From: an uncultured Bacteroidales bacterium
GTDB taxonomy: Bacteria > Bacteroidota > Bacteroidia > Bacteroidales > Muribaculaceae
DNA: 54,173 bases
Reading direction: 5' to 3'
NCBI GenBank assembly: GCA_947175535.1
Contig: CAMWNF010000005.1
Coordinates: 1 to 54,173 of the forward strand
The notes beneath the pieces are model-generated. The model had not been told where the DNA came from and made no database searches. It worked only from the letters and a program-made list of their open reading frames with translations. How positions within the stretch are numbered: position 1 is the first letter of the stretch; every line of letters starts with the position of its first letter. Made by a program: the position numbers and the translations under genes. Shown here piece after piece: positions 1 through 54,173 of the stretch.

Positions 1-133
1 CTTTAGCACCGGCAATATCCATTCTTGAAACTCTCATTTTACCATAGTCAGGACCATCGTCTGAGCAACTGTTGAGAGCCGCAATACTGGCAATAATAAC
101 TATAGCTCTTAAAATATTTCTAAATGCTTTCAT
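1..133 (-). CDS. Putative lipoprotein, N-terminal fragment (runs off the window)
   Basis: Reading the minus strand from the ATG at 131-133 gives an open frame to the window edge, beginning MKAFRNILRAIVIIAS and reaching the lipobox-like LNSC followed by SDDGPD. This is the usual look of a Bacteroidetes lipoprotein: a basic N-terminus, a hydrophobic stretch, Cys at about residue 22, then acidic residues just after the Cys, which in this phylum favours surface export. Only 44 codons are visible, so the mature protein and its function are unknown. It lies 13 nt downstream of the P-loop gene on the same strand and may share its transcript. It is missing from the ORF track because it is cut by the edge. 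Confidence 0.6.
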   Translation of the reverse strand, partial: MKAFRNILRAIVIIASIAALNSCSDDGPDYGKMRVSRMDIAGAK

Positions 134-146
134 GTTTATAAAAATA

Positions 147-587
147 TTAGTGATTGATTATTTCAGAAATCTTGTAAAGCAAATCAAACGCAATAAGGTT
201 TTCATTACTATTCATTTCTTCTGGGTCAGCACCTTTGTCAAGTGTCAACCAGAAGAAGTCTTTCTCACAAGTTAAATCTTCAAGAGTTTCGTTGTAGTGA
301 GTGTGATACCTTACCGCTGATATCAGTAAATCGCACCCCCTGGTTTGCCCAAACTCCCTCGCAGCCAAAAGGTGCTGTTTCTCATCTCCGGCTGAGTAAA
401 TAGCTATTTTCACGCCATTGAGAGTCAGTATCGACTTGAAATCTCCCCATTCGAAGCGTTCATAATAATCTATAGTAGCATCCAAATAATCTATAGTAGC
501 ATCCAATCCTTTCAGTGCGGAAAACAGGCGACGACATACAGTCGACTTACCGGTATCTTGCTCACCATAAATCAAAAAGATTTTCAT
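147..587 (-). CDS. Small P-loop NTPase-like protein
   Basis: A 146-residue protein starting MKIFLIYGEQDTGKST. The first strand is followed at once by a Walker A motif (GEQDTGKST), so it probably binds a nucleotide triphosphate. No signal peptide or membrane segment is visible, so it should be cytoplasmic. A weak Walker B-like strand (CDLLISAVRY) lies near the middle. I do not recognise a named family; the size resembles small kinase or NTPase domains such as THEP1-like proteins, but that is only a resemblance. Near residue 30 the peptide LDATIDY occurs twice in a row because of a perfect 21-bp tandem duplication. The gene is AT-richer than the PUL genes and sits behind a long structured leader (588-1060), also found in front of the 41444 gene. 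Confidence 0.6.
   Translation of the reverse strand: MKIFLIYGEQDTGKSTVCRRLFSALKGLDATIDYLDATIDYYERFEWGDFKSILTLNGVKIAIYSAGDEKQHLLAAREFGQTRGCDLLISAVRYHTHYNETLEDLTCEKDFFWLTLDKGADPEEMNSNENLIAFDLLYKISEIINH
465..506. repeat. Perfect 21-bp tandem duplication inside the P-loop gene
   Basis: The unit ATAATCTATAGTAGCATCCAA occurs twice back to back (465-485 and 486-506) with no mismatch. It is in frame and duplicates LDATIDY in the encoded protein. The perfect identity suggests a recent slippage or duplication event. Confidence 0.9.
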
Positions 588-912
588 AAATTATACAGTT
601 GCCGCGGTCATCCTCTCGTTGGCGTTAGGTCGGTTCACGAAAAAAGCGTAGGAATCTGTATCTCTTGCCGTCCTACTGGTCGAGGCTTCTCGCATTGCCC
701 TATCAAAGTCGGACGGCAACGCAGAAGCCCACGCCAGTATATGCAATCAAAGCGTCCGGCTATATTTCTCACGAAACATCGTGCCGAATGCAAGATAATC
801 ACATATCCACGGGCATCTACCGTTGCTCAATCCCTGACTTTGATATGAAAGTTTGCGAGACATTTCGACCAGTCAAGAATCAGCGCGGATAAACGCTTTC
901 TATGTATTTATT

Positions 913-934
913 CGGTCACTCAATCGAGCGACCG
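913..934. other. Hairpin in leader copy 1
   Basis: CGGTC pairs with GACCG, and inside it CTC pairs with GAG around an AATC loop. The leader copy at 41740-41762 has an equivalent AT-rich hairpin (CAAT...ATTG) at the same relative place. Confidence 0.5.
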
Positions 935-953
935 TGATACATCCCGCTCCGCT

Positions 954-974
954 CAACCCCGGACGGCGGGGTTG
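954..974. other. Strong GC hairpin near the 5' end of leader copy 1
   Basis: CAACCCCG (954-961) pairs perfectly with CGGGGTTG (967-974) around a 5-nt loop. No T-run follows on the minus strand, so it is more likely an RNA structure than a terminator. Confidence 0.6.
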
Positions 975-1029
975 GCTCAATTAAGAACCCTCACCCTACT
1001 GGCGTGGTCTGCATTGCGGTCTGCAACAA

Positions 1030-1060
1030 CAAAGTTAGTAAAAGTTTTTATTTCAGGCAA
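1030..1060 (-). promoter_or_regulatory. Promoter of the leader/P-loop transcript
   Basis: On the minus strand a TTG (1060-1058) is followed, 20 nt later, by TAACTTTG (1037-1030). This is the Bacteroidetes -33/-7 pattern. The predicted start is near 1025, giving a 5' leader of about 440 nt before the 587 start codon. Confidence 0.6.
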
Positions 1061-1109
1061 TAGCCGCGATTTTTCTCCCGATAGCATCAAAAGTAATTAC
1101 GATTTTGAG

Positions 1110-1117
1110 TAACTTTG
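1110..1117 (+). promoter_or_regulatory. -7 box directly before the RhuM fragment
   Basis: TAACTTTG lies only 3 nt before the ATG at 1121, so any transcript would have almost no leader. No TTG is seen at the -33 position, so the promoter is weaker than the others in this window. Confidence 0.4.
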
Positions 1118-1120
1118 TGT

Positions 1121-1411
1121 ATGGAAATGTCACATGTAAATGAAATCATTCTTTACCAACCGGATGACACCCTTGCTCTTGACGTAAGGGTCGAAGATGA
1201 TACGGTGTGGTTGACTCAGACGCAGATAGTAGAATTGTTCACTTCAAGTAAAGCTAATATCAGCGAACATTTAAAACATATATTTGAGTCCGGAGAATTG
1301 GAGCGGGAAGCAACTGTTCGGAAATTCCGAACAGTTCGAAAGGAAGGAAATAGGAACGTCTGTCGAACTCTCGAATTCTTTAATCTTGATGTAATTATAT
1401 CTGTGGTATAT
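1121..1411 (+). pseudogene. Truncated RhuM/Fic-associated virulence-type protein
   Basis: The frame beginning MEMSHVNEIILYQPDD matches the N-terminal part of RhuM-like proteins: a VWLTQTQIVELF helix, then the SKANISEHLKHIFESGEL segment and an ending LEFFNLDVIISV. Family members are usually around 330 residues and continue after this point with a conserved GYR... segment. Here similarity stops at that point and the frame runs on into the terminator of the neighbouring esterase gene. I therefore call a 3'-truncated remnant ending near 1411. The ORF-track start uses TTG at 1115; the ATG at 1121 is the natural start. Intact relatives are often found in accessory regions with restriction or toxin-type genes. 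The truncation probably marks a recombination joint at the edge of the PUL. Confidence 0.7.
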
Positions 1412-1433
1412 ATCCTATCACTATTTATAAGAA

Positions 1434-1460
1434 AAGCGTTGTGCCTCAGACGCAACGCTT
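1434..1460 (-). terminator. Terminator of the SGNH esterase gene
   Basis: AAGCGTTG and CAACGCTT form an 8-bp stem around an 11-nt loop. On the minus strand the stem is followed by TTCTTAT. It lies about 30 nt past the stop codon of the esterase gene. Confidence 0.75.
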
Positions 1461-1487
1461 CTCTTAGTTTCTATGGGAGTGGAAGGG

Positions 1488-2615
1488 TTATTTCTTTTGG
1501 TTGAGGATGTCGCGGAGGACGGGGGTGAGTTTGGCGGCGTAGTATTTGAAACCGAGGTCGGTGAGGTGTATGCCGTCGACCGTTCCGTCATCTTCGACGC
1601 CATCGAGGTTTTCTGACGTCACATAGTAGAGATTTTCGGGATTCTCGGCTTTCAGACGTTCGTAATTACGGCGGTAAGCTGCATTTTTCTTGGGAAGATA
1701 GTTCCCGAAATAGGAATCGTAGCGGGCGTAGGGGTAGATTGGACCTTCGACCATTACGATGGGCACTTCGGGACGGAGTGTGCGGAGTATGTTGACGAAG
1801 TCGTAGGTGAGTGTGTCGCACATCATTTCGGTGCAGTTCGGCACGGGGTCGAGCACATAGCAGTCGACATCGGGAATTTTGGCAAGTGCGCGAGCCATGG
1901 CGAAATCCATCTTACCTTCGCCGCTGAAACCGAGGTTGACGACTTCGCAGTTGAGGTCGCGGCTGATGATATTTGTCGATGCCATGCCCGTACGCGATGC
2001 GCAACCGCCCTGAAGGATACTTGTGCCGTAAGCGACGATTTTTTTATTCTTGTCAATTATCGACGGATTGCCTGGAGTGATGACAGCTCCGCTGTCGACA
2101 ACGATATCCATGCTCGTAACGCCGTCGTAGAGCGGAAGGTAGACCATAAATTCCTTCATGCCTGGCGCAAGATTTTCAACATAAGTCGCCTCGCATGTTT
2201 TTTCGGTATCTTTCTTTATAAACGGACGGTTAGTGTTGACATGGCGCCAAACTGAGTCACCCTCGAAAATATAAAGGTCGGTTCCTTTCAGACCGGTGTC
2301 TGCCATGTGAATCATGTGGGTGTTCCAGAGCAGGTCGTAGCGGACTCCAACGCTCTTCGAATCGGTGGCGAAGCGTATGCCCATACCTGCCGAGCATTGC
2401 TGGCGGTCCCAGAGTCCTTCGCGCAGTGAGTCCTGAAGATTGGCGGGCAGGCGTGAGAACACGCGCTCGGAGTCATCGAAACCTTTATTGATTATGCGCA
2501 ACGAAGTAGCGTCGACATATTGTTTGGGAGTGGCTTTCTTCTCCTGAGCATTCATAGCCGGAATACCGAGCATCATCACTGCCGACAGAGCGAAAAGGGT
2601 CAGTTTTTTTGTCAT
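1488..2615 (-). CDS. Secreted SGNH/GDSL-type esterase with GxDLY N-terminal domain
   Basis: A 375-residue secreted hydrolase. The signal peptide is MTKKLTLFALS...AMNAQ. The N-terminal beta domain carries GTDLY, the mark of the GxDLY family that precedes SGNH esterases. The esterase domain follows with the serine block YGTSILQGG, an Asn-bearing block (DPVPNCTE) and the C-terminal DGIHLTD block that supplies the catalytic Asp and His. Such enzymes remove acetyl or other acyl esters from glycans; O-acetyl removal from sialic acid or other host sugars would suit this PUL, but that substrate is inferred. The ORF-track start at 2687 lies upstream of the -7 box (2661-2654) and cannot be right; the ATG at 2615 begins the signal peptide and leaves a leader of about 34 nt. 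It has its own promoter and terminator, so it is a single-gene unit at the end of the PUL. Confidence 0.85.
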   Translation of the reverse strand: MTKKLTLFALSAVMMLGIPAMNAQEKKATPKQYVDATSLRIINKGFDDSERVFSRLPANLQDSLREGLWDRQQCSAGMGIRFATDSKSVGVRYDLLWNTHMIHMADTGLKGTDLYIFEGDSVWRHVNTNRPFIKKDTEKTCEATYVENLAPGMKEFMVYLPLYDGVTSMDIVVDSGAVITPGNPSIIDKNKKIVAYGTSILQGGCASRTGMASTNIISRDLNCEVVNLGFSGEGKMDFAMARALAKIPDVDCYVLDPVPNCTEMMCDTLTYDFVNILRTLRPEVPIVMVEGPIYPYARYDSYFGNYLPKKNAAYRRNYERLKAENPENLYYVTSENLDGVEDDGTVDGIHLTDLGFKYYAAKLTPVLRDILNQKK

Positions 2616-2653
2616 AGACTTAAAGCGTTTGAATTGGTTATTTTGTTTTGCTT

Positions 2654-2684
2654 CAAAGTTAATACAAAACCCTTGTTCTGACAA
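2654..2684 (-). promoter_or_regulatory. Promoter of the SGNH esterase gene
   Basis: On the minus strand TTG (2684-2682), a spacer of exactly 20 nt, then TAACTTTG (2661-2654). This site decides the start codon of the downstream gene. Confidence 0.7.
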
Positions 2685-2702
2685 CAAAAACGGTAATAGA
2701 AA

Positions 2703-2742
2703 AGTCCGGGATAAGCGTTAAAGCGATTGCTTACTCCGGACT
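2703..2742 (-). terminator. Terminator of the CE1-GH3 transcript
   Basis: AGTCCGG pairs with CCGGACT, and inside it TAAGC pairs with GCTTA. On the minus strand the stem runs into TTTTCTATT. It lies 36 nt after the GH3 stop codon. Confidence 0.75.
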
Positions 2743-2777
2743 ATGATGTTGGCGGACTAAAAGGGACGGCGTATGCC

Positions 2778-5123
2778 CTATTGTCGTTTTAGCGTATTTA
2801 TCTGATTTTTTGGAGCGAATAATCTTTGGGTAGCTTCATGGCTCTCGTCAACATCGATGTCGAGTTTATGACGGATATCGCGGCTTGACGCGCCGATAAG
2901 AAGCTGATATTTACCTGGAGTCACAATCCATTCCGAACTGTTGTCGTCGAATGATGCAAGGTCTTTGCCGCGTACATTCAATGTCACAGTCTGCATTTCG
3001 CCGGGTTGGAGTTCGGTTGTCTTGGCGAATGCCTTGAGTTCTTTTTCCGGCTTGTTGTTGAACTTTGCGGCGGGAGCTGAAGCATAGAGCTGAACGATTT
3101 CCTTGCCGGCATGCTTACCGATGTTTCTGATATCCACAGTGACAATGTAGTTGCCGTTTTCAGCCTTGACAGTCGGGTTGCTGTATTCGAAATCAGTATA
3201 TGACAGACCATAACCGAACGGATAGCTGACCGCTTTGTCGAAGCTGTCGAAATAGCGGTAGCCGACATAGATGTCCTCCTCATAAGGAGTGTAGTGATAG
3301 GTGCGTACGGGTTCGGGAACGCTATCGTTGTTACCTCCGAGACGGATTTCCTCTTTGATGTCGAGAGGGAAGTTTGCCGAAGAAGCGTGGTCAGCAAAAG
3401 CAATAGGGAAGGTCATGGTCAGTTTTCCCGACGGGTAAGCCTTTCCAGATAGCACGTCAGCGACAGAGTTGCCTCCTTCCTGCCCGCCCTGCCAGGCGCA
3501 CAATATGGCGTCGGGCAGTTTCTTCCAGGAAGCGGTTTCGACTGCGCCGCCGATATTCATGATTACGATAACTCTCTTGCCTTTGGCGTGGAAAGCGCGA
3601 GTGACATCGTCAAGCAGACGTTTGTTGGCTTCGCTGAGATTGAAATCAGCAGTCGTGCGGTCATAGAACTCGCCAGAGTTGCGACCGATAGTGACAATGG
3701 CGACATCTGCTTCCTGAGCATGGCGGCTGAGTTCATCGGCACCGAAAACAATCTCTTCGGCCGGAGGAATGGGATAAAACGACTTGTTCTTTAGGTCTTT
3801 GGGCGTGTTGCGTTCGTTTTCCTCCTCGATGTGTTTGGCATATCTTGTCTCAAGATTGGGGTCTATCAACTCATAACCTGCGTTTTTGAGTCCGTCAAGT
3901 AGCGAAACGGTGTATGCGCGGTTAACGTTACCGCTGCCTGTGCCGCCGGGAATCCAGTTGTAAGACGTGCAACCGTAGAGAGCCACTTTTTTGGTATCGG
4001 CAGGGAGGGGGAGTGTCGCGCTGTCGTTCTTGAGGAGAACCATGCCGTCAGCTGCACTTGTCCGGGTCAGCTTGGCATGCTCCTCGAGGTCGGGATGGTT
4101 GCCGGGTACATGTCCGTTGAAGCGGGGAGTGCGGACGATAAGTTCGAGAATGCGGCGCACATTCCTGTCGACCACAGCTTCGTCAAGCGTTCCGACTTGA
4201 ACACCGGCTATTATAGCTTCATACTGTTTCGGCAGACCCGGCTGGAGCATATCGTTGCCGGCTTTCATCTGAGCGACAGCGTCGCTACCGCCGAACCAGT
4301 CGGACATGACCATGCCGTCATATCCCCATTCATCGCGGAGCAGGGTCTGGAGGAGTTCTTCGCTTTCGGAAGTGTATGTGCCGTCGACACGGTTATATGA
4401 ACTCATGACAGTCCATGGATTGCCTTCTTTTACAGCTGTTTCAAACCCTTTAAGATAGATTTCACGAAGCGCGCGCGGAGAAACCTGTGCGTCGTTACCC
4501 ATGCGGTTGGTCTCCTGATTGTTGACTGCGAAGTGCTTGATAGAAGTGCCGACACCGTTGCTCTGCACACCGCGAACGTAGGCAGCGGCAATCTTGCCCG
4601 CTACAACAGGGTCTTCTGAGTAATATTCGAAGTTTCTGCCGCAGAGAGGATTACGGTGGATGTTGAGTGCCGGAGCGAGAAGGACATCAGCGCCATATTC
4701 AAGAACTTCGTTACCGATAGCCTTACCGACTTCAGAAACAAGAGTTGTGTCCCATGTGCAAGCAAGAAGAGTGCCGATTGGGAAGTGAGTACAGTAATAT
4801 GTCGCCGAATCACCTTCACGGGTCGGGCTGATACGCAAACCCGCAGGTCCGTCGGCGAGTACGATGGCTGGAATGCCGAGACGTTCGATTGGGAAAGTTG
4901 TTCCTGCAGCACCGGGTACTATCTTACGGGTTTCACCGACAACCGCACTGTCGCCCTCGGTATATCCCGCCATGCCTGTTCCGACGATAAGATGGACTTT
5001 CTCCTCAAGGGTCATAGCCGCGATGACATCATCGATTGGGTCTTTTCCCAGCTGAGGAGTTCTGTTGCCGCATCCGGCAAATAAAAAGCAGCTGACAGCC
5101 ATACAGATAATATACTTTTTCAT
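2778..5123 (-). CDS. GH3 family beta-glycosidase lipoprotein
   Basis: A 781-residue glycoside hydrolase family 3 protein. The N-terminus MKKYIICMAVSCFLFAGC is a lipoprotein signal with Cys18. The (beta/alpha)8 domain has the substrate-binding segments ALNIHRNPLCGRNFEYYSED and KHFAVNNQETNR and the nucleophile segment GMVMSDWFGG (Asp near residue 274). The second alpha/beta sandwich domain and a C-terminal fibronectin III-like domain (YPFGYGLSYTDF onward) follow, giving the three-domain layout of BglX-like enzymes. GH3 enzymes release beta-linked glucose, xylose or GlcNAc. The KHF..NNQE form is typical of the beta-glucosidase/xylosidase branch rather than NagZ. Its substrate in a host-glycan locus is therefore uncertain. 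The gene follows the CE1 esterase after a 9-nt gap and both share a promoter at 6330-6362. Confidence 0.9.
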   Translation of the reverse strand: MKKYIICMAVSCFLFAGCGNRTPQLGKDPIDDVIAAMTLEEKVHLIVGTGMAGYTEGDSAVVGETRKIVPGAAGTTFPIERLGIPAIVLADGPAGLRISPTREGDSATYYCTHFPIGTLLACTWDTTLVSEVGKAIGNEVLEYGADVLLAPALNIHRNPLCGRNFEYYSEDPVVAGKIAAAYVRGVQSNGVGTSIKHFAVNNQETNRMGNDAQVSPRALREIYLKGFETAVKEGNPWTVMSSYNRVDGTYTSESEELLQTLLRDEWGYDGMVMSDWFGGSDAVAQMKAGNDMLQPGLPKQYEAIIAGVQVGTLDEAVVDRNVRRILELIVRTPRFNGHVPGNHPDLEEHAKLTRTSAADGMVLLKNDSATLPLPADTKKVALYGCTSYNWIPGGTGSGNVNRAYTVSLLDGLKNAGYELIDPNLETRYAKHIEEENERNTPKDLKNKSFYPIPPAEEIVFGADELSRHAQEADVAIVTIGRNSGEFYDRTTADFNLSEANKRLLDDVTRAFHAKGKRVIVIMNIGGAVETASWKKLPDAILCAWQGGQEGGNSVADVLSGKAYPSGKLTMTFPIAFADHASSANFPLDIKEEIRLGGNNDSVPEPVRTYHYTPYEEDIYVGYRYFDSFDKAVSYPFGYGLSYTDFEYSNPTVKAENGNYIVTVDIRNIGKHAGKEIVQLYASAPAAKFNNKPEKELKAFAKTTELQPGEMQTVTLNVRGKDLASFDDNSSEWIVTPGKYQLLIGASSRDIRHKLDIDVDESHEATQRLFAPKNQINTLKRQ

Positions 5124-5132
5124 TTCCGTAGT

Positions 5133-6293
<1,161 letters not shown>

Positions 6294-6329
6294 TTAAATT
6301 TTGAAGGAATTATAATATAATTTCATGTT

Positions 6330-6362
6330 GCAAAAATGCCAAAATTTTCACTAAAAAGCAAA
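6330..6362 (-). promoter_or_regulatory. Probable promoter of the CE1-GH3 unit
   Basis: On the minus strand TTTG (6362-6359), a 20-nt spacer, then CATTTTTGC (6338-6330), which matches the -7 box except for its first base. A second -7-like TATATTTGC overlaps the -33 element but has no matching upstream TTG. Confidence 0.5.
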
Positions 6363-6394
6363 TATAAAAAGCTACGACCGGTTTGAGAAAAGTT

Positions 6395-6422
6395 GAGCGC
6401 CGACAGGTGTCTGCCGACGCTC
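6395..6422 (-). terminator. Strong terminator after GH29
   Basis: Two 12-nt arms pair completely (two G-U pairs) around a 4-nt loop: GAGCGTCGGCAG and CTGTCGGCGCTC on the minus strand, then AACTTTTCTC. It probably ends, or sharply reduces, the main PUL transcript. Confidence 0.8.
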
Positions 6423-6460
6423 GTTTGTTGCATTAAGCAACGACCCTTACAAATAAAAAC

Positions 6461-8341
6461 CTATTGGGGAATGAGTATTGATATTTCTCCGACTGTCACG
6501 TAGGGGCGTGAGTCAATTTCGTCGAGAGCCGTCAGGCGCAGGAAACGAGCTTTCTCAACTGCGGGGAAATAGATTTTCTGCGGAATGGGATTGTGCATTA
6601 TGTTGCTGAATTCGCCCGACAGCGGCAACTGACGCCATGTCTTGCCGTCGTTGCTGAGTTCAAAGGTATAGTGGTAGATTGTGCCGCTCTTGTCGTCTCC
6701 GTCTTTCGGCTCGTAGACAAAGCCGGCTACGGGCATTTCACGACCCATGTCGACAGCAAGCACTTTGGGTTCGTCGCCAGATTCAGAGGTCCAGAAAGTA
6801 GCGGCATCACCGTCGAACGCGGCTTTTGCTGATTCTCCGTCGCCGGTCGCCTCAATGACAGTCCATGAGTCAGTGGGGGCTTTTTCGTAGCCGGGTAAAT
6901 CGACGTTCATTTCTGCGGGCATCACGATATCGTATGCTTCGAAACGGTCGAGGTAAACATCGCCGCGCGAAGAGACGATGTTGAGTCTGAGCGCTTCCGG
7001 CGTAACGGCAGGAAATGTCAGGATACGTTTGTGTCCTATCGTAGTGGCATTGGCGACAGGCTGCCATTTGCCGTCTATCAATGCTTCAACGCAGAATTCC
7101 TCGACATGCTGTCCGCGCGATATATCTTCGCCCAACACAACGGTGTTGACCGGCTCGCCGTTTCTGACTGCGACCTGCATGTTTTTGTCGGGTTTGCCTG
7201 CCTTGTTATCGGTGAAATTATCGTCAATCCACCTGCGAAGCTCTGCGAGGCGTACTACATCTTCGTCGGCGATAAGTCCGCGACGGTCGGGAGGAATATT
7301 AAGGAGCAGAACCGAGTTACGACCAACTGAGTTGATATAAATCTCTGCAAGCTGACGGAGCGATTTCGGTTGCTCTTTGTCGTGGTAGAACCATCCGGGA
7401 CGGATGGATACGTCGACTTCTGACGGCCACCAATAGAGTTTGTCGGCTTTAGCGATTAGTTCGCGGCTACCGAGGTCAGGGGCCTTCGGAAATAGCTCCA
7501 GCGATTTGTTAATCTCGTCGGCTCCGGGTAAAATGCCGGGAACAAGTGCGGTCACGCTCCACTCTGTCTCGCGTCCGAGACCTTTCTCATTGCCGACCCA
7601 GCGGACATCGTCGCCCATGATTGCCATTACTGCATCGGGTTGGAGTGTTTCGATTACCTCGCGGAAGCGAGCCCAGTCATATTCCTGTTTCTTTCCGTTG
7701 GGACCTTCACCGCATGCACCGTCGAACCACACTTCGTCAACGCGACCGTAATTGGAAAGCAGTTCTGTGAGCTGGGCGACAAACATATCATTATATTTCG
7801 GGGAGTCTCCATAGCACTCGGCGTTGCGGTCCCACGGCGAGAGATAGAGGCCGAGTTTCATGCCGTATTTGTCGCATGCTTTGCGTAAATCGGCAACAAC
7901 ATCTCCTTTGCCGTCGCACCAAGGCGAAGATGCGACAGAATGAGCGGTGGTTTCGGTCTGCCACAGGCAGAAGCCATCGTGATGCTTGGCGGTGAGGATA
8001 ACCATTTTGAATCCTGCGTCGCTAAGAGCTTTGACCCATTGGTCAGCGTCAAGGCTATCCGGATTGAAAATCTCAGGCGACTCTTTTCCGTCGCCCCATT
8101 CGCGTCCGGTGAAAGTATTGACTCCGAAGTGAAGAAAGGCTGTCAGTTCAAGATTCTGCCAGTCAATCTGCTTCTGAGACGGTACGAGATTGGCTGCCAT
8201 CTCGACCTTCTGTTCCGGGGTGGTACCTTCAGGAAATGTGACGGATTTGACGTAAGTCTCTTTATGTGAGCAAGACATGGTGGTTGCGGTTGCGATAACA
8301 ACCGCAGCGGCAATCCAAAGTGATTTTATATTTTTTCTCAT
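6461..8341 (-). CDS. Alpha-L-fucosidase, GH29, with F5/8-type C-terminal domain (lipoprotein)
   Basis: A 626-residue GH29 enzyme. The N-terminus ends in the lipobox-like TMSC. The catalytic barrel shows the family marks TAFLHFGVNTFTGREWG, LTAKHHDGFCLW and, near residue 205, EVWFDGACGEG, whose Asp is the nucleophile. The C-terminal roughly 140 residues (APTDSWTVIEAT..., ending TVGEISI) form a discoidin-like F5/8 type C domain, common in host-glycan enzymes for sugar binding. It removes alpha-linked fucose; the broad layout fits the GH29-B-like group that acts on alpha-1,3/1,4 fucose in Lewis-type structures, but the subfamily call needs an alignment. It lies 10 nt after the GH2 gene in the same operon, and a strong terminator follows. 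Confidence 0.92.
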   Translation of the reverse strand: MRKNIKSLWIAAAVVIATATTMSCSHKETYVKSVTFPEGTTPEQKVEMAANLVPSQKQIDWQNLELTAFLHFGVNTFTGREWGDGKESPEIFNPDSLDADQWVKALSDAGFKMVILTAKHHDGFCLWQTETTAHSVASSPWCDGKGDVVADLRKACDKYGMKLGLYLSPWDRNAECYGDSPKYNDMFVAQLTELLSNYGRVDEVWFDGACGEGPNGKKQEYDWARFREVIETLQPDAVMAIMGDDVRWVGNEKGLGRETEWSVTALVPGILPGADEINKSLELFPKAPDLGSRELIAKADKLYWWPSEVDVSIRPGWFYHDKEQPKSLRQLAEIYINSVGRNSVLLLNIPPDRRGLIADEDVVRLAELRRWIDDNFTDNKAGKPDKNMQVAVRNGEPVNTVVLGEDISRGQHVEEFCVEALIDGKWQPVANATTIGHKRILTFPAVTPEALRLNIVSSRGDVYLDRFEAYDIVMPAEMNVDLPGYEKAPTDSWTVIEATGDGESAKAAFDGDAATFWTSESGDEPKVLAVDMGREMPVAGFVYEPKDGDDKSGTIYHYTFELSNDGKTWRQLPLSGEFSNIMHNPIPQKIYFPAVEKARFLRLTALDEIDSRPYVTVGEISILIPQ

Positions 8342-8351
8342 TCAGAAGAGC

Positions 8352-13693
<5,342 letters not shown>

Positions 13694-13700
13694 TCCTGAT

Positions 13701-15296
13701 TTATTTAATGGGGAAAGTAAAGCGGATGGGGTCGTCGTATTGTTCCTGAAGGTCCTTGAGTTTCGCCATCATTACAGAGGTGACGCTGTCGGTGCCTTCC
13801 TGACCATAGAGGTTATGCATCTCGGTAGGGTCGTTCGCGAGGTCGTAAAGTTCCCATTCGTCGATGTCGTTGTAGAAATGAATGAGCTTGTAGCGACCGT
13901 CACGTACGCCGTAATGGCGTTTTACGCTGTGTTCGGCAGGATATTCATAGAAGTGGTAATACAGAGCTTCGCGCCAGTCCTCGGGATTTTCACCCTTGAG
14001 CAGCGGGACGAGCGAAACGCCTTGCATGTCTTCGGGAACTTCAACACCGGCGAGGTCGAGGAAGGTCGGTCCATAGTCGATGTTCTGAACCATCTGGTCG
14101 ATGTCGCCGCGGCGGTCCATGCCTGCAGGCAGATGCATGATGAGCGGAGTGTGGAACGACTCCTCGTACATGAAGCGTTTGTCAAACCATCCGTGTTCAC
14201 CCATGTAGAAACCCTGGTCGGAGGTGTAGACTACAAGTGTGTTGTCAAGCATGTCGTGGGCTTCGAGATAGTCGAGCACACGACCGACATTGTCGTCAAG
14301 ACTCTTCACGACTTTGAGATAATCGCGCATGTAGCGCTGATATTTCCACTCCGCGAGTTCCTTGCCTGTCATATTGCGTGCATAGAAATCTTCGGTGATG
14401 GGGTCGTAGAACGCATCCCAGGCGGCGCGCTGAGCGGAGTCCATCCTGCCTACATAAGACTCATAGCGGGCTTTAAGACGACTGTCTTTGTCAGCGCGGT
14501 TCATCTTCAGGTCATAGATGAGATCCATGTCTTCGATGATGCTCATCTCCTGTTCGGCGGCAGCTTTGCGACCGCTGTAGTCGTCGTAGTAGTTCTCGGG
14601 AAGTTCGAACACCTTATCCTCGAAAAGGGTTAGATGTGCGGTGTCGGCAAGCCAGTTGCGGTGGATTGCCTTATGATGGATGAGGAGACAGAATGGTTTC
14701 GACTTGTCACGCTCGTTTTCGAGCCAGTCGAGACTCTTGTCGGTTATGAGGTCGGTGAGATAGCCGTGGACCTGAACGGTATCGCCTGATTCAACGATAA
14801 AGTCAGGATTGTAATAGTCTCCTTGACCGGGGACGATTTCCCAACGGTCGAAGCCTTGCGGAAGGCTTTCAAGATGCCATTTGCCGAAAAGGGCGGTCTG
14901 ATAGCCCGCTTCCTGGAGATATTTTGGGAATGTCGGTTGAGAACTGTCGAAAACGCAGGTTGTATTGTCGGTAAAGCCGTTTTTGTGGCTGTGTTTACCG
15001 GTTAGCATGCATGCTCGGCTGGGTCCGGACAGAGAATTGGCGACAAAACTGTTGGTGAAACGCACGCCGTCGTTTGCAATGCGGTCAAGATTGGGCGTGT
15101 TGGCAAAACGTTTGTCATAGCAGCTCATCATCTGTGCCGTATGGTCATCGGTCATAATGTAGACGATGTTGAGCGGTTTCTGCTGTATGCCAGCAGCTTT
15201 TGCTTTGACGCAGGACTGGTTGGCAAGCACACATGCGGCAGCCGCAGCCGAAGAAAGGGTAGTATATATTATGGCTTTGCTATATTGCTTAGTCAT
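13701..15296 (-). CDS. Ser-type sulfatase, S1_11-like (probable GlcNAc-6-O-sulfatase)
   Basis: A 531-residue secreted sulfatase of family S1. The signal sequence is long and Ala-rich. The metal site starts IMTDDH. The maturation motif is SGPSRACMLTG near residue 90, with Ser where the formylglycine is made, so it needs an anaerobic radical-SAM maturase; one is encoded at 30374-31600. Downstream marks are ALFGKWHLE, a DNVGRVLDYLE region with TSDQGFYMGEHGWFDKR, and a C-terminal DUF4976-like part with YKLIHFYND. The TDDH and TPNLDRIA...GPSR pattern is like the S1_11 group that removes 6-sulfate from GlcNAc in mucin or heparan chains. The substrate call is by family resemblance only. It lies between susD and GH20, preceded by an intra-operon hairpin. 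Confidence 0.85.
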   Translation of the reverse strand: MTKQYSKAIIYTTLSSAAAAACVLANQSCVKAKAAGIQQKPLNIVYIMTDDHTAQMMSCYDKRFANTPNLDRIANDGVRFTNSFVANSLSGPSRACMLTGKHSHKNGFTDNTTCVFDSSQPTFPKYLQEAGYQTALFGKWHLESLPQGFDRWEIVPGQGDYYNPDFIVESGDTVQVHGYLTDLITDKSLDWLENERDKSKPFCLLIHHKAIHRNWLADTAHLTLFEDKVFELPENYYDDYSGRKAAAEQEMSIIEDMDLIYDLKMNRADKDSRLKARYESYVGRMDSAQRAAWDAFYDPITEDFYARNMTGKELAEWKYQRYMRDYLKVVKSLDDNVGRVLDYLEAHDMLDNTLVVYTSDQGFYMGEHGWFDKRFMYEESFHTPLIMHLPAGMDRRGDIDQMVQNIDYGPTFLDLAGVEVPEDMQGVSLVPLLKGENPEDWREALYYHFYEYPAEHSVKRHYGVRDGRYKLIHFYNDIDEWELYDLANDPTEMHNLYGQEGTDSVTSVMMAKLKDLQEQYDDPIRFTFPIK

Positions 15297-15363
15297 GGTT
15301 CGGAGATAGGCAGAAGATAATTATAAGGTTGATTACAAGGGAGAAGTTGCAGAAAGATTAAGA

Positions 15364-15398
15364 GTTACCGTCAGAACCGATTAGGCTCTGACGGTAAC
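15364..15398 (-). terminator. Intra-operon hairpin after susD
   Basis: A perfect 12-bp stem (GTTACCGTCAGA with TCTGACGGTAAC) around an 11-nt loop lies 11 nt past the susD stop. The minus-strand continuation TCTTAATCTTTC is moderately T-rich. It is likely a partial terminator or mRNA-end stabiliser that sets susCD expression above that of the downstream enzymes. Confidence 0.65.
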
Positions 15399-15409
15399 AG
15401 AGAGTTGAA

Positions 15410-17314
15410 TTAGTCGCAGTCGTAGCTGTAGTCAGCCGTACCGTCGATTCTGTCGGGCCATCCGGGATTCTGATAGATGGTCGATTGTCCGTAACCACCT
15501 GTCAGATTGAAGTCTTCCAGAGGAATGGGCTCGAGGTAGTGCTGTTTCGGGAAGTTGTAGCCGTCGTATGCGACAGATGTAGCAGAGCTCTGGAGCGGGC
15601 GGATATAGTTAGATACGCCAGGCTGAGAAACGGCAGTGCTGTTCTCGATTGAGGCACCCCAGATTTCGTATTGCTTTTCCCAGAGATTTATGCCTTCAGG
15701 CTGATAGTTGACCATTTTGTCGAGCGCGCGCCAGCGTTTGAGGTCATCAAGGCGCATGCCTTCGGCGAAGAATTCACAACGACGTTCGCGACGGATGTTA
15801 TAAAGAGTCGGGTCAATCATCTGACCTTTTGACCACACGGCGAGGTCGTTTTCTTTAGTAAGGTCGGTAGCGGCGATAGTCTTGTTGTAGTCTTCTTCGA
15901 CGCCTGCACGTTTACGGAGGGCACGCCAGTATTTGTCGGCAGTGTCATCGATGCGGTTGTTGCGCAGATATGATGCTTCCATGTAGACAAGGTAGCATTC
16001 AGCCGAGCGGAAGAGGGGCACAGCAGAGGTGTTACCGCTCTGAACAGCCTGGCTTACATCGTTAGTTGTAACCCATTTCAACAAGTCATAACCGGTGCTT
16101 GATCTCTGCTGACCTGAACCCAGCAGGTTCGGACGATAGAAATAGATAGTGTCATTTTTGATTTTACCGTCGACTTCAACGGGATTGATGACGCGACCGC
16201 AGGGACGGATTGAAGCAGTCAGACGGCCGTCGCGGTCCTGGAATTCGTAGTAGCTTTCAGTATCGCCTTTATAGTTGGCGTCAGCGTAGATTGGAAGACC
16301 GTTTGCCATCACGTAGCTGTTGACGAGTGCGCGGGTTGCGCCGCAGTTACCACCAGAATTAAGGTGAGAGGTGCTGTTGTGCATCAGGACACCTGCTTTA
16401 TAATAGCGTGCAAGGATGACTTCGTCCTTATCGCCGAAAGGTTTCTCCCAGTTGTTGAACAGTGACTGATAGTCATCGTTGAGAGGATGATTGTCAGCGG
16501 CTTCTTTGGCAGCTTTCATTGCCTCGTCGAGGAAGAAGTTGATTTCAGCATCGGCTGAACCTGCCTTGAAAGCGAAGTCCGACCACATTTTAGCACCAAC
16601 CCACTTGCTGTTGCCCGGCACGAAGCAAGTGCCTGCGTGATATTTTTCCCAAGTTGCTTCGTAGAGAGCCACGCGTGCTTTGAGTGCGAGAGCTGCGTCG
16701 CGGGTCACACGACCGCTTTCGGGAGCTGTTTCCTTCAGCATCGATGCTGCCTTGTCGAGGTCTTCGAGGATAAAGCGTGCGACTTCGTTGCGGGGGTAGC
16801 GTTTGCTTTTGTCTGCAAGTACAGCCTGATTATCGGGAAGCATTTCGGTCAGGATGGGAGCGTCGCCGAAGTTTCTGAGCAGACGGAAATGTTCGTATGC
16901 ACGGAAGAAGTAACCTTCACCGATATAATGATTAAGATTTTCTTCAGAACCCTGAGCATGACCTGATGCCATAGCACCTTCTGCAGTGTTGATAAAGAAA
17001 TTGATAGAGCGGAGGTGTTCAAAATTCCATTCGGAATTGGTTTTGTCTACCGTTTTCTTTTCTCCTCTATAGAAAAGACTTTGTGCTCCGACTGTTGACT
17101 GGTTGTCGCTGTTGACATCTATATTGTAGGTGCCGACATAGTAGTCGTTGTTCTTGGGCAGATATTCATAGAACTGGTTGCACGACATAGCGAAATCCTC
17201 GGGAGATCTGAAATATGCCGTCTGGTCACCGAAGTCGAGAGGCTGACGGTCAAGGAAGTCGTTGCATGATGCGAGCGAAACGGCTGCGACTGCTAATGCA
17301 ATATATTTTTTCAT
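15410..17314 (-). CDS. susD: SusD/RagB family glycan-binding outer-membrane lipoprotein
   Basis: A 634-residue SusD homologue. The N-terminus MKKYIALAVAAVSLASCNDFLD is a lipoprotein signal with Cys17 followed by the family-typical NDFLDRQP. The body has the tetratricopeptide-like helical framework, for example FFRAYEHFRLLRNFGDAPIL and RNEVARFILEDLDKAASML. The C-terminal SusD block contains LVYMEASYLRNN, IRRERRCEFFAEGMRLDDLKRW and the final FPKQHYLEPIP. It sits on the cell surface as the lid of the SusC transporter and binds the oligosaccharide released by the surface enzymes. It follows susC by 23 nt in the same transcript. The symbol is used in the family sense only. Confidence 0.95.
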   Translation of the reverse strand: MKKYIALAVAAVSLASCNDFLDRQPLDFGDQTAYFRSPEDFAMSCNQFYEYLPKNNDYYVGTYNIDVNSDNQSTVGAQSLFYRGEKKTVDKTNSEWNFEHLRSINFFINTAEGAMASGHAQGSEENLNHYIGEGYFFRAYEHFRLLRNFGDAPILTEMLPDNQAVLADKSKRYPRNEVARFILEDLDKAASMLKETAPESGRVTRDAALALKARVALYEATWEKYHAGTCFVPGNSKWVGAKMWSDFAFKAGSADAEINFFLDEAMKAAKEAADNHPLNDDYQSLFNNWEKPFGDKDEVILARYYKAGVLMHNSTSHLNSGGNCGATRALVNSYVMANGLPIYADANYKGDTESYYEFQDRDGRLTASIRPCGRVINPVEVDGKIKNDTIYFYRPNLLGSGQQRSSTGYDLLKWVTTNDVSQAVQSGNTSAVPLFRSAECYLVYMEASYLRNNRIDDTADKYWRALRKRAGVEEDYNKTIAATDLTKENDLAVWSKGQMIDPTLYNIRRERRCEFFAEGMRLDDLKRWRALDKMVNYQPEGINLWEKQYEIWGASIENSTAVSQPGVSNYIRPLQSSATSVAYDGYNFPKQHYLEPIPLEDFNLTGGYGQSTIYQNPGWPDRIDGTADYSYDCD

Positions 17315-17337
17315 CGTTGAAATTCGAGGTTAAGTAA

Positions 17338-20300
17338 TTAGAATGTGAGTTCAAGACCGATAGAGAATGTGCGGTACTGAGGATAACACTTTCCGGCACC
17401 CCAATCGCCGTTGCTGTCGAGAGCTTCAGGGTCGAAGGTCTTGATTTTGGAATGGGTGAAGAGGTTTTCAGCAGAGAAGTAGAGACGGGCTTTCTGCACG
17501 TAGCGTGAAATTTTTGTTGTCTCTGGGAGGCTGAAACCGATTGTGAGGTTCTTCAGACGGAGATATGAAGCATCCTGAAGGAAGCGGTCACAGTATTGTA
17601 CGTTGTTACCGTCAGTACGCAGACGACCGAAGTAGGGGTCTTCATAGTTTGCACCGAGTTCACTGCCGGCATAGCGGAAGTAATCGAGGTGGTCATAGAA
17701 GAGTGTTGTCTGCCACGGACGACCGCCATATCCGGCGAACGTAGCAGTACAAGTGTTGCCATCGCCGATGAAGTAGTCGCGTTTTCCAATGCCCTGGAAA
17801 TATGCGCGGAAATCGATGAATTTCCATTTAGCCTCGAGAGTGAAGCTGTATGCGTAGCGGGGAGTGGTGTTACCGATTACCACGAGGTCACCATGGTCAT
17901 CTACGGTCTGTGCGCCCTTGTTGATGGCGGGGTCGTTGTCCTGGTTCTTGTACATCAAGTCACCGCCGCCCCATTTCGAGCCGATTGCTGTTTGTGAGTG
18001 CTGAGCGAGATATTGAGCCATTTCGCGGTCGCTCTTGGCGATGCCTACGACTTCATAACCCCAGATTTCACCGTAGTTTTTACCCTGATACCAACCTGTG
18101 ATTTTGTTGTCGGAGCTCTGGTATTTAGTAACGACGCTTTTATAGTCGGAGATAGAGCCGCTGATGCTGTAACTGAAGTCTTTGCCGATGCGGTCGCGCC
18201 ATGCGAGTTCGAATTCCCAACCGCGTGTGCGGAGTTCGGCGTTGTTGGTCTTAGGTGCTTTCGCACCGAATACACCGGGGAGCGAGAGTGCGGGACCTAC
18301 CATGTCTTTGGTCGTGCGCTGATACCAGTCGAACGCACCGGTCAGACGTGAGTTGAGGAAACCGAAGTCGATACCTGCGCCGACGTTCTCGATTTTTTCC
18401 CAGGTAAGGCTGCTTGAGAAAGGAGTGTATGCGGGAAGGATGGTAACCTGCTGACCTCCGATAACGACCTGACCGGCGTTGGTTGCCATTTTTTCGTAGT
18501 AGGGATAGAACGAAGTGGTGTTCTGGTTGCCGAGTTCGCTGTAGCTACCACGGAGTTTCAGATAGTTGCAGACGGTTGTCAGGCTTTCCCAGAATTTTTC
18601 CTGGGCGATGTTCCAGCCGATTGAAACAGCGGGGAAGTAGCCCCAACGCTGGTTTTTCGGGAAACGTGAAGCACCGTCACCGCGCATATTGACTTCAAGC
18701 ATATAGCGGTCATCGAAGTTGTAGTTGACGCGACCGAATACGCCGACTGTCGACCACTCTTCGTTGACTTCTGAAATCATGGTGCTTTCGCCACCGATTT
18801 CTGAGGGGAAGAACGGACGGTCGGGAAGCACGATGTTGGTTGAAGCTACGCGGTCATAGTTGCGGTGATAACGTTCTGTCTGCATACCGACCATGAATTT
18901 GAAGTTGTGTTTGTCGTTGAAGGTCAGCTTATAGTCTGTGTAGAAGTTGGTAGAGAAGAAGTTGATAGAGCGGTTAGCCTTTTCATAGTAAGCTTCTTCA
19001 AGTTCGGGCTGTACATTGAATGTACCGTTATTATTGTCAATTTTGTGTCTACCGGTATCACCGAAAGAAATTGGTTGACGTGAGCCGTCAGGAGCCGTTA
19101 CATAAACCGGATTGAACTGACGGGTGTAGGGATTGTGTTCGATGCGGGAGTTGAGTTCTGCGTGGATTTGCCAGTCTTTGATAGGCTCGATGACGAGGTT
19201 AGCCTGGTTGTAGAACTGCTGGGTTTTGTCTTTCACACGACCGCCTTCTTCCATCGGCTGTATAAGAGAGTTGGGATGATATTCGCCGTTGGGGAGATAT
19301 ACGGGTTCGGTTGCATAGCGGCGACCGAGGTTGTGGAAGAAGAGGTTATTGAGAAGAGAAGGCTTATTGTTTTCTGTAGCGATGATACGGCTGGTCCATG
19401 TGAACTGCACGTAGTCGTTGAATTTCACGTTCACGCGACCCGAAAGAGCGAGACGTTTGTATTTTTCGTCGGCATGACGGAAAATACCAGCCTGATCAAG
19501 GTAGTTGCCCGAGAAGTAGTATTTTGTCTTCTGGTTACCGCCTGATACGGTCGCGTTGTGTTCCTGAGAAACAGCGACTTTCTTGATATATTCTGAATAC
19601 CAGTCAGTGTTGCCCCAGCTTGCGTAAGTTCCTTTCCACTGCAAATCGCTCTGAGCTTCGGTTGCATAAGGGAGTTCGCCGCGCTGATATGCGAGGAGCC
19701 TTTCAAGGGCAGCCTTGCCGAACTGAGCACCGCCTCCGGCATTGGTCCATGCATCATTCACCATGAGAGCCATAGTGTATGAGTCAACCATCTTGGGCAC
19801 GTTGATAGGCTGCTGGAAACGGACGTTACCGGTGTAATTGACACGGGTTCCCATTTCACCGCTTTTGGTGGTCACGAGGATTACACCGAACGGAGCACGC
19901 GAACCGTAGATGGCTGCCGAAGCACCGTCCTTGAGGACAGAGATGCTTTCGATATCGTTGGGGTTGATAGTGCTGAGGTCACCTTCCATGCCGTCGATAA
20001 GTACGAGCGGGTTCGAGTCAGAACCGTCGCCGATTGAACCGATACCACGGATGTTGATGTTCATTTCAGCTCCGGGAGCACCACCGGCGTCGTTGGTGAT
20101 ATTAAGACCGGCGACTGCACCTTGAAGACCTTGAACAGCATTGCTGATAGGACGGCTTTCGAGGACTTCGTTGTCGATAGTCTTTACTGCGCCTGTGGCA
20201 TTGATTTTTTTCTGCGTGCCGTAACCTACGACCACGACTTCGTTAAGAACGTTTGGAGCTTCTTTAAGATGAACGTCGACATGGTTGCGTCCGTCGAGCG

Positions 20301-20544
20301 CGATTTCCTGAGTCTCAAGACCGATGTAAGAGACGATGATAGTCGCTTTATCCGAGCTGACTTTGAGTGTGAAGTTGCCGTCTATGTCGGTGACGACACC
20401 TTTGCCGTCTTTACCCTTTTCATAAACTGATGCACCGATTGCAGTATCGCCGGTGGGCTCGTAGACGGTGCCGGTGACAGTCACCTGAGCCATTGTCACA
20501 AGCGCTGCCAGCATTGAAAATAATGCTATGATATATCTTTTCAT
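17338..20544 (-). CDS. susC: SusC/RagA family TonB-dependent glycan transporter
   Basis: A 1068-residue TonB-dependent receptor of the SusC type. After the signal peptide (MKRYIIALFSMLAALVTMAQ) comes the carboxypeptidase-like domain (VTGTVYEPTGDTAIGASVYEKG...). Next are the TonB box region (VLNEVVVVGYGTQKK), the plug (VESRP-like LESRPISNAVQGLQG, then IRGIGSIGDGSDSNPLVLIDG) and a 22-strand barrel ending in YRTFSIGLELTF, with the terminal Phe typical of outer-membrane proteins. It imports the oligosaccharides captured by SusD into the periplasm, where GH2, GH20, GH29 and the sulfatase can act. There is no N-terminal anti-sigma-type STN domain, which fits regulation by the hybrid two-component protein rather than a sigma/anti-sigma pair. 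Confidence 0.96.
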   Translation of the reverse strand: MKRYIIALFSMLAALVTMAQVTVTGTVYEPTGDTAIGASVYEKGKDGKGVVTDIDGNFTLKVSSDKATIIVSYIGLETQEIALDGRNHVDVHLKEAPNVLNEVVVVGYGTQKKINATGAVKTIDNEVLESRPISNAVQGLQGAVAGLNITNDAGGAPGAEMNINIRGIGSIGDGSDSNPLVLIDGMEGDLSTINPNDIESISVLKDGASAAIYGSRAPFGVILVTTKSGEMGTRVNYTGNVRFQQPINVPKMVDSYTMALMVNDAWTNAGGGAQFGKAALERLLAYQRGELPYATEAQSDLQWKGTYASWGNTDWYSEYIKKVAVSQEHNATVSGGNQKTKYYFSGNYLDQAGIFRHADEKYKRLALSGRVNVKFNDYVQFTWTSRIIATENNKPSLLNNLFFHNLGRRYATEPVYLPNGEYHPNSLIQPMEEGGRVKDKTQQFYNQANLVIEPIKDWQIHAELNSRIEHNPYTRQFNPVYVTAPDGSRQPISFGDTGRHKIDNNNGTFNVQPELEEAYYEKANRSINFFSTNFYTDYKLTFNDKHNFKFMVGMQTERYHRNYDRVASTNIVLPDRPFFPSEIGGESTMISEVNEEWSTVGVFGRVNYNFDDRYMLEVNMRGDGASRFPKNQRWGYFPAVSIGWNIAQEKFWESLTTVCNYLKLRGSYSELGNQNTTSFYPYYEKMATNAGQVVIGGQQVTILPAYTPFSSSLTWEKIENVGAGIDFGFLNSRLTGAFDWYQRTTKDMVGPALSLPGVFGAKAPKTNNAELRTRGWEFELAWRDRIGKDFSYSISGSISDYKSVVTKYQSSDNKITGWYQGKNYGEIWGYEVVGIAKSDREMAQYLAQHSQTAIGSKWGGGDLMYKNQDNDPAINKGAQTVDDHGDLVVIGNTTPRYAYSFTLEAKWKFIDFRAYFQGIGKRDYFIGDGNTCTATFAGYGGRPWQTTLFYDHLDYFRYAGSELGANYEDPYFGRLRTDGNNVQYCDRFLQDASYLRLKNLTIGFSLPETTKISRYVQKARLYFSAENLFTHSKIKTFDPEALDSNGDWGAGKCYPQYRTFSIGLELTF

Positions 20545-20573
20545 TGCAGTGTTATTCTTGGTTAGTAATTAGG

Positions 20574-21182
20574 TTATTCGCCGGTATATTTCAGGCCTGT
20601 GTGACCTAACTGAATACGGTACATCAGAGCACTGTCGGCAGTCAGCATAATCTGGTTGACGATATTTTTTGAAGTCGTTCCCGAGAATTGTTTGATTGTA
20701 AACGACAGTGTGCCGTCGCCGCCGCCCGTTGTGGTGCTGATGACGTTATACCAGTTCACATCTTCTTTGATTTTTGGAGCAAGCCATTTGGCGTTTGAGT
20801 TTACTTCGAGGTCGAAGGTGTCAAGTTCAACGTCGACATAAGACGGAAGTGTGATTCTCTCAAATTCGACATATTTTGCAGTGATATGACTGAAATAATA
20901 GTCGACGGTGGTTGTAATCTGGAGTTTGCCGTCTTTATCAAGAATGGCTTCACCGCTCGCATCTTTCAATGTGTCATATACATTATAGGAATAGCGGTAG
21001 GTTGAGTCGATGCTCCGTGCTACTGTCAGAGGATAAGACTCCCCGGTGACCCTTGAGCGAAGCTGAGCGATTTCAAGTTCTGATTTTACGTTGAAGTCGC
21101 CCGGATTTGTCGGGTCGTTGTCGCAAGACGCAATGGCTGCCATTGCGAGACCAAGCGCCGATAAATAGAACAGTTGTTTCAT
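20574..21182 (-). CDS. Small surface lipoprotein with BACON-like C-terminal part
   Basis: A 202-residue lipoprotein (MKQLFYLSALGLAMAAIASC, Cys20, followed by DNDPTNPGD). No catalytic motif is visible. The C-terminal half has the rhythm of a BACON-type domain: an LEVNSNAKWLAP segment, then a Gly-rich turn and FTIKQFSGTTSKNIVNQIML. Such domains are common in Bacteroidetes glycan-binding or spacer proteins. It lies between the GH18 gene and susC, where SusE/SusF-like surface glycan-binding proteins are often encoded, so glycan binding is inferred from position. It is shorter than usual SusE proteins and may be a one-domain binder or a tether. Confidence 0.65.
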   Translation of the reverse strand: MKQLFYLSALGLAMAAIASCDNDPTNPGDFNVKSELEIAQLRSRVTGESYPLTVARSIDSTYRYSYNVYDTLKDASGEAILDKDGKLQITTTVDYYFSHITAKYVEFERITLPSYVDVELDTFDLEVNSNAKWLAPKIKEDVNWYNVISTTTGGGDGTLSFTIKQFSGTTSKNIVNQIMLTADSALMYRIQLGHTGLKYTGE

Positions 21183-21204
21183 TTAATAGGTATTTGTTTT
21201 AGGG

Positions 21205-23721
21205 TTATTTTGTAAGTTTCAGAGTTGAATGGCTACCGTCTGCAGTGATAGCTTTGGCGATATATATGCCCGGAGCAAGAGAGCTGATGTCTGCCTTTCC
21301 GTCGTTTGCCGCAACTACAGCGATGCCGGAAAGCGTGTAAACGGTGATGGAGGAAGCTCCTGCTGCCGAAACACAATCTCCTTCGACTTTTATAGAGATT
21401 TCACCGCGTTTGTTACAGGCGATATCCTCGATGCCTGTTGTACGAATGACGGGTACTTCTGTCACACGTGGTTCGACGTTTGAGTTGAGACCGTAGGCAC
21501 ACCATTTAGCCATATTGTATTTATGGTCGAAAGGAACGTCGTTGCCCATGTCCCAGTAGAAGATACCGCCGAAATCGTTGTCGACCGTATGACGGGCTCG
21601 TTTATATGTCTGAAGCGGGCCGTCGTAATAGTATGTATATCCGTTGATTTCTTTTGAATCCAATTCCTCATCGGGAACGTAATCTTCATCGAAAAAGTCA
21701 TTACGGACACCTTTTATGTCAACTTTAGGAGTACCATCCTGATATCCTTTTGAGGTCGTAGTAGCGTAAGATGTTATGATTTTAGACGGTTCAAAACCGT
21801 ATTTTACGAATGCATCACACATATCAACGAAGTGACTGTATCTGCTGTGTTCGTTCTGAGGTCCGTATTGCTGGAATGTGAAGCCGTCGACATACTGCAT
21901 CTTGTCTTTGGGGAAGCTGTATGCGACATTGTGACAGGAGATATTGAATGATTTCCCTTCGGGAAGGGCATTACGGATTTCTTCAGCAAGAAGTCCCAGA
22001 GTAGTCTGAGGTCCGTAGAGCCATTCAAGGTCGAGTTCCACACCGTCGTAGCCTTCTGAGAGTTTTGCCAGATCGGCAGCGAAAATCTTGCGTTTAGCCG
22101 CATCAGCGATGGTATTTTCCCAGCCGCTGTGACTCTTTACGGAAATACGCACTTCATAACCTTCCATACCCTCATATGCGGTAAGCATTATGTCGCGCCA
22201 ATGGTCCTGAGAGTAACTGTCATAGCCGATTCGGTCAGCTTTGTCGTAGAGGTATGCTGCGTGGGCCTTCATCATTATTCCGGCAGTCTGGATTACGTCG
22301 AAACCGGGCATCCATAGTCCCTTGTTCATATGCGATTTGATATTGTCGGCATTGAAAGCGTTATACAACCAGAATGCAGTTTCATCAAGTTTTCCTTTGA
22401 ACCCTTTACCCAGTATCATTTTCTCTCCGCTGTTTCCGGTGGGAACCTGAACAAGTTCTTGACTTGACTCACTCTTACGTGCCGGCTTAAGCTCTCCGTC
22501 GATTATGAAGGTAAAATTATAACGCACGTCGCTCGGACTTCCAGATGGCCAGATTGCTATATGATGCCATTTTTTCGCTTCAATTGCATTTATGACTCTG
22601 TAGCGGTTACCGTCCACAATCACGTCAATAGATTTGTTGTCAGGGTTGCCGAGGCGCATCGATATGCCGTTCTTGCCGTCGGCGGTTTCTTTTGCGAATA
22701 TAATGGCACCTTCAGTCCACTCGTCTATGTAGAACCATGTCTCGGCAGTGTAAATGTTGTTGGACACATTAAGGGTTTCAGTGCCGCAGTCAAGCCATGA
22801 GTTTCCGTCAAATGATGCGACGCCTTTACGACCTTCGAATTCGGCAAGCATCTTTACCTCCCCGTTAGCTGTCGCATGATTATTGGGAGTAGCGTAATTT
22901 AGATGTCCGTCGTTGTTACTCTCGATGCCGAGTATGATAAGGTCATTGCTGAGAAGATACTGGTTTTTGGGAATGGCGCGGTCGTAGAAGCGTTCATTTG
23001 CGGTGTAAGCACCGTTGATACGGTATTTCATGGCGATGTTGTCGCTGGCATTAAGACTTGCCGTGCCGGTTATGACACCGTGATTATTGGCTTCCGTCGT
23101 ATTTTCGTCCCATATAGCGGTCTGCTCTACGATATTCGGGCAGTCCTTGTGGTCGAATTTATAATATGCCACTAATGCCTCGCGCTCCGGGCACCAGCGG
23201 TTAAGGGTATTCTTGATAAAATAGTTGAATTCATCGTTGAGTGCGGTATTCCAGATTCTCACTTCATCAATTCGTCCTTCATACCTGCCGCCGATAGTGA
23301 ATTCGCCGCATTTGGCGGGCATTGCGCCGAGAGAGTTGACGTCGGTTGTGTTACCGTTGACGAGAACAGTGGTTTTGTCTCCGTCAGTAACGATTGTAAG
23401 TTGAGCCCATTTTCCATGAGCCATATTACCTGACTTTATTTCAGCAGTGTTATTGCCGACCTTTGCCACGATTGTTCCTTCTTTGCCTAATGAGACGCTC
23501 CAGCTGTCGGCAGCCGACAGTAAAGTTGCTCCTTCGGTCCAGACGGTTGGGTTGAACCATAGCTGTATTGTGTAATTCTGAGCACCGTCGAGTTTTGTAA
23601 GACGGTCACATGTCACGCGTGCGTCGCCCGCAAGCGTGAGGTCGTAGTTTGTAGCTACGCCGTAGGCGCTGCCTATAGAGCCTGCGCATAGTGCCAAGGC
23701 GAGCAAAAGCTCTTTTCGCAT
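21205..23721 (-). CDS. GH18 endo-beta-N-acetylglucosaminidase-like protein with LamG domains and T9SS-like tail
   Basis: An 838-residue secreted protein. The signal peptide is MRKELLLALALCAGSIGSAYG. Two laminin-G-like (concanavalin-type) domains follow (about residues 25-205 and 265-435; IQLWFNPTVWTEGATLLSA and YTAETWFYIDEWTEGAIIFA). A GH18 barrel comes next, with the motif YDGVELDLEW near residue 560 and WYNDI-type strands FTFQQYGPQNE and GGIFYWDMGND. The end is a type IX-style sorting tail (VYTLSGIAVV...LAPGIYIAKA). GH18 endoglycosidases cut the GlcNAc-GlcNAc core of N-glycans, so this is probably the surface enzyme that frees the glycan from the host protein. The catalytic motif reads DxxExDxE rather than the usual DxxDxDxE, but the acid Glu and the preceding Asp are present. 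The ORF-track start 30 codons upstream has no signal-like sequence, so I use 23721. Confidence 0.82.
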   Translation of the reverse strand: MRKELLLALALCAGSIGSAYGVATNYDLTLAGDARVTCDRLTKLDGAQNYTIQLWFNPTVWTEGATLLSAADSWSVSLGKEGTIVAKVGNNTAEIKSGNMAHGKWAQLTIVTDGDKTTVLVNGNTTDVNSLGAMPAKCGEFTIGGRYEGRIDEVRIWNTALNDEFNYFIKNTLNRWCPEREALVAYYKFDHKDCPNIVEQTAIWDENTTEANNHGVITGTASLNASDNIAMKYRINGAYTANERFYDRAIPKNQYLLSNDLIILGIESNNDGHLNYATPNNHATANGEVKMLAEFEGRKGVASFDGNSWLDCGTETLNVSNNIYTAETWFYIDEWTEGAIIFAKETADGKNGISMRLGNPDNKSIDVIVDGNRYRVINAIEAKKWHHIAIWPSGSPSDVRYNFTFIIDGELKPARKSESSQELVQVPTGNSGEKMILGKGFKGKLDETAFWLYNAFNADNIKSHMNKGLWMPGFDVIQTAGIMMKAHAAYLYDKADRIGYDSYSQDHWRDIMLTAYEGMEGYEVRISVKSHSGWENTIADAAKRKIFAADLAKLSEGYDGVELDLEWLYGPQTTLGLLAEEIRNALPEGKSFNISCHNVAYSFPKDKMQYVDGFTFQQYGPQNEHSRYSHFVDMCDAFVKYGFEPSKIITSYATTTSKGYQDGTPKVDIKGVRNDFFDEDYVPDEELDSKEINGYTYYYDGPLQTYKRARHTVDNDFGGIFYWDMGNDVPFDHKYNMAKWCAYGLNSNVEPRVTEVPVIRTTGIEDIACNKRGEISIKVEGDCVSAAGASSITVYTLSGIAVVAANDGKADISSLAPGIYIAKAITADGSHSTLKLTK

Positions 23722-23780
23722 AGGGATTAGTTTTTGGTATTTAGTTGATAATAAGGCGGAGAGATGTAATGGATGCTTAA

Positions 23781-23818
23781 TAATTCCGCGACGCCCCGGA
23801 TTGAGCGTCACGGAATTA
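23781..23818 (-). terminator. Intra-operon hairpin before the GH18 gene
   Basis: TAATTCCG pairs with CGGAATTA and GACGC with GCGTC, with one mismatch, around a 10-nt loop. It follows the 363-residue gene by about 30 nt. No long T-run follows, so partial termination or 3'-end protection is likelier than full termination. Confidence 0.6.
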
Positions 23819-23848
23819 TAACCTATTCAATAAAAATCTTATGCTTGC

Positions 23849-24940
23849 TTATTTGATAGCGAACTTGACAGCCTTTTCGCCGATGCGGGCAACATAGATG
23901 CCCTTGGCAAGTGTAGCTTCTGTTCCTGCGGCAACCTGTGCGCCGGTGAGATTGTAAACCATTGCAGGTGCGCTGAATGTTACGGTGTTACCGTTAACGT
24001 TTACGCTGGCTTCTTCAGTAACGACATCATTGATACCGGTAGTCTTGGTGGGGTCGCCCATTGCCAAAACGAGATTTTCGCGTTTGCGTTCACCATAAGT
24101 GGTTTCGTCCTGAGTCTTGTGGAAGGTGATTTCCTTGATGAAGAGGGTAGAACCGCCGTCAAGCCAGTTGTTGAATTCGCAGTTCAGGTAAACAGGCTTG
24201 TATGTGATGCCATCTTCGTCGTCAGCAGGGCAAGAAACTACGAATTCGTAAGTTTTCCACATTGAAGGATTATAGATATCTTCTTCTTCATCTTCGTCAT
24301 AATCAAAGCAGGGTTCAAAAGGAAGAGCTGCTGCATTTTCTACAGCTCCGCCAAGTGAGTTACCCTGGTCACCCTTGACATAAGCGACCTTAATCATGGG
24401 TTTTGCTTTTTCTTTGCTCAAATTTTTAGAGTAAAGATTGTAGACAACTTTTACTCTTATGTTAGCGTTGTCTGCTGTGGGTTCTTCTTCAGCAGGAGCA
24501 GCAGTAGGAGTGTTGTCTGGGTGAAGGAAGAAGTTCATCTTAAAGAATGGACCGCCAGAAAGACCGGGTACGATTCCGTAATCATAACCTGTTTTTTCAA
24601 GGAGAACATCGTTTACGTCGGTGCCGTTATGAGCATAGCAGAAAACTTTGCCTACTTCACCACCGAGGTTTACAAGCTGGATGCCAGAGGTGAGATTTTT
24701 TGAGTTACCGTCATTTCGGTTGAAAATCACCATGTTTATGAGACCGTTATCCCATTTTTCAGCTCCATTGACTTGATCCCAGCTCTTTATTTCAAGGTTC
24801 GAGCCTGCATAAGTCTGTTCGTCGAAGGGGAGTTTTTCGCAATTGTTGAAATAGTAGTTAGACGGAGTGATATCCACATCTTCCGCCATAGCAGAGAAGC
24901 CGAGAACGGCTGCACTTAAAAGAAGTAAAGTTTTCTTCAT
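23849..24940 (-). CDS. Secreted protein of unknown function with T9SS-like tail; first gene of the PUL operon
   Basis: A 363-residue protein with a clear signal peptide (MKKTLLLLSAAVLGFSAMA). I do not recognise the body. It begins DVDITPSNYYFNNCEKLPF and contains WDNGLINMVIFNRNDG, an acidic loop (DYDEDEEED) and a beta-rich segment ending ITFHKT, compatible with a jelly-roll or carbohydrate-binding fold. The C-terminus (VNVNGNTVTFSAPAMVYNLTGAQV...GIYVARIGEKAVKFAIK) has the form of a type IX secretion sorting domain, like the neighbouring GH18 protein. Being first behind the PUL promoter and followed by a hairpin, it may be the most highly expressed gene of the locus. A surface or released glycan-binding role is plausible but not shown by the sequence. 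Confidence 0.7.
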   Translation of the reverse strand: MKKTLLLLSAAVLGFSAMAEDVDITPSNYYFNNCEKLPFDEQTYAGSNLEIKSWDQVNGAEKWDNGLINMVIFNRNDGNSKNLTSGIQLVNLGGEVGKVFCYAHNGTDVNDVLLEKTGYDYGIVPGLSGGPFFKMNFFLHPDNTPTAAPAEEEPTADNANIRVKVVYNLYSKNLSKEKAKPMIKVAYVKGDQGNSLGGAVENAAALPFEPCFDYDEDEEEDIYNPSMWKTYEFVVSCPADDEDGITYKPVYLNCEFNNWLDGGSTLFIKEITFHKTQDETTYGERKRENLVLAMGDPTKTTGINDVVTEEASVNVNGNTVTFSAPAMVYNLTGAQVAAGTEATLAKGIYVARIGEKAVKFAIK

Positions 24941-25059
24941 GTTGATTTAATTAAGGTTTGTAAATAGTTTTGTTGTTATTTGTTTGTTAGACGTTTTTGA
25001 ATTTAGGTCGGGGAGGGCGAGCGCGCATCTGATTATATGTGAACTGCCTCGAATGCGAT

Positions 25060-25068
25060 GCAAAATTA
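25060..25068 (-). promoter_or_regulatory. -7 box of the main PUL operon
   Basis: TAATTTTGC on the minus strand is a full match to the -7 consensus. No TTG is found 17-23 nt upstream, unlike most other promoters in this window, which fits a promoter that needs an activator. Confidence 0.6.
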
Positions 25069-25168
25069 TGTTTAGAAATAATTATGCGATGTTCGATTTT
25101 TTACAAATAATATCTAAATTTGTCCAACAATTGCGTTGAAAAATGATTTTTGCTCAATTTGGAGCTTT

Positions 25169-25197
25169 TTTGAACATTGCGCACCCGATTTATTTTG
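25169..25197 (+). promoter_or_regulatory. Candidate promoter of the sialidase-HTCS-anSME operon
   Basis: TTTG (25169-25172) followed 17 nt later by TTATTTTG (25190-25197), the same variant -7 box as before nadB. TAAATTTG at 25115-25122 is an alternative. The leader would be about 140 to 215 nt long. Confidence 0.35.
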
Positions 25198-25342
25198 TAA
25201 ATTCGCATTGCAGTCAGAGTTAGGCTGATAGCGTTGCTAAAAATTACTTCGGACAATTTCGTACAATGTCTGTTTTTGTTTAATTTAATCCGGAAATCCG
25301 CTTTGAAAGCTGTTCCGACCGATAAATCAACCATAAATCAAC

Positions 25343-26485
25343 ATGAATAAATACAAATTCTTTTCAGCGCGTCTCGTTATCTTGTTGTCGGCAAGTTTTA
25401 CTGCCTGTATCCCGGCATTATCGCAGGCGGCTTTTCTTGACAGCTGTTTCGAAACACGGACAATGCTTTTTTCGGGAGGCGACGGCATATCGAAGAATTA
25501 CCGTATTCCTGCGCTTGCAACGACAGCTGACGGCACAATCGTCGCCGTTGCAGACCGACGTCTTGATTCTAACAAGGATTTGCCGGGAAGGATTGATGTC
25601 GTTTGCCGCACATCTTCCGACGGAGGCTATACATGGAGTCCGGTTTATGAAGTCGTTGTCCATGACGACGGAGGTGGTTACGGAGACCCTGCCCTCGGCT
25701 ACGACCCGAAATCTGGCGATTTGGTCTGTGTCGTCACCCACGGCAACGGTCTGTGGGAGTCGGTAATCGGCGATCACCCTTATATTAATGTATTACGGAG
25801 TTCTGATGACGGCAGGACATGGAGCGCGCCGGTCGACATAACTCCTTCACTTTTCTCTCAGACCGAAGGCGAGGCGCCTGTGACGGCTGTCAGTGCATTC
25901 GCCACGTCGGGCAGGATTCTGACCGACTCGCTCGGTGACATGTGGTTTGTGCTTATAGTGCGACCTGAAATAAAGAAATGGACAAACTTAAACTGTTATG
26001 CGTGCCGCAGTACTGACGGCGGGCATACATGGTCGGCGCTACCGGTCTGTGTAGACAAAAATGCCGACGAGTCGAAGCTTGTCGAACTTCCCGATGGCTC
26101 GCTGCTGATGAGTATCCGCAACCGCGACAAAGTCAACCGCAAGTTCGCCGTGAGCCATGACCGGGGACTGACTTGGTCTGAGCCGTCAACGGTTTCGACT
26201 CTCCCCGACCCGAACTGCAACGGAGATATAATGCTGATGCCCGACGGCTCGCTTATCCACAGTATTCCCAACCATGCGAAAAACCGCACGAATATATCGC
26301 TCTTCAAATCGACCGACAACGGAGCGACCTGGTCGAAAATAGTGGAAATGTGTCCGGTTCACAGTGCTTATTCGGCATTGACGCAGATTGACGGTTCGAC
26401 AATCGGTGTTCTGACAGAGGAAGCGTCCTCGTTAGGAGGTCTGCGACTGTGGTTTTCACGAATCAATCTTGATAAAATCAAATGA
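25343..26485 (+). CDS. Exo-alpha-sialidase, GH33
   Basis: A 380-residue sialidase with the six-bladed propeller of GH33. The N-terminus is a signal sequence that may be a lipoprotein type (SASFTAC). The arginine motif is YRIP near residue 55. Asp-box repeats are easy to see: SSDGGYTW, SSDDGRTW, STDGGHTW, SHDRGLTW and STDNGATW. The catalytic Glu region is DESKLVELPDGSLLMSIRNR, which also supplies the second Arg, and a Tyr is available in HSAYSAL near the end. It is shorter than many Bacteroides sialidases because it lacks the N-terminal carbohydrate-binding domain. It releases terminal sialic acid, the first step in exposing galactose for GH2. Its stop overlaps the start of the HTCS gene (ATGA), so the enzyme and the sensor are translationally coupled. 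Confidence 0.93.
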   Translation: MNKYKFFSARLVILLSASFTACIPALSQAAFLDSCFETRTMLFSGGDGISKNYRIPALATTADGTIVAVADRRLDSNKDLPGRIDVVCRTSSDGGYTWSPVYEVVVHDDGGGYGDPALGYDPKSGDLVCVVTHGNGLWESVIGDHPYINVLRSSDDGRTWSAPVDITPSLFSQTEGEAPVTAVSAFATSGRILTDSLGDMWFVLIVRPEIKKWTNLNCYACRSTDGGHTWSALPVCVDKNADESKLVELPDGSLLMSIRNRDKVNRKFAVSHDRGLTWSEPSTVSTLPDPNCNGDIMLMPDGSLIHSIPNHAKNRTNISLFKSTDNGATWSKIVEMCPVHSAYSALTQIDGSTIGVLTEEASSLGGLRLWFSRINLDKIK

Positions 26486-29400
26486 GTAAGCGTTCGCTCG
26501 CCGCTGTCGTACTTGTGGCGTTCGCCTTTTTGACTCAGGCGGCAGAATATCTGTGGCGCAACATTTCTCTTGACGCAGGTCTGTCGCACAGCAACGTTAC
26601 GGCTATCACACGCGACAATCGCGGTTTCATCTGGATTGGCACACGCTTCGGTCTCAACCGTTACGATTTTGAAAACGTCGTCAACTTCTATCATGACCCT
26701 GACAATGCGAAGACAATTCCTGATAATTCAATACGTGCGCTTTTCACCGACAGCCGAGGCAACATATGGGTCGCAGGCGAGTCAGGTGTAGCGGTGAGTC
26801 GCGACGGCAGGACTTTCGAACGAATCACAATCGATGGCACTCCCATTAATGCCCGCTCGTTTCACGAAGAGGGTGACGGTCTGCTTATGGGCAGTGCCGG
26901 CGTGATTTATTACTATGATTACAATTCGGGAGCTATCGCCCCCTTGCAGACCCGCGGAGGCTCGTCTTATTTTTACACCGATATAATAAGCCGCGGAAAT
27001 AATTTCTATGTACTTGTGACGCGGTGGGACGGTCTGTGGCTGTTCGACCGTACACGTGCATCGATTTCGAGGCTCGCCGGAGTCGACAGTAAGAATATAA
27101 TGTCTGCCTGCATAGACTCGCGCGGCACACTGTGGATGTCGCCTTACGGTCAGGGTGTGAAGGCATATGACCGCGCAGGCTCGCAGATTTTTGATTTTAC
27201 ATCTTCCAGCAGCGAGTTGCCGAGCGACATAGTGCTTGACATAGCCGAGTATGACAACAATATCTGGTTTGCGACCGACGGCGGAGGGGTCGCCATATTT
27301 CATCCCGATACTGAAACTCTTGAGCGGAGTCCGGCGCGCACTAACTCCGGACAAATAGCGTCAGTGACGACCCTCTACACTGATGACCACAATAATCTTT
27401 TCGCGGGAACCGTACGCGATGGAGCTGCATCCGTGCTACCGGTCGCCATGCACACATTTCACAGCAGCCGTCATTCTCTTTCGGCTATAACCTCGGCATG
27501 GATTGATGAAGCCGATGATATAATATGGCTCGGTGACGACGGGAACGGTGTCATACGTTACAACCTCGATGATGAGACCCTGACTCCGGTAGCAACCACG
27601 TCGGGGCTGAAAGTCATAGACCTGGTGGGTCACGACAATGCCACCCTCCTCGTCACGACTTTTGACAAAGGATTTTTTCTGATGGATAAGAAGACGGGGA
27701 AAATCACCCCGGCTCCAGCCGACCTCGAACGCCTCAGACAGCGCATCGGCAATCAGGCTCTCGGCATACATACACGCCGGCTTGCTGATAATGTAATCGC
27801 TCTTGTAAGCGACCGAATTTCTCTCTATGACCCTGCGACGAGAACAATCACCGGAGAGAGCGAGCAGCCTCAGGGACTCACAGGTTCGCTTCTGCCGTTT
27901 TTCAATCGCGATGGCAGATTGCTCTGCTACGGAACAAATTATGTCACCGAGTATGACCCTGTGACTGATGCTCACAGCTGCCTGTTCAGACTCCCGCGCG
28001 GAGAACGCATAAACTGCGCTGTTTTCGATGGCGCACATACGATTTTTGTTGCTACCGACCGCGGTATCAAGGCGTTTGATACAGTATCGGGCGAAATGTC
28101 AGCAATGTCGGATATCAATGAACGTGTGTCGGCACTCGCCTGCGATGGTGATGCACGTCTTTATATCGCCACCACACGTGCTATTTATCTAAAAGACCGT
28201 ACGACCGGCAACATAGTGGGTTTTGATGTCAATGACGGTGTTACGCCCAATGAATATCTACCAAATGCCACATTATTCCATGACAACTGCTTGCTTTTCG
28301 GAGGAATATATGGACTGCTGCGCATCCATCCCGATGAAGTCGACGATTTGCTCAGTGTTCAGAATGATCCGGCTATTAATCTTGCGGAGATAAAAATCGA
28401 CGGTATCGACTCAGGCGCGTCAATCACCGACGGTGCCCTGACAGTTCCTGCCAAACACTCCTTCGTGACGCTCTCGGTAATCGACAACGGCACTAACTCG
28501 CATCATCGTCATAAATTCCGTTACTACATCAGTCACCCCGGTGAGACAAAGATGATAGAGACCTTCGCGAGAACTGTCGACCTCAATTTTCTCGAAAGTG
28601 GAAAAAAATATGATATATCCGTCAGTGCCATGAGACCTGACGGCAGCTGGATTGACCCCCCCTATCATCTTGTTACAGTGGATGTTATGAGTTTGTGGTG
28701 GATGTCTCCGTTTTTATGGTTAGCCGTTGGATTACTGTTGGTTGCAGTTCTGGGCGGCCTGTGGATAAGGGTCTATCACAGGCGGAAAGCCCGTCTTGCC
28801 GCCCGTCTTGACACATACCGCCGCAACACTCTCGAAAAAGAACTGTCGTTCTTCGTCAACACAAACTATGCTCTCCGCACGCCCCTGACCTTGATATATG
28901 CTCCCGTGAAACTTCTTATCGAGCAGCTCCATGACGGGAAAGAAGTTGAGATTGTTCCGGCTCTCGAAATGATTTACCGCAACACGAAAAAGATGCGTGA
29001 CTCGATTGATATGGCTCTTCAGCTCCATCGTGTGACTGATATTAAGGATGATTCCCAGCTTTCGACTCATGATATCAATCGTTCGGTTTCGGAAGTGATA
29101 GCCACTCTGAAACATGAACTTGACATTAAGCATATCTCTTGCCGTCACACACGTTCGCAGGAGATGTTTCCCGCGTTATACGACCGCGACCGTCTCCGTG
29201 CGGTCATCGAGACTCTGATTCGTAATGCCATCGAACGGTCGTCAGACAATGCCGTAATAGAAATCCGGACCGAACTCCATGGAAATTTCATCCGCGTTTC
29301 TGTGTCAGACTCCGGAGAGCATCTTGACAATGATACTCTTGAAGGTCTGTTCTCGAAATATTTTCATGACGACAATTCAAAATTCGGTAATAGTCTCGGC

Positions 29401-30381
29401 TTTGCGTATGTACGCAATATAATTGATATGATGGACGGTAATACCGGAGTCGAAAACAATGCCGGTGACACCGGTATAACCGTGTGGTTCGAGTTTCCGG
29501 CAGCTCCGTCGCATGATGTCGAGAAATACATCTCACGTCGCCGCAGTGAGCTTGAGATTCCGAAAACCGGAGGAGAGGCTATCGTGGCTGACGTCGACAC
29601 CTCGGCACTGACGGCTGTTGTCGTCGAAGCTGATAATGACCTCGCGATATTCATCGCCGACCAACTTTCCGTTCATTTCGGCAAAGTACTTCATGCCTTC
29701 AATGGTAAAGATGCATTGATGCTGGTGAGACAATATCAGCCCGACATTGTCATTTCCTCACTTATGCTGCCCGTCATGAGCGGTCTTGACTTATGTCAGA
29801 CCTTAAAGAAATCTCCGGAAACGAGCCATATTCCCGTCATATTGCTTACCGCACTGAAAGATGATCCGCAGATTGCTGATGCATACGGCGCCGGAGCTGA
29901 TTCATATATTTCCAAACCATTCGACTTAAACGTGTTGCTTACGCGCTGCCGCAACATACTTCACTCCCGTTCGGTGATAAAGCAGCGTTACAGTTCGCAG
30001 CATGCGCCCGCGACAGGAGCGAAGCAATTGTCAAATGTCGATGAGTCTTTCCTCTTGAAAGTTAATAAGATAATCGCAGAAAACCTGTCAAATCCGGCGT
30101 TCAGTGTCGAAACAATAGTGGAAATGATGGCTTTCAGCCGTTCTGCTCTTTATGCTAAATTCAAGGAAGTGACCGGTCAATCCATAGGTTCGTATATCTC
30201 GGACTATCGTCTGCGCCGTGCGAAGGAACTGCTACGCGACAATACACTTTCAATAAGCGACATATCCGAGGCGTTGGGTTTCAGTTCGCAACGTTACTTC
30301 AGCACATTCTTCCGCGAACGCACTGGCATGTCGCCCTCCGCATTCCGCAATAATCCAAACTTGTCAGTTGACAATGAATGA
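26482..30381 (+). CDS. Hybrid two-component regulator (HTCS) with degenerate kinase and receiver
   Basis: A 1299-residue HTCS. Signal peptide (MSKRSLAAVVLVAFAFLTQA), then a periplasmic double propeller of Reg_prop repeats (AITRDNRGFIWIGTRFGLNRYD; ALFTDSRGNIWVAGESGV), a Y_Y_Y-type domain, one transmembrane helix near residues 737-760 (FLWLAVGLLLVAVLGGLWI), HisKA, HATPase, receiver, and an AraC-type DNA-binding domain at about 1195-1290 (LGFSSQRYFSTFFRERTGMSP). The sensor and HTH look intact. The phosphorelay does not: the usual SHELRTPLT reads NYALRTPLT, so the His is Tyr796 and the next Glu is Ala; the receiver SD(I/L)MMP reads ISSLMLP, so the Asp is Ser1093; the acidic pair reads EA; and the ATP lid reads DSGEH and GNSLGF instead of DxGxG and GxGxG. 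It should still sense a periplasmic glycan and bind DNA, but not by phosphotransfer. The gene overlaps the sialidase gene by 4 nt and the anSME gene by 8 nt. Confidence 0.92.
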   Translation: MSKRSLAAVVLVAFAFLTQAAEYLWRNISLDAGLSHSNVTAITRDNRGFIWIGTRFGLNRYDFENVVNFYHDPDNAKTIPDNSIRALFTDSRGNIWVAGESGVAVSRDGRTFERITIDGTPINARSFHEEGDGLLMGSAGVIYYYDYNSGAIAPLQTRGGSSYFYTDIISRGNNFYVLVTRWDGLWLFDRTRASISRLAGVDSKNIMSACIDSRGTLWMSPYGQGVKAYDRAGSQIFDFTSSSSELPSDIVLDIAEYDNNIWFATDGGGVAIFHPDTETLERSPARTNSGQIASVTTLYTDDHNNLFAGTVRDGAASVLPVAMHTFHSSRHSLSAITSAWIDEADDIIWLGDDGNGVIRYNLDDETLTPVATTSGLKVIDLVGHDNATLLVTTFDKGFFLMDKKTGKITPAPADLERLRQRIGNQALGIHTRRLADNVIALVSDRISLYDPATRTITGESEQPQGLTGSLLPFFNRDGRLLCYGTNYVTEYDPVTDAHSCLFRLPRGERINCAVFDGAHTIFVATDRGIKAFDTVSGEMSAMSDINERVSALACDGDARLYIATTRAIYLKDRTTGNIVGFDVNDGVTPNEYLPNATLFHDNCLLFGGIYGLLRIHPDEVDDLLSVQNDPAINLAEIKIDGIDSGASITDGALTVPAKHSFVTLSVIDNGTNSHHRHKFRYYISHPGETKMIETFARTVDLNFLESGKKYDISVSAMRPDGSWIDPPYHLVTVDVMSLWWMSPFLWLAVGLLLVAVLGGLWIRVYHRRKARLAARLDTYRRNTLEKELSFFVNTNYALRTPLTLIYAPVKLLIEQLHDGKEVEIVPALEMIYRNTKKMRDSIDMALQLHRVTDIKDDSQLSTHDINRSVSEVIATLKHELDIKHISCRHTRSQEMFPALYDRDRLRAVIETLIRNAIERSSDNAVIEIRTELHGNFIRVSVSDSGEHLDNDTLEGLFSKYFHDDNSKFGNSLGFAYVRNIIDMMDGNTGVENNAGDTGITVWFEFPAAPSHDVEKYISRRRSELEIPKTGGEAIVADVDTSALTAVVVEADNDLAIFIADQLSVHFGKVLHAFNGKDALMLVRQYQPDIVISSLMLPVMSGLDLCQTLKKSPETSHIPVILLTALKDDPQIADAYGAGADSYISKPFDLNVLLTRCRNILHSRSVIKQRYSSQHAPATGAKQLSNVDESFLLKVNKIIAENLSNPAFSVETIVEMMAFSRSALYAKFKEVTGQSIGSYISDYRLRRAKELLRDNTLSISDISEALGFSSQRYFSTFFRERTGMSPSAFRNNPNLSVDNE

Positions 30382-31600
30382 ACAGTCATTTTATCCGACC
30401 CCTTTCGGCTATCCGGTCTATATAATGGCAAAACCTGCCGGTCCCGGGTGTAATCTCGCTTGCGAATACTGTTATTACCTCGAAAAAAACGGACTTTTCG
30501 AGAATAGAGGCGCGAAAAATATGTCTGATGCCACACTCGAACGATATATCCGCACCTACATTGAGTCACAGTCGCTTCCGTCGGTTCAATTTACTTGGCA
30601 TGGAGGAGAGGCGATGATGAGACCTCTCGATTTCTACAGAAAGGCTATGGATTTGCAGCGTCGTTATGCCGGAGGTCGCCACATCGAGAATTGTCTTCAG
30701 ACAAACGGAACGCTGCTGACAGAGGAGTGGTGCCGTTTCCTACGCGACAACGATTGGCTCGTGGGTGTTTCGATTGACGGTCCGCAGGAATTCCATGACG
30801 AATATCGTCGCACGCGCGACCATCGCCCCTCGTTCATGAAAGTAATGCGAGGCATACGCATGTTGCAACGTTATGGCGTCGAATGGAACGCTCTGGCTGT
30901 GATCAATGACTATAATGCCGACTTTCCCGATGATTTCTATAATTTTTTCAAGGAGATAGATTGTCAGTACATTCAGTTTACCCCTGTCGTCGAACGACTC
31001 CGTGACTCCGGAGCGTTGGCACATGTTGCGGCTGAAGGAACGCTCGCACCCTTTTCGGTGACACCCCGGCAGTGGGGCGATTTTCTATGCCGGATTTTCG
31101 ATTTATGGGTGCGCGAGGATGTAGGTCGCGTTTTCGTTCAGATTTTCGATGCGACCCTTGCAAACTATATGGGCGTCGAACCCGGATTATGCACTCTCGC
31201 TAAAAATTGCGGGCATGCAGGAGTCATGGAGCATAACGGCGATGTCTATTCCTGCGACCACTTCGTTTTCCCCGAATATTATCTCGGAAATATTCATTCG
31301 TCGTCTGCCGTAGAACTGATGTACAGTCCCCGTCAGATAGCTTTCGGTCAAGCAAAGTCACAGTCTCTTCCCCAGCAATGCCGTGCTTGCCGCCATCTTT
31401 CGCTATGTCACGGTGAATGCCCCCGCAACCGTTTCGCCATTACAGCCGATGGCGAAGCCGGTCTTAATTATCTTTGCGAAGGGTATCGCCAATTCTTTGA
31501 CCACTCTGCGCCATACTTCCGCTTCATGGCGGAGGAACTGCGCAACGAGCGACCGCCATCCAATGTCATGGAGGCAATCCGACGCGGCATTTTACCCTGA
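30374..31600 (+). CDS. Anaerobic sulfatase-maturating enzyme (radical SAM, SPASM)
   Basis: A 408-residue radical SAM enzyme that converts the active-site Ser (or Cys) of sulfatases to formylglycine in the cytoplasm without oxygen. The radical SAM cluster motif is CNLACEYC (Cys26, Cys30, Cys33). The usual anSME marks follow: FTWHGGEAMMRP, LQTNGTLLTEEWCRFL and GVSIDGPQEFHD. The C-terminal SPASM part has CGHAGVMEHNGDVYSCDHFV and CRACRHLSLCHGECPRNRF, enough Cys for two further Fe-S clusters. The track start is a TTG; the ATG at 30374 gives the normal N-terminus and overlaps the HTCS stop by 8 nt. Both sulfatases of the locus are Ser-type and are its obvious clients. Confidence 0.93.
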   Translation: MNEQSFYPTPFGYPVYIMAKPAGPGCNLACEYCYYLEKNGLFENRGAKNMSDATLERYIRTYIESQSLPSVQFTWHGGEAMMRPLDFYRKAMDLQRRYAGGRHIENCLQTNGTLLTEEWCRFLRDNDWLVGVSIDGPQEFHDEYRRTRDHRPSFMKVMRGIRMLQRYGVEWNALAVINDYNADFPDDFYNFFKEIDCQYIQFTPVVERLRDSGALAHVAAEGTLAPFSVTPRQWGDFLCRIFDLWVREDVGRVFVQIFDATLANYMGVEPGLCTLAKNCGHAGVMEHNGDVYSCDHFVFPEYYLGNIHSSSAVELMYSPRQIAFGQAKSQSLPQQCRACRHLSLCHGECPRNRFAITADGEAGLNYLCEGYRQFFDHSAPYFRFMAEELRNERPPSNVMEAIRRGILP

Positions 31601-31608
31601 TGTCAGGG
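31595..31608. other. Palindrome joining the two convergent stop codons
   Basis: CCCTGATGTCAGGG is a perfect 6-bp inverted repeat around TG. It contains the TGA stop of the maturase gene on the plus strand and the TGA stop of the sulfatase gene on the minus strand, leaving a 2-nt gap between the genes. Confidence 0.7.
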
Positions 31609-33081
31609 GATTGTCACCTTGAAATGAGGATTGTCGACATGCTGTGACCTTACTATTTCAATCATCGCATTGACCTTCTCCGGATGTTTGGCGGCGATGT
31701 TGTTGTCTTCGTGGATGTCGGTCGCGAGATTGTATAGCTCCGGAGTGCCTTTCTTCACCACAAGTTTCCAGTCGCCCTGCCGTAATCCTATCTGGTCGGT
31801 CTCGTTGAACTCCCAGTATAGGAAGTCATGCTTTTTCTGCTCACCCTTGCCGAGTAGTTCGGACAGAAAAGAAATTCCATCCTCTTCTCGCGGAGAGTCT
31901 TCTCCGAGCAGGTCCTTGAGCGTCGGCATGACATCATAGAATGCCAGTTGATGGTCGCTCTCGCTTCCTTCTGCAATATGTCCGCGCCAGCTAACGATGT
32001 ACGGCACGCGGATTCCACCCTCGTGACATGAGCGCTTCAGACCGCGCAGTTTGCCATCGCGTCCGAAGAATGTCGGGTCGGCGCCACCTTCTTCATGAGG
32101 ACCGTTGTCGCTGGTGAATACGACAATCGTGTTGTCCTCCAATCCCTTTTCTTCCAACTTTGCCATGATTTCGCCGACGTAAGCGTCGAGGCGGCTTATC
32201 ATCGCTGCGAATTGTGCGTGGGTGTGGATTGTGGGATTATAGCGTGATGCTTTCTGTCCGCCCCAGGTCTTGTCTTCGAAAAATTTCTTTTTGTAACCGT
32301 TGAGCAGAGAGTCGGCGGGCTGTACAAGCTCGGCGTGGGGTAGGGTGTAAGTCAGTATTCCGAAAAACGGGGTCTCGCCGTCCTGGCGGTCGAGCCATTT
32401 CATCGCTTCCTGATGAATCATGTCTGCCGAATACTGAGGACGCTTCAGATAATCGTCGCCGAACATCGGATACTTAATGTTTTCTTCCATTATCACTCTC
32501 ACGGTAGCCGTGTCACCCTCTTCAGGGTAATAACGGTTGAGGAAGTTGGGATAGTAGAGATGTGCCTGAAACTGGCAGATATAGCCGTAGAAATCATCGA
32601 CTCCGCGTTTATCGGGCGTTGATGCTGAACCTTCGTATCCTCCCGCCCATTTGCCGAACATTGCCGTGCGGTAGCCGTGGCGTTTCATCATTTCCGGCAG
32701 AATTTCGCGGTCAGTGCTGTAGGGATGCTGTCCTACACGTGAAAAATCTTCGTTTTCGCCGTATTTCACCGTCGGCGTATTGCGCCAATATTCCTTGTTG
32801 CCGCGTACCTCACCGTGACCCGAGTGCTGCCCGGTCATAAGCGATGCGCGCGACGGCGCGCTCACCGGACTGCCGGCGTAAGCCTGGGTGAAGCGCATTC
32901 CTCGTCTTGCGAGCGAGTCGATGTTAGGTGTGGAGATATATGGTTGTCCATAGCATCCGAGATCGCCGTAACCCATATCATCACACATTATATATATGAT
33001 ATTCGGTCGTTCGGGTGATGCGCCTGAAAGAGTGGCGGCGGTTGCCAGCAACGGAAGGGTGAAGATATTACGTTTCATCAT
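31603..33081 (-). CDS. Ser-type S1 family sulfatase
   Basis: A 492-residue secreted arylsulfatase-like protein. The signal peptide is MMKRNIFTLPLLATAATLSGA. The metal-binding N-terminus reads IMCDDMGYGDLGCYG, the maturation motif is SAPSRASLMTG near residue 75 with Ser at the formylglycine position, and later blocks are FGKWAGGYEG, VFTSDNGPHEEGG and GLRQGDWKLVVKK. The overall pattern is like S1 sulfatases acting on galactose or GalNAc sulfate in host glycans, but I cannot assign the subfamily by eye. It meets the maturase gene tail to tail and has its own promoter (33118-33148), so it is probably transcribed independently of both PUL arms. Confidence 0.85.
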   Translation of the reverse strand: MMKRNIFTLPLLATAATLSGASPERPNIIYIMCDDMGYGDLGCYGQPYISTPNIDSLARRGMRFTQAYAGSPVSAPSRASLMTGQHSGHGEVRGNKEYWRNTPTVKYGENEDFSRVGQHPYSTDREILPEMMKRHGYRTAMFGKWAGGYEGSASTPDKRGVDDFYGYICQFQAHLYYPNFLNRYYPEEGDTATVRVIMEENIKYPMFGDDYLKRPQYSADMIHQEAMKWLDRQDGETPFFGILTYTLPHAELVQPADSLLNGYKKKFFEDKTWGGQKASRYNPTIHTHAQFAAMISRLDAYVGEIMAKLEEKGLEDNTIVVFTSDNGPHEEGGADPTFFGRDGKLRGLKRSCHEGGIRVPYIVSWRGHIAEGSESDHQLAFYDVMPTLKDLLGEDSPREEDGISFLSELLGKGEQKKHDFLYWEFNETDQIGLRQGDWKLVVKKGTPELYNLATDIHEDNNIAAKHPEKVNAMIEIVRSQHVDNPHFKVTIP

Positions 33082-33117
33082 ATTTGATTTAAGGCAGACA
33101 CAATCTGAGTCCGCTTA

Positions 33118-33148
33118 CAAACATACAGATTTTTTCGCGACTCGGCAA
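33118..33148 (-). promoter_or_regulatory. Promoter of the convergent sulfatase gene
   Basis: On the minus strand TTG (33148-33146), a 20-nt spacer, then TATGTTTG (33125-33118). The predicted leader is about 30 nt. Confidence 0.65.
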
Positions 33149-33196
33149 AAAATTCTTATCATACTTGCGATTAGGCTGCATTTATAATTTTATTCG

Positions 33197-33205
33197 TATC
33201 TTTGC
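33197..33205 (+). promoter_or_regulatory. -7 box of lysA
   Basis: TATCTTTGC is a full match to the -7 consensus, about 30 nt before the lysA ATG. No clear -33 TTG is seen. Confidence 0.55.
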
Positions 33206-33235
33206 GTCGTTTTTCCTACATTCTCTTACACAGCA

Positions 33236-34384
33236 ATGGATTTTCCGCTACATAAATTCGATAAACTCGACACTCCTTTCTATTATTACGACCTCAACTT
33301 GCTGCGCGCGACTCTCGGTGAAATCAATGACCGGGCGGCTATCAGCAAGAATTTTCGTGTTCACTACGCTATAAAGGCAAACACTAATCCGACTGTTCTT
33401 CATACAATCGCGCAGGCGGGTCTGGGGGCTGACTGTGTGTCGGGTGGAGAGATTATGGCGGCGGTCGCTGCCGGGTTTCCGGCTGAAAAAATCATGTTTG
33501 CAGGAGTCGGTAAGACCGATAAGGAAATAAATATCGCCCTTGATAATGATATCCTTTGCTTCAATGTCGAGTCGGTTCCCGAACTTGAAGTTATCGACAA
33601 ACTGGCAGCTGCGAAAGGCAAGTGTGCCCGCGTAGCCTTGCGTGTCAATCCCGACGTGGACGCCCATACTCACACTAACATCACTACCGGCAGGGCAGAA
33701 GACAAGTTCGGTATCGACTTAAAGATTATAGATGAAGTCGTCGACCTCGTAGGTCGGCTGAACAATGTCGAGCTGTTCGGACTTCATTTCCACATTGGCT
33801 CGCAAATCCTCGACATGAATGATTTCGTCAGATTATGCGACCGCATCAATCCTCTCATCAGCGATATAGAAGCAAAAGGGATTATCATCCGCCACATCAA
33901 TGTCGGAGGAGGATTAGGCATAGACTACGTCGACCCCGACCGTCATCCTATCCCTGATTTTGCAGCCTACTTCGGAACATTCATGCGTCATCTGGCTCTC
34001 AAACCTTATCAAACTGTTCATTTCGAGCTCGGACGTGCAGTCGTGGCGCAGTGTGGCACACTTGTCAGCCGTGTAGTCTTCGTCAAAGAAGGCATGGTGA
34101 AAAAGTTCGTCATCATCGATGCCGGCATGAATGACCTTATCCGTCCGGCTCTCTACGGAGCTTATCACAAAATCGAAAATCTGACGTCGAAAGCCGACGA
34201 GAGCGAAGTTTACGATGTGGTCGGACCGGTTTGCGAGTCTTCCGATGTGTTTGGAAAAGATGTAGAACTGCCGGTGACCGCCCGCGGAGACCTTATCGCA
34301 ATCCGCTCTGCAGGCGCCTACGGAGAAATAATGGCGTCCCAGTACAACTGCCGTCCCTTCCCCCGTTCGGTTATCTCCGACTGA
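33236..34384 (+). CDS. lysA: Diaminopimelate decarboxylase
   Basis: A 382-residue PLP enzyme of the alanine-racemase-fold decarboxylase family. It makes L-lysine from meso-diaminopimelate in the last step of lysine synthesis. The PLP Lys is in HYAIKANTNP (Lys47). ADCVSGGEI, KTDKEI, FGLHFHIGSQ, INVGGGLGIDY and FELGRAVVAQCG are further family blocks, and C-terminal CESSDVFGKD and RSAGAYGEIMASQYN supply dimer-interface active-site residues. Length is slightly short of the roughly 400 usual for bacterial LysA but complete. It starts a run of plus-strand genes facing away from the PUL and has its own -7 box, so it is not part of the glycan system. Confidence 0.93.
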   Translation: MDFPLHKFDKLDTPFYYYDLNLLRATLGEINDRAAISKNFRVHYAIKANTNPTVLHTIAQAGLGADCVSGGEIMAAVAAGFPAEKIMFAGVGKTDKEINIALDNDILCFNVESVPELEVIDKLAAAKGKCARVALRVNPDVDAHTHTNITTGRAEDKFGIDLKIIDEVVDLVGRLNNVELFGLHFHIGSQILDMNDFVRLCDRINPLISDIEAKGIIIRHINVGGGLGIDYVDPDRHPIPDFAAYFGTFMRHLALKPYQTVHFELGRAVVAQCGTLVSRVVFVKEGMVKKFVIIDAGMNDLIRPALYGAYHKIENLTSKADESEVYDVVGPVCESSDVFGKDVELPVTARGDLIAIRSAGAYGEIMASQYNCRPFPRSVISD

Positions 34385-34452
34385 TATTATTGCTGCAAAA
34401 CCGTCGCTCTTGTCAAACCGTCTCTAATTTGTAAAAGAATTAAATCGTGGTT

Positions 34453-34485
34453 TTTGGTGATTAGTGGGGTAATGGTTAAATTTGC
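34453..34485 (+). promoter_or_regulatory. Promoter of the GT4 operon, giving a near-leaderless mRNA
   Basis: TTTG (34453-34456), a 20-nt spacer, then TAAATTTGC (34477-34485). The ATG is at 34491, only 5 nt after the box, so transcription should begin at or next to the start codon. Confidence 0.7.
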
Positions 34486-34490
34486 AGATA

Positions 34491-35639
34491 ATGGAAGGAT
34501 TAATAATTGGATATGACGGAAAGCGGGCTGTGGCTAATAATACCGGACTGGGCAACTACAGCCGATATGTGATTGACACCCTGTCGATTGGTTTTCCGAG
34601 AAATACTTACAGACTATATTCGCCGACGCTTCGCGAAAATCCCCGTCTCGAACCTTTACTGATGCGCGCCAATGTCGAACTGAGCGGACCTTCGTCTGCT
34701 TTCGGCAGACGTTTCGGCTCTTTGTGGCGCTCTGTCGGAATAACACGCCAGCTTAATGCTGACGATATTTCGCTCTATCACGGTCTTAGCAATGAATTGC
34801 CGCTGAACATCGCCCGTGCGGCGTTTCCTTCGGTAGTGACAATCCATGACCTTATCTACCGTCGTGTTCCTGAGGATTATAAGCCTGTCGACCGGGCTAT
34901 GTATGATTATAAATATAGACGAGCTGCAGAGAACGCGACGCGAGTCATAGCCATCAGCCGCAAGACTCGCGACGACCTTGTCGAGGATTATCAGATTGAC
35001 CCCGCCAAAATCGACATAATCTATCAGGGCTGCGATCCCCGTTTCGGTCTGTCTGTGGTATTTGAGGAAAAAGAGCGCGTCAGAGCTGCATATCGACTTC
35101 CGAAAAGATATTTCATAAGTGTCGGCACTGTCCAGAGCCGCAAAAATCAGATGCTTGCCGTTAAAGCTCTCGAACGCCTTGACCTGCCTCTGGTCATCGT
35201 CGGCAACCGTAAGAGTGACTACGCAGCTGAAGTCGCTGCATATATAACGTCTCACGGCTTGACAGACAAAGTGCTGTGGCTTGACAATGTGCCCTTTGCC
35301 GATTTGCCGGCACTGTATGCCATGGCTGAGTTTTCGTCTTACACTTCGCGATACGAAGGCTTCGGCATTCCGGTCATAGAGTCTTTGTCGACCGGTACTC
35401 CTGTCATTGCCGCCACCGGTTCATGCCTTGAAGAGGCTGGCGGTCCGGGAGCGGTTTATGTCGACCCTGACGATGTCGACGGATTTGTCGAAAATGCCCG
35501 TCGCATGTCCGGCGACCGTATTTTCCATGATAAATATGCTGAAAAAGGTCGTCATTATGTCAAACGTTTCTCTGCCGACGAATTCGCGCGTCTTACCATG
35601 GCATGCTATCGTAAGGCGATAATTGAAAAAATAATCTGA
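34491..35639 (+). CDS. Glycosyltransferase family 4 (GT-B fold)
   Basis: A 382-residue retaining glycosyltransferase. The N-terminal block is IGYDGKRAVANNTGLGNYSR, the acceptor-side loop with GLGNYSR common in this group. The C-terminal Rossmann half has YFISVGTVQSRKNQ and the donor-binding EX7E-like segment (YEGFGIPVIESLSTGTPVIAA, with both Glu). No signal or membrane segment, so it acts at the cytoplasmic face. Donor and acceptor are unknown. The track start is a TTG inside the -7 box; the ATG at 34491 matches the usual family N-terminus. It leads an operon with the epimerase, a membrane protein, a methyltransferase and a carbonic anhydrase, with gaps or overlaps of less than 10 nt. Confidence 0.88.
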   Translation: MEGLIIGYDGKRAVANNTGLGNYSRYVIDTLSIGFPRNTYRLYSPTLRENPRLEPLLMRANVELSGPSSAFGRRFGSLWRSVGITRQLNADDISLYHGLSNELPLNIARAAFPSVVTIHDLIYRRVPEDYKPVDRAMYDYKYRRAAENATRVIAISRKTRDDLVEDYQIDPAKIDIIYQGCDPRFGLSVVFEEKERVRAAYRLPKRYFISVGTVQSRKNQMLAVKALERLDLPLVIVGNRKSDYAAEVAAYITSHGLTDKVLWLDNVPFADLPALYAMAEFSSYTSRYEGFGIPVIESLSTGTPVIAATGSCLEEAGGPGAVYVDPDDVDGFVENARRMSGDRIFHDKYAEKGRHYVKRFSADEFARLTMACYRKAIIEKII

Positions 35640-35643
35640 ACAA

Positions 35644-36687
35644 ATGGATAAAAGCATTCTTATTATCGGTGCCGGCGGCTTTATCGGCGGCTTTATCGCG
35701 AAAGCTGCGCTCGAACGCGGCTATGACACTTGGGTCGGCGTCCGCGAATCAACCTCCCGCCGCTACCTCAATGACGAACGTCTGAAATTTGTCGTTCTCG
35801 ACTATGACGACACCGATGCGATGGCGAAAGCGCTGAAAGATGCCGCTCCCTCAGCCGGAAAGTGGGATTATATTATATGGAATTTGGGTGCGACCAAGTG
35901 TGCCAACTTCACCGATTTCAACCGCATCAATTATCTATATGTCCGCGACTTCGTGCTGATGCTCCAGCGTGAGGATATGGTACCCTCCCGCTTCCTGTTC
36001 ATGAGTTCGCTGAGCGCGCTCGGAGCTGCCGACGAAAAGGGCTACACGCCGATGACCTCGTCGACCGTCCCCAATCCGAACACCCGCTACGGTCTGTCGA
36101 AAATCAAAGCCGAGACTTTCCTTGAGACTCAGACTGATTTCCCTTGGATTATTTTCCGACCGACAGGTGTCTACGGTCCCCACGAGCGTGATTATCTGAT
36201 GATGATTAAGTCGATAGATGCTCACTGGGATTTCGGAGTCGGCTATCGCAAACAGGTGCTCACCTTCATCTATGTCGACGACCTTGTCAACGCGATGTTC
36301 GATGCTCTTGCAGCGGGCGTCGTCCACAAGAAATATATCATCAGCGAGCAACGCGCATATACCCAGGCTGAGTTCCGCAAGATAGTTGCCCAAACGCTTG
36401 GCAGGAAGTTTGTGATTCCCGTCAAATTGCCGCTATGGACGGCTTATATTGCGTCTGTGGTTGCAGAGAAGTGGGGCGTCGCCCGCATGAAGGCTTCGAC
36501 TCTCAACCGCGATAAATTCAAAATCATGCGTCAGCGCAACTGGAATTGTGACGTCTCCGACGCCGTCCGTGATTTCGGTTTCAAGACCCGCTTCCCCCTT
36601 CAGCGTGGAATTGAAGAGACCGTCAAGGCTTATCTTGCCGAAAAAACTGAGCAGAAGAAAAATAAAAAACAAGCTAAGAAATCATGA
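35644..36687 (+). CDS. NAD(P)-dependent epimerase/dehydratase (extended SDR)
   Basis: A 347-residue extended short-chain dehydrogenase. The dinucleotide motif is IIGAGGFIGGFIAKAAL. The active-site Ser lies in FLFMSSLSALG and the YxxxK in TRYGLSKIKAE. FRPTGVYGPHERDYLMM and TFIYVDDLVNAM are typical of nucleotide-sugar epimerases and related cell-envelope reductases. The C-terminus ends in a Lys-rich tail (EKTEQKKNKKQAKKS), probably cytoplasmic and disordered. The exact substrate cannot be read from sequence. It lies 4 nt after the glycosyltransferase and overlaps the next gene by 4 nt. Confidence 0.88.
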   Translation: MDKSILIIGAGGFIGGFIAKAALERGYDTWVGVRESTSRRYLNDERLKFVVLDYDDTDAMAKALKDAAPSAGKWDYIIWNLGATKCANFTDFNRINYLYVRDFVLMLQREDMVPSRFLFMSSLSALGAADEKGYTPMTSSTVPNPNTRYGLSKIKAETFLETQTDFPWIIFRPTGVYGPHERDYLMMIKSIDAHWDFGVGYRKQVLTFIYVDDLVNAMFDALAAGVVHKKYIISEQRAYTQAEFRKIVAQTLGRKFVIPVKLPLWTAYIASVVAEKWGVARMKASTLNRDKFKIMRQRNWNCDVSDAVRDFGFKTRFPLQRGIEETVKAYLAEKTEQKKNKKQAKKS

Positions 36688-36974
36688 GCGATTATAATTC
36701 AGCCCGTCGTCAGAAAGTTCCGGCATGGGTGACCGTGGTCATAATAATCTGTATGCTCCCGGTTCTCGCGTTTCCGACGATGCTTTCGATGACAATGCCC
36801 GATAGTCCGGCGCGCACGTTTGTCTGGTTCTATCCGTTCTATGTCATAGCCTCGGGAGTCTGTGCCCGCATATGCTGGCGTCAGCGTCGAGATGTGACGT
36901 GGATACTTCTGGCTCTTATGGTTCTGTCCCATCTTGCTATGTGGATGCTTGTCCTTAACGGAAATATCATTTGA
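36684..36974 (+). CDS. Small three-helix membrane protein of unknown function
   Basis: A 96-residue protein with three hydrophobic segments: WVTVVIIICMLPVLAFPTML, FVWFYPFYVIASGVCARICW and TWILLALMVLSHLAMWMLVL. No conserved motif is recognised. Its start overlaps the epimerase stop (ATGA) and the next start follows its stop by 2 nt, so it is translated as part of the operon and is probably real despite its size. Confidence 0.7.
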   Translation: MSDYNSARRQKVPAWVTVVIIICMLPVLAFPTMLSMTMPDSPARTFVWFYPFYVIASGVCARICWRQRRDVTWILLALMVLSHLAMWMLVLNGNII

Positions 36975-36976
36975 CA

Positions 36977-37600
36977 ATGGAGCTCGACGAGTATATCGAA
37001 TCACATATCGACCGTGAGCCTTACCATCTCCACGAGCTGTACCGTCGCACCAATCTGACGCGGCTCTATGCCCGCATGTGCTCGGGTCACACTCAAGGGC
37101 GTCTGCTTGCGATGCTTTCGAAGATGATTTCGCCCCGCCGCGTCCTTGAACTCGGCACGTTTACAGGCTATTCCGCCCTGTGTCTGGCTGAAGGAATTCC
37201 TGCCGGAGGTGAACTTCACACTGTCGAGATTGACGACGAGTCGGAAGACGAACTGCTCGAACTGTTCGCTTCTGCTCCCGGCGGCGAGAAAATCACGCTT
37301 CATATCGGCGACGCCCTGCAACTGATACCTGAGATTGCGGGTGAGTGGGATTTGGTGTTTATCGACGCCAACAAACGCCACTATTGCGAATATTATGAGG
37401 CGGTTTTCCCCGTGGTGCGCCCCGGAGCTTACATCATCGCCGATAACACGCTGTGGGACGGCAAAGTGGTCGACCCTTCGGCACACGATGCCCAGACCGA
37501 AGGCATTCTCGCATTCAACGACATGATTGCTGCCGACGACCGTGTCGAAAAAGTCATTCTCCCCATCCGCGACGGCATGACTATCATCAGAAAGAAATAA
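36977..37600 (+). CDS. Class I SAM-dependent O-methyltransferase (family 3)
   Basis: A 207-residue methyltransferase of the catechol-O-methyltransferase-like family 3. Motif I is VLELGTFTGYSALCLAEG, followed by the acidic strand HTVEIDDE and the metal-binding segment LVFIDANKRHYCEYYEA, then IIADNTLWDGKVVDP; these Asp and Asn residues ligate the divalent metal in this family. It uses S-adenosylmethionine to methylate a hydroxyl; the acceptor is unknown. The track start is a TTG overlapping the upstream stop; ATG 36977 is the natural start, 2 nt after the membrane-protein stop. Confidence 0.88.
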   Translation: MELDEYIESHIDREPYHLHELYRRTNLTRLYARMCSGHTQGRLLAMLSKMISPRRVLELGTFTGYSALCLAEGIPAGGELHTVEIDDESEDELLELFASAPGGEKITLHIGDALQLIPEIAGEWDLVFIDANKRHYCEYYEAVFPVVRPGAYIIADNTLWDGKVVDPSAHDAQTEGILAFNDMIAADDRVEKVILPIRDGMTIIRKK

Positions 37601-37609
37601 TTATAAACA

Positions 37610-38149
37610 ATGATTAAAGAAATACTTGAACATAATCGTCGCTTCGTAGAAGAGAAAGGCTACGAGCGTTTCCGCACTGATAAATATCCCAACAAGAAAA
37701 TTGCGATTGTGACCTGCATGGACACGCGTCTTGTCGAACTGCTCCCTGCCGCACTCGGCTTCCGCAATGGCGACGTGAAAGTCATCAAAAACGCCGGCGC
37801 AACGATTACCAATCCCTTTGACAGCACGATGCGTAGCCTGCTTGTCGCTGTCTATGAGCTTGGCGTAGAGGAAATAATGGTTATAGGTCATACGGGCTGC
37901 GGCGTCCAGGGCATGGACAGCGCAGAGATGCAACATCTTATGAAAGAACGCGGTATTCCCGAAAGCAATATCAACCTGATGAAGCACTGTGGCATCGACC
38001 TTGACAGCTGGCTTCACGGATTCGACGACACCGACGAAGCAATCCGCGAAACTGTCGACCTCATCCGAAACCATCCCCTTATGACCCACGACATCACCGT
38101 CAAAGGCTACATAATGGACTCCGAAACCGGTACCCTCCGCCCCCTTTGA
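37610..38149 (+). CDS. Beta-carbonic anhydrase
   Basis: A 179-residue beta-class carbonic anhydrase that interconverts CO2 and bicarbonate in the cytoplasm. Zinc ligands are visible: Cys in VTCMDTR, whose Asp-Arg pair is the catalytic dyad, and His and Cys in VIGHTGCG. NAGATITNPFDSTMRSLLVAVYELG is a conserved core. Length fits the small prokaryotic forms. It is the last gene of the operon. The final 35 bp of similarity (38094-38128) recurs at 39474-39508 downstream of the acyltransferase gene, indicating a partial duplication of its 3' end. Confidence 0.93.
   Translation: MIKEILEHNRRFVEEKGYERFRTDKYPNKKIAIVTCMDTRLVELLPAALGFRNGDVKVIKNAGATITNPFDSTMRSLLVAVYELGVEEIMVIGHTGCGVQGMDSAEMQHLMKERGIPESNINLMKHCGIDLDSWLHGFDDTDEAIRETVDLIRNHPLMTHDITVKGYIMDSETGTLRPL
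38094..38128 (+). repeat. 35-bp repeat, copy 1 (3' end of carbonic anhydrase gene)
   Basis: TCACCGTCAAAGGCTACATAA... matches 39474-39508 at 32 of 35 positions by eye and encodes TVKGYIMDSET in the carbonic anhydrase. Confidence 0.8.
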
Positions 38150-38170
38150 AAGGATCAAAACCGTTTTCAC

Positions 38171-38202
38171 TTGGCTGATAATGGCGAGTTGTTTATCTTT
38201 GC
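38171..38202 (+). promoter_or_regulatory. Promoter of the acyltransferase gene, near-leaderless
   Basis: TTG (38171-38173), a 20-nt spacer, then TATCTTTGC (38194-38202). The ATG at 38209 lies 6 nt after the box, so the transcript should start within a few nucleotides of the start codon. Confidence 0.7.
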
Positions 38203-38208
38203 ATTGAT

Positions 38209-39381
38209 ATGTCTACAACAACGTTCAATCCTATAGCAGAGAGCGGCAGGGCAGCCCGTCGGGAGGGATGGGTCGACGCTCTCCGCATTGTCGCTTGTGC
38301 GATGGTCGTACTCAGCCATTGCTGCGACCATTTCACGGCTGCATTTGACTCGAATTACTCGTTTTTCCTCACAGGCACGGCTATCGGCAGCATTGTTCGC
38401 CCTTGTGTGCCGTTGTTCGTGATGATGTCAGGTGTGCTTCTGCTCCCAATCAATAATAATGTAAGCCTGAGCGGATTTTACAAGAAAAGAGTGTCGCGCG
38501 TTTTGATTGCGCTGATTTTCTGGTCTCTGCTGCTACCTGTAGCTTGCTACTTCTACTTTAATTCTGTCGGCGGAAGCTCGGTCAACCCAGCGGTCGACCT
38601 TACGGCTTACACTCGGTCAGGATTAGTCAATCGCCTGTGGAGCTGGATATTCAACTTTAACTATGATACAACTCCGCTGTGGTATCTTTATATGCTGCTC
38701 GGTCTATATTTAGCCATGCCGATTGTCAACGCATGGCTTGCCACTGCCAGCCGCAAAGATTTACGCGCAGTGCTGATTGTTTGGATTGCAACCCTTTTTA
38801 TTCCGATTATAAAAATCGTCGCTCCCCTTTGTGGCTATGCCGGTAATTACGGCAATCTCGATATATGGGGCGGCTGCGATTGGAATGTCTACGGCACGTT
38901 TTACTATATGTCGGGGTTTATGGGTTATATTCTACTCGCATATTACATGGTAAAATACCCGCTGTCGTGGAGCAACCGCAAACTGGCGGTCATCGGTAGC
39001 CTTATGTTTGCCGCAGGATTTGTATTGACTTTCGGCGGCTATGTATTGCTGCAGAAATATTTCCCCGGTAATTATTCATATCTGGAAATAGCGTGGTGGT
39101 TTACAGGTATCAACGTATTCATTATGACATGGCCGATATTCGAGTGGTTCAGACGTTCGTCAATCAGACCTCGAAAAGTGTTGACATATCTTGCCGGTCT
39201 GACGTTCGGCATATACCTTTGTCACTTTTTCTTTGTGATGGTGGGATATGACCTCTTTAACATTGCGTCGCTCCCCGCAGTTGTGAGGATTGCATTAAAC
39301 CTGATTTTCACTTTCAGTTGCGCCGCCATCCTCGCCGCTCTCCTAAAAAGCTGGAAAGTCACCCGGAAATTTGTGTCATAG
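38209..39381 (+). CDS. Acyltransferase family 3 integral membrane protein
   Basis: A 390-residue membrane protein of the acyltransferase 3 (OafA/OatA-like) family. The N-terminal helix carries WVDALRIVACAMVVLSHCCDH, with the conserved Arg and catalytic-type His of the first transmembrane segment, and RPCVPLFVMMSGVLLLPI is the next conserved block. About ten hydrophobic segments follow to the end. These proteins acetylate or succinylate sugars of surface polysaccharides, using acyl-CoA from the cytoplasm. It lacks the extra extracellular SGNH domain of OatA. It stands alone behind its own promoter; a role in modifying a glycan made by the upstream glycosyltransferase operon is possible but only positional. 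Confidence 0.9.
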   Translation: MSTTTFNPIAESGRAARREGWVDALRIVACAMVVLSHCCDHFTAAFDSNYSFFLTGTAIGSIVRPCVPLFVMMSGVLLLPINNNVSLSGFYKKRVSRVLIALIFWSLLLPVACYFYFNSVGGSSVNPAVDLTAYTRSGLVNRLWSWIFNFNYDTTPLWYLYMLLGLYLAMPIVNAWLATASRKDLRAVLIVWIATLFIPIIKIVAPLCGYAGNYGNLDIWGGCDWNVYGTFYYMSGFMGYILLAYYMVKYPLSWSNRKLAVIGSLMFAAGFVLTFGGYVLLQKYFPGNYSYLEIAWWFTGINVFIMTWPIFEWFRRSSIRPRKVLTYLAGLTFGIYLCHFFFVMVGYDLFNIASLPAVVRIALNLIFTFSCAAILAALLKSWKVTRKFVS

Positions 39382-39473
39382 CTCGAATAGGCTGATGACC
39401 GAAGTTGTTTTTTCTCGAAACTACGCGATTTTAACAATATTGCACGACGGCGTAGAGTCGCGTTATCAACGGC

Positions 39474-39508
39474 TCACCATCAACGGCTACATAATAGACT
39501 CCGAAACC
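39474..39508 (+). repeat. 35-bp repeat, copy 2 (remnant of a carbonic anhydrase 3' end)
   Basis: In one frame it reads LTINGYIIDSET, against TVKGYIMDSET at the end of the carbonic anhydrase at 37610-38149. Weaker similarity extends about 10 nt further upstream. It is an isolated remnant of a second copy. Confidence 0.75.
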
Positions 39509-39532
39509 TGCGCTCCCTGTAACAAAAGAGTA

Positions 39533-39553
39533 GGGGCGTACCCTGGTGCGCCC
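39533..39553. repeat. REP-like palindrome
   Basis: GGGGCGTACC and GGTGCGCCC form a 9-bp stem (one G-U pair) around CT. The form resembles short GC-rich palindromes repeated between genes in many bacterial genomes; only one copy lies in this window. Confidence 0.5.
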
Positions 39554-39583
39554 GAAACAAACAGTTGCCAATAGTTACAGACT

Positions 39584-39650
39584 CGGCTTTAGCCGGGTGT
39601 AAATGTAAGCCTATGGCAAATCTCGCGTAGCAGATGCAGCCATAGGATAC
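39584..39650. repeat. Second REP-like palindromic unit
   Basis: CGGCTTTAGCCG is a short palindrome. It is followed by CCTATGGC, an inner ATCT/AGAT pair and GCCATAGG, together forming a cruciform-like unit. No gene is visible here. Confidence 0.45.
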
Positions 39651-39737
39651 AATCCAACCCCAAAGCAAAGAGTTCCGCCAACTAAACGTGGCTTGTAATA
39701 TTCCTCTGATGCGGTTTATTCACGGCTATAAAGTTGA

Positions 39738-39777
39738 AATGCACTCCAAAAATTATACCCAATTTTTGGAGTGCATT
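39738..39777. terminator. Perfect 17-bp inverted repeat between convergent genes
   Basis: AATGCACTCCAAAAATT (39738-39754) pairs fully with AATTTTTGGAGTGCATT (39761-39777) around a 6-nt loop. It lies between the acyltransferase gene (+) and the coiled-coil protein gene (-) and can serve as a two-way terminator, though no long T-run flanks it. The length and perfection are unusual. Confidence 0.6.
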
Positions 39778-39855
39778 GTAGGAAAAATACATTTAATATT
39801 ATTGTAAATACTAAAGTATAATAAAAGGCTAACCTATTGTAAATAATATTGATAT

Positions 39856-40953
39856 TTATTGGATTCTATTAATTTCAGCTTGTATTTCAGATTCTGAAAA
39901 GAATGGTCTACATAGAAATGTTGTAAAACTATTTAAATTTGAGCTAAATACAGGAATTTTACTTCCCTTTTGTTTAATAGTGTCCCCTATGATACGTCTT
40001 CTATAATATAAATTACTTCCACTATAAACTTGAATTTCCCAGTTACCCAGTTCCTTTGACCGATTATAATTTGAACCTCTAACTGGGGATGCTCCCGGCA
40101 CAACGAAATATAGACCAGGAATGTCAAAATTTTTGAGTCTATTATTTGATATTGCTCGCAATATTGTTTCATCGGCCATCTCCCAACCGTATGGAATTGG
40201 ATTGGCTATAACTACTTTACCTTTAGCTGCGTCAAACTCAAATCGAAAATCATATACATCGTTTCTTATAATGTATCCAGCTACTTGAAACGTCGAAACA
40301 CCTAATTTATTCAATAGATTCTGGATTGCTTGGTTGCGTAACTGACTGCGTTTGAATTGCTCTCTTCTTTCAGCTTCCTCTCTAGCTGCCAGTTCTTCCC
40401 TTCTGGTCCGCTCGATTTGTTCTCTCTTTTCGCGCTCAATTCGTTCCTCTTCAGACTTTATCCTTGCCCTTTCTTCTTCTTTTGGTTTAATTATAAGACC
40501 TTCCGCAACTTTCTGCGAGAGTGAAACTAAATGATTCATATTCTGGACTGGAGATGAAGTATCAAAAGAATAAACTATTACTGCACTCTGAACGTCAATA
40601 AGGCGAGAAGACACGAATATTTCGTCGAGCAATTCGTTTGCATCTACCACCGCAACATATCTCACGCCAAATTGCTGTCCGATTTTGGCGATTTGACTGT
40701 CAGATACATTTCCAGAAACTTGGTAATCTTGTTCCGAGGAAATGGCATTGAGAAAATCATTAGTTCTTTCAATGGCAATGTAGTCTGGTGATGCAGCTAT
40801 CTCCGAAACCATTTTAGAGCCAATGACTTTTTTATATGCCTCATCGATATCGCCAATCATGTAAACAGCGAGTTTTTGTTTGAAATTATTATTTTGTCCA
40901 TCTACCGTCGTAAACGAAACAGCTAATAATAGCATGATGAATATTGTACGCAT
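39856..40953 (-). CDS. Secreted protein with CsgG/LpoB-like domain, coiled coil and C-terminal domain
   Basis: A 365-residue protein with a signal peptide (MRTIFIMLLLAVSFTTVDGQ). Residues about 25-150 (KLAVYMIGDIDE..., IAIERTNDFLNAISSEQDYQ, IGQQFGVRYVAVVD, SSRLIDVQSAVIVYSF) have the pattern of CsgG/LpoB/TolB-N-like envelope domains. A charged coiled coil follows (EEERARIKSEEERIEREKRE to about residue 210), then an unrecognised C-terminal domain containing RNDVYDFRFEFDAAKGKVVI. The first domain is clearly paralogous to the neighbouring 159-residue protein. Likely periplasmic or outer-membrane associated; function unknown. It lies 11 nt downstream of its paralogue, in the same transcript. Composition is AT-richer than the genes on either side of the island. 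Confidence 0.65.
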   Translation of the reverse strand: MRTIFIMLLLAVSFTTVDGQNNNFKQKLAVYMIGDIDEAYKKVIGSKMVSEIAASPDYIAIERTNDFLNAISSEQDYQVSGNVSDSQIAKIGQQFGVRYVAVVDANELLDEIFVSSRLIDVQSAVIVYSFDTSSPVQNMNHLVSLSQKVAEGLIIKPKEEERARIKSEEERIEREKREQIERTRREELAAREEAERREQFKRSQLRNQAIQNLLNKLGVSTFQVAGYIIRNDVYDFRFEFDAAKGKVVIANPIPYGWEMADETILRAISNNRLKNFDIPGLYFVVPGASPVRGSNYNRSKELGNWEIQVYSGSNLYYRRRIIGDTIKQKGSKIPVFSSNLNSFTTFLCRPFFSESEIQAEINRIQ

Positions 40954-40964
40954 ATACCAAAGAT

Positions 40965-41444
40965 TTATTTAGACTTATTATTAAGAAGACGATATGCGAG
41001 ATTATTTGCCATGGTGGATATAATCTCCGATCCAGTGTATTCCCGTTTGAGATTCACTGTTTTGAGAATCTCCCCGGATACCAAGTCGATCAACTTAGCA
41101 AACATATGGCATTGGTCGTCTGCGGATATTACGGTGTGGACTACAATGACATAATCAACACCTAAACGTTGTCCCACGGAACGAATTTCTTTTTCGGGAA
41201 GGTCTCCAGATGTCTGATAGTCTTGTTCTTTATCAAGAGCGTTGACAAATGACGAGTTTCTTTCAAATGCCTTGTAATCTTTATTCCCAGAAAGTCGTGC
41301 AAGGACCGATGAACAAACAATTGATTTGGTAGATTTGGAGATTTCGCCTTCTGCGTACACGGCAACCTTTTTAGCCGCCATAGCTTCACTTGCGAACATG
41401 GTACTAGTAACCATAATGAAAAGAAGTAAATATAACCTTTTCAT
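40965..41444 (-). CDS. Small secreted CsgG/LpoB-like protein (paralogue of the next gene)
   Basis: A 159-residue protein with a signal peptide (MKRLYLLLFIMVTSTMFASEAMA). It consists of one domain: KKVAVYAEGEIS, FERNSSFVNALDKEQDYQTSG, VGQRLGVDYVIVVH, AKLIDLVSGEILKTV. These blocks match the first domain of the downstream protein in order and spacing (KLAVYMIGDID, FLNAISSEQDYQ, IGQQFGVRYVAVVD, SRLIDVQSA). The fold is probably that of CsgG/LpoB envelope proteins, inferred from motif rhythm only. It is the first full gene behind leader copy 2. Confidence 0.65.
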   Translation of the reverse strand: MKRLYLLLFIMVTSTMFASEAMAAKKVAVYAEGEISKSTKSIVCSSVLARLSGNKDYKAFERNSSFVNALDKEQDYQTSGDLPEKEIRSVGQRLGVDYVIVVHTVISADDQCHMFAKLIDLVSGEILKTVNLKREYTGSEIISTMANNLAYRLLNNKSK

Positions 41445-41453
41445 AAATACATT

Positions 41454-41648
41454 TTATGCCTCTGGACTCTCCTCGTTGGCTTTAGATAAAAAAATAAGAG
41501 CGTGAGAGTCTGTATCTTCTACCCGTCCCACAAACTGAGGCTCTGGAATGCCTTTCAAGATGAAACGAGCAGTTAGAGCCTCACGCAGATATGTGAATAT
41601 AATATATCTCCTCGCGGAGATATGGGATATATCACAATCGAAAGGCAT
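41454..41648 (-). CDS. Small 64-residue ORF inside leader copy 2
   Basis: An open frame MPFDCDISHISARRYII...DTDSHALIFLSKANEESPEA ending 9 nt before the start of the 159-residue gene. No signal or membrane segment. The C-terminal part aligns with the decayed frame at 597-816 (DTDSYAFF, PNANER), which lies at the same place before another gene. It may be a real small protein or a translated leader peptide. An 8-bp hairpin with a GCGA loop (41604-41623) lies inside it. Confidence 0.45.
   Translation of the reverse strand: MPFDCDISHISARRYIIFTYLREALTARFILKGIPEPQFVGRVEDTDSHALIFLSKANEESPEA
41604..41623 (-). other. Hairpin inside the small ORF of leader copy 2
   Basis: ATATCTCC and GGAGATAT pair fully; on the minus strand the loop is GCGA, a GNRA-type tetraloop that would make the RNA hairpin stable. 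Confidence 0.55.
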
Positions 41649-41765
41649 CTATCACTGCAACATTTGACCTTGATAAGAAATTTTCCAGATTTCAGTTTGT
41701 CAAATGAGCGTCGATAAACGCTTCATAATAATTAGTATGTCTTTGTCAATCGTTTAATTGACGGT
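41649..41765 (-). promoter_or_regulatory. Upstream half of leader copy 2
   Basis: On the minus strand this leader starts near 41760 with a CAAT...ATTG hairpin and an AGCGT...ACGCT hairpin with a TTATCG loop (41708-41723). It then runs to the GATGCC that begins the small ORF. The order and several sequence blocks (AAGCGTTTATC, AAGGTCA-like and GATGCC) match leader copy 1 at 810-935. Confidence 0.5.
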
Positions 41766-41797
41766 GCTAATTTACGAAATATTATTAAATTAAACAA
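41766..41797 (-). promoter_or_regulatory. Promoter of leader copy 2
   Basis: On the minus strand TTG (41797-41795), a 20-nt spacer, then TAAATTAGC (41774-41766), one base off the -7 consensus. Confidence 0.5.
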
Positions 41798-41996
41798 TAA
41801 AACTGCGATTATTTAGATTTATTGCTATACACAGAACCCCAGATAGATTTGCATAAACCTCTGTGTGTTCATTCCACCTTTATCTACAATAATACATAGC
41901 AATGGCGTCAGAGCGTAAGGTTCAGACGTACATTCCTTTTTTCTGTTTCTGCGTGGTTTTATTCATCCGGAGACGGACGCAAAAATTGCCTTACTA
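41798..41996. other. Intergenic stretch downstream of nadB
   Basis: AT-rich sequence with a long-looped ACACAGA/TCTGTGT inverted repeat near 41828-41867 and a short TCCG-CGGA hairpin near 41970. No gene or clear terminator is seen. Confidence 0.4.
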
Positions 41997-43568
41997 TTAT
42001 TTCGCCGTTGGCGGATAGTCGAGGGTGTAGTGGAGGCCGCGGGATTCTTTGCGCTCTTTAGCTTGTCGCATAATGAGATAGCCGACGTTGATGATGTTGC
42101 GCAGTTCGCAGATTTCGCGCGAGGCTTTTGAGCATTTGAACAGGGGTTCGGTCTCTTCATAGAGTATGTCGAGTCGGTTCCATGCGCGGTCGAGTCGCAG
42201 ATTGCTGCGGACGATGCCGACATATGTTCCCATTATCTGGTTTACCTCTTTGATGCTCTGAGTGATAAGCACCATTTCTTCAGGATGGCGCGTGCCCTCG
42301 TCGTTCCATTCAGGCACGTCAGTGCGGAACGACAGATGTTTCACCTCCTCGCGGGCGTGGCGTGCGGCTGCGTCGGCATAAACGACGGCTTCAATCAGCG
42401 AGTTAGATGCCAAACGGTTACCGCCGTGCAGACCGGTGCACGAACATTCGCCGAGAGCATATAGCCGCTTGATTGACGACTCGCCGTTGCCGTCGACCTT
42501 GATGCCCCCGCAGAGATAGTGGGCTGCCGGAGCGACGGGAATGTAATCTTTTGTTATGTCGATGCCGAGCGACAGACATTTGCGGTAGATGTTGGGGAAG
42601 TGGCGTTTGGTCTCTTCCGGGTCTTTGTGTGTAACGTCGAGATAGACATGGTCGTCGCCGTGAAGTTTCATTTCGCTGTCGATTGCGCGGGCGACGATGT
42701 CGCGCGGAGCAAGTGACAGACGAGGGTCGTATTTGTGCATGAACTCCTCGCCCTTGAGGTTGCGGAGCACGGCGCCATAGCCTCGCATGGCTTCGGTGAT
42801 GAGGAATGACGGACGGTCGCCGGGATGATATAGTGCCGTCGGGTGGAACTGAATGAATTCCATGTCCTTTACCGTGCCCTTTGCGCGATATACCATTGCG
42901 ATACCGTCGCCTGTGGCTACGAGCGGATTGGTCGTGGTCTGATAGACAGCTCCGACGCCTCCGGTAGCCATGACCGTCACTTTCGACAGGAAAGTGTCGA
43001 CCTTGCCGGTGTCGGGATTGAGCACATAGGCGCCGTAGCATGTGATGTCGGGCGTGCGACGGGTGACGATTTTGCCGAGATGGTGTTGAGTGATTATCTC
43101 GATGGCGAAGCGACCTTCGAATACATCGATATTGGGGTTCGAGCGCACCGCCTTGATAAGACTTTCCTGAATTTCGAAACCTGTGTTGTCGGCGTGGTGA
43201 AGAATGCGGAACTCGCTGTGACCGCCTTCGCGATGAAGGTCAAACGACCCGTCGTCTTTCTTGTCGAAGTCAACACCCCAGTCGATTAGCTGTCTGATTT
43301 GCTCCGGTGCACCTTTGACGACCTTTTCGACTGCCTCAGGGTCGCTGAGCCAGTCGCCGGCGACCATGGTGTCGTGGATATGCTTGTCGAAATCGTCGAC
43401 CATAAGATTTGTAACCGATGCCACGCCGCCCTGAGCGAGAGCCGTATTTGCTTCGTCGATAGTGGTTTTGCATATAAGAGCCACCTTCCCGGTGGCTGCT
43501 ACTTTGAGCGCGAAACTCATTCCGGCAATGCCGGAACCGATCACGAGGTAATCGTATTTATAAGTCAT
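41997..43568 (-). CDS. nadB: L-aspartate oxidase
   Basis: A 523-residue FAD enzyme that oxidises L-aspartate to iminoaspartate, the first step of de novo NAD synthesis in the cytoplasm. The FAD-binding N-terminus is YLVIGSGIAGMSFALKVA. TALAQGGVASV, DLHREGGHSEFRILHHADNTG, GGVGAVYQTTTNPLVATGDG, FIQFHPTALYHPG and ALGECSCTGLHGGNRLASNSLIE are family blocks; the last holds the active-site and FAD contacts that separate NadB from succinate dehydrogenase. Length is normal. No nadA or nadC is visible in the window. It has its own promoter at 43592-43623. Confidence 0.95.
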   Translation of the reverse strand: MTYKYDYLVIGSGIAGMSFALKVAATGKVALICKTTIDEANTALAQGGVASVTNLMVDDFDKHIHDTMVAGDWLSDPEAVEKVVKGAPEQIRQLIDWGVDFDKKDDGSFDLHREGGHSEFRILHHADNTGFEIQESLIKAVRSNPNIDVFEGRFAIEIITQHHLGKIVTRRTPDITCYGAYVLNPDTGKVDTFLSKVTVMATGGVGAVYQTTTNPLVATGDGIAMVYRAKGTVKDMEFIQFHPTALYHPGDRPSFLITEAMRGYGAVLRNLKGEEFMHKYDPRLSLAPRDIVARAIDSEMKLHGDDHVYLDVTHKDPEETKRHFPNIYRKCLSLGIDITKDYIPVAPAAHYLCGGIKVDGNGESSIKRLYALGECSCTGLHGGNRLASNSLIEAVVYADAAARHAREEVKHLSFRTDVPEWNDEGTRHPEEMVLITQSIKEVNQIMGTYVGIVRSNLRLDRAWNRLDILYEETEPLFKCSKASREICELRNIINVGYLIMRQAKERKESRGLHYTLDYPPTAK

Positions 43569-43591
43569 GTCTTTTTACGAAGTTATGCGCC

Positions 43592-43623
43592 GCAAAATAA
43601 CTAAAAATCGCCGAAACAGCCAA
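43592..43623 (-). promoter_or_regulatory. Promoter of nadB
   Basis: On the minus strand TTG (43623-43621), a 20-nt spacer, then TTATTTTGC (43600-43592). The leader would be about 20 nt. The remaining 43624-43854 stretch holds only a short TCACAT/ATGTGA hairpin (43675-43691) and nothing else I can support. Confidence 0.6.
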
Positions 43624-43854
43624 GAAAATCCCCCACATAACCGCAAAAATCCATCGCTATCGCTTTCACCCGTCTCACATCGGTTATGTGACCTGTCATC
43701 CCGAACCGCCTTCTGATGTTTATTTATGAATTGTTAAATCTGTGTGGCTAATCGGTTATAAGATAATCATATATCGGCGATAGAATGTGTTAAATCGCTT
43801 TCTCGTCTGAAATCACTGTCACCCGTAATGATTTCCTATATAACTTTGCAACCG

Positions 43855-43877
43855 TAAAAACCGGGGGCGGGTTTTTA
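43855..43877 (-). terminator. Terminator of the suf operon
   Basis: TAAAAACC and GGTTTTTA pair around a G/C-rich loop just 5 nt past the sufS stop. The T-run within the second arm suits minus-strand termination. Confidence 0.65.
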
Positions 43878-43881
43878 TGAT

Positions 43882-45102
43882 TTAAGCAAGCATCGGAGCG
43901 ATGCGGCGCAATGCGGCAATGAATGCGTCAGCCTCGTCAAAGGTGTTGTATGCGGCGAAAGAGGCTCTGACTGTGCCTTCGACACCAAGTGCGTCCATAA
44001 GGGGCTGGGCGCAGTGGTGACCGGTGCGCACGGCGATGCCGAGTTTGTCAAGCAACATGCCTGTGTCGTAATGGTGTGCGTTGCCGATGAGGAACGATAT
44101 GATAGCGCACTTTCCCGGAGCGGTGCCGAAAATCCGCATACCCGGTATTTCCATCATGCGTTCGGTGGTGTAGCGTAGCAACTCTTCTTCGTGGGCGGCT
44201 ACAGCGTCGATGCCGAGACCGGTGAGATAGTCGATAGCTGTGCGGAAAGCGGCTGCATCGACATAGTCTGGCGTTCCGGCTTCGAATTTGAATGGCAGTT
44301 CAGCCCACGTCGTGCCGCTGAAACTTACGTGACCAATCATCTCTCCGCCACCTTGATAGGGAGGCATTTGCTCAAGGAGCGATTTGCGCCCGTAAAGCAC
44401 ACCTATGCCTGTAGGTCCGTACATTTTGTGCGAAGAAAACACGTAGAAATCGGCGTCGAGCGCGCGGACATCGACTGCGGTATGTGCGACAGCCTGCGCG
44501 CCGTCAATCAGGGCGACAGCTCCGTGACGATGGGCTTCGGCGATGATTTCAGCGACCGGATTGACTGTGCCGAGCACGTTGGAGATGTGTGTGACGGCGA
44601 CAACGCGGGTGCGGTCAGTGAACAACGCGCGGTAAGCTTCCAGGTCAAGACACCCTGCACTGTCAATCGGCACGACTTTTATCGTCAGCCCTTTGCGGGA
44701 TGCCAGCATCTGCCAGGGAACTATGTTGGAGTGATGCTCCATCACGGTTAGGATTATCTCGTCGCCTTCGGAAAGCAGGGAGCCGTAAGACGACGCCACA
44801 AGATTGATGGCCTCGGTCGTTCCGCGGGTGAAGACAATCTCTTCGACCGACGAAGCGTTGATGAACTGACGTACACGTTCGCGGGCTGCCTCCATCGCGT
44901 CGGTTGCTTCCTGCGAAAGACAATGGACGCCACGGTGGACGTTGGCCTTATGCTGATAGTACATGTCAGTCACCGCATCGACGACCGCGCGCGGAGTCTG
45001 CGAAGTCGCGGTGTTGTCGAGATAAATCAGCGGTTTGCCGTAGACTTTGCGGTCGAGTATCGGGAAGTCGGCGCGGACGGCTTGAACATCGAATTGTGGC
45101 AT
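43882..45102 (-). CDS. sufS: Cysteine desulfurase SufS
   Basis: A 406-residue PLP enzyme of the group II NifS/SufS family, taking sulfur from cysteine for Fe-S cluster assembly. Blocks: YLDNTATSQTP at the N-terminus, VFTRGTTEAINLVA, TVMEHHSNIVPWQ, LIDGAQAVAHT, the PLP Lys in FSSHKMYGPTG, and the catalytic Cys in RTGHHCAQPLM. The ORF track adds 28 residues that lie inside sufD on the same DNA; ATG 45102 begins the normal MPQFDVQAVRADFPIL and leaves a 16-nt gap after the sufD stop. Last gene of the operon. Confidence 0.93.
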   Translation of the reverse strand: MPQFDVQAVRADFPILDRKVYGKPLIYLDNTATSQTPRAVVDAVTDMYYQHKANVHRGVHCLSQEATDAMEAARERVRQFINASSVEEIVFTRGTTEAINLVASSYGSLLSEGDEIILTVMEHHSNIVPWQMLASRKGLTIKVVPIDSAGCLDLEAYRALFTDRTRVVAVTHISNVLGTVNPVAEIIAEAHRHGAVALIDGAQAVAHTAVDVRALDADFYVFSSHKMYGPTGIGVLYGRKSLLEQMPPYQGGGEMIGHVSFSGTTWAELPFKFEAGTPDYVDAAAFRTAIDYLTGLGIDAVAAHEEELLRYTTERMMEIPGMRIFGTAPGKCAIISFLIGNAHHYDTGMLLDKLGIAVRTGHHCAQPLMDALGVEGTVRASFAAYNTFDEADAFIAALRRIAPMLA

Positions 45103-45118
45103 GTGGCGGGAGCGTTGG

Positions 45119-46471
45119 TTATTTATGACATGAAGCGGCGCAGTCACCGCATACGGCGTGTTCGCCTGACAGGCGACGTTCGACAAGATGACGCAGACGG
45201 TCGCGAAGTCCTTCGATTGGGACTCGGTCGATAACGTCTGACATGAACGCCTGCATCAGCATCATCCGTGCCTCGGCTTCAGGAACGCCGCGGGTCTGCA
45301 TGTAGAACAGCGCGTTGCGGTCGAGCTGACCCGTAGCCGCTCCGTGGCTGCACTTGACATCGTCGCAATAGATTTCAAGCTGAGGGGCGGTGTGCATGCG
45401 GGCGTCAGCCGACGCAAGCATGTTGCGGTCTGACTGATATGCCTCGGTGTGGACGGCATCCTGAGCGACGTATATCAGTCCTTCGAATGCTCCATGCGAC
45501 TTATCGTCGAGGAGGTATTTGAACAACTGGTTGCTGCGGCTGCGCGGTGCGTTATGATTGATGCGCGAAGAGTTGTCGATGACCTGACTGCCGTCGGCTA
45601 TAGCCATGGCGGCAAGTTCAGTGTCGCATCCTTCGCCGTTGATGTCGATGTGGTATTCGTTGCGTGTATGACCTACGGTCAGCGATGTGCCGTTGACTGT
45701 CAGTCGGCTGTCGCTTGCCTGCGATACGAAAAGCTGGGCGATGCGCGAGGTCTTTTCCGATGACTCCTCGATGTCGCAATAGTCGAGGGTGGCGCCATCG
45801 CCGAGAAAGACCTCAGCGACCTGACTGGAAAGATACTGATAGTCCGATGATTGGCTATGGTCGCAGACAAGAATGCGAGCCGAAGCGTTCTCTTCAATCA
45901 CTATCAGCAGACGGCGTACACTCATCAGCGGAGCGGCGGCATTGAATATGTTGACAATCTGGATTGCCTTGTCGAGTTTCACTCCTTTGCGGACACGGAT
46001 GACAACGCCGTCCTGCATCAGCAGGGTGTTAAGCGCCGACGCCGCATCGCGGTCGGCTGAGAGATGTCCGAGATATTTTTCAACGAACTCCGGGTCGGAA
46101 GCTGCCACGGCGGCAAGCGAATCGACGGTAACGCCTTCCGGGCAATTTTTCAGCAATGTTGCCGACGGACGGAACTCATCATTGACGACGACTCCGAGCA
46201 AAGTGCTGACATTGGGAACATCGCACTTGAACGACTGAGCGACATCGACCGGAAAAGTCACCCGGCTGATGTTTACGCCGAAGTCGGGCGCGAACATCTC
46301 TTCGAGCGATGTTTTGCTGTAGCCTTCGTCGCGTTTGCCTGGCAGTCTGCCGAACTGCTTCAGAGCCGACAACGCCGCCGGACGCAATCGGTTGAGCGCT
46401 TCAGGAGAAGCGGCATATATAGTGGCGCGGTTCTGCTCGAAAAGCGAGATATATTGATTTAGTGAACTCAT
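45119..46471 (-). CDS. sufD: Fe-S cluster scaffold protein SufD
   Basis: A 450-residue SufD. The C-terminal beta-helix core has the family pattern QLFKYLLDDKSHGAFEGLIYV, QSDRNMLASADARMHTAPQLEIYCDDVKCSHGAATGQLD and ALFYMQTRGVPEAEARMML, which ends in the helical domain shared with SufB. The N-terminal part is helical and variable, as is usual. It forms the SufBC2D scaffold with its neighbours. It lies 9 nt downstream of sufC. Confidence 0.93.
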   Translation of the reverse strand: MSSLNQYISLFEQNRATIYAASPEALNRLRPAALSALKQFGRLPGKRDEGYSKTSLEEMFAPDFGVNISRVTFPVDVAQSFKCDVPNVSTLLGVVVNDEFRPSATLLKNCPEGVTVDSLAAVAASDPEFVEKYLGHLSADRDAASALNTLLMQDGVVIRVRKGVKLDKAIQIVNIFNAAAPLMSVRRLLIVIEENASARILVCDHSQSSDYQYLSSQVAEVFLGDGATLDYCDIEESSEKTSRIAQLFVSQASDSRLTVNGTSLTVGHTRNEYHIDINGEGCDTELAAMAIADGSQVIDNSSRINHNAPRSRSNQLFKYLLDDKSHGAFEGLIYVAQDAVHTEAYQSDRNMLASADARMHTAPQLEIYCDDVKCSHGAATGQLDRNALFYMQTRGVPEAEARMMLMQAFMSDVIDRVPIEGLRDRLRHLVERRLSGEHAVCGDCAASCHK

Positions 46472-46480
46472 TTTTTATCG

Positions 46481-47248
46481 TTATTGATTGTCAACCTGCT
46501 GCTTTATCCAGTCGTAACCCTTCTCCTCGAGTTCGAGGGCAAGCTCCGGTCCGCCCGAGTAGACGATACGGCCTTTGTAGAGGATGTGGACGAAATCCGG
46601 TTTGATATAGTCGAGCAGACGCTGATAGTGGGTGATGACGATAGTTGCGTTTCGCTCGGTCTTGAGGCGGTTGACACCACCGGCGACGATGCGCAGGGCG
46701 TCGATGTCAAGACCGCTGTCCGTCTCGTCGAGTATCGACAGACGCGGTTCGAGCACAGCCATCTGGAAAATCTCGTTGCGCTTCTTCTCACCACCCGAGA
46801 AACCTTCGTTGACTGACCTCGAAGCAAGCTTGTTGTCGAGTTCTACAATCTCGCGTTTCTGGCGCATGAGTTTCAGGAAATCTCCGGCTGACAGCGGCGC
46901 TTCGTTGAAATATTTGCGCTTGGCGTTGACTGCCGCACGCATGAAATTGACCATCGACACGCCGGGTATCTCGACCGGATACTGAAACGAGAGGAACAGT
47001 CCTTCATGCGAACGGTCCTCTGGCGAGAGAGCGAGAAGGTCGACGCCGTGAAAGTCGGCTGAGCCGCCTGTGACAGTGAATTTCGGGTCTCCCGCGAGAA
47101 CCCCCGAGAGAGTGCTTTTACCCGAGCCGTTAGGACCCATGATTGCGTGAACCTCACCCGGACGGACAGTAAGGTTGATGCCTTTCAATATTTCTTTGCC
47201 TTCGATGCCGGCATGTAGATTGTCGACTTTTAGCAGGATGTCTTCCAT
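46481..47248 (-). CDS. sufC: Fe-S assembly ATPase SufC
   Basis: A 255-residue ABC-type ATPase of the Suf system. Walker A is GPNGSGKSTL, the SufC-type signature is FSGGEKKRNEI, and the Walker B region is LSILDETDSGLDIDAL, with ITHYQRLLDYI as the H-loop. PVEIPGVSMVNFMR is typical of SufC. It powers cluster assembly on SufB-SufD rather than transport. It lies 34 nt after sufB. Confidence 0.95.
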   Translation of the reverse strand: MEDILLKVDNLHAGIEGKEILKGINLTVRPGEVHAIMGPNGSGKSTLSGVLAGDPKFTVTGGSADFHGVDLLALSPEDRSHEGLFLSFQYPVEIPGVSMVNFMRAAVNAKRKYFNEAPLSAGDFLKLMRQKREIVELDNKLASRSVNEGFSGGEKKRNEIFQMAVLEPRLSILDETDSGLDIDALRIVAGGVNRLKTERNATIVITHYQRLLDYIKPDFVHILYKGRIVYSGGPELALELEEKGYDWIKQQVDNQ

Positions 47249-47282
47249 TTTTGTATGCAGGGTTTTGTGTTACAGTTTTAGT

Positions 47283-48764
47283 TTAGCCTACCGAACCTTC
47301 GAGGGTGATTGACAGAAGTTTCTGAGCTTCTACGGCGAACTCCATCGGCAGTTTGTTCATCACTTCCTTTGCGTAGCCGTTGACAATAAGCGCGACCGCT
47401 TCTTCGGTCGGAATGCCGCGCTGGTTGCAGTAGAAGAGCTGGTCTTCAGATATTTTCGACGTTGTCGCCTCATGTTCGACGATAGCCGTGTCGTTCTTGA
47501 CATCTATGTAAGGGAACGTGTGCGCACCGCAGGTCGAGCTGAGTAGAAGCGAGTCACATTGGGTGTAGTTTCTCACACCCGATGCGTCGGGAGCGACGCT
47601 GACAAGACCGCGGTAGGAGTTTTGGCTGTGTCCTGCCGATATACCCTTCGACACGATTGTCGAACGCGAGTTTTTGCCGATATGTATCATTTTGGTACCG
47701 GTGTCTGCCTGTTGGAAATTATTGGTGACGGCGACCGAATAAAATTCGCCGACCGAGCCTTCCCCGGCGAGAATGCAGCCGGGATATTTCCATGTTATCG
47801 CCGAACCGGTCTCGACCTGAGTCCATGACAACTTCGAGAAATCGCCGCGGCACAGACCGCGCTTGGTCACGAAGTTATACACACCGCCCTTGCCCTCCTT
47901 GTCACCGGCATACCAGTTCTGGACGGTCGAATATTTCACCTCGGCGCGTTCCTCGACGATAATCTCGACGATTGCGGCGTGGAGTTGGTTTTCATCGCGC
48001 ATCGGCGCTGTGCAGCCTTCGAGATAACTGACATAGCTTTCGTCATCGGCGACTATGAGTGTACGTTCGAACTGACCTGTACCCGAAGCGTTTATGCGGA
48101 AATATGTCGATAATTCCATCGGGCAGCGCACGCCTTTCGGAATGTAGACGAACGAACCGTCGCTGAACACTGCCGAATTGAGCGCGGCAAAGAAATTATC
48201 ACGGTAGCTGACCACTTTGCCGAGATATTTGCGCACGAGGTCGGGATAGTCTTTGACAGCTTCGCTGAACGAGCAGAAGATAATGCCGAGTTCGGCGAGC
48301 TTCTCGCGGTGGGTGGTCTTGACCGACACCGAGTCCATCACGGCGTCGACAGCCATGCCGCTCAGGGCTTTCTGTTCCTCAAGCGGGATGCCGAGTCGGT
48401 TGAAGGTGTCGAGCAGTTGCGGGTCGACTTCGTCGAGGCTCTTGGGCGACTCCTTTTTCTTCGGAGCTGCGTAATAGCTGATTGCCTGATAGTCTATGGG
48501 TGGAATATCAAGATGCGCCCAGTCGGGCATCTTCAGCGTCTCCCAGTAGCGGAAAGCCTTCAGACGGAAGTCGAGCAGCCACTCAGGTTCGCCTTTCTTC
48601 TTGGAAATCAGACGGACAACGTCTTCGTTGAGGCCGCGCGCGATTATGTCGCTGTCGATGTCCGACACAAAGCCGTACTTGTAGTCCGAGCCTGTGACAT
48701 CGCGCAACACGTCGTCGCTCGAAGCGTTGTCCGTGGAGTTTATATTTTTATTATCGTTTGCCAT
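47283..48764 (-). CDS. sufB: Fe-S cluster scaffold protein SufB
   Basis: A 493-residue SufB. Family blocks: [43 protein letters not shown]-type [42 protein letters not shown] and a C-terminal [21 protein letters not shown]. An extra N-terminal stretch of about 25 polar residues ([19 protein letters not shown]) precedes the core. It is the cluster-holding subunit of SufBCD. It lies 40 nt after the cvpA-like gene and is probably co-transcribed with it. Confidence 0.95.
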
Positions 48765-48804
48765 TGAAGGGTTGATGATTATTCGCTATTGCAATAAACG
48801 GTTT

Positions 48805-49299
48805 TCAGGTGTGAGAAGTTCTGATTTGCCACATATCGAGCAACGCTGGAGCGACGCGGTAGGTCGTACGTTCGAGCCAGTAATCGTTGCGGTCAGGTGC
48901 CGAACATATGCCGACCGACACGCAGAAATTATAGACCAGACTGAGTATCAGCACCCATTTGACCAATTTGAATATCGCTCCGGCTAAGCGGTCGAGCACG
49001 CCCAGGCAAGCCACCTTGACAGCGAGTTTTATCATGCGGGCGAGCAGAACGACGGCGAAATAGCCGACGAAGAACACCAGCGTGTAGCACATGACAATCG
49101 TAACCATCGACGCTGTCTCGACACCGGCATCGACGCGCAACATCGTGAGCAACTGAGGCGTAAGCGCTCTTGCGGCAAGCACACCGATGATAAGTCCTGC
49201 AATCTGACCGATCTGCGAGAGCAAGCCCTTGATATAACCGCTGATTACAGCATAAAGCAGTGTCGCCCCGATAATTATAATCCAGATATATGGAGTCAT
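48805..49299 (-). CDS. CvpA family membrane protein
   Basis: A 164-residue protein with four hydrophobic segments (WIIIIGATLLYAVISGYIKG, IAGLIIGVLAARAL, MVTIVMCYTLVFFVGYFAVV, AIFKLVKWVLILSLVYNF). The order and the Gly-rich GYIKGLLSQIGQIAG start match the CvpA family of inner-membrane proteins linked to colicin V production and envelope stress in other bacteria. It is the first gene of the suf transcript here; a functional link to Fe-S assembly is not implied by the family. Confidence 0.8.
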   Translation of the reverse strand: MTPYIWIIIIGATLLYAVISGYIKGLLSQIGQIAGLIIGVLAARALTPQLLTMLRVDAGVETASMVTIVMCYTLVFFVGYFAVVLLARMIKLAVKVACLGVLDRLAGAIFKLVKWVLILSLVYNFCVSVGICSAPDRNDYWLERTTYRVAPALLDMWQIRTSHT

Positions 49300-49324
49300 A
49301 TCAATAAACGTTCGTTAAGACCTA

Positions 49325-49332
49325 CAAAATTA
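49325..49332 (-). promoter_or_regulatory. -7 box of the cvpA-suf operon
   Basis: TAATTTTG on the minus strand, about 25 nt before the cvpA start. No TTG is seen at the expected -33 position. Confidence 0.5.
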
Positions 49333-49445
49333 ATCAATTTTTACGAGTTCCCGCCACCCTACAGTAATTTGGAATGCAGAAGTAATCAGAAACCGCGAAA
49401 CATCTAAGAACTTAAAAATGCTACTATAAAGAAATAATATATTTT

Positions 49446-50639
49446 TCAATATAGAAAACCAAAAAGCCACAATGGAATCTTATTTCCGAAACCAAATTCA
49501 ATGTCATCGGCAGCGACAAAACTATCAGGAATATCTCGTATCTGTGCGAAGCCTTTCCCTTTACCTCCAATCTCAAACAAATATCGGTTGTCAATTATAA
49601 AGTCTCCATCTTTTGCGAAATTTACCCTATGACAGACGCTAAGGAAAGATGCGAATATTGATTCTCGTTCCGCCCCTATCTTCGTAGCTTCAAGAGCGTG
49701 CATAAGAGTTGGATTGTCAAGAAGTACTTTCTGCGGCTTTGCAAGGCTCTGTGCATTACCAAGTGAAGTAAAAATTTGACGGATTATACCGGCTCGATTA
49801 AGTAAATCTAACAGTTTCAGTAACTGACTTCGATTTGTACCCATTAAGCCAGCAAGTGTGGACATGTTTGGCTGATATGGTTGAGAGCCGGCTATTATGC
49901 TAATCAGACGTTTGGCTTTAATGAGCGTTTCATAATCAATCCTGTTTTCAACTGCAGGTATATCAGAATCTATAACGGTTGAGATTGTTTGAACCAATCT
50001 GCTGTAATAGTCATCCTTTCCCATAGATTTATAGAACGGATAATATCCTTTCGCCAGATATCTGTGAAAATATGACAATATGTCAACCCCGGAAGATATT
50101 GATGGGGCAATGGTTTCATGGGAGTACAATATGTCTGGCAGTGTTAGTCGGTCGAATGAATTTATACCTTCAAACATAAGAAATTCCCTGAATGACAGAC
50201 CGGGCAGACTATACATTGACGCTCGTCTTGAAAGATCTGCGATTGAATGGTCAATAACAAGTAGCGAGGAACTTGTAAAGACAATATGTAATTCAGGATA
50301 GGAATCATATAGATTTTTTATCTGTCGTTCCCACCCCGGTAGACGATGAACCTCATCGAGATACAGATTTGAAACCCCTTGCTTGATAAGGATTTCAGCT
50401 AAATCGATTAGACTATGCTCCGCGAACCATAGATTATCAAGGGACGCATAAAACGATGATTCTCCTAAAGGGTCAGAGTTTTTGATTTTTTGAAGCATTA
50501 GAGTTGTCTTTCCAACTCCTCGCTGACCTTTGATGCCAATCAGAGGTTGAGTCCAATCTATCTCATAATATAAAAAACGGTGAATGTCGTTTTTTACATC
50601 AGAAAGGAGTTTTTTGTATCTCCGTCTTAAAATTTCCAT
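49446..50639 (-). CDS. AAA-family ATPase with DUF4143-like C-terminal part
   Basis: A 397-residue ATP-binding protein. Walker A is GQRGVGKTTLM, Walker B is LYLDEVHRLPGW, and sensor-1 is IVFTSSSLL, followed by LSRRASMYSLPGLSFREFL, the form seen in AAA_14/DUF4143 proteins. The C-terminal half contains a winged-helix-like part (LAGLMGTNRSQLLKLLDLLNRAGI) and a nuclease-like fold (FEIGGKGKGF), which in this family resembles a restriction-type core but lacks a proven activity. Function is unknown; these genes are very common in Bacteroidetes accessory regions. The track start is a TTG; ATG 50639 is natural. It is AT-richer than neighbours and lies next to a tRNA gene, which fits acquisition by transfer. 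Confidence 0.82.
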   Translation of the reverse strand: MEILRRRYKKLLSDVKNDIHRFLYYEIDWTQPLIGIKGQRGVGKTTLMLQKIKNSDPLGESSFYASLDNLWFAEHSLIDLAEILIKQGVSNLYLDEVHRLPGWERQIKNLYDSYPELHIVFTSSSLLVIDHSIADLSRRASMYSLPGLSFREFLMFEGINSFDRLTLPDILYSHETIAPSISSGVDILSYFHRYLAKGYYPFYKSMGKDDYYSRLVQTISTVIDSDIPAVENRIDYETLIKAKRLISIIAGSQPYQPNMSTLAGLMGTNRSQLLKLLDLLNRAGIIRQIFTSLGNAQSLAKPQKVLLDNPTLMHALEATKIGAERESIFASFLSVCHRVNFAKDGDFIIDNRYLFEIGGKGKGFAQIRDIPDSFVAADDIEFGFGNKIPLWLFGFLY

Positions 50640-50657
50640 ATAATACAATTATTTTCA

Positions 50658-50688
50658 CAAAGGTAATAAAAATGTTCCAATAGATGAA
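50658..50688 (-). promoter_or_regulatory. Promoter of the AAA ATPase gene
   Basis: On the minus strand TTC (50688-50686) in place of TTG, a 20-nt spacer, then TACCTTTG (50665-50658). It overlaps an inverted repeat (50670-50693). Confidence 0.5.
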
Positions 50689-50693
50689 CATTT
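50670..50693. promoter_or_regulatory. Operator-like inverted repeat
   Basis: AAATGTTC and GAACATTT form 8-bp arms around 8 nt, lying between the -33 and -7 positions of the ATPase promoter. A further GAACATTTT half site lies at about 50715-50723. A repressor site is a reasonable inference. Confidence 0.45.
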
Positions 50694-50845
50694 TTTAATA
50701 TTAGACCATCGAAGGAACATTTTGGTGCTTTGTGCCATGTGAGGAACACTTCATATTTTGTGTTTGTAGAACCGACTCTTATAACAAAGCACTTGAGCTT
50801 ATTCACGAGCAGGCCAATGAGTTAAGAGGGATGGAGAAAAGAAAA

Positions 50846-50870
50846 GAGGACTCTCGCGGTGAGAATCCTC
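50846..50870 (-). terminator. Terminator of the tRNA-Leu transcript
   Basis: On the minus strand GAGGATTCTC pairs with GAGAGTCCTC (one G-T pair) around ACCGC, followed by TTTTCTTTTC. It starts 7 nt after the tRNA end. Confidence 0.85.
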
Positions 50871-50877
50871 AGTTCAG

Positions 50878-50959
50878 TACCCGGACCCGGGATCGAACCG
50901 GGATGGGTCGCCCCACCGGTGTTTGAGACCGGCGCGTCTACCGATTCCGCCATCCGGGC
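50878..50959 (-). tRNA. tRNA-Leu (anticodon CAA)
   Basis: An 82-nt class II tRNA on the minus strand. The acceptor stem is GCCCGGA with TCCGGGT and discriminator A. The anticodon arm is CCGGT-CTCAAAC-ACCGG, giving anticodon CAA, which reads TTG leucine codons. The variable arm is the long TGGGGCGACCCA hairpin expected for leucine tRNAs. The T arm is CCCGG-TTCGATC-CCGGG. No CCA is encoded. It has a full promoter and a terminator. Confidence 0.95.
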
Positions 50960-50970
50960 GAATGGTGGCA

Positions 50971-51001
50971 CAAAGTTAAGCGTTTTTTTTGTTTTTTACA
51001 A
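50971..51001 (-). promoter_or_regulatory. Promoter of tRNA-Leu
   Basis: On the minus strand TTG (51001-50999), a 20-nt A-rich spacer, then TAACTTTG (50978-50971), 11 nt before the mature 5' end. Confidence 0.75.
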
Positions 51002-51095
51002 TAGCGAACGTGCTCTCGGACGGTTTAATTGGATAACGAACGGCGAAACAGCGATTAAAATGTGTTAAATGGTCGGTAGTTCATCGCATTTTCGC

Positions 51096-51103
51096 TAAGT
51101 TTG
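51096..51103 (+). promoter_or_regulatory. -7 box of glgB
   Basis: TAAGTTTG lies 27 nt before the ATG. No TTG is found at the -33 position. Confidence 0.5.
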
Positions 51104-51130
51104 TAAAAATATTAACCAACATCCAAGTCT

Positions 51131-53245
51131 ATGAGCCCGAAAGATAAACAGCCGAAGTCAAAGGCGACAGCCAAGACGGCAGCCGCCAAACCCCGTCAGA
51201 CGCGTCGCAAACCGGCAGCCAAAGTGTTACCTATAATAAAGAATGACCCCTGGCTCGAGCCTTATGCCGACGCCATCAACGGTCGTCACGACGATGCCGC
51301 ACGCAAACGCAAGGAGTTGGGTGGCAATCTTGTAGACTTTGCCAACGCTCATCATTATTTCGGACTGCAGCATAACGTCGACGGAACGTGGACTTTCCGC
51401 GAGTGGGCTCCCAACGCGACGGCGGTCACTCTCATCGGCGATTTTTCCGGTTGGAAAGAAGAGGCGATGTACTCGCTCATCAAGGGCGAGAACGGTGTGT
51501 GGGAAGCGACATTCCCGGCATCGGCAATCAAGCACGGCGACTTATATAAGATGATGGTTCATTGGGACGGTGGCGAAGGCCAGCGCATCCCGGCTTACGC
51601 CATCCGCGTGGTCCAGGACCCGCAGACGGCGATTTTCTCGGCGCAGGTGTGGGAACCGGAGAACGGCGGCTACCGCTGGACGACGGATGATTTTACGCCC
51701 GACACCCGTCCGCTGCTTATCTATGAATGTCATATCGGCATGGCACAGGAGCGCGAAGGCGTCGGAACTTACAACGAATTCCGCGAGAACGTGCTGCCGC
51801 GCATCGCAGCCGACGGCTACAACGCCATACAGATTATGGCCATTCAGGAGCACCCTTACTACGGCTCGTTCGGCTACCATGTGTCGAGCTTCTTCGCCGC
51901 TTCGAGCCGTTTCGGTACACCCGAGGACCTCAAGGCTCTTATCGACGCGGCTCACGCCGAGGGCATCGCCGTCATTATGGATATCGTCCACAGCCACGCA
52001 GTCAAAAACGAAGTCGAAGGTCTCGGACGTCTCGACGGCAGCTATGACCTCTATTTCTATGGCGACGGACGCCGCGAGCATCCCGCGTGGGACTCGCTCT
52101 GCTTCGACTACGGCAAGAACGAAGTGCTTCATTTCCTGCTGTCTAACTGCAAATACTGGATGGAAGAATATCACTTCGACGGTTTCCGCTTCGACGGCGT
52201 CACATCGATGCTCTACTATAATCACGGACTCGGACAGGCGTTCGGCGGCTACGGCGACTACTACAACGGCGCGCAGGACACCAACGCCATCACCTATCTC
52301 ACCCTCGCCAACGAACTTATACATGAATATAATCCCCGCGCAATCACCATCGCCGAAGAGATGAGCGGCATGCCCGGTCTGGCATTGCCCGTCAAGGACG
52401 GCGGCATCGGCTTCGACTACCGTATGGCGATGGGCATTCCCGACTACTGGATTAAGACCCTCAAAGAGAAGAAAGACGAAGACTGGCATCCGACCTCGAT
52501 ATTCTGGGAACTCACCAACCGTCGCGCCGACGAAAAGACCATAAGCTATGTCGAGAGCCACGACCAGGCTCTCGTCGGCGACAAGACCGTCATATTCCGT
52601 CTGATTGACAAGGAAATGTACTGGCACATGGAGAAAGACGACGACAACATGACCGTCGCCCGCGGCATGGCGCTCCACAAGATGATACGCCTCGTCACCC
52701 TCGCGACCATCAACGGCGGCTACCTCAACTTCATGGGCAACGAGTTCGGTCACCCCGAATGGATTGATTTCCCCCGCGAAGGCAACGGCTGGAGCTATAA
52801 ATATGCCCGCCGCCAATGGGACCTTGTAGACCGCGATGACCTCAAATATCAATATCTCAACGACTTCGACAACGCCATGGTTGAGCTCGTCAGCTCGCAG
52901 TACGATTTTCAGGCACTCCCGATAAGAAAACTATGGGAAAAGGACGACGACCAGGTGCTCGCATTCATGCGCGGCGACCTTGTCTTCGTGTTCAACTTCA
53001 ATCCCTTCAAATCGTTCGACGGTTACGGCATCCTCGCTCCCGGCGGAAGCTACGAAGCCGTGCTGTCGACCGACCGTCCCGAGTTCGGCGGCTACGGCAA
53101 CATCGACGAAAGCGTCGAGCATCTGACGGCCACCGACCCGCTCTACAAGCCGCATGGTGTCGAATGGCTCAAGCTCTATCTCCCCGCACGCTCCGCCATG
53201 GTTCTCCGCAAACGCACCGGGCGGAAGTCACAGAAAGCCAAATGA
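51131..53245 (+). CDS. glgB: 1,4-alpha-glucan branching enzyme, GH13 (eukaryote-like type)
   Basis: A 704-residue branching enzyme that transfers alpha-1,4 glucan segments to alpha-1,6 positions in glycogen. Residues 1-35 are a Lys/Ala/Pro/Arg-rich extension (MSPKDKQPKSKATAKTAAAK...) not expected in the enzyme core. The CBM48 domain (FREWAPNATAVTLIGDFSGW) follows, then the GH13 barrel: LLIYECHIGMAQE, GFRFDGVTSMLY with the nucleophile Asp, ITIAEEMSGMPG with the acid Glu, and YVESHDQALVGDKT with the third Asp. The C-terminal beta domain begins near FVFNFNPFKSF. The AEEMSGMPG and SHDQAL forms are those of the eukaryotic-type branching enzymes (GH13_8). It is transcribed alone and ends in a strong hairpin. 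Confidence 0.93.
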   Translation: MSPKDKQPKSKATAKTAAAKPRQTRRKPAAKVLPIIKNDPWLEPYADAINGRHDDAARKRKELGGNLVDFANAHHYFGLQHNVDGTWTFREWAPNATAVTLIGDFSGWKEEAMYSLIKGENGVWEATFPASAIKHGDLYKMMVHWDGGEGQRIPAYAIRVVQDPQTAIFSAQVWEPENGGYRWTTDDFTPDTRPLLIYECHIGMAQEREGVGTYNEFRENVLPRIAADGYNAIQIMAIQEHPYYGSFGYHVSSFFAASSRFGTPEDLKALIDAAHAEGIAVIMDIVHSHAVKNEVEGLGRLDGSYDLYFYGDGRREHPAWDSLCFDYGKNEVLHFLLSNCKYWMEEYHFDGFRFDGVTSMLYYNHGLGQAFGGYGDYYNGAQDTNAITYLTLANELIHEYNPRAITIAEEMSGMPGLALPVKDGGIGFDYRMAMGIPDYWIKTLKEKKDEDWHPTSIFWELTNRRADEKTISYVESHDQALVGDKTVIFRLIDKEMYWHMEKDDDNMTVARGMALHKMIRLVTLATINGGYLNFMGNEFGHPEWIDFPREGNGWSYKYARRQWDLVDRDDLKYQYLNDFDNAMVELVSSQYDFQALPIRKLWEKDDDQVLAFMRGDLVFVFNFNPFKSFDGYGILAPGGSYEAVLSTDRPEFGGYGNIDESVEHLTATDPLYKPHGVEWLKLYLPARSAMVLRKRTGRKSQKAK

Positions 53246-53277
53246 TTTTAACATTGCCTTTAACAAAGTTTAACGCT

Positions 53278-53286
53278 GGGGGGGGG
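53278..53286. repeat. Run of nine G
   Basis: G9 lies about 20 nt before the -7 box of the next gene, at the place where the -33 element would be. Such runs can change length during replication. Confidence 0.8.
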
Positions 53287-53305
53287 TAATCATTTAAAAA
53301 ATCTT

Positions 53306-53314
53306 TAATTTTGC
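53306..53314 (+). promoter_or_regulatory. -7 box of the OmpA-like gene, abutting a hairpin
   Basis: TAATTTTGC is a full -7 match and ends directly at the first base of the hairpin at 53315-53348. The predicted start lies inside the left arm. Confidence 0.5.
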
Positions 53315-53348
53315 GTCGCGACAGGTTGAAAACCGGACCTGTCGCGAC
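53315..53348 (+). terminator. Terminator of glgB
   Basis: GTCGCGACAGGT pairs perfectly over 12 bp with ACCTGTCGCGAC around a 10-nt loop and is followed by TTTTATTTTTAT. Confidence 0.85.
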
Positions 53349-53410
53349 TTTTATTTTTATAGCAGAAATAAAACCTAAAAATACGCCTTCCCCCTCTGTC
53401 CCAAGGGAAT

Positions 53411-54173
53411 ATGTCTATGAAAAAGTTAATAGCGTACGTTCTATCGTTTTTATCCGTCGTCGCCGTCGCCGCTCAGGATCGTGCCGATTCGACCAAGATA
53501 TATTTTGAGATTGGTCACCGCCAGTTCAATCCTCGTCTGGGTGATAACGGTCGCTCTATGGACCACTTTGTCAACTCCGTGCGCAAGGCTCACGAAGCTG
53601 ACGACGTCGACCACATCCTTATACGTGCTTTCGCGTCGCCCGACGGTCAGAACGCCGCCAACGAGCGCCTCACACGCTATCGCTGTGATGAAGTCACCAA
53701 TTATATAGTACGCGCCACAGGCATCGAGCCCTCAGTCGTGAAAGCCGTGCCCGAAGGCATTGCTTGGGACGAACTCCGCGCCCTTGTCGCCCGTACTCCT
53801 GACGTTCCCGACCGCGAAGCCGTCCTCAACATCCTCGACAACACCCCCGTGTGGGTCTACGACGAGCAGGGCAAAGTCATCGACGGTCGCAAGAAGCAAC
53901 TGATGCAGGTAGCCGCCGGAGTGCCTTACCGCTGGATGTTCACCAACCTCTTCCCGCAGCTGCGCAACGCCGTTGCCGTTTCGCTTTTCTTGAAGAGCGA
54001 CATCCGCGCAGCCCGTGATGCAGCCGTCGCCGCCGCCCGCGCCGCTGCCGATGCTGCAGTTGCTGCTTCAAAAGCCGCCCGCGCAGCCGCCGATGCCTCT
54101 CAGGTCGCCTCCGAAGCAACCTCCGATATAGCCGAAGCCATTCGCGCCGCGCAAGAAGCTGCCGAGACTGCCG
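53411..54173 (+). CDS. OmpA-like envelope protein with Ala-rich tail (partial, runs off the window)
   Basis: An open frame to the window end, missing from the ORF track. It starts MSMKKLIAYV or, 2 codons later, MKKLIAYVLSFLSVVAVAAQ, a clear signal peptide (53417 is equally possible). Next comes a segment with the OmpA C-terminal look (TKIYFEIGHRQFNPRLGDNG, then ILIRAFASPDGQNAANERLTRYRCDEVTNYI), a following domain (VVKAVPEGIAWDELRALVA; VPYRWMFTNLFPQLRNAVAV) and an Ala-rich probable coiled coil (AARDAAVAAARAAADAAVAAS...). In Bacteroidales, proteins with this start often sit near fimbrial gene sets and carry a DUF3575-like barrel afterwards; whether that is so here lies outside the window. Confidence 0.75.
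   Translation, partial: MSMKKLIAYVLSFLSVVAVAAQDRADSTKIYFEIGHRQFNPRLGDNGRSMDHFVNSVRKAHEADDVDHILIRAFASPDGQNAANERLTRYRCDEVTNYIVRATGIEPSVVKAVPEGIAWDELRALVARTPDVPDREAVLNILDNTPVWVYDEQGKVIDGRKKQLMQVAAGVPYRWMFTNLFPQLRNAVAVSLFLKSDIRAARDAAVAAARAAADAAVAASKAARAAADASQVASEATSDIAEAIRAAQEAAETA

Follow-up and report, generated by a model that had tools for sequence, protein, structure and literature searches.

A widespread rod-like hairpin RNA of Bacteroidota that probably acts as a modular 5′ leader of accessory genes

The window analysed here is a 54,173-nt stretch of a contig from an uncultured Muribaculaceae bacterium, and it carries two related elements, copy 1 and copy 2, each upstream of a gene on the minus strand. 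Every feature of the copy 2 region (41445-41797) lies on the minus strand and is read from 41797 to 41445. The region starts with a promoter of the Bacteroidetes −33/−7 type (41766-41797), composed of TTG (41797-41795), a 20-nt spacer and TAAATTAGC (41774-41766), a −7 box that is a degenerate match to the TAnnTTTG consensus (quoted in PMC7366714). It is followed by two small hairpins, GTCAAT/ATTGAC (41762-41745), in a fast-evolving 5′ domain between promoter and core, and GCGT/ACGC (about 41720-41707). The core (41495-41726) is a rod-like hairpin RNA, with a score of 182.8 bits (E 5.1e-59) against R1, a covariance model built from 26 copies, and a minimum free energy (MFE) of −81.6 kcal/mol (z −6.25). 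Within it we distinguish a hypervariable 5-bp helix formed by N5 (AAACT, 41694-41698) and N5′ (AGTTT, 41532-41536), a CTGGAA strand (41683-41688) with its partner TTCCAG (41548-41543), and, at the variable tip of the rod, an apical 8-bp hairpin, ATATCTCC-GCGA-GGAGATAT (41604-41623), closed by a GNRA-type loop. Near the rod base, the 3′ arm bears a bulge, the E segment GACTCTC (41504-41510), which is the exact complement of the F segment GAGAGTC (41465-41471) located about 20 nt 5′ of the start codon. A terminator-like U tract (41488-41494) follows the CACGC arm, and a U-rich tail is also kept in A3 and A6.

Overlapping the core and the region after it, a 64-aa ORF with an ATG start runs from 41648 to 41454, its stop lying 9 nt before csg1, which starts at 41444. 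Promoter, both small hairpins, GNRA-type hairpin, open frame and 9-nt gap had all been described in the first-pass annotation of the locus, and all are present as described. The presumed regulated gene, csg1 (40965-41444), encodes a 159-aa secreted protein that is CsgG/LpoB-like by eye only; the next gene in the unit, csg2 (39856-40953), encodes a 365-aa paralogue and is found 3′ of csg1 in most homologue loci. In G001, the closest relative with the region assembled, prCA and nadB are 27 nt apart, and everything that separates them in the window (38150-41996; an acyltransferase gene, csg2, csg1 and the leader) is absent. A 35-nt segment from the 3′ end of the carbonic-anhydrase-like gene occurs twice, at 91% identity (38094-38128 and 39474-39508), the duplicate lying beyond the acyltransferase-like gene; it looks as though an insertion had recreated the gene tail.

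Copy 1 consists of a −7 box, TAACTTTG (1030-1037), a core rod RNA (641-901; R1 185.5 bits, E 6.7e-60; MFE −107.9, z −6.95) and, with its start codon 53 nt after the core, a gene for a 146-aa P-loop-like protein (147-587), all on the minus strand. On the plus strand, an ORF divergent from copy 1 (1115-1504) resembles the start of a RhuM-type protein and seems to be cut short. The nucleotide blocks that had been reported as repeated between the two copies are real and far beyond chance (70% identity over 106 nt by blastn). As for the picture of a two-copy repeat, both copies exist but the genome holds at least 15.

Each copy of the family forms one rod-like hairpin of 165-260 nt, with single-sequence folding energies of −55 to −115 kcal/mol (z −5.3 to −9.2). 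At its base, 5′ AAAGCGU pairs with 3′ ACGCUUU, and the arms are paired along almost their whole length, apart from conserved interruptions, up to a variable tip. In the alignment of 26 copies the rod was 93.5% paired, and 30 of its 53 pairs had changed on both sides. Covariation across homologues, a check that had been proposed for this locus, gave two-sided pair changes far above controls: the long form contained 213 two-sided cells, against 73.7 ± 8.1 after shuffling (0/500) and 24-55 in slid controls. A first model made of local hairpins and pseudoknots was dropped, given that single-sequence folding yielded one rod and that the two-sided cells numbered 213 for the rod versus 19. Counts derived from a predicted structure may lean towards that structure; the short form was predicted separately from the long form, by de novo RNAalifold, and showed the same base, N5 helix, CTGG helix and apical hairpin; here both partners had changed in 20 of 36 pairs, giving 109 two-sided cells against 30.9 ± 4.6 in shuffled alignments (0/500). 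The CTGG helix showed two-sided switches between GC, CG and AU pairs. The N5 helix is almost unconstrained in sequence, yet its pairing is kept in 26/26 copies, and the nucleotides of the internal loops (GAAA..CTGG, ACC/GCC) are nearly invariant. These last nucleotides, together with the conserved E:F pairing, are left unexplained if the rod is a passive stabiliser or insulator of the mRNA, that is, a 5′-end-protecting structure or an RNase III processing site with no switch; such a role would fit the high stability of a rod placed 5′ in a unit that looks monocistronic, and we consider it unlikely.

Pairing was also strand-specific. On the sense strand, G·U cells exceeded A·C cells by 209 to 27 in the long form and by 75 to 3 in the short form, and the tolerance of G·U over A·C persisted (7:3 and 15:1) in structures predicted without G·U, in which the bias is removed. 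Furthermore, 82 of 92 family members had a TAnnTTTG box in the 160 nt preceding them, compared with 4/87, 4/86 and 6/90 control windows (about 5%) and 16/92 on the opposite strand. From the sense-strand G·U excess, the promoter and a 64-aa frame that is broken by indels, we conclude that the conserved object is the RNA and that copy 1 is not decaying. The first-pass annotation had left these as two options, the RNA as the conserved entity or copy 1 decaying after duplication: the former is strongly supported by the covariation, the strand-specific G·U excess and the conserved promoters, whereas the latter does not hold for a copy that is a full-scoring member of its own subtype, has exactly complementary N5 and N5′ strands, and precedes a gene that keeps such a leader in other genera.

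The 64-aa ORF itself is a chance reading of one pair of rod arms and not a gene. When these 353 nt were dinucleotide-shuffled, 5.3% of the shuffles contained a sense ORF of 64 codons or more (p = 0.053), so the ORF alone is no evidence of a gene. Conservation of its reading frame was not found across csg1 orthologues: in the leaders of G452, G425b and G116, whose csg1 proteins are about 80-82% identical, indels and stops destroy the frame, and the translated ORF had zero matches in Pfam and NCBIfam. If it nevertheless encoded a leader peptide or small protein, so that the nucleotide similarity followed from coding, this would agree with an ATG-started frame that stays open to within 9 nt of csg1 and with the similarity of part of the frame in several subtype-2 leaders. 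This partial likeness (LREALTARFILKGIPEP) reflects an echo of the conserved RNA arms, and the variation in the helices is two-sided, unlike a codon pattern; we regard translation as very improbable. Small ORFs annotated inside such leaders may be spurious.

The family is large and widely distributed. A DNA similarity search found related copies in 20 of 61 relatives. In the genome of the window, 14 strong R1 members were detected (E < 1e-28), and a second model, R2, built from a short form of about 165 nt, added three short-form copies (C90:6144, C81:198 and C7:2062). The genome holds 15-17 copies, the two in the window among them. The genomes compared are drafts and several tallies were made under strict filters. 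Within the same bacterial family, the Muribaculaceae, R1 matched 137 of the 149 sampled genomes and 28 of 30 genera, often with 5-13 copies each, and across the order it matched 49 of 198 genomes; the shorter form occurs in other families of the order. In a sample of the phylum, R2 matched at least 58 of 396 genomes, a lower bound obtained with strict filters. Among the matches listed for a DNA pattern were Flavobacterium, Chryseobacterium, Elizabethkingia, Maribacter, Mucilaginibacter, Bacteroides xylanisolvens XB1A and Parabacteroides, as well as a Muribaculaceae metagenome-assembled genome (MAG) and some Lentisphaerae and Ignavibacteriae MAGs. Phage records contained no match to the element, and plasmid records gave only four Bacteroidales matches with a Bacteroides-type query and none with a Chryseobacterium-type query. 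At E ≤ 1, Rfam 15 returned no match to the element in the window, the family, the flavobacterial loci or the named Bacteroides loci, while rteR, which serves as a positive control, and BTnc005 were detected in the same scan of the latter. A description of the motif was not found in the open-access literature, in which the PMC2864571 and PMC8040213 lists were searched by text only. The RNA family thus seems to be absent from Rfam and previously uncatalogued, a prior description outside Rfam being possible. Two further arrangements were observed among the copies. Locus L114 contains a tandem duplication of leader plus gene, with near-identical leaders (1250-1415 and 2375-2540) each before a related secreted protein. 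In genome G127, six leaders (L357-L362, on contigs C79, C56, C20, C104, C94 and C16) are broken at one base, CTCACG^TATTCTATGTTAATTTCC, by near-identical interrupting sequences, and all six contigs end within 36-47 nt, a pattern suggestive of an insertion element with the 3′ arm of the rod as its target.

The position of the rod relative to the next gene is constrained. In 89 distinct loci, the distance from the rod to the following start codon ranges over 23-252 nt and peaks sharply at 48-61 nt, so that an upstream promoter is combined with a co-directional start codon at a constrained distance; this spacing is looser in Flavobacteriia, where 190-600 nt often separate the rod from the next gene. 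Across the junction, the E bulge near the rod base is complementary to F, which precedes the start codon by about 20-30 nt. Over 77 loci, a set from which copy 2 is missing owing to the end-finding pattern (its own E and F are exactly complementary in sequence), the mean E:F pairing was 15.1, versus 12.6 ± 0.26 when F was exchanged between loci, a difference of about 10 s.d. Such spacing and complementarity, along with the retention of the leader by homologous genes described below, argue against a mainly trans-acting small RNA to which the downstream gene is incidental, and the hypervariable helices would leave such an RNA little common seed. A compact unit of promoter and U tract could well specify a small RNA, and the flavobacterial copies are often far from the next gene, but for the family as a whole we find this reading quite unlikely. 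For the Flavobacteriia in particular, the wide spacing makes an independent sRNA or another promoter possible.

The genes downstream are functionally diverse. In Bacteroidales they include BspA-like LRR proteins, DUF4595, VWA and DUF3575 proteins, outer-membrane barrels, a GIY-YIG protein, a PD-(D/E)XK protein, a DNA methylase, P-loop proteins and many orphans, and a crude test assigns a hydrophobic N-terminus to around half of the encoded proteins. Loci recovered with the pattern, mostly from Flavobacteriia, precede TonB-dependent receptors (11/45), sigma-70 factors and thioredoxin-like proteins, and in Bacteroides and Parabacteroides a dihydrofolate-reductase-family gene (RibD_C, 7/45) is found in elements with rteC, topB and rteR. 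PADLOC, run on 83 downstream proteins, gave isolated hits only and no enrichment of defence genes. Because of this diversity, the downstream genes suggest no ligand. Two recurrent layouts were seen. At the flavobacterial loci L214-L238 and L240-L318, a TonB-dependent receptor lies downstream of the leader and a small helix-turn-helix gene is very often divergent, some 90-175 nt upstream of it. In CTnDOT-like elements of Bacteroides and Parabacteroides there is a single leader (L274:1387-1552, L391:3014-3178 and L392:3014-3178), placed between a primase/helicase region on one side and the dihydrofolate-reductase-family gene on the other, with rteR just beyond.

Genes of the same family tend to keep the leader. 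At csg1 homologue loci within the bacterial family, an R1 leader was found upstream in 18 of 21 cases; the leaders end 50-68 nt before the gene (17 measured), and one more is partial, its contig ending within it. Of the three csg1 loci with no leader, two contain an in-frame stop. Homologues of the copy 1 gene have an R1 match upstream in 10 of 12 loci (one partial, one about 0.86 kb away), and one further locus runs into a contig end. The leader subtype, in turn, may differ before the same gene: G452 and G425 encode csg1 proteins that are 94% identical, while their leaders are 59% identical and belong to different subtypes. The distance to the start codon is nonetheless 53 and 57 nt, and homology breaks off near the 3′ end of the rod. 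Because one and the same gene can stand behind different subtypes, the leaders behave as interchangeable modules.

Such exchange also fits the main competing explanation, in which a mobile or recombining DNA element, either a palindromic MITE or an attC-like folded single strand, moves leader-gene cassettes and the transcript is secondary. It draws on the patchy multi-copy distribution (csg1 homologues, and with them the csg unit, occur in 17 of 247 genomes), on the csg region missing between its neighbour genes in the closest relative, and on the swapped subtypes with homology breakpoints at the core start or near the 3′ end. It would not account for the strand-specific G·U excess, a promoter conserved in 89% of members or the near-fixed distance to the start codon; copies are single rather than cassette-flanking and have no phage match, and phylum-wide two-sided changes at most of the variable rod positions are unexpected for decaying MITE copies. 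Integron attC sites do share with the rod a long imperfect hairpin, conserved unpaired bases, a variable tip and diverse adjoining accessory genes, but the rod RNA has sense-strand RNA features, a promoter and a near-fixed start-codon distance, its copies are mostly isolated, and by inspection its ends do not fit RYYYAAC...GTTRRRY. On balance a mobile DNA element as the whole explanation is unlikely, and both it and a cis-acting leader may be partly true. A combined version, in which the element is an RNA leader and at the same time the exchange site of accessory genes, forming a non-integron cassette system of Bacteroidota, strikes us as a long shot.

Other known RNAs resemble the element in part. 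TPP riboswitches are annotated in Bacteroides (PMC7366714), and like attenuators and riboswitch-type leaders the rod RNA is a 5′ leader with its own promoter, a U tract and competing pairings by the start codon; it differs from them in being one 165-260-nt rod rather than an aptamer with a small expression platform, in having no recognised ligand class or Rfam match, and in serving unrelated genes between which subtypes are swapped. The rteR sRNA (RF04181) of CTnDOT-type conjugative transposons lies a few hundred nt from the rod RNA in the same elements of Bacteroides and Parabacteroides, but its position, strand and sequence differ, and Rfam finds rteR and misses the rod RNA there. Finally, 6S RNA, 6S-Flavo (RF01685) and Flavo-1 (RF01705) are likewise rod-like or Bacteroidetes-wide RNAs, whereas the element described here has no Rfam match at E ≤ 1 and occurs as many gene-fused copies per genome.

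The computed features point to a function as a cis leader, which we consider likely, and the element is probably a modular cis-acting 5′ leader RNA that gates accessory, surface, uptake and mobile-element genes. The leader would be transcribed from its own promoter and form a single long rod-like hairpin with a U-rich tract at its end; it would be fused to the gene served, whose start codon follows at a near-fixed distance (about 50-60 nt in Bacteroidales). How gating might work is more tentative, with somewhat less than an even chance for the specific scheme we favour: the rod base and U tract could stop transcription, and/or the E bulge could pair with F and so mask or expose the start region, with a protein or ligand that reads the conserved internal loops shifting the balance.

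This RNA is present in most genomes of its own Bacteroidales family, often in 5-15 copies, and in scattered genomes of Flavobacterium, Chryseobacterium, Bacteroides, Parabacteroides and Mucilaginibacter. If the cassette reading were true, new genes would be set down after regulatory RNA modules that are already in place and ready for use, and would thereby enter a common regulon. If the leader controls expression, the surface, nutrient-uptake, restriction-related and conjugative-transposon genes behind it would make up a large uncharacterised regulon, whose signal would be directly testable in cultivable strains.
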